Source: a virus. From it: 21,552 bases of DNA. The position numbers and the translations under genes were made by a program. Below are positions 1 to 21,552 of this stretch, one piece after another (positions within the stretch are counted from its first letter, which is position 1; each line of letters opens with the position of its first letter). A model generated the notes under the pieces. That model saw nothing but the letters and a program-made list of their open reading frames with translations, had not been told where the DNA came from and made no database searches. The DNA is taken from IMG/VR virus record IMGVR_UViG_3300034374_001506, positions 1 to 21,552 of that record; one strand, given 5' to 3'.

Positions 1-65
1 TCCCATGCTTCCTCGGCAATGTCCGTGAAGTCCATGTTGAACGCTGTTGTGCCGGATGTCGTCAT
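1..65 (-). CDS. N-terminus of a phage structural protein (partial, cut by window edge)
   Basis: Only the first 21 codons lie in the window, reading MTTSGTTAFNMDFTDIAEEA and onward. The ATG sits one base after the TAA stop of the preceding gene, so translation is probably coupled. From memory, this N-terminal pattern (TSGTxxFNMDFxxIAEEA) begins a conserved head-tail connector or tail-associated protein of uncultured marine phages, lying downstream of the capsid gene as here. That family assignment is recollection and the rest of the protein is missing. The junction and reading frame are seen directly. Confidence 0.6.
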   Translation of the reverse strand, partial: MTTSGTTAFNMDFTDIAEEAW

Positions 66-66
66 C

Positions 67-264
67 TTATTTTCTCGCCGCTCTCATGTTGTCTACAAGG
101 TTAGGGTATGGACGCCCCGCCTTGCGTGCTGCCGCTTTCGCGCTGGCTTTCTGCTTGGTGGAGAGCTTCTTAGGTTTACCCGCCTTTTTAGGGCGTGGTT
201 TGTCCCAGACCTCTCCACCTTTTGCGTAGCAGTGACAGCCTTTATTTCGGTAATCCCGACGCAT
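67..264 (-). CDS. Small Lys/Arg-rich phage protein, unknown function
   Basis: This 65-residue, strongly basic protein has a Lys/Ala-rich central stretch followed by a motif containing GRPYPNLVDN and an AARK ending. Its ATG directly follows the TAA of the upstream gene with no gap, and its own TAA lies one base before the next ATG, so it is embedded in a coupled chain of small late genes. No catalytic motif or membrane segment is visible. Basic composition next to capsid genes fits a DNA-binding or capsid-internal protein, but that is inference. I recall the GRPYPNL-type ending from marine phage hypotheticals. Confidence 0.75.
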   Translation of the reverse strand: MRRDYRNKGCHCYAKGGEVWDKPRPKKAGKPKKLSTKQKASAKAAARKAGRPYPNLVDNMRAARK

Positions 265-702
265 TTAGCACATCTTGCAGGGGCGAACGCCCTTCTGCGC
301 CATGCCCGCACCGCGTACTTTACCGCCAGACTTCATCTTCTTGACTTTGCCGCCCATCTTCATGCCGCTGCCACGAGCCAAGGTCTCTTGGTCGTATGCT
401 TCACGCATAGCTGCGCGATTGCCGCGTTCTACTGCGCCACCGTCATCTTCCATTTCCATGCTAGGAGGACGTAGCTTCGGGCGAAGCGAAGTCATTGGTG
501 CACCGCCGCGCTTTTTGCGGCCTTCCATCAGGTCTTCAGGGCGCATACGAGGACGGGGCGATGAGGACATGCCACCTGCTTGGTACTTTTTCATGGTAAA
601 TTCCTTTCCCACACTTTGAGGAACCCCGGCCTTCTTGGCAAATTCGGGGTTGTTTGCCACAGCTTGCATGAAACGCTCTTGCTTTTTGGACTTGGCAGGC
701 AT
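265..702 (-). CDS. Basic phage protein with MPAKSKKQERFM N-terminus, unknown function
   Basis: The protein is 145 residues from the chosen ATG at 702, beginning MPAKSKKQERFMQAVANNPE. This start overlaps the TGA stop of the upstream gene as TGATG, and the PAKSK beginning resembles small phage proteins of the DUF3008 type, so I prefer it to an ATG four codons upstream (714). The N-terminal 40 residues look helical. The middle is low complexity and Arg/Pro/Met rich, and the C-terminus is rich in Gly/Lys (GGKVKKMKSGGKV) and ends with a CKMC pair of cysteines. It may be a nucleic-acid-binding virion component, but no function can be assigned. Confidence 0.75.
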   Translation of the reverse strand: MPAKSKKQERFMQAVANNPEFAKKAGVPQSVGKEFTMKKYQAGGMSSSPRPRMRPEDLMEGRKKRGGAPMTSLRPKLRPPSMEMEDDGGAVERGNRAAMREAYDQETLARGSGMKMGGKVKKMKSGGKVRGAGMAQKGVRPCKMC

Positions 703-992
703 CAGCAATTCCACGCTCTGAGAGACTTATTGATCCGGCTATTCGGATCGTTTTTCGTCTTCTCGCTAGTAAGTTTCTTCTTCATGCCCGACATACGGGC
801 ACAGAATGATTTACGGCGGTTACCGTCTTTGGTTCCCGCTTTCGCGTTGGGAGCAGGGGGTTTCAGGTTCATGCCCTGCTTCTTAGCCGACGCGCGCCCC
901 TTCGCATTCAGGCCACCTTCCGGGTTCTTGCCCTCTTTGCGTTGCCATGCGGGAGATTTTACCCCACCGCCTTTTTTGTAATACGCGCGCAT
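702..992 (-). CDS. DUF6321-like small phage protein
   Basis: This 96-residue protein begins MRAYYKKGGGVKSPAWQRKE and contains GKNPEGGLNAKGRAS, a KSFCARMSGMKKKL block and an RINKSLRAWNC ending. From memory, this is the pattern of a widespread marine phage family annotated DUF6321. The ATG at 992 has an AGGGG ribosome binding site a few bases upstream. The reading frame extends a further 29 codons upstream, but that part overlaps the preceding gene and lacks the family pattern. The stop overlaps the next ATG as TGATG. The function is unknown. Basic composition and the late-operon setting suggest a virion or assembly role. Confidence 0.8.
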   Translation of the reverse strand: MRAYYKKGGGVKSPAWQRKEGKNPEGGLNAKGRASAKKQGMNLKPPAPNAKAGTKDGNRRKSFCARMSGMKKKLTSEKTKNDPNSRINKSLRAWNC

Positions 993-1000
993 GACATCCC

Positions 1001-1279
1001 CTAGCTGTAGAATACAGTCATTGCACTGATGTTGGTCATCGTGGTGATGAGCACATCGTCTTGGCAACGAATACCCCAATCGGGAATGTTTACGGAGTGC
1101 GAATCAGACGCCAGAAAGTCTAGGTCCAACACAGTAGGGCCACCGGCACCATCAGTAATAGTAAGACGGCCTGCACCTGCTGCAGTGGTTAGCACCTGCA
1201 CCTGACGGATACGCGCTGGGCCAACAGCAAGAGATGCTGCGGTGGTAACGCGTTTGGATTTTACGTCCGAGTTAGACAT
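1001..1279 (-). CDS. Small putative virion protein, unknown function
   Basis: This 92-residue protein begins MSNSDVKSKRVTTAASLAVG and is rich in Thr, Val, Ala and Gly, with alternating hydrophobic residues that suggest a beta-sheet fold such as those of small head or neck proteins. No signal peptide, membrane segment or catalytic motif is visible. It lies four bases after the 64-residue gene and eight bases before the start of the DUF6321-like gene, in the same transcript. Its position downstream of the capsid gene favours a structural or connector role, but this is inferred from context only. Confidence 0.7.
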   Translation of the reverse strand: MSNSDVKSKRVTTAASLAVGPARIRQVQVLTTAAGAGRLTITDGAGGPTVLDLDFLASDSHSVNIPDWGIRCQDDVLITTMTNISAMTVFYS

Positions 1280-1282
1280 AGG

Positions 1283-1477
1283 TTAACTCCCCTTCTTTTT
1301 TGCAGGGCGACCGCGCTTAGGAGCTGCGGGCTTAGTTTCCCATGCCTCGTTTACGTCTGGCGTAGATAGATCATCACCTTTCAGCGTGCCATCAGCGTTG
1401 CGGGCGCGTGCTTTTTCTACGCCAATCCCGCGACGTGCTAGTTCTTCCGCACTGGGTGGTTGAAAGCGATCACTCAT
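1283..1477 (-). CDS. Small hydrophilic phage protein, unknown function
   Basis: This 64-residue protein begins MSDRFQPPSAEELARRGIGV and ends with a Lys/Pro/Arg-rich tail (APKRGRPAKKKGS), a GRP/AT-hook-like basic segment compatible with DNA contact. It sits between two small putative structural genes with short gaps. Its start is preceded on the minus strand by a GGGG-type ribosome binding site. I do not recognise a named family. Confidence 0.65.
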   Translation of the reverse strand: MSDRFQPPSAEELARRGIGVEKARARNADGTLKGDDLSTPDVNEAWETKPAAPKRGRPAKKKGS

Positions 1478-1488
1478 CTTTCACCCCC

Positions 1489-1713
1489 TTACGATGCTGC
1501 GATAGCGGCGCCTGTATCCGAACGAAGCCAATCGGTGCCGTCAGAGAACGCTAGAATAGCAGAACCCGCTGCGCCGTCGGAGACATAAACCAGAGTACCA
1601 GCGCCCGCGGATGCGGCAGAAGGTGCGGTAGCAACAGTATAGGTGGGAACTTTAATATCGCCAATGAAACCGTTGGTGGAAGTCACTGGACCGGAAAAGG
1701 TGGTCGAAGCCAT
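1489..1713 (-). CDS. Small Ala/Gly/Thr-rich putative virion protein
   Basis: This 74-residue protein begins MASTTFSGPVTSTNGFIGDI and contains a segment reading GTLVYVSDGAAGSAILAFSD, which resembles the short beta motif found in phage tail-fibre and head-fibre proteins that display surface repeats. An AGGG ribosome binding site lies about seven bases before the ATG. It is the first gene after the terminator that follows the capsid gene, so it may have its own promoter or rely on read-through. The role is inferred from composition and position only. Confidence 0.65.
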   Translation of the reverse strand: MASTTFSGPVTSTNGFIGDIKVPTYTVATAPSAASAGAGTLVYVSDGAAGSAILAFSDGTDWLRSDTGAAIAAS

Positions 1714-1818
1714 TATAATACCCTTTGCACAAGGATTTGCTTCGCAGTCTGTGCAACGTCAGGAGGGCGGGTACCTGTCTACGAAGCTGATGTTAAGCCC
1801 TGACAGGAGATTACACCA

Positions 1819-1858
1819 AAACAAAATAAAAAGAAAGGGGGAACCGAAGCTCCCCCTT
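1819..1858 (-). terminator. Strong rho-independent terminator after the capsid gene
   Basis: On the minus strand an eight-base-pair AAGGGGGA/TCCCCCTT stem (1835-1858) is extended by a G-T wobble and a C-G pair closed on a TTCG tetraloop, followed by TTTCTTTTTATTTTG. It lies about 30 bases downstream of the capsid stop codon. A stable UUCG-type hairpin with a long U tract is a classic intrinsic terminator, and it would separate high capsid expression from the small genes beyond. Confidence 0.9.
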
Positions 1859-1890
1859 CCGTACGCTCGAAGGCCCTATGGGAGGATAAG

Positions 1891-2799
1891 TTAGGCCCCC
1901 GGCGAACCAAAGATACCCAGAGGATCGGAAACGCCAAACGAGTAGCGCTCGCGAGCCTTGTAGCGGCTGTTGCCAGTATCGAAGTCGGCGTCCATCGAAG
2001 TCGACATCGGGGTACGGACAAAGTGCTTCAGGCCATTGGGAACGTCTGTCATCAGGAACCATGCGTTGGTGTCCGTCAGATAGTGGTTCACAGTGTAGCC
2101 CTCTGGGATCGAACCGTTCGAACGCAGTGCGTTCAGGTCGTTATCGGCGGTGCCGACACGGCCTTCGGTTTCCAGCAGACGAGTGGCAACGAACTGCAGC
2201 GCGGGCGGGATAACCAGCTTGCGCGGCTTGGCTGCGATCAGCAGACCACGTTCGTCAGTCCACTGGCTGATCTGGATAACGGCGGCTTCAAGCGAAGTCT
2301 CGTTCAGGTCAGCCGCGACTGCAGGGCGGTTCGAGTTCGAGCCACCCGAGACAAGTGGGTGGTCGGTGGCGCATAGCGACTTACCATCGCCATAAGTGGT
2401 GCCAGCTGCGAACGCATTGTTCAGGATAGCAGCAGCTTTAACCTGCTTGGTGTACGCCATCGCACGAGCCAACGCTTTGGTATAACGAGCCGACAGCGAG
2501 TCGTACAGGTTATCTTCGATTGCTTCTTCGGTGATCGAGAAGCCCATCGCGATGGTTTCGTGAGTGTAGCGTGCAGTCCATGCTTCCTGAGCATTGTCAT
2601 ACTCAATGGCAGCACCTTCGCCTTTGACGGGAGCCGCGGAGAAGCCACTCAACTTGGTTTCTTCCTCAAACGAACGTTCGGAAGACTCAGTCTCGTAGAT
2701 TTCAGCGTGCTCTTCGCCATATTTTGCGTATTCCATCCCAAACAGAGCGTTTAGTCCGGGGAGGAGTTCTTTAAGTAGCTGGGCGCGTGAAATAGCCAT
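1891..2799 (-). CDS. Major capsid protein (HK97-type fold, putative)
   Basis: This 302-residue protein is probably the main shell subunit of the head. It has the N-terminal helical segment, the central acidic/aromatic E-loop-like region (GEGAAIEYDNAQEAW), a domain with FSITEEAIEDNLYD, a CATDHPLVSG segment and the ending RYSFGVSDPLGIFGSPGA, which I recognise from many phage capsid proteins. AAGGAGTG precedes the ATG at good spacing. The upstream genes (scaffold and two virion-associated proteins) and the strong terminator immediately downstream fit the most highly expressed structural gene. No protease domain is fused. The HK97 fold is inferred from family knowledge rather than shown. Confidence 0.88.
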   Translation of the reverse strand: MAISRAQLLKELLPGLNALFGMEYAKYGEEHAEIYETESSERSFEEETKLSGFSAAPVKGEGAAIEYDNAQEAWTARYTHETIAMGFSITEEAIEDNLYDSLSARYTKALARAMAYTKQVKAAAILNNAFAAGTTYGDGKSLCATDHPLVSGGSNSNRPAVAADLNETSLEAAVIQISQWTDERGLLIAAKPRKLVIPPALQFVATRLLETEGRVGTADNDLNALRSNGSIPEGYTVNHYLTDTNAWFLMTDVPNGLKHFVRTPMSTSMDADFDTGNSRYKARERYSFGVSDPLGIFGSPGA

Positions 2800-2812
2800 G
2801 ATACATCACTCC

Positions 2813-3409
2813 TTATACGCCGGTCGTGTTGTTATACTGATGACCCGCGTTCCATTTAACGTAGGCTTCGGTATAACCACCCGAGGTGTTTTTGGTTTCC
2901 TCAACCAACCCGACAATGCGGAAGGGCAGAGTGTTCGTAGTCGCCGAGGTATCGGAGATCGCGCCGCGGGAGTTACCCGAAGTCGAATCGCCGGTGTTGT
3001 CTACGCCAGCAACGTTTGCACCGATATCAGTGATCGCCAGATCGCCAATCGTGGTGCCCGAAGACACTACGGCTGCTTTGAACAGCAGATCGGTTGCGTC
3101 TGCAACGTATGCGACGATGTCGCTCGCTACAGTGCCTGCAGGGTAGTACTGGCTGTACAGTTCGTAACCCAGATTCGGGTCAGTGTACTTGCAGCCCATG
3201 AAAACCCCGACGGGGGTCATTGCAGCGTCAAACGCATCGCGCTCAACGGTGCCGCCGGTGACAAGTTTCACGGCATCACCAAAGAAGATCGAAGTGTTGT
3301 AGCCACTTGCGATTTTCATTTGGCGGTAGACACCACCTACAAAGGGGGTCCCGCTCAACAGTTTCACCGGAATAAGGCCATAAGGCCCGCTTACAGTAGG
3401 ATAAGCCAT
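2813..3409 (-). CDS. Virion-associated protein (possible head decoration), unknown
   Basis: This 198-residue protein begins MAYPTVSGPYGLIPVKLLSG. It is rich in Gly/Thr/Ser/Val, with a beta-like pattern, no Cys motif apart from one MGCKY, and a C-terminal FRIVGLVEETKNTSGGYTEA segment. I recall this C-terminal pattern (VGxVEETKNxxGxYTxxxVK) from marine phage proteins encoded next to the capsid gene. An AGGAG ribosome binding site precedes the ATG. It is separated from the capsid gene by 13 bases. A decoration or capsid-stabilising role is inferred from neighbourhood. No enzymatic motif is visible. Confidence 0.75.
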   Translation of the reverse strand: MAYPTVSGPYGLIPVKLLSGTPFVGGVYRQMKIASGYNTSIFFGDAVKLVTGGTVERDAFDAAMTPVGVFMGCKYTDPNLGYELYSQYYPAGTVASDIVAYVADATDLLFKAAVVSSGTTIGDLAITDIGANVAGVDNTGDSTSGNSRGAISDTSATTNTLPFRIVGLVEETKNTSGGYTEAYVKWNAGHQYNNTTGV

Positions 3410-3422
3410 TGTTAGCTCCTAA

Positions 3423-3872
3423 TCAGCTTCCGTTACCAAAAGTGACCTTCGTTTTCCGCTCGTTGAAGAGGGGCATACGAGGATCGTTCTCGCGCATGAA
3501 GTTGTTGTCCACCGAGTTCATCTGGGATTTGGTTTGGGTGTCGTAATATTCATTACGCTCCTCGACCAGCTCCTTCGGCGCTTTACACAACATTAACCCA
3601 CCAATCACCACATTGTCGGCAAACCGCTCGTTCTCGACGGTAACCATGGTAATCTCGGGGTGGTCTGCCGCTTTCACGGGTTCCCAACCTTCACGCAGTT
3701 TCGAAGAAACGTTCGTGGCGTCGGCCTGACCTTGGGTGCTTACGCGGACCCAGTGGTACTCATATCCATCCTCGGGCGTGGGGGAAGGTAGAACTTCCGG
3801 GCGCTGCCAGCTCCGTTTACGGACGGTTTTCTCACGAGTCTGTAGCTCGCGGTCAATGCGATTCTCAGCCAT
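3423..3872 (-). CDS. Conserved phage structural-operon protein, unknown function
   Basis: This 149-residue hydrophilic protein begins MAENRIDRELQTREKTVRKR. A central segment (EDGYEYHWVRVSTQGQADAT) is followed by LREGWEPVKAADHP and by GLMLCKAPKELVEERNEYYD. The last part looks helical and charged. From memory, the WEPVKAxDHP plus GGLMLCKxP arrangement is conserved in marine phages between scaffold and capsid genes, always without a defined function. The ATG has a GGA-type ribosome binding site and overlaps the scaffold stop by eight bases, suggesting coupling with the scaffold gene. It may be a minor head protein. Confidence 0.75.
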   Translation of the reverse strand: MAENRIDRELQTREKTVRKRSWQRPEVLPSPTPEDGYEYHWVRVSTQGQADATNVSSKLREGWEPVKAADHPEITMVTVENERFADNVVIGGLMLCKAPKELVEERNEYYDTQTKSQMNSVDNNFMRENDPRMPLFNERKTKVTFGNGS

Positions 3873-4932
3873 TTTGTTTCCTCATGTCTAATGCAACCTG
3901 TTTGGCGTACTGTTGCGGGGTAAGTCCAAGCCTCGTCGCGATCTGCACTTGGGTTTTTGTTAGTGTCACCTTCTTCGGCGCGGTACTGCGCGTTGCTGGT
4001 GCCACAACCTGTGCTTTACGCTTCGGCTCCGGGGCCACCTCGACTTCTGTTTCGTCCTCCTCGAAACTATCCGGGAAGACTTGCCGCATACGAGAATTGA
4101 TCTTCTCGTAGTAGTCATCACTTTGAGGGCTTACGCCCTCTTTGACGAGTTTGTTATGCAACCCCAGCGCAAAACTCGTCATCTCATCGTCTTGCCCGAA
4201 CCATGAATTGGCTTTCTGCCACTCCACAGCCCGCTGGTCGACTTGTGGTGCCGGGGCGGGTTCTGGTGTTGAAGGTACAGGAGTTTCCTTCTCCTGTAAA
4301 GTTGGTACCTTGAGATTACTTATTCTTTCGAGCTTAAGCCTAGCAGCCGTTAGCTTATCGTTAGCGTCCATGACAGCGTCTGAGTCACCAGAGTCATAGG
4401 CTGTTTTGTATGCGTTTTTAGCTGCTGCAACTTCAGCCGCTGCGTTCTTCTTAGCCTGCTCGATCAGCGCGGCTTGGCTCTTGGTGCTGCTGGCCTTGAG
4501 TTTTTTATTCTCTTCCAACAACTGCTGAGTCACACGCTCAAGCTCTTCGCGGGCACGCAGGGCTTCTTCTTTAGCCCGACGCTCGTCGTGGTAGCCCTTG
4601 GAGAAGTGCTTGATGCGCTTGCGGACCTTGTCAGAGTATTCCTCTAACTCCTCGTCCGTCACATCTTCCGGCGGGTCTGATGGCTTTCGCCCACGATCTG
4701 CTTTCGGCGTGTCGTCCACGACCTCAACTTCGAGGTCATCTGCGTCTTCATAAGCTGTTTTAAACGCTTTTTTAACGGGCTTTTTAGGCTCGTCTTCAAT
4801 ATCCACCTCGACTTCGTCTGCTTTGGCTTTGCCCGGACGCTGCATCGGCTCTGCCGATGACGGTTCGATCTCGATGTCTACAGTTTCCTCTTTTTCGTCA
4901 GGAAACTCAAACTCCACTTTCTGAAACGGCAT
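3865..4932 (-). CDS. Head scaffolding protein (putative)
   Basis: This 355-residue, highly charged protein probably guides capsid assembly. The first 110 residues are acidic and low complexity (repeats such as DEVEVDIEDEPKKPVKK). A long helical coiled coil follows over roughly residues 110-210 (RAKEEALRAREELERVTQQL), then a Pro-rich linker and a C-terminal basic tail with a helix-turn-helix-like LTKTQVQIATRLGLTPQQYA segment. The combination of acidic N-terminus, coiled coil and basic C-terminus is typical of phage scaffolds, and the gene lies between portal and capsid where scaffolds usually sit. A GGGGGG purine run precedes the ATG. No protease motif is evident. Confidence 0.8.
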   Translation of the reverse strand: MPFQKVEFEFPDEKEETVDIEIEPSSAEPMQRPGKAKADEVEVDIEDEPKKPVKKAFKTAYEDADDLEVEVVDDTPKADRGRKPSDPPEDVTDEELEEYSDKVRKRIKHFSKGYHDERRAKEEALRAREELERVTQQLLEENKKLKASSTKSQAALIEQAKKNAAAEVAAAKNAYKTAYDSGDSDAVMDANDKLTAARLKLERISNLKVPTLQEKETPVPSTPEPAPAPQVDQRAVEWQKANSWFGQDDEMTSFALGLHNKLVKEGVSPQSDDYYEKINSRMRQVFPDSFEEDETEVEVAPEPKRKAQVVAPATRSTAPKKVTLTKTQVQIATRLGLTPQQYAKQVALDMRKQNG

Positions 4933-4943
4933 GTGTCACCCCC

Positions 4944-5327
4944 CTACGCACGCTGGATACCACGAGGATCAGCTACCACTGCCTCGATAGAATCGTCATT
5001 CATCAACCGATACTCGGTATCACCCATCTTGAAGCGAGTGCCCGAGTTCATGCGGAACATGACGTAGTCGCCGGGCTGGCACCAAGGCCCGTCAGGATAC
5101 CGCGAGGCGTCCTTGTACGCGTCAGCGCCCATGTCCACGACCAACCCGATGATCGACATAATGTGGTCGCGGTTGCGTTCCGTATCAGTCTTCAGAATCC
5201 TAGTGCCCTCGTATGTCTCGGAGGTCTGCGGTAGCGCGATAAGCAAGCGGTAACCCACTGGCTTTGGGAGCTGCGCCTCAAATTCTTGTTCCCCGCTCAG
5301 TTTAACTGCTGGTTCAGTCATCGTCAT
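4944..5327 (-). CDS. GroES-like co-chaperonin (Cpn10 family)
   Basis: The protein (127 residues from the ATG at 5327) matches the Cpn10 layout: KPVGYRLLIALP as the first beta strand, a flexible SETYEGTRILKTD segment aligning with the GroEL-binding mobile loop (hydrophobic RIL in place of IVL), IIGLVVDMGADAYKD matching the strand after the loop, PGDYVMFRMNSGTRF for the conserved PGDxVxF turn, and a final YRLMNDDSIEAVV strand. Phage T4 gp31 is the known precedent, replacing host GroES during capsid folding. Location between scaffold and portal fits that job. Start choice is uncertain (5357, 5327 or 5321). It overlaps the preceding gene's stop and lacks a clear ribosome binding site, so coupling is likely. 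Confidence 0.85.
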   Translation of the reverse strand: MTMTEPAVKLSGEQEFEAQLPKPVGYRLLIALPQTSETYEGTRILKTDTERNRDHIMSIIGLVVDMGADAYKDASRYPDGPWCQPGDYVMFRMNSGTRFKMGDTEYRLMNDDSIEAVVADPRGIQRA

Positions 5328-5511
5328 TATCCATATAGTTACGCGAGAGGTCTTCAATGTATGACTTGCCAGCTTCGAGACCCCGAATTAAGCCGACAAC
5401 TTCCCTGTATGCGGCGTAGTCTTTAGGCGACCCGCCGGATAGGAAACTCTGTGCAGACGAGATTTGCTCGTCGATCTTATCTATGAGCACGTCAAAGACG
5501 GTCTTTGCCAT
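5314..5511 (-). CDS. Small acidic phage protein, unknown function
   Basis: This 65-residue, mainly helical protein begins MAKTVFDVLIDKIDEQISSA and ends with an Asp-rich tail (NYMDNDDD). It lies three bases after the portal stop and overlaps the start of the GroES-like gene by about 14 bases. Small proteins of this kind with an AQSFLSGG and YREVVGLIRGLE pattern occur directly after the portal gene in related marine phages, as I recall. No motif identifies a function. A portal- or scaffold-associated assembly factor is possible. Confidence 0.75.
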   Translation of the reverse strand: MAKTVFDVLIDKIDEQISSAQSFLSGGSPKDYAAYREVVGLIRGLEAGKSYIEDLSRNYMDNDDD

Positions 5512-5514
5512 GGT

Positions 5515-7992
5515 TTACTTATTCCCCCCACTTGGCTTCTGTTTCTGCTGCATTAGCTTCGCGACCTCGATCTGAGTTTTGTCACGAGCGGCGCGCCGAG
5601 CTTGACTCATCTCCACACCCTTAACTTCGGCGTCGATAGCCAATTCTGTTTTGTCCACCTTAAGCTGCTCTGCTTTCAGCATGGCGTCTGCAGCGGCCTT
5701 GGTTGTTTGTAGCTGCATCTGCTGCTGTTTGATCTGTGCGTCCACCTGATCCTTCGCGGCCTTGCGCTGGACCTCGGCTTGCTTAACCTGCAGCTCGGCC
5801 TGCTGGAGCTGGAACATCGGGTCTTGTGCCTGCTGCTGTGCCTGCTGCTGTGCGGCTTGCTGCTGATGCGCCTGAGTAAGTTGCTTGCCTGCATCTGCGA
5901 CCAGACGAGACAGTTCGACCTCGACCTCTTCCGGCAGCTCCTCGTTGGGTGGTGGTAGCGGTGCCCCGAGGCGCTCCTCGATCTGTTGACGATACTGGAA
6001 ACCAAGGTGTTCGGCGATGTGTGCCTGCAACGAGGCCATAATCTGCTTGGCCTGCGGGTTTTGCCCGATCATCTGCATAATCATCGGGTCCTGTAAGAAC
6101 GACGTATGCGCGGCCAGATGGGCTTGGTGGTCCTGATAGATGAATGCCTTCATCGGTTTGCCAATCAGTGCGTCCATATTCTCGCTGATCGGGTCGGTCG
6201 GCTTAGCATCATCCCTCGTTGGGACAAGTTTATCTGCGTTCTTGATACCCAGCACCTCGATCATCTGGCGGTGTAGCTGCGGCAGATCGTAAATCTGTGG
6301 TGCCGACTGAGCCATCTGCAGCACCGCTTGGTACTGGACAACCCGCTGGGCCATGGTGGAGCTGTTAGGATCGCTGACGGGGATCACGTCAACCATCTCA
6401 TAGTCAGCCTTACGCGCGCTTATCTCGCCACGATGTGGCTGATACTGGTACTCCTCCGGCGCATACTCGGCGATGATCGCCTTGAGCATCTTAAACTCTT
6501 GCTTCATCGCGTAGTGCACGCGCGCCTGCACCGCCGCCATCGGCTTCAGAGTCCGTTCCAGCAGCGCCAGAGTAGTGCCCACAGGCGCATTTGCCGACAT
6601 ATCAGAGATATTCAGGTCAGAAATCGCCCCGAGGCGCCGTCCTTCCTGCGTAATCTGCTGGAGCAGCGCCAGAAGCGTCTGAGATGGCTCTTTGTACGGC
6701 AGTGGCATGATATTGTCGCGGATTGACCCCGACGGCACGTCCACATCCTTAAATTCACCCGGTTCGATGGGCGAATCGTCGCCTTTAATGCGCAATCCGC
6801 GGGTTTTCAGGCCCCCCGGCAGGTTCGACAGCGTGCCAGCGTCAACTAATTGACGGATCAGGCTGGTTCCAGCCTTGGCGTAGCCCCCGATAATGTGGAT
6901 CAGGCCCAGCCCATAGAAGCCAAACCCCGGAACATAGGGGTAATGGACGAAAAATTGGTTCTTCAGGGCCAGCGGATCGTCTTCTTCGTAGTTGCGACGG
7001 ATGGCCAGCACCTCCCCGGTGCCCCGCTCGATCGTAATTACGTACGGTTTCGGCAGATCGTCCTCGTCGTCCACCCCATCTAGGGTCGTTTCGACGTGGA
7101 TTTCGTACAATGTGTACCGATTGTCGTTTGTTAGCTCGTATCCGCCCTCTTCAGCCTTCTTCTCCTCGATGTCGGAGTGGTATGGCACTGGCTCACCGAG
7201 GTCTACATCGCGATAGAACCCCGCTGCCTGCAGCTTGCGGACCTCATTTTTAGTCTTGCGCATGACGTGTGTAACGCGCTCGGCAGTCTCGATATGGCTC
7301 GCACCGTATGGCACGATGACGTCTTCTGCTGGGATGTACAGCGACACCTGCCGCCCAATATTTGGGTCGTAATACACCTTCTTGAACGCAGAGCCAGCCA
7401 AGCCTAGAGCATACAACATGCGTTCGTGCTCCGACCGGTACTCGACCATACGCTCGGTAATCTCGTAGTTCATGTCCGCCTGCACGCGCTGCGCGGCTTC
7501 CATCTTTGCCTTCGTCTCATCCCCAAGGACTTTAGTGCGCACAGGCCCCGCGGCGGGGAACGTTTCCGACATAGCCTCGGCTTGGAACCGGATGGCGGCC
7601 TCGGCCAGCACGTTAGAATAGACACCACAAGCGCCTTCCCATGGCTCCGTGCGCTCCTCCATCTTGAATCCCAGCACGTCTAGGCCCTTGACATAGGCTT
7701 CGGCCCACTCTTTGCGGCTGTCGATGTCGGCTTCCACCAGCCCCATCATATCGTCTGCAATACCGCGCAGGGTGCCTTCTTCTAGTATATCCGCCAAATT
7801 AGCATCGAAATCAGCCAGATCAGCCACTTCCATGTCTGGAATCAGTGTGATCTCCATACTGCCATCGTCTAGCACGATTGCCTCTGGGTCGATGACCTCG
7901 ATCTCCAGCTCCGCGCCATCAATCTCCATCATATCTTCCATCTCGTCGTCTAGACCTTCTGGAGCTGCATAAAGTCCTTTTTCGATAGCCAT
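5515..7992 (-). CDS. Portal protein (P22-like type)
   Basis: This 825-residue protein forms the dodecameric vertex through which DNA enters and leaves the head. The first 70 residues are acidic. A portal core follows, with SEHERMLYALGLAGSAFKKV, YIPAEDVIVPYGA and the GFGFYGLGLIHIIGG segment, then a helix-rich region (TTLALLERTLKPMAAVQARV). The last 160 residues form a Gln/Ala-rich coiled coil with QQQAAQQQAQQQAQ and a Lys-rich end. The length and long helical C-terminal barrel resemble P22-like portals. It sits ten bases after the large terminase gene, as is usual for packaging modules, with an AGGG site before the ATG. Confidence 0.9.
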   Translation of the reverse strand: MAIEKGLYAAPEGLDDEMEDMMEIDGAELEIEVIDPEAIVLDDGSMEITLIPDMEVADLADFDANLADILEEGTLRGIADDMMGLVEADIDSRKEWAEAYVKGLDVLGFKMEERTEPWEGACGVYSNVLAEAAIRFQAEAMSETFPAAGPVRTKVLGDETKAKMEAAQRVQADMNYEITERMVEYRSEHERMLYALGLAGSAFKKVYYDPNIGRQVSLYIPAEDVIVPYGASHIETAERVTHVMRKTKNEVRKLQAAGFYRDVDLGEPVPYHSDIEEKKAEEGGYELTNDNRYTLYEIHVETTLDGVDDEDDLPKPYVITIERGTGEVLAIRRNYEEDDPLALKNQFFVHYPYVPGFGFYGLGLIHIIGGYAKAGTSLIRQLVDAGTLSNLPGGLKTRGLRIKGDDSPIEPGEFKDVDVPSGSIRDNIMPLPYKEPSQTLLALLQQITQEGRRLGAISDLNISDMSANAPVGTTLALLERTLKPMAAVQARVHYAMKQEFKMLKAIIAEYAPEEYQYQPHRGEISARKADYEMVDVIPVSDPNSSTMAQRVVQYQAVLQMAQSAPQIYDLPQLHRQMIEVLGIKNADKLVPTRDDAKPTDPISENMDALIGKPMKAFIYQDHQAHLAAHTSFLQDPMIMQMIGQNPQAKQIMASLQAHIAEHLGFQYRQQIEERLGAPLPPPNEELPEEVEVELSRLVADAGKQLTQAHQQQAAQQQAQQQAQDPMFQLQQAELQVKQAEVQRKAAKDQVDAQIKQQQMQLQTTKAAADAMLKAEQLKVDKTELAIDAEVKGVEMSQARRAARDKTQIEVAKLMQQKQKPSGGNK

Positions 7993-8002
7993 ACCCTAAT
8001 CC

Positions 8003-9553
8003 TTAATAGTAGCCGCCTCGGCGTTGTTTGAAGAATCTCGGCTCCTCTGGCTCATCCGTTGGTAGTCGGATGAACCCACCTTGGCGGAACCGCATGAGCG
8101 CCATGACCGTAGAGTCCACCAAGTCATCATGCGACATGAAGGGAAACCCCGCGATCTCTTCGATTACTTCTTCTGCCCAACGGGTCTCGGGCATCCAGAC
8201 GAGTTCAGACGCTACGATGTCAGCAACCGAGTTCAGGCGGGCCAGCTTGTCCCCCGACCCCCTGTGCGGCGTATATTCTGAGACTGGTAGCCCCATACGG
8301 CGCATCTCCTGATACAGCGCTGTGCCCGCGCTCTTCTTTTCCACGATGAATGAATCTGGTTCCCACTCATCATATTGTTCCATCGCAAGCCGTTTAAGCT
8401 CAGGGAACTCCATACGCTCTTTTATGCTGTTTAACAATATAATGTTATAAGCACTGGTGTGTTCGTTTAGGAAAACACCCCATGTAGTGAGCGCAGTGAA
8501 GTCAGCCCTGTTGTGCTTTTCAGCGGCTGCGTCCAAGGACATGATAACATATTCACAGTAAGGTGGCGACTCCTCTTTCCACCGCTGCCACCATTCACGC
8601 TTCACTAGGGCGGCTTCTTCGGCAGTGGGCTGCTGCTGATACTGCGCGTTCCACTGAAACACCGGCATCGACGCCTTGGTGCGCTCCAACGCAGCCAGAT
8701 CGAAGAACTCTGGCCACAGGGGCTTCTGGATCACCTTCTTTGTCTTCTTGTCCTTGGTGTCGAGGATCGCCGGGAACTCCACCACCTCATACTGGTCGGC
8801 CTTGTCGTTCTGGGCCATGTCGCGTGTCACGCGCCCCGTCAGGTCATCGAGGTGCCATCTGGTCTGCACGATAGCCACCCGCCCGCCGGGCATCAGACGC
8901 GTACGCGCACCGAATGTGAACCACTCGTAGGCCCGCTCGAACACCTCGAAGTTGCCGCTCAGCACGTCCTGTTCCGAGTGAGGGTCGTCTACAAGCAACA
9001 AGTCAGCACCACGACCCGCGATTGACGACCCGATGCCACAGGCGAAGTACTCGCCCTTCATATTCGTGTTCCAACGCCCAGCCGACTTACTGTCGATCGC
9101 TAGGCTAACTGTGGGGAATATCTCGCGGTAGGCATCGGTGGAGATCAGGTTACGCACCTTCCGGCCAAAATCCACCGCGAGGTCCGTGGTGTGCGACACC
9201 ATCATCACCTTTTTATCTGGGTTCCGGCCAAGGAACCACGCAGGGTAGAATATAGACACGAGCTGCGATTTGCCGTGACGTGGTGGCATGTTCACACAGA
9301 TACGGTCCTTGTCCCCGCGCTCGATCGCCATGAGCATACTGGCGAGAATCTTGTGGTGCCGCCCAACCAGATAGTTTGGGTCCATCTTTTTGCAGAAGGC
9401 CAGCAGGTCGTCATATGCGGCTTGATTTGTTTTCCGGCTCGCTAGCTCGTCGACCATCTGGTCAATCTCGGCCAACTCCTCTGGAGACAGGTCGTCTAAG
9501 CGCTCCAGTAGCGCCTCTATTTCTTCGTCGCCTATGTCGACCATCTTATTCAT
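8003..9553 (-). CDS. terL: Terminase large subunit (packaging ATPase and nuclease)
   Basis: The protein cuts and pumps phage DNA into the prohead. The N-terminal ATPase domain shows a Walker A motif VNMPPRHGKSQ (near residue 90 of this start) and a Walker B-like ADLLLVDDPHSEQD, with SSIAGRGADLLL between. The nuclease part has VIMSLDAAAEKHNRADFT (first catalytic Asp) and a C-terminal SHDDLVDSTVMALMRF with the last acidic residues. The size is typical for the Terminase_6 group. I chose the ATG at 9553, which overlaps the TerS stop by eight bases with AAGGAG 13 bases upstream; an ATG at 9595 would add 14 residues and overlap TerS by 50 bases. Confidence 0.93.
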   Translation of the reverse strand: MNKMVDIGDEEIEALLERLDDLSPEELAEIDQMVDELASRKTNQAAYDDLLAFCKKMDPNYLVGRHHKILASMLMAIERGDKDRICVNMPPRHGKSQLVSIFYPAWFLGRNPDKKVMMVSHTTDLAVDFGRKVRNLISTDAYREIFPTVSLAIDSKSAGRWNTNMKGEYFACGIGSSIAGRGADLLLVDDPHSEQDVLSGNFEVFERAYEWFTFGARTRLMPGGRVAIVQTRWHLDDLTGRVTRDMAQNDKADQYEVVEFPAILDTKDKKTKKVIQKPLWPEFFDLAALERTKASMPVFQWNAQYQQQPTAEEAALVKREWWQRWKEESPPYCEYVIMSLDAAAEKHNRADFTALTTWGVFLNEHTSAYNIILLNSIKERMEFPELKRLAMEQYDEWEPDSFIVEKKSAGTALYQEMRRMGLPVSEYTPHRGSGDKLARLNSVADIVASELVWMPETRWAEEVIEEIAGFPFMSHDDLVDSTVMALMRFRQGGFIRLPTDEPEEPRFFKQRRGGYY

Positions 9554-10142
9554 CGTCGAACCCAAGCTCCTTATCGACGTCGATTGTGTCGCCATCTATC
9601 ACCACTGCATCTTCTATGTAGTCGCTCTTTCTCTCGGTCAGCCGTTTCAGCTTGTTACGCAGCTTCTCTTTCAGATCGTCGGTCGTCTGGTGGGTGATTG
9701 TCACCTCACTCTTCTCGGCAAACAGCCCCACATCACTAATCTTACCAAGCAGCTCTAGCGCCTTCAGACGCACCCGTGGATCAGGGTTCTCCGTCTCGGT
9801 GATGAGTTTGTTTGTTACGAGGTGTCTGACTGTTACTGCCGAGTCGACGACGCTCCGGCCCCACTCCGACAGAATGTTATTTGTCTCGCGCAGCACCGCA
9901 GGTGTGAGCTGGGCGGCACGCTGGGTGGTGACTTTCTTGGAGGTGTTGTTTGGGTCGGCAGCATATGCCGTGGCGAGGGCCGCGGCCACTTCTTTGTCTT
10001 CGCCAGTGAGTTCTACGTCGAGACCATGGTCAGATAAGAGCGCAACCGTCTTGGCGCAGGCCGCTGCCCGCTCCTTCAGGTCGAGTTTTGGTGCACGTTT
10101 GTTTAGTGGCACCCCTGTTTCTGGCGTGATTTCTAGTGTCAT
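9546..10142 (-). CDS. terS: Putative terminase small subunit
   Basis: This 198-residue helical protein begins MTLEITPETGVPLNKRAPKL. It lies directly upstream of, and overlaps, the large terminase gene, the usual place for the DNA-recognition subunit. The C-terminal half contains DPRVRLKALELLGKISDVGL followed by FAEKSEVTITHQTTDDLKEK, a pattern I recall from small terminase-like proteins of marine phages. It ends in an acidic tail. The ATG at 10142 lacks a strong ribosome binding site. A TTG at 10202 with GGAG two bases upstream would extend the protein by 20 residues. No Walker or nuclease motif is present. The role is inferred from position and partial resemblance. Confidence 0.75.
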   Translation of the reverse strand: MTLEITPETGVPLNKRAPKLDLKERAAACAKTVALLSDHGLDVELTGEDKEVAAALATAYAADPNNTSKKVTTQRAAQLTPAVLRETNNILSEWGRSVVDSAVTVRHLVTNKLITETENPDPRVRLKALELLGKISDVGLFAEKSEVTITHQTTDDLKEKLRNKLKRLTERKSDYIEDAVVIDGDTIDVDKELGFDDE

Positions 10143-10287
10143 CTCATGTCGCAGGCTAGTGGCCGATAGCGTAAGTGTAGTTGTTCTGGTGTGATTTCGC
10201 AAGACTCCGTAGCAAAGCGCCTTAAGTTGTTTAGGGGTGTGTAGCCACGCATGTTCAGATCATAAACACAATAAAATTTTGCACTGG

Positions 10288-10303
10288 GGGACCCGTGGGT
10301 CCC
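10288..10303. repeat. GGGACCC inverted repeat (hairpin)
   Basis: GGGACCC, two bases GT, then GGGTCCC form a perfect seven-base-pair stem in the divergent region. There is no T tract on either side, so it does not look like an intrinsic terminator. It may be an operator or a leader hairpin for the leftward transcript. Confidence 0.6.
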
Positions 10304-10526
10304 ATAAGGGGGGCCTTTCCTATATACGCCGCCGGAAGTGGTGGGGTAGAAAAACGCTAAGTCCTTGATATTATTTTAATTTTTACTTCGATTGTCTAGA
10401 CTCTGCGAACGCTTGAGGGTTCTGGAACTGATTTGTTTGTCTGAAATAGTAATACATAGAGAAGTGTGGAGTCCCAAAACCAAAAGCGGGGGGTGGGGGG
10501 CGGTATGGGTCGCGTTCCGGTATTTT

Positions 10527-10543
10527 GTTAGTGCCGCACTAAC
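10527..10543. promoter_or_regulatory. GTTAGTG-CCG-CACTAAC dyad 1
   Basis: This is a perfect seven-base inverted repeat with a 3-base spacer, extended to eight bases by flanking T and A. It is the leftmost copy of the family, in the divergent region about 150 bases upstream of the first rightward gene. Confidence 0.85.
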
Positions 10544-10601
10544 ATTTCTTATCAGGCGATGTGATGCGTTGCCATCCGTTATCGTTTGGGCGTTATCCCT
10601 T

Positions 10602-10618
10602 GTTAGTGGCGCACTAAC
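10602..10618. promoter_or_regulatory. GTTAGTG-GCG-CACTAAC dyad 2
   Basis: This is a perfect dyad with a 3-base spacer and eight-base extended arms, 75 bases from dyad 1 and 73 bases upstream of the ATG at 10692. Paired operators in front of the first gene of an arm are a common arrangement for repressor control. Confidence 0.85.
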
Positions 10619-10691
10619 ATGTCATTACTTGGTTATCGGCAAGGCAATAACGCCCCCGATACTTTCAACTGACATGCTAGGAGATTACACC

Positions 10692-11210
10692 ATGTCAAAC
10701 TTTATCTTGAACCCCGAAAACGCAACCGTCATTACCGCAGCCGTCGCGCTTGTTGACAAGGCCGAACGCAAATTGCAGTCAAGTATGCAAGCGCTGCACG
10801 CGGGTAACATGAAGTCGACTGACTTTATCAGCCCCAAGTCCAAATCAGGGGATAGCACGGCATCGCCAGAGCTATTCGACGCGGTCAACGCCGCGATCGT
10901 TGCGGGCTTCACGGTGCGGGTGCAGAAACTACTGGCCACGCCGACCAAAGCGCTGCAAGACGCCGACAAGGCCGACAAGCGCTATTGGCAACAGCAGATC
11001 GGCGCGCGACGGAACGACTTTAAGCGCGGCCTTGAAAAGCTGGAAGGCAAGGCGGATGACCGCGCGCCGCAAGCGCCCAAGTCGCCCGAGGATAAGATCC
11101 GGGCCATGATCGAAAGCATCGAAAAGATCGTGCAGAATGCCGAGGGCCTGACATTCGACGCTGCCGACTTCCTGAAAGATCTGCGCGCGCTTAACCGCAA
11201 GATCAAATAA
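10692..11210 (+). CDS. Helical early-region protein, unknown function
   Basis: This 172-residue protein begins MSNFILNPENATVITAAVAL. It is rich in Ala, Lys and Asp with long predicted helices and no cysteine, membrane segment or recognised catalytic motif. A C-terminal segment (KIRAMIESIEKIVQNAEGLT) looks like a coiled coil. AGGAG eight bases before the ATG at 10692 sets the start; the frame is open for 100 codons upstream, but that covers two dyad repeats and has poor coding character. It is the first gene of the rightward arm and is followed by a stable hairpin. I do not recognise a family. Confidence 0.8.
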   Translation: MSNFILNPENATVITAAVALVDKAERKLQSSMQALHAGNMKSTDFISPKSKSGDSTASPELFDAVNAAIVAGFTVRVQKLLATPTKALQDADKADKRYWQQQIGARRNDFKRGLEKLEGKADDRAPQAPKSPEDKIRAMIESIEKIVQNAEGLTFDAADFLKDLRALNRKIK

Positions 11211-11217
11211 ACCAACT

Positions 11218-11239
11218 GCGCGGGCCGCAAGGCCCGCGC
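11218..11239 (+). terminator. GC-rich hairpin with GCAA tetraloop (weak terminator or attenuator)
   Basis: GCGCGGGCC, the GNRA-type loop GCAA, and GGCCCGCGC form a nine-base-pair stem eight bases after the stop of the 10692 gene. It is followed by TTCCCCC rather than a T tract, so it is a poor intrinsic terminator. It could stabilise the upstream mRNA end or attenuate transcription into the 11271 gene. Confidence 0.6.
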
Positions 11240-11270
11240 TTCCCCCACCTCACATCTTAGGACACACACC

Positions 11271-11468
11271 ATGACACTTACATCTTTCGACGCTCAAGAC
11301 CTACTGACCGCGGCAAAGGCTGCATCGCGCATTAACGACACCGTGACACTAAACGAGATATACCGCGAAGCGCAATCGCGCATCGTATATGACCACGACA
11401 ACGAACCCGACCCGGTGCTGCATGATGTTTTATGCTGCATCTCAGAGCTTAGCATCTCGCGCATTTGA
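11271..11468 (+). CDS. Small acidic protein, unknown function
   Basis: This 65-residue protein begins MTLTSFDAQDLLTAAKAASR, with an acidic DHDNEPDPVLHD segment and a CC pair near the end. AGGA lies ten bases before the ATG. It is bounded by a hairpin upstream and by an intrinsic terminator six bases after its stop, so it closes the first rightward transcription unit. No family is recognised. Confidence 0.7.
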   Translation: MTLTSFDAQDLLTAAKAASRINDTVTLNEIYREAQSRIVYDHDNEPDPVLHDVLCCISELSISRI

Positions 11469-11473
11469 CCAGC

Positions 11474-11504
11474 TGGCCAGCCCGCAAGGGTTGGCCATTT
11501 TTTT
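11474..11504 (+). terminator. Rho-independent terminator after the first rightward unit
   Basis: TGGCCAGCCC, loop GCAA, and GGGTTGGCCA form a ten-base-pair stem with one G-T pair, followed by seven T. It starts six bases after the stop of the 11271 gene, so it should end the transcript that begins before the 10692 gene. Confidence 0.9.
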
Positions 11505-11553
11505 ATGCCCGCTGATCCGATGCCAGTTACCGTCGTATCGCGCCTGCTGCTTT

Positions 11554-11603
11554 GTTAGTGTGACACTAACATTCGAAACCAGTTCTTCGAGTCGCGCCGC
11601 GCC
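11554..11603 (+). repeat. 50-bp direct repeat, copy A (contains dyad 3, 11554-11570)
   Basis: It begins with the dyad GTTAGTG-TGA-CACTAAC, continues ATTCGAAACCAGTTCTTCGAG and ends near GCGCCGCGCC. It has the same length and register as copies B and C, with several substitutions after the dyad. Confidence 0.85.
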
Positions 11604-11669
11604 CCGCGTGTCAACACATGACAGGATAATAAAGAACATTATGGCCGCTGTAACCTCTCACCATTTATT

Positions 11670-11719
11670 GTTAGTGATACACTAACATTTGATACCAGTT
11701 CTTAGAGTTGCGCAGCGCC
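11670..11719 (+). repeat. 50-bp direct repeat, copy B (contains dyad 4, 11670-11686)
   Basis: It begins with GTTAGTG-ATA-CACTAAC, then ATTTGATACCAGTTCTTAG and a GCGCAGCGCC end. It starts 116 bases after copy A. Its last bases form the -35 box of a predicted promoter. Confidence 0.88.
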
Positions 11720-11736
11720 TCACGCTGTGCTATGGT
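11708..11736 (+). promoter_or_regulatory. Predicted sigma-70 promoter inside the control region
   Basis: TTGCGC (11708-11713), exactly 17 bases, then TATGGT (11731-11736). Four of six -35 and four of six -10 positions match the consensus. Initiation near 11743 would give only about 47 bases before the terminator ending at 11790. Confidence 0.5.
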
Positions 11737-11764
11737 GGCTACACATTGCTCGACACTGCCTACT

Positions 11765-11790
11765 GCCCCGCGATAAGCGGGGCTTTTTTT
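11765..11790 (+). terminator. Rho-independent terminator in the control region
   Basis: GCCCCGC, loop GATAA, and GCGGGGC, directly followed by seven T. It abuts dyad 5. No gene ends nearby, so it must terminate either a short RNA or read-through from the left. Confidence 0.9.
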
Positions 11791-11840
11791 GTTAGTGTTC
11801 CACTAACATTTGATACCAGTTCTTAGAGAAGCATAGCGCC
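11791..11840 (+). repeat. 50-bp direct repeat, copy C (contains dyad 5, 11791-11807)
   Basis: It begins with GTTAGTG-TTC-CACTAAC immediately after the terminator T tract, continues ATTTGATACCAGTTCTTAG as in copy B and ends GCATAGCGCC. It starts 121 bases after copy B. Confidence 0.88.
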
Positions 11841-11852
11841 TGACAGTTTACT

Positions 11853-11869
11853 GTTAGTGACGCACTAAC
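11853..11869. promoter_or_regulatory. GTTAGTG-ACG-CACTAAC dyad 6
   Basis: This is a perfect dyad with extended eight-base arms, 12 bases before the first long AATGTTC repeat. It lacks the 50-bp repeat tail seen in copies A to C. Confidence 0.85.
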
Positions 11870-11880
11870 ACCGATTTCAG

Positions 11881-11920
11881 CTAAGTCATTGAAAACAAAG
11901 TAATGTTCCAAATGTTCGCA
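11881..11920 (+). repeat. 40-bp iteron-type repeat, forward copy 1
   Basis: It runs CTAAGTCATTGAAAACAAAG followed by two AATGTTC motifs nine bases apart. It differs from copy 2 at one position. Confidence 0.88.
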
Positions 11921-11942
11921 AATTTTTGGCTAATGTTCTGGC

Positions 11943-11982
11943 CTAAGTCATTGAAAACACAGTAATGTTCCAAATGTTCGCA
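11943..11982 (+). repeat. 40-bp iteron-type repeat, forward copy 2
   Basis: It has the same 40 bases as copy 1 with one substitution and starts 62 bases later. A single extra AATGTTC (11932-11938) lies between the copies. Confidence 0.88.
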
Positions 11983-12094
11983 CTTTTTAAGTATATATCC
12001 AGATTTCTGGCAGGCCCCTTTTTGCAGGGTCAGACCCCCGCAAGCCCCCCTCTCAGAAGCTCTCACCACCAAATATACATATATATCTATTTTA

Positions 12095-12130
12095 GGAACA
12101 TTAGAACATTACTGCAATTTCAATGACTTA
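12095..12130 (-). repeat. Iteron-type repeat, inverted copy 3
   Basis: On the minus strand it reproduces the forward copies with a one-base gap: two GAACATT motifs eight bases apart, ACTGCAATTT, then CAATGACTTA. It faces copies 1 and 2 across about 110 bases that include an AT-rich stretch at 12071-12094. Confidence 0.85.
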
Positions 12131-12144
12131 CAACGACACCTGTT

Positions 12145-12177
12145 AGAACATTCTGGAACATTATCACGGATGTCATT
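12145..12177 (-). repeat. Iteron-type repeat, inverted degenerate copy 4
   Basis: Two GAACATT motifs ten bases apart are followed by a diverged part ending GTCATT. It is in the same orientation as copy 3, just upstream of the predicted promoter at 12200. Confidence 0.7.
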
Positions 12178-12199
12178 AAACACCAGCCCTTACCATCAT

Positions 12200-12228
12200 T
12201 TGACATAGGATGACACTTGTGGTATTCT
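12200..12228 (+). promoter_or_regulatory. Near-consensus sigma-70 promoter for the right-arm operon
   Basis: A perfect TTGACA (12200-12205), a 17-base spacer and TATTCT (12223-12228). Transcription would start near 12235, giving an 80-base leader before the ATG at 12315 with a GTTAGTG dyad in it. It is the strongest promoter I can see in the window and is placed to drive the long co-directional gene set. Confidence 0.8.
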
Positions 12229-12282
12229 GGAAGAACAATAACAAAAAACATCACTTACAACCAACCACCACCCCGCGACACT

Positions 12283-12299
12283 GTTAGTGACGCACTAAC
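12283..12299. promoter_or_regulatory. GTTAGTG-ACG-CACTAAC dyad 7, in leader of the right-arm operon
   Basis: This perfect dyad is about 50 bases downstream of the predicted start site and immediately before the AAAGGG ribosome binding site of the 12315 gene. A bound protein could block elongation, or the RNA hairpin could affect translation. Confidence 0.85.
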
Positions 12300-12314
12300 A
12301 AAGGGCACCATGCA

Positions 12315-12545
12315 ATGACAAAAGACGAGTTACGCAAGTTTTGCGCCATGCACTACCGCGCTGCCGTAGCCCGAGAGGCACAAGGCAAGTTCTTCATCCT
12401 GCGCGCCAAGGCAGGCATAAAAACGGCACCCCGTGCCAAGCACGACGAGTGGCGCAAAGACGAAGCCGAACCCCGCACCTTCGGTGCATACCACAAGACC
12501 AATCCGCACACCCGCAAGCGGTGGTCCTACACCGAGAACAAATGA
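12315..12545 (+). CDS. Small basic protein, unknown function
   Basis: This 76-residue, Lys/Arg-rich protein begins MTKDELRKFCAMHYRAAVAR. Middle and C-terminal parts contain KTAPRAKHDEWRKDEAEPRT and a WSYTENK end. AAGGG about ten bases upstream supports the ATG at 12315. It is the first gene after the predicted TTGACA promoter. The charge suggests nucleic-acid contact. No known domain is recognised. An overlapping frame from 12341 is only the upstream extension of the next gene. Confidence 0.72.
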   Translation: MTKDELRKFCAMHYRAAVAREAQGKFFILRAKAGIKTAPRAKHDEWRKDEAEPRTFGAYHKTNPHTRKRWSYTENK

Positions 12546-12556
12546 GAGGAGACGAC

Positions 12557-12778
12557 ATGACTGATTGTTCTAATACTTGTTACTGTATCACCTGCGGCGA
12601 CACCTACGACCCACGCCGCCGACAACTTGGATACCAAACGTGCCTAGACTGTGGAGCAGAGGCGGCGATAGCCATGCGCACTTCTTGGTGCGTAGCACCC
12701 ATCGCCCATAAACAGGGTGCAACACTCGTTACTAACCCCAACGACCTAAAAGGTCTTAACAAATACACGGCGTCATAA
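12557..12778 (+). CDS. Small zinc-ribbon-like phage protein
   Basis: This 73-residue protein begins MTDCSNTCYCITCGDTYDPR and has CITC near residues 10-13 and CLDC about 18 residues later, a spacing compatible with a four-cysteine zinc ribbon. The C-terminal half reads IAHKQGATLVTNPNDLKGLN, a pattern (HKxxxxLVTxxxDLKGxN) I recall from small phage hypotheticals. GAGGAG precedes the ATG at good spacing. Its TAA is immediately followed by dyad 8. DNA or RNA binding through the ribbon is inference. The frame extends further upstream, but that part overlaps the previous gene. Confidence 0.75.
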   Translation: MTDCSNTCYCITCGDTYDPRRRQLGYQTCLDCGAEAAIAMRTSWCVAPIAHKQGATLVTNPNDLKGLNKYTAS

Positions 12779-12796
12779 GTTAGTGACGCCACTAAC
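12779..12796. promoter_or_regulatory. GTTAGTG-ACGC-CACTAAC dyad 8 (4-base spacer)
   Basis: This perfect dyad begins the base after the TAA of the 12557 gene and lies just before the GGAG site of the DUF3150 gene. It is one of three copies with a 4-base spacer. Confidence 0.85.
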
Positions 12797-12812
12797 AACG
12801 GAGAACAGAATA

Positions 12813-13727
12813 ATGAACATGCAAACCACAACCACACCAGAAACCGCGGCACCCGCCGCTCACGCACCCTCAATCGCTTCATCATCCATGCTGTGCGAAC
12901 TCAGCATCAGCACATGGACTGGCCGCAAGCTAGACAAACGTGCGTCAAAAGACGTTACCCTGCAGAACCACGCAGCATCAGGTGTGGCGAACGTGAACAA
13001 GAAGCTGCTCGGCGACTGCGCCGAACTGATCGCGCTACAGAAATTCACGGCGAACTCACGCAACATACACTACGGCATGACAATGCCATGGTCAGACACG
13101 GGGCTGCGCCTGCTGCCTACGGCACAGTATTTCAAATATCACCAAGCCATGACGGACATACAGGGGGAATTTAACAGACTAGTCGACGCCTTCCTCGACG
13201 CCTACGACTGGGAGATCATGCAAGCACAAGCCAAGCTAGGCGACCTGTTCATACGCGACGACTACCCGTCGTTGGAATCTTTAAAAAATAAGTTCCGCTT
13301 CCGCTTGACCTATATCCCACTGCCAGACGCAGGGGACTTCCGTATCGACATCGGCAACGAAGCCGCAGAGGAGATCAAGACACACTACAAAACTTATTAT
13401 ACCACGCAACTCAACCAAGCCATGAACGACGTGTGGCAACGGACATACGACGCTCTGTCGCGCATGTCAGAGCGTCTGGACTATGCCGACCACGAGAAGA
13501 AGAAAATCTTCCGCGACTCACTGGTCGACAACGTGGCCGAGATGGTCGAGCTGCTACGGGTGTGTAACGTAACAGGTTCTACGCAGATGACTGCAATGGC
13601 TGACAAACTAGACGATGCGCTGCGCGGTGTCACACCAGACGCACTGCGCGAGGACGCATACCTGCGCGCCGAAACAAAACGCACGGTGGACGAGGCGATC
13701 AAGGCGCTACCGTCGTTGGATATGTAA
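12813..13727 (+). CDS. DUF3150-family protein, partner of the AAA+/VWA pair
   Basis: This 304-residue protein has a Thr/Ala/Pro-rich first 30 residues, then CELSISTWTGRKLDKRASKD, which I recognise as the start of the DUF3150 family. A long helical body follows (DAYDWEIMQAQAKLGDLFIR; MSERLDYADHEKKKIFRDSL). DUF3150 genes in phages typically lie beside a MoxR/CobS-like ATPase and a VWA protein, as here. The biochemical role is unknown; it may bridge the ATPase to its target. GGAG lies nine bases before the ATG at 12813. An in-frame GTG at 12783 is rejected because it falls inside dyad 8. No catalytic motif is visible. Confidence 0.85.
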   Translation: MNMQTTTTPETAAPAAHAPSIASSSMLCELSISTWTGRKLDKRASKDVTLQNHAASGVANVNKKLLGDCAELIALQKFTANSRNIHYGMTMPWSDTGLRLLPTAQYFKYHQAMTDIQGEFNRLVDAFLDAYDWEIMQAQAKLGDLFIRDDYPSLESLKNKFRFRLTYIPLPDAGDFRIDIGNEAAEEIKTHYKTYYTTQLNQAMNDVWQRTYDALSRMSERLDYADHEKKKIFRDSLVDNVAEMVELLRVCNVTGSTQMTAMADKLDDALRGVTPDALREDAYLRAETKRTVDEAIKALPSLDM

Positions 13728-13731
13728 ACTT

Positions 13732-13749
13732 GTTAGTGCCGCCACTAAC
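13732..13749. promoter_or_regulatory. GTTAGTG-CCGC-CACTAAC dyad 9 (4-base spacer)
   Basis: This perfect dyad occupies the gap between the DUF3150 gene and the 13763 gene and directly abuts the AAGGAG ribosome binding site. The position relative to the next gene is nearly the same as for dyads 7 and 8. Confidence 0.85.
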
Positions 13750-13762
13750 AAAGGAGAAGAAT

Positions 13763-14029
13763 ATGAATGACACAGAGGAACAACTTACCCACACGGAAGA
13801 AGCCGAGGCAGAGGCGTTCGTGCGGATGGTTGCGAAGAACCTACCGAATGTAATGGACGATGAGCAAGTCCTCAAACTATGCGCGATACTCATCACATCA
13901 TACGCTACCTCAGATACCGCGATAAACTGGCTCAAGTCATTGACTGTATTGTTGGCGCAATTCTACGCCGACCAAGTGGATGGGCGGTGCAACTGTGAGC
14001 ACTGCCGCGCCAAACGTAACATGCACTAA
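13763..14029 (+). CDS. Small acidic protein with a C-terminal Cys/His cluster
   Basis: This 88-residue protein begins MNDTEEQLTHTEEAEAEAFV. The first third is acidic and the middle helical (VLKLCAILITSYATSDTAIN). The end carries CNCEHCRAKRNMH, a CxCxxC plus His cluster that could bind one zinc ion. It lies between DUF3150 and the ATPase in the same transcript with an AAGGAG site seven bases upstream. Its TAA stop is supplied by a CACTAAC half-dyad (14024-14030). The function is unknown. Conserved placement inside the DUF3150-ATPase-VWA block would be informative. Confidence 0.78.
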   Translation: MNDTEEQLTHTEEAEAEAFVRMVAKNLPNVMDDEQVLKLCAILITSYATSDTAINWLKSLTVLLAQFYADQVDGRCNCEHCRAKRNMH

Positions 14030-14030
14030 C
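14024..14030. promoter_or_regulatory. CACTAAC half-dyad at a gene end
   Basis: Only the right arm of the dyad is present; the expected left arm position reads ACGTAAC. It sits at the same place relative to the next ribosome binding site as the complete dyads, so it may be a decayed copy, but a seven-base match can also occur by chance. Confidence 0.4.
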
Positions 14031-14048
14031 AAACCAAGGAGAACTACA

Positions 14049-15140
14049 ATGAGCAATGCACAACAAATGTATCAACTGTCACTCGACCAGATCGCAGCAC
14101 TAATCAAGGCAGGCGGGCACGAGCGCACCACACTGGTGCAGGGTCACATGGGCACAGGTAAGAGTAGTTTGTTGGGAGCGTTATCCCGCGAACTACCCAA
14201 CCACACGCCATGCTATTTCGACTGCACCACGAAGGACTTGGGCGACATCACGATACCCAATATCAACACAACAAACCCCACGCCGTTCGTCACATACGCC
14301 ACCAACGAAGAACTAGGTGCACACATCAACAGCCCGATCATCCTGATGGTGGACGAGTATGGCAAGGCGAACCCGTCGGTGAAGCTAGCACTGCTGCGGC
14401 TGATGCTCGAACGCAAGATAGGTAGCTACACACTACACCCTGACAGCATAATCTTTGCCACCACAAACCTTGGTGCCGAGGGCGTAGGTGACTTGTTGCC
14501 ACCCCATGCACGCAACCGCATCACCGTAGTCACAGCGCGCAAGCCAAGCAACATGGAGTGGATCGAGTGGGGCATCAACAACGAGATCGACCACACCTTG
14601 CTAGGTTGGTGTAAGGACAATCCGCAGCTGTTCTTGTCATTCGAGGACGTGCGCGACCCAGAGGAGAACCCGTATATCTATCATCCCAAGGCACAACGTG
14701 CGGCGTTCGTCACACCACGTTCACTCGAAGCGGCATCGGACTGGCTCAAGCAGCGTGACAAGTTTGACGATCAGACACTGACCGCAGCACTGATGGGCAC
14801 AATCGGCGACCGGGGTGCAATGGACCTGATGGCGTTCGTCAAGCTAGCCGACCAACTACCTAGCCTACAATCAATCAAGGACGATCCGCGCAATGCCAAG
14901 GTGCCAGACAGTGCCGCAGCCGTTTGCATGGTGGTGTATCGGACGCTCGCATCACTGGAGAAAGACTGGCTCGACGCATGGATGGACTACATGGTGCGCC
15001 TCGACAAAGAAGCACAGGGTATGTTCGCCAACGGTGTGCGCGCACCCAAGTATTCCAAGCAAGCCATGGTCATGACGAACAAGAAGTTCACCAAGTGGGC
15101 CATGGATAACAATTACTTGTTTGCGGCGGATAAACACTAA
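14049..15140 (+). CDS. MoxR/CobS-like AAA+ ATPase
   Basis: This 363-residue ATPase has Walker A GHMGTGKSS at residues 32-40, Walker B ILMVDEYGKA around 98-107 (Asp102, Glu103) and a sensor 1 region IIFATTNLGAEGV ending in Asn140, followed by PPHARNRI with candidate arginine-finger residues. This layout is that of MoxR-type ATPases and of proteins labelled CobS in marine phages. Such ATPases usually act as hexamers that remodel a target with a VWA-domain partner, here encoded at 15774. The C-terminal third is helical. AAGGAG precedes the ATG at 14049. No N-terminal targeting signal is visible. The substrate is unknown, and true cobalt chelation is not supported because no CobN is in view. Confidence 0.9.
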   Translation: MSNAQQMYQLSLDQIAALIKAGGHERTTLVQGHMGTGKSSLLGALSRELPNHTPCYFDCTTKDLGDITIPNINTTNPTPFVTYATNEELGAHINSPIILMVDEYGKANPSVKLALLRLMLERKIGSYTLHPDSIIFATTNLGAEGVGDLLPPHARNRITVVTARKPSNMEWIEWGINNEIDHTLLGWCKDNPQLFLSFEDVRDPEENPYIYHPKAQRAAFVTPRSLEAASDWLKQRDKFDDQTLTAALMGTIGDRGAMDLMAFVKLADQLPSLQSIKDDPRNAKVPDSAAAVCMVVYRTLASLEKDWLDAWMDYMVRLDKEAQGMFANGVRAPKYSKQAMVMTNKKFTKWAMDNNYLFAADKH

Positions 15141-15152
15141 GGAGAAAGACCA

Positions 15153-15323
15153 ATGACTAAAACTTATTACGTCACAGTAGAGGGCATCGTCGAGCGGGTG
15201 TTCCGCATAGACGCAGAGAATCCACACCAAGCAGGGGAGTGGGCGAAAGCCGACTTCAAAGCCGAGCTGCGCACCGACGTGGCTCAAGTCATCAAGGTAA
15301 ACAAGGAGAAAACCAATGACTAA
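15153..15323 (+). CDS. 56-residue small protein, unknown function
   Basis: The protein begins MTKTYYVTVEGIVERVFRID and ends DVAQVIKVNKEKTND. The alternating hydrophobic residues of the first half suggest a beta hairpin, followed by a helix with GEWAKADFKAEL. AAGGAG lies upstream at good spacing, and its end overlaps the next start by eight bases. The sequence around its own start is repeated at the start of the next gene. No family is recognised. It resembles tiny phage proteins of the YxVxVEG type. Confidence 0.7.
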   Translation: MTKTYYVTVEGIVERVFRIDAENPHQAGEWAKADFKAELRTDVAQVIKVNKEKTND

Positions 15324-15606
15324 ACAAACCAAACGGACCGCGCGTCGGTGGACCGCAGAAGAAACCGACACACTGCGCACAATGTATCACGCAGGGATAC
15401 GTCACAAGGAGATCGCACGGATAATGAACCGTTCAGTCGGTGCAGTGCAGCAACGGGCACACGCAGAGGGGCTGACCACAGACAGTGTCCGCAGGCGGTA
15501 TGTTAGTGAGCCACTAACAACTTACGACGAGATAGAGGACGCCAACGAAATTTCGTTGGACATAGCACCAAACAAACCATGGTGGAGAAGGGTGTTGGGC
15601 CTATGA
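15316..15606 (+). CDS. Myb/SANT-like DNA-binding protein
   Basis: This 96-residue protein begins MTKQTKRTARRWTAEETDTL. Residues 11-55 form a Myb/SANT-type three-helix unit: RRWTAEETDTLRTMYHAGIR, then HKEIARIMNRS and a recognition-helix segment VGAVQQRAHAEGL, as in GcrA/Myb-like phage regulators. The tail is acidic and ends WWRRVLGL. A GTTAGTG dyad (15502-15518) lies inside the gene over codons for VSEPLT, so self-regulation is an attractive possibility. AAGGAG precedes the ATG, and the stop overlaps the next start as ATGA. It could be the regulator of the right arm, but that is inference. Confidence 0.82.
   Translation: MTKQTKRTARRWTAEETDTLRTMYHAGIRHKEIARIMNRSVGAVQQRAHAEGLTTDSVRRRYVSEPLTTYDEIEDANEISLDIAPNKPWWRRVLGL
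15502..15518. promoter_or_regulatory. GTTAGTG-AGC-CACTAAC dyad 10, inside the Myb/SANT gene
   Basis: This perfect dyad with extended eight-base arms lies within coding sequence, read in a frame that avoids both embedded stop triplets. Preservation of all arm bases inside a gene suggests selection on the DNA or RNA sequence. Confidence 0.85.
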
Positions 15607-15770
15607 GACTTGGAACATTACACTACGACATGCGCAAGGAAGAAGGCGTAGTCAGGTTAGAGGGGCTACCACCAGACGTGGTGTCACTCGACACACTACA
15701 AGATTGGATAGGTCAACTGACCGACGAGTATAACAGGATGCTAGAAGAAGTATTCCCAAAGGAGAACTGA
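15603..15770 (+). CDS. 55-residue acidic protein, unknown function
   Basis: It begins MRLGTLHYDMRKEEGVVRLE and ends EYNRMLEEVFPKEN. A short beta-rich start is followed by a helix with LQDWIGQLTDEYNR. The ATG overlaps the TGA of the Myb/SANT gene, so translation is probably coupled. An in-frame GTG-type start eight codons upstream is possible but unnecessary. It lies directly in front of the VWA gene with a three-base gap. No family is recognised. Confidence 0.72.
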   Translation: MRLGTLHYDMRKEEGVVRLEGLPPDVVSLDTLQDWIGQLTDEYNRMLEEVFPKEN

Positions 15771-15773
15771 GCA

Positions 15774-16997
15774 ATGCTAAATCTAGGTAAACAACTCACA
15801 CCAGAGCAACGGGTGCAGAAGGCCGTGATCGACATCATGGCGAAGGAACGCTACCGCGCTTTGGGTGGTGTGCTGATGATCGGTGAGCGCAGGGTCGAGA
15901 CAGACCCTGCCAAATGCCCCACTGCATACACGAACGGCAAGGACGAGGTGTATGGCGCGGACTTCATCGCCGACTTGAATGACCGACAGCTACGCTTCCT
16001 GATCTTGCACGAGGTGTATCACAAACTCTATCGCCACCTGACAACGTGGAAGCACTTGTATGACCAAAACCCGCAACTAGCCAACATGGCGTGTGACTAC
16101 GTGATTAACATCAAGCTCGCCGACGACAACGAGCAAGACAAGTTCGCCACTATGGATGGCAAGCTAGAGGTTGGCTGTCTTTCTACCAAGTATCGTGGGT
16201 GGGACAGCGCGCAGGTGTATTACGATCTAAAGCAGGGTAACAACTCAGGACAAAGTGATGGACAGAGTATGCCAAATGGCAAACCTAGCGGAGGGTTTGA
16301 CGAGCATGGCTGGGACGAAGCCGACGACATGACCGCAGAGGAGCAGCGCGAGCTGGCCCGTGAGATCGACGAAGCCATACGACAGGGTGCACTGGTCGCA
16401 GGCAAGACGGGATCGGGTGGTGATCGTGACCTCGTTGATCTGTTGCAGCCGCAAGTCGATTGGCGTGAGGTGCTGCGTGAGTTTGTCCAGAACACATGCG
16501 CAGGCAGTGACTACTCGACATGGCGTAGACCGAACCGTCGCTACATCGGCGCGGGTGTGTATATGCCGAGCGGCATCAGCGAACAGATCGGCGAGATCGT
16601 CGTGGCCATTGACACGTCAGGCAGTATTGGTGCGCGTGAACTTGGCGCCTTCCTAGCCGAAATCAAATCGGTGGCAGACACGGTGCACCCCGAAGCTATC
16701 CGCATCCTGTATTGGGACACCGAGGTGTGTGGTGACGAGCGGTATGTGGGCGACGAGGCCGACAACATCGTGCAGTCTACCAAGCCCAAGGGTGGCGGGG
16801 GCACCGACGTGCGCTGCGTGCCGCAGTATATCCAAGACAACCAGATCAAGGCGCAGGCTGTGATCGTGCTGACCGATGGCTACCTCTACGGTGGTTGGGG
16901 TGAGTGGCATCACCCCGTGCTGTGGACTGTGTTGGACAACAAGAACGCACAGCCCGACGTGGGCAAGACGGTGCATATTAAATCGAGGGACATGTGA
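15774..16997 (+). CDS. HExxH metallopeptidase-like plus VWA domain protein (DUF2201/CobT-like)
   Basis: This 407-residue protein has two parts. Residues 1-150 carry HEVYHKLYRH (His79, Glu80, His83), a zinc-protease signature, followed by ANMACDYVINIKL, a combination typical of DUF2201 putative metallopeptidases. Residues 150-230 form a Gly/Asp-rich linker and acidic helix. Residues 270-407 form a VWA domain with the metal-ion adhesion site DTSGS (280-284), GGGTD (Thr344) and LTDGY (Asp368). VWA proteins pair with MoxR-type ATPases, and this gene follows one. The complex may bind or cleave a protein target. AAAGGAG precedes the ATG. Whether the HExxH site is active cannot be told. Confidence 0.9.
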   Translation: MLNLGKQLTPEQRVQKAVIDIMAKERYRALGGVLMIGERRVETDPAKCPTAYTNGKDEVYGADFIADLNDRQLRFLILHEVYHKLYRHLTTWKHLYDQNPQLANMACDYVINIKLADDNEQDKFATMDGKLEVGCLSTKYRGWDSAQVYYDLKQGNNSGQSDGQSMPNGKPSGGFDEHGWDEADDMTAEEQRELAREIDEAIRQGALVAGKTGSGGDRDLVDLLQPQVDWREVLREFVQNTCAGSDYSTWRRPNRRYIGAGVYMPSGISEQIGEIVVAIDTSGSIGARELGAFLAEIKSVADTVHPEAIRILYWDTEVCGDERYVGDEADNIVQSTKPKGGGGTDVRCVPQYIQDNQIKAQAVIVLTDGYLYGGWGEWHHPVLWTVLDNKNAQPDVGKTVHIKSRDM

Positions 16998-17404
16998 TGG
17001 GATACAGAAGCGACGTGCTGATCGCCGTGGTGTTCAAGGACAAGGAGCAACGTGACGAGGTGTGGGCCGTGTATTGCATGGACCCACGGGTGCAGGAGCA
17101 CAACTTGGCAGAGACGTGGAAAACCTACGACAAGGGAGAATACCCTGTGCTGTATTATGAGGGGGACTATGTGAAGTGGTATGAAAGCTACGAGGACGTG
17201 CAGGGTGTCGAGCACCTGATCGAGGTGGCGTCTACCTTCGCACAGGAACGTGGCCACCCATACGCCGCTATCAACTACCGTGTAGGGGAGGAACTCAACG
17301 ACATCGAAACAACTGAACGGGAGGCTGACCCCACTGGGGAGATGCTAAGTTTTCTATTCGAGATGTGCGGCATCCGCCGCGAACTTACGCACAACTTCGG
17401 TTAG
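16997..17404 (+). CDS. Conserved MGYRSDV-type phage protein, unknown function
   Basis: This 135-residue protein begins MGYRSDVLIAVVFKDKEQRD. The MGYRSDV start is one I recall from many small phage proteins without function. The body is acidic, with YYEGDYVKWYESYEDVQGVE and YAAINYRVGEE. The predicted fold alternates strands and helices. Its ATG overlaps the TGA of the VWA gene (TGATG), so it is translationally coupled to it and may belong to the same module. AGGGA lies upstream. Its TAG stop falls inside dyad 11. Confidence 0.82.
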   Translation: MGYRSDVLIAVVFKDKEQRDEVWAVYCMDPRVQEHNLAETWKTYDKGEYPVLYYEGDYVKWYESYEDVQGVEHLIEVASTFAQERGHPYAAINYRVGEELNDIETTEREADPTGEMLSFLFEMCGIRRELTHNFG

Positions 17405-17416
17405 TGCGGCACTAAC
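17400..17416. promoter_or_regulatory. GTTAGTG-CGG-CACTAAC dyad 11, over a stop codon
   Basis: This perfect dyad's left arm supplies the TAG stop of the 16997 gene, and its right arm is just before the TAGGAGAG site of the 17433 gene. The flanking left base is G, so the arms are seven bases. Confidence 0.85.
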
Positions 17417-17432
17417 AAACTAGGAGAGAGCA

Positions 17433-18455
17433 ATGCTTACATACACTAACTTCAACTCATTTGCAGAAGTCGAAGCACATTATAACAGCATCAAGCCACT
17501 GCGCGGTGCAGACAACGTAGGCAAGGACATCCGACCTATCGGTGACCGCAAGCGCAAGTGGGAGCGCATCGTCAAGGTCAGCCCCAACTGCTACGCACTG
17601 TCGGACGGGCACCACTTCGGTGATGCGGTATTCGAGGCATGGGCTTACGGCGCAGAGAATTACACACCCACACTTGCAGACATGGAACGCTACGCGCCGA
17701 TCGTCTGGCGCAAGAAGCGTGACGGAACAGAAGAAGTCACACTGCGCAACGGTTGGGGGCCACACCAACACACAGGCCGGTATGCGTTCTTGTATCGACA
17801 TACACCCAAAGGCATGTGGTTCCGCAACCGCAACGGCAAGCATTTTATACAAGCAGCCGCGCAAGATTTTTATCTCGCCAAATTGCAGACAACACCACGC
17901 GCTGTCTACGACGCTATCAACGATAATACGAGCACTCACCACTGGCAGACACGCACGCAGAAATGGGCCAAGCTGCATGACGACAACGCATCGCTGACGT
18001 TCACCAAGGATGCCCATGGTGATTGGGTGCTAGCTGACGGAGGTAAGGAAATCCCTACCCCACCGAAGAAGATCGTCCGTAAAGAACTTAAAGCGCGTTA
18101 CAAGAAGCACATCGACACCTTCAAAGAGTGGGCGTTCACCATGGGTGCGATGCTTCCCATCCGTGACTACGCATATGCAAGTGACCAATACAAAATAGCG
18201 ACGGAGTGGATGGAAGCCAACGGCATCGACACCAAGCGTTACTGGGGTGCCCCGTTCACCCACATGGATGTGAAGCTGAAACGTCAAATCCTGTGTGATG
18301 ACGAGCACCCACTGCGCCTGCCGATGGCTGTGTCCATGCTGCGTAGCGTTGAGTCCTACTGTGCAGATACCGAGGACGAGGTGCGGCGTGTCAAGCAACG
18401 AGCCAATACGTGGATCAATAACAGCATGGGCTTCACCAAAGTAGTGAAAGGATAA
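17433..18455 (+). CDS. Large uncharacterised phage protein
   Basis: This 340-residue protein begins MLTYTNFNSFAEVEAHYNSI. It is rich in Trp, Tyr, His and Arg, with segments such as KVSPNCYALSDGHHFGDAVF, RNGWGPHQHTGRYAFLYRHT and a C-terminal helix RRVKQRANTWINNS. There is no Walker, nuclease or polymerase motif and no membrane segment. The high aromatic and histidine content would allow metal or nucleic-acid binding, but nothing identifies a role. GGAGAG precedes the ATG. It opens the second half of the operon, after dyad 11, and is followed by a similarly sized unknown gene after a five-base gap. Confidence 0.85.
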   Translation: MLTYTNFNSFAEVEAHYNSIKPLRGADNVGKDIRPIGDRKRKWERIVKVSPNCYALSDGHHFGDAVFEAWAYGAENYTPTLADMERYAPIVWRKKRDGTEEVTLRNGWGPHQHTGRYAFLYRHTPKGMWFRNRNGKHFIQAAAQDFYLAKLQTTPRAVYDAINDNTSTHHWQTRTQKWAKLHDDNASLTFTKDAHGDWVLADGGKEIPTPPKKIVRKELKARYKKHIDTFKEWAFTMGAMLPIRDYAYASDQYKIATEWMEANGIDTKRYWGAPFTHMDVKLKRQILCDDEHPLRLPMAVSMLRSVESYCADTEDEVRRVKQRANTWINNSMGFTKVVKG

Positions 18456-18460
18456 GAGAG

Positions 18461-19315
18461 ATGCAGAACATGAAGGTTAGCGAACTACTGTCTGACAAGA
18501 TACAGAGCAAACAAGCAGGCATCAACCAACCCATCGGACTTGTGGACTTCGGCTATGAGGTCGAGCAAGCCATCCCCGGATGCAAGGTAGTGCCTGTCGA
18601 TCACATGTGGTCGTGGGTCTACATGCCAGACGATCACTTCGCCATGGGCAGGATAGGTTATGGTGTGTTTAGCCAGAACGGTAAGGGTGGGCATACATAC
18701 ACGGTGCAGTGTCGCACGATACAGAACGGCAAGTATAACGACTACTCGCCGCAATATAACATGAAGTCGAGCACGTCTCGCCCCACCGCTGTGAAGAACG
18801 CTAAGAAGTTCCTACGTAGATACAACCCCCTCGAAGTTGCACAGGTAGTGGCTAGGAGTGCGAACGACGGTATCCACAAGATGAAGCGGACACTGCGTGA
18901 CGACATAGCCAAGGTCGAGATGGCATTGTTTGGTGCAACGTTGTCGACGTATCGGCAGGAGGAGCCACTGCTGCTCACGGAGATGGTGCACCTGATGAAT
19001 AGTGGGCATAAGTTCTTTACGCCAGAGTTAGCCGACAAGTTGGCGCAGTATCGTGGACTCAAGCAGGAATACGATAACGCAGCCGCCGCATACAACATGT
19101 GGTTCGTGCAGGTGAACAAGCAGCGTGTCAACGTCATACCTATCGACGATCTGGCTGCGTATGCGCCGGGCTATGGAGACATACAGACTTATCACGACGA
19201 GGTGCCCGAGGAGATAGCAGGCAAGGTCGCAGTGTTGAGCATGGTCGAGGATAACACCTACGTGCATGGCGTAGGGTTCAAGGAGGAGGACGGACTGTAT
19301 TATGTGGCTCGGTGA
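18461..19315 (+). CDS. Uncharacterised phage protein
   Basis: This 284-residue protein begins MQNMKVSELLSDKIQSKQAG. The N-terminal half is beta-rich (VDHMWSWVYMPDDHFAMGRI; GHTYTVQCRTIQNGKYNDYS). The middle is a long helical stretch (AKKFLRRYNPLEVAQVVARS; KMKRTLRDDIAKVEMALFGA), and the C-terminus is acidic. No catalytic signature is seen. The start at 18461 has a purine-rich AAGGATAAGAGAG upstream; an ATG three codons later is also possible. It overlaps the next gene by 14 bases. Co-localisation with the 17433 gene suggests they act together, but no family is recognised. Confidence 0.83.
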   Translation: MQNMKVSELLSDKIQSKQAGINQPIGLVDFGYEVEQAIPGCKVVPVDHMWSWVYMPDDHFAMGRIGYGVFSQNGKGGHTYTVQCRTIQNGKYNDYSPQYNMKSSTSRPTAVKNAKKFLRRYNPLEVAQVVARSANDGIHKMKRTLRDDIAKVEMALFGATLSTYRQEEPLLLTEMVHLMNSGHKFFTPELADKLAQYRGLKQEYDNAAAAYNMWFVQVNKQRVNVIPIDDLAAYAPGYGDIQTYHDEVPEEIAGKVAVLSMVEDNTYVHGVGFKEEDGLYYVAR

Positions 19316-19682
19316 AGAAGATTGGCTCGACGCAGAGGGCATGAAGTTCCTCTACTGGCGTGACCGCATCGAAGCAGATGGGTGGCGTCGGAGCACTAGG
19401 ACTAGGGCGTATTGGGTGGATGATACACAAGATATACCACCTGATGACAACATATACCGCATACACATAGCCCCTGATACTGGATACGTCAAAGTAGCGT
19501 GTATTGGTATGGAAAAAGTTGACGCGATAGTAGATGGCAACTATGATGGGACACATACACTACCAGACTGGATACAGGAACGACTCGCCGTGCTACGCAT
19601 GATGAGTGCCAAACCCCCGACAGAGATCGTCGAGGGAGTGGGACGTCGCATCAACGAAGATACCTACTGGGTGTTTTGTTAG
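19302..19682 (+). CDS. Uncharacterised Trp/Asp-rich phage protein
   Basis: This 126-residue protein begins MWLGEEDWLDAEGMKFLYWR. The first half is rich in Trp and charged residues (IEADGWRRSTRTRAYWVDDT). A middle beta region (YRIHIAPDTGYVKVACIGME) is followed by LPDWIQERLAVLRMM. GGAGGAGG lies about 13 bases before the ATG, inside the preceding gene. Its TAG stop lies within dyad 12. No known domain is recognised and no metal or nuclease motif is evident. Confidence 0.78.
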   Translation: MWLGEEDWLDAEGMKFLYWRDRIEADGWRRSTRTRAYWVDDTQDIPPDDNIYRIHIAPDTGYVKVACIGMEKVDAIVDGNYDGTHTLPDWIQERLAVLRMMSAKPPTEIVEGVGRRINEDTYWVFC

Positions 19683-19694
19683 TGCGGCACTAAC
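19678..19694. promoter_or_regulatory. GTTAGTG-CGG-CACTAAC dyad 12, over a stop codon
   Basis: This perfect dyad's left arm contains the TAG stop of the 19302 gene. It has the same CGG spacer as dyad 11. It is followed after one base by another hairpin (19696-19709). Confidence 0.85.
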
Positions 19695-19695
19695 A

Positions 19696-19709
19696 GGGGC
19701 TTCGGCCCC
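19696..19709 (+). repeat. GGGGC-TTCG-GCCCC hairpin after dyad 12
   Basis: This is a five-base-pair GC stem closed by the very stable TTCG tetraloop. There is no T tract, so it is not a standard terminator. It may protect the upstream mRNA 3' end or slow polymerase between the two genes. Confidence 0.7.
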
Positions 19710-19744
19710 CACCCATAATGAAACCAGTTACCGAGGAGAGACAG

Positions 19745-20029
19745 ATGGCGATGACGCCGGAAGCGAAGGTTAAAAAGAAAGTCGTAGCGATACTGAAAGA
19801 ACTCGGTGCCTACTACTTCTACCCCGTGACAGGGGGATACGGACAGAGCGGCGTGCCGGACATCGTAGGGTGCCACAAGGGTAAGTTCTTCGGCATCGAG
19901 TGCAAGGCTGGGAAGAACAAACCCACACCACTGCAACAGAAGAACTTAGACAGCATTGCCGAAACGGGCGGCGTAGCGCTCGTTATCAACGAGGAGAACA
20001 TCGAGGATGCGAGGAAGATTGATTCGTGA
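19745..20029 (+). CDS. VRR-NUC domain nuclease
   Basis: This 94-residue protein consists of little more than a VRR-NUC domain of the PD-(D/E)xK superfamily. GGYGQSGVPDIVGCHKGKFF holds the catalytic Asp39, and GIECKAGKNKPTPLQQ holds Glu52, Lys54 and a downstream Gln64, the expected order. Stand-alone VRR-NUC proteins in phages are thought to cut branched DNA structures such as Holliday junctions, or flaps, during replication and recombination. GAGGAG precedes the ATG at 19745; an ATG at 19718 would add nine residues but lacks a site. Its TGA overlaps the first arm of the structured region at 20028. Confidence 0.9.
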   Translation: MAMTPEAKVKKKVVAILKELGAYYFYPVTGGYGQSGVPDIVGCHKGKFFGIECKAGKNKPTPLQQKNLDSIAETGGVALVINEENIEDARKIDS

Positions 20030-20117
20030 GGCCGCAGATGAAGTCAGAAATGTTAGCGCATTTGGTAGCACGTCATCTGGAACCAACACTCAGCTGAGTT
20101 GAAAGTTACACGGCCTC
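20028..20117 (+). ncRNA. Possible structured RNA element between genes
   Basis: Four nested or adjacent helices can be drawn. P1 is GAGGCCG (20028-20034) with CGGCCTC (20111-20117). P2, directly abutting it, is CAGATGA (20035-20041) with TCATCTG (20073-20079). P3 is AAATG with CATTT (20048-20063). P4 lies on the palindrome ACTCAGCTGAGT (20088-20099). The 3' arm of P1 ends about 15 bases before the ribosome binding site of the next gene. It is not a canonical tRNA. A leader regulator or small RNA is inferred from folding by eye. Confidence 0.4.
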
Positions 20118-20151
20118 TGGGGGAAATTATAAAAGGAGAGGAGTGAGCGCA

Positions 20152-20364
20152 ATGGAGTTTTTTACAGTTTTAGTGTTTTCTTATGTTGTGGATGGGGAAC
20201 CGATCGATTTGCCCCTAGTCACCGCATCTGAATGGGAATGCAGTGACGCATTGAAAGCAGCAGTGCCGCTGTCTGACGTGTTAAAAGCTGACATGTTTTG
20301 CCGTGTTAGCGACATCCCATCGAGTAGCATTAGGCCAAAGCTACGACCAGAAAAGGAGGAGTGA
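20152..20364 (+). CDS. Small acidic protein, unknown function
   Basis: This 70-residue protein begins MEFFTVLVFSYVVDGEPIDL. It opens with a hydrophobic beta strand and has an ASEWECSDALKAAVPLSDVL helix and a basic end. Ribosome binding purines (AAAGGAGAGGAG) allow either the ATG at 20152 or a GTG at 20143; spacing to the GAGGAG part favours the ATG. It follows the structured region 20028-20117. Its TGA is immediately followed by the next ATG. No family is recognised. Confidence 0.72.
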   Translation: MEFFTVLVFSYVVDGEPIDLPLVTASEWECSDALKAAVPLSDVLKADMFCRVSDIPSSSIRPKLRPEKEE

Positions 20365-20550
20365 ATGACCAAAGAGTTGCCCAAGGCTCAACAGGCTGAG
20401 TTGCGGTTTCTCAACCAACAAGTCGACTTTTGGATGGAGGCGCAACACAAGACGGACGCATCGCCATCTGCGAAGCAACGGTATTGGTACGCAAGGGAAG
20501 ACCTACGCAAGTTTGTAGAGAACAGACGCAAGGAGGGATACAACATATGA
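20365..20550 (+). CDS. Small charged helical protein, unknown function
   Basis: This 61-residue, highly charged helical protein begins MTKELPKAQQAELRFLNQQV and contains WYAREDLRKFVENRRKEG near the end. An AAAAGGAGG site is well placed. Its stop overlaps the next ATG as ATGA. It could be a small regulator or an accessory to a larger complex; no motif decides this. Confidence 0.72.
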   Translation: MTKELPKAQQAELRFLNQQVDFWMEAQHKTDASPSAKQRYWYAREDLRKFVENRRKEGYNI

Positions 20551-20690
20551 AGTTAGAGGGCGAATATATAGACCTCAAAATGCGGTGCGAGATGGCACTG
20601 CGAATGACACCGAAGTGGTCACCATACCGGCTGCTTTGGAAGTTTGGGATTTGGTATGCGGAGAGGAAGATCAATGGATTACGGCGATGA
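20547..20690 (+). CDS. 47-residue basic protein, unknown function
   Basis: It begins MKLEGEYIDLKMRCEMALRM and ends with an aromatic, basic tail WKFGIWYAERKINGLRR. AAGGAGG lies ten bases before the ATG, and the start overlaps the previous TGA. Its C-terminus overlaps the next gene's start by 17 bases. The frame extends far upstream but conflicts there with the previous gene. No family is recognised. Confidence 0.68.
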   Translation: MKLEGEYIDLKMRCEMALRMTPKWSPYRLLWKFGIWYAERKINGLRR

Positions 20691-20850
20691 CCCACGACTG
20701 ACCAACGTGTCAGCAGAAGTTAAGCGGCTAGAGCGTGAAGTGTCCGACGCAGAGTGGGACGACGACCCACGTGTGGGGGCACTGGCGAGAGAACTTCGGC
20801 ACTACAAAGAACTGCAAGAACAGGGCGTAGTGTACGAACCGAAATTTTGA
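20674..20850 (+). CDS. 58-residue acidic protein, unknown function
   Basis: It begins MDYGDDPRLTNVSAEVKRLE and repeats the DDPR motif (residues 5-8 and again near 30), first in GDDPRLTNVS and then in DDDPRVGALA, which suggests an internal duplication of a short helical unit. GGAGAGGA lies upstream of the ATG. It precedes the HTH-DUF3310 gene by eight bases. No function can be assigned. Confidence 0.7.
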   Translation: MDYGDDPRLTNVSAEVKRLEREVSDAEWDDDPRVGALARELRHYKELQEQGVVYEPKF

Positions 20851-20858
20851 GGTGACCA

Positions 20859-21368
20859 ATGAGCGATGAAGAAGCGCGGGTATGGGCCTACCTGCTAAAG
20901 AATCGGCAGGCCACAGCCATAGATGTGGCGCTGAACTGTGACATAGCCGTGGAGGAAGCCGAAAACTACATCGCGCGCATATCGTCACCCAACTGGAGAG
21001 AGGAGGTTAGTGTGGACACTAACAAAACACACAGTGCGTTGGACAACCAAGTCGGTGGGGCGCATTATAAGGACATGGACGTGCAGCCATGGCAGGCGAT
21101 GGAAGCATGGCTGACACCCGAGGAATACCGCGGCTACCACAAAGGTGTGGCGCTTGCGTATATCGCTCGGGAGCGCAGCAAGGGCGGTATGCAGGACATT
21201 GAGAAGGCCGTGCATCACTTGCAGCGTTTGATCGAAATGCAAGGAGAAGACAGTGCAGACGATACCCAAACAAGTGCACCCGATATTGCGGAACGCACTG
21301 AAGAAACTGCCGGACAGTTGGGAAGTGGTGAAGAAAAAAGACCACTACTTCTTAATCCACAATGGTAA
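20859..21368 (+). CDS. HTH-DUF3310 fusion protein with a possible internal start
   Basis: This 169-residue protein has three parts. Residues 1-48 resemble a winged helix (VWAYLLKNRQATAIDVALNC; EEAENYIARI). Residues 64-128 form a DUF3310 domain (QVGGAHYKDMDVQPWQAMEA; GVALAYIARERSKGGMQDIE), a family of unknown role widespread in phages. The last 40 residues are low complexity and overlap the next gene by 116 bases. AGGAGG at 21001-21006 and a GTG at codon 52 (21012) could start a shorter DUF3310-only product. Dyad 13 covers that site. GGTGACC before the ATG at 20859 is a modest ribosome binding site. Confidence 0.85.
   Translation: MSDEEARVWAYLLKNRQATAIDVALNCDIAVEEAENYIARISSPNWREEVSVDTNKTHSALDNQVGGAHYKDMDVQPWQAMEAWLTPEEYRGYHKGVALAYIARERSKGGMQDIEKAVHHLQRLIEMQGEDSADDTQTSAPDIAERTEETAGQLGSGEEKRPLLLNPQW
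21006..21023. promoter_or_regulatory. GTTAGTG-TGGA-CACTAAC dyad 13, inside the DUF3310 gene
   Basis: This perfect dyad with a 4-base spacer overlaps the last base of AGGAGG and the internal GTG codon at 21012. Like dyad 10, it lies in coding sequence in a frame that avoids stops. Confidence 0.85.
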
Positions 21369-21465
21369 ACGCGTAGCCTGCGTAGCGAATAACTCGTCTA
21401 CGCAGGACGACCGACAGGCTAGGAAAAGCCTACACACAATAAGACGATACATGAGGAACGTGTGA
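21253..21465 (+). CDS. Small phage protein, possibly HicA-like fold
   Basis: This 70-residue protein begins with GTG (MQTIPKQVHPILRNALKKLP) and contains DSWEVVKKKDHYFLIHNGKR followed by VACVANNSS. The order helix, then strands with KKKDHYF and a basic surface, recalls the double-stranded RNA-binding-like fold of HicA toxins. The catalytic His of HicA usually lies in a GSH motif, and here only KKDH is present, so activity is doubtful. AAGGAG six bases before the GTG is a strong ribosome binding site. No HicB partner is visible. I recall close relatives as phage hypotheticals. Confidence 0.75.
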   Translation: MQTIPKQVHPILRNALKKLPDSWEVVKKKDHYFLIHNGKRVACVANNSSTQDDRQARKSLHTIRRYMRNV

Positions 21466-21552
21466 ACACGCATAGATACCCGTCGCATAAACACCGACCA
21501 AGAAGACAGCCGTGGACTAAGGAGCAGAGCATCCGCCACGCACAAATAACGT
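21462..21552 (+). CDS. Partial gene start at the right edge
   Basis: A GTG overlapping the TGA of the previous gene (GTGA), preceded by GAGGAAC, opens a frame that runs to the end of the window. The first 30 residues read MNTHRYPSHKHRPRRQPWTK and onward, very basic. The overlap style matches neighbouring genes, but the start is weak and the family is unknown. Confidence 0.4.
   Translation, partial: MNTHRYPSHKHRPRRQPWTKEQSIRHAQIT

Follow-up and report, generated by a model that had tools for sequence, protein, structure and literature searches.

What is the function of a cluster of short repeats, arranged in two opposing orientations around an AT-rich segment, at positions 11881-12177 of the DNA considered here? 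The stretch analysed, to which we refer as the window, is 21,552 nucleotides long and comes from an uncultured water-borne bacterial virus, a podovirus-like phage of ~60 kb. The window is a tailed-phage fragment with its late arm (terminase, portal, capsid) leftward and its early arm rightward; its near-complete relatives have genomes of ~60-62 kb, and among cultured phages those closest in terminase sequence, at 41-49% identity, are Pelagibacter HTVC023P and HTVC027P, phage DSL-LC04 and Pag-Yong1. We found no published replication origin for this phage family, and the consulted part of a paper on related, HTVC023P-type genomes (PMC9599517) discusses none. An initial annotation proposed that the locus is a replication origin and allowed that it might be an operator array instead. 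We consider that it is an origin, with a probability of roughly 0.8, and the features that carry this reading are mirrored and helically phased iterons, IHF-type sites, a genome-wide stability minimum and a concerted change of all iterons, all kept across the family.

The repeat unit, AATGTTC, is the top-clustered among all 7-mers of the window. It occurs 11 times on the two strands, compared to 2.6 expected (sd 1.5, maximum 6 in 100 shuffles), and nine of these copies fall within the 261 bp of 11902-12162, giving a density peak of nine per 300 bp against no more than three in 300 dinucleotide shuffles. Counting the copies in order gave five forward followed by four reverse, as annotated initially, and they form two blocks:

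11902-11979, forward strand: forward iteron block, AATGTTC at 11902, 11911, 11932, 11964 and 11973; kept as a forward block in relatives.
12096-12162, reverse strand: reverse iteron block, GAACATT at 12096, 12104, 12146 and 12156; kept as a reverse block in relatives.

The forward iterons sit within two near-identical 46-nt direct repeats (11881-11926 and 11943-11988, 93% identity), the first 40 nt of which differ at one base, in agreement with the pair of 40-bp repeats with a single mismatch described before. Of the two inverted copies placed at 12095 and 12145 in that description, the first corresponds to a true 30-nt copy (12101-12130, 87%), while at 12145 there is only an AATGTTC pair without the remainder of the repeat. 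The whole array is non-coding DNA, located downstream of two terminator-like hairpins and upstream of a good sigma-70-type promoter. Outside the array there are two further copies, both reverse. The lone GAACATT at 11634, upstream of the array, had been pointed out and is indeed present, also at the same place in three relatives (L015, L019 and L022); the isolated copy at 15613, far from the array, is probably there by chance.

The arrangement is kept in relatives, each genome having one array, at a single clustered locus. Across 29 distinct homologous loci, 358 of 383 pairs have the forward copy ahead of the reverse one; the loci are related, and the pairs are not independent of each other. 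Spacings between like-oriented iterons in relatives fall at 8-12, 19-22, 31-32, 42-43 and 52-55, with almost none at half turns, and the phasing gives a Rayleigh statistic of 118 near 10.5 bp; cooperative binding to iterons is known to require helical phase (PMC4980987). Five contigs that were found via their primase-helicase, and not via terminase, show a forward pair followed by a reverse pair ~250-330 bp on. In other subclades every iteron copy has changed in concert, to ATGTTCC or to AAGTTCC, the geometry being retained (with AAGTTCC, five forward and four reverse copies).

Between the two blocks lies an AT-rich core, which had been noted before and turns out to hold the stability minimum of the window, and the blocks are accompanied by sites resembling those of the host protein IHF:

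12071-12102, no strand assigned: AT-rich core, putative DNA unwinding element; the window's least stable 30 bp start at 12073.
11882-11894, forward strand: IHF-type site with one mismatch to WATCAANNNNTTR, 20 bp ahead of the iteron at 11902.
11944-11956, forward strand: IHF-type site with one mismatch to WATCAANNNNTTR, 20 bp ahead of the iteron at 11964.
12118-12130, reverse strand: IHF-type site with one mismatch to WATCAANNNNTTR, 20 bp from the reverse iteron at 12104.

Each of the four near-complete relatives tested (~60 kb) has its genome-wide stability minimum over 30 bp in the homologous region. Over the relatives, the IHF consensus WATCAANNNNTTR has 24 exact matches compared to 0.9 expected, and the distance between IHF-type site and iteron is fixed at 20 bp on both sides of the array. 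Because all three sites in the window carry one mismatch, we infer, rather than observe, that IHF would bind them, and the box could be an extension of the iteron instead. IHF assists several iteron origins (PMC4980987). The window has no match to the DnaA box TTWTNCACA; such an absence fits a self-loading initiator, yet we treat it as neutral evidence.

GC skew, proposed initially as a check of the origin, does not discriminate. The switch in skew occurs where genes change orientation, 14-20 kb from the array, and not at the far point of the genome; because it tracks gene direction, it speaks neither for nor against an origin, and we dropped it as evidence.

Let us next consider regulation. 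The array had been said to lie directly upstream of a strong promoter, and such a promoter is there. In addition, the window contains nine copies of a 19-bp palindrome, TGTTAGTG-N3-CACTAACA, absent from the initial annotation, starting at 10526, 10601, 11553, 11669, 11790, 11852, 12282, 15501 and 19677, with a one-mismatch copy at 17399; five of the nine fall within 11553-12300. The surroundings of the array are as follows:

10526-10619, no strand assigned: two palindromes (10526 and 10601) ahead of the gene for a 172-aa protein.
10692-11210, forward strand: conserved all-helical protein of 172 aa, encoded between the gene for the terminase small subunit and the origin region.
11553-11571, no strand assigned: palindrome TGTTAGTG-N3-CACTAACA.
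11669-11687, no strand assigned: palindrome TGTTAGTG-N3-CACTAACA.
11765-11783, forward strand: intrinsic-terminator-like hairpin upstream of the array; another lies at 11474-11497.
11790-11808, no strand assigned: palindrome TGTTAGTG-N3-CACTAACA.
11852-11870, no strand assigned: palindrome TGTTAGTG-N3-CACTAACA.
12200-12228, forward strand: sigma-70-like early promoter, TTGACA-17-TATTCT, 10 of 12 with an extended -10.
12282-12300, no strand assigned: operator-like palindrome TGTTAGTG-ACG-CACTAACA, downstream of the promoter and ahead of the first early gene.
12315-12545, forward strand: first early gene after the promoter, 76 aa, no assigned function.

The early arm starts with a conserved trio at 12816-16997, encoding DUF3150, a MoxR-like ATPase and a VWA metallopeptidase-like protein.

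The palindromes look like a dispersed operator family. Those at 12282 and 17399 stand immediately 5' of the ribosome-binding site and start codon of an early gene, and in near-complete relatives, one-mismatch copies counted, they are confined to the early arm and the surroundings of the origin. Other subclades have palindromes of the TTTAGGGA or TTCGGGCA type in place of TGTTAGTG, and these classes vary independently of the iteron classes: L063 and L076 have iterons in common and differ in their palindromes, whereas L052 and L076 have palindromes in common and differ in their iterons. The simplest reading is therefore that iterons and palindromes are two systems, each bound by a protein of its own.

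These observations bear on the possibility that the iterons serve solely as an operator or activator array, at which a phage transcription regulator would act on the promoter at 12200-12228, with the AT-rich core incidental. The reverse block does end only ~40 bp upstream of the -35 box, and relatives also have a TTGACA promoter of similar kind downstream of their iterons. The forward block, however, is 220-300 bp upstream and in the opposite orientation, and the array occurs once per genome, whereas it is the dispersed palindromes that mark many early genes. In addition, every near-complete genome tested has its stability minimum in this region, and two terminators and non-coding DNA separate the region from the upstream gene. 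We thus regard this explanation as improbable; the operator function suspected initially probably resides mostly in the separate palindrome family, and the reverse iterons might still influence the promoter 40 bp downstream.

The conserved 172-aa protein is a candidate for the palindrome-binding repressor. When pairs of these proteins at equal terminase-small-subunit distance are compared, those of the same TGTTAGTG class score 86-142 bits and those of different class 27-44. This tracking of palindrome class could be due to linkage with the adjacent sites. Searches against the PDB by sequence and by fold gave no convincing match for this protein, and we dropped the notion that it has a known DNA-binding fold. 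A conserved box, GATACCAGTTCTTAGAGTTGCG, is found at 11575, 11691 and 11812, directly 3' of three palindromes, with a terminator after the second, and is possibly a small RNA or attenuator. The repeated box GGTATC/GATACC (element C) was considered as a general partner of the palindromes and rejected, being present at only three of them in the window.

Could the locus instead serve the nearby terminase as a packaging site (pac or cos)? The genes for the small and large terminase subunits start 1.7-2.3 kb away, and many contigs of relatives end between terminase and the array. These ends, however, fall into two wide ranges upstream of the large terminase gene (about 600-950 and 1260-1980 bp away), and at least nine contigs start at element C, as breaks in assembly would. 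The window and several contigs continue through the region without a break, another gene and terminators intervene between array and terminase, and packaging would not need phased iterons, IHF-type sites or a core that is the stability minimum of the genome. This explanation we consider very improbable, and we rejected the clustered contig ends as genome termini, considering that they form two broad groups, many at element C, and that assembly breaks are more likely. Nine contigs (L020, L031, L043, L044, L047, L048, L057, L069 and L070) start at or within a few bases of the GGTATC (or GGCATC) of the box GATACCAGTTCTTAGAGTTGCG, probably reflecting assembly breaks at a repeat.

If the locus is an origin, which protein opens it? 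The early arm of relatives ends in genes for DNA polymerase A, a RecB-like nuclease, an SNF2 helicase and a 940-aa primase-helicase of AEP-DUF927 type. The last of these matches Pfam DUF927 at 1.3e-19, and a profile of 40 such proteins searched against the PDB matched SaPIbov1 Rep (8tch, 8e-19) and SCCmec Cch (5dgk, 1e-13), Cch being a DUF927 protein (PMC7581432). An AlphaFold model (mean pLDDT 82) has the same two structures, 5dgk and 8tch, as its best fold matches; its N-terminal domain matches the AEP domain of S-2L PrimPol, and residues ~814-926 form a predicted alpha/beta domain at the C-terminus, which would fit a winged helix. Because the window fragment stops ahead of the corresponding gene, the presence of the protein in this phage is predicted from its relatives. 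It had been suggested initially that the same repeats be sought beside replication genes in relatives; the array is kept there, but the primase-helicase gene is not beside it, since in one relative (G001) the origin is at ~1-250 and the gene at 19186-22008, ~19 kb apart. We believe, at somewhat better than even odds, that the primase-helicase initiates replication, and by analogy with Rep and Cch it would bind the iterons itself.

Alternatively, another initiator, such as a small phage HTH protein or the 172-aa protein, might open the origin, with the primase-helicase recruited later in a lambda-like manner. The early arm does encode HTH proteins, the primase-helicase is a putative iteron-binding protein, and in the AAGTTCC-type primase-helicase, available from one genome only and hence uninformative on covariation with iteron class, the C-terminal domain is no more diverged than other parts of the protein. 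On the other hand, the 172-aa protein tracks the palindrome class, and the fold class of the primase-helicase is that of proteins that bind iterons themselves. We consider such a division of labour unlikely, though less so than either of the alternatives discussed above, and retain the primase-helicase as the favoured initiator.

Two cultured phages encode the primase-helicase, Pseudomonas phage Rollin, where it is 28% identical, and Rhizobium phage RHph_TM3_14A. Rollin has TATGCAA forward at 260, 282 and 304 and reverse at 528, 537 and 546, palindromes of the form AAAAGGTAG...CTACCTTTT and, at 324, an exact IHF-type site; the stability minimum of its genome (30 bp) is at 550, beside one array and not between the arrays. 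In RHph_TM3_14A, the least stable 30 bp, at 19577, are located between exact IHF-type sites at 19442 and 19760 in DNA very rich in AT, and no exact iteron array was found. The layouts of these two phages are thus similar to that of the window, not identical. A DNA-level search of cultured phages gave no match, and nothing matched in a search of Rfam.

We propose the following scenario. The phage initiator would bind the AATGTTC iterons in the two facing, helically phased arrays, while host IHF or an IHF-like protein would bend the DNA at the boxes that keep a constant 20-bp distance to the iterons. The strained, AT-rich core (about 12071-12102) might then open. The most likely initiator would be a protein encoded by the phage itself, in which an AEP primase is joined to a DUF927 MCM-like helicase; its C-terminal domain is perhaps the counterpart of the end of SaPI Rep and Cch that binds the origin. 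This protein would load itself, perhaps as one hexamer per array, to establish two forks, the direction of which we infer. A separate regulator would bind the dispersed 19-bp palindromes and control early genes, acting also on the promoter next to the origin. Taken as a whole (origin, primase-helicase as the most likely initiator, IHF boxes and separate palindrome regulator), we regard this model as probable, a little less so than the origin assignment by itself.

Several known systems are comparable. The SaPIbov1 origin with Rep and SCCmec Cch also combine multiple short iterons with an MCM-like DUF927 AAA+ helicase initiator, whose C-terminal DNA-binding part has a putative equivalent here. 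Here, in contrast, the helicase is fused to an AEP primase in a ~60-kb phage and not a satellite, the iterons are split into two arrays that face each other and have IHF-type boxes at a fixed spacing, and the gene of relatives is ~19 kb from the origin, whereas the SaPI origin immediately follows rep. Phage P4 alpha likewise joins primase and helicase in one initiating protein, and P4 ori has iterons with an AT-rich region; its helicase, however, probably belongs to another family than the one here, and P4 additionally needs the distant crr element. Iteron plasmid origins (RK2, pSC101, R6K) share the phased iterons, the AT-rich unwinding element and, in several cases, IHF, but in these plasmids most iterons are direct repeats located on a single side, and host DnaB is loaded; here there is no DnaA box. 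In phage lambda and Stx phage oriL, O protein iterons also lie beside an AT-rich region; the lambda iterons are inside gene O, and host DnaB is loaded through P, whereas the region here is non-coding and mirrored. As for the palindromes, the stoperators of mycobacteriophages L5 and Bxb1 are similarly many copies of a regulator site spread over the genome; the sites here differ in being palindromic and limited to the early arm and the origin surroundings, and their regulator is putative.

This study arrives at a precise candidate origin and a candidate initiator, set apart from the early-gene operators, and the finding transfers to two cultured phages, with Pseudomonas and Rhizobium as hosts, so that initiators loading themselves, as in staphylococcal islands, can be studied directly in ordinary phages. 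More tentatively, and with the odds somewhat against it, we suggest that a family of water-borne phages may use a mirror-symmetric origin at which an AEP-fused MCM-like helicase loads itself, one hexamer per array with an IHF spacer, for bidirectional replication. If true, this would be a single-protein, loader-free phage parallel of double-hexamer loading at archaeal and eukaryotic origins.
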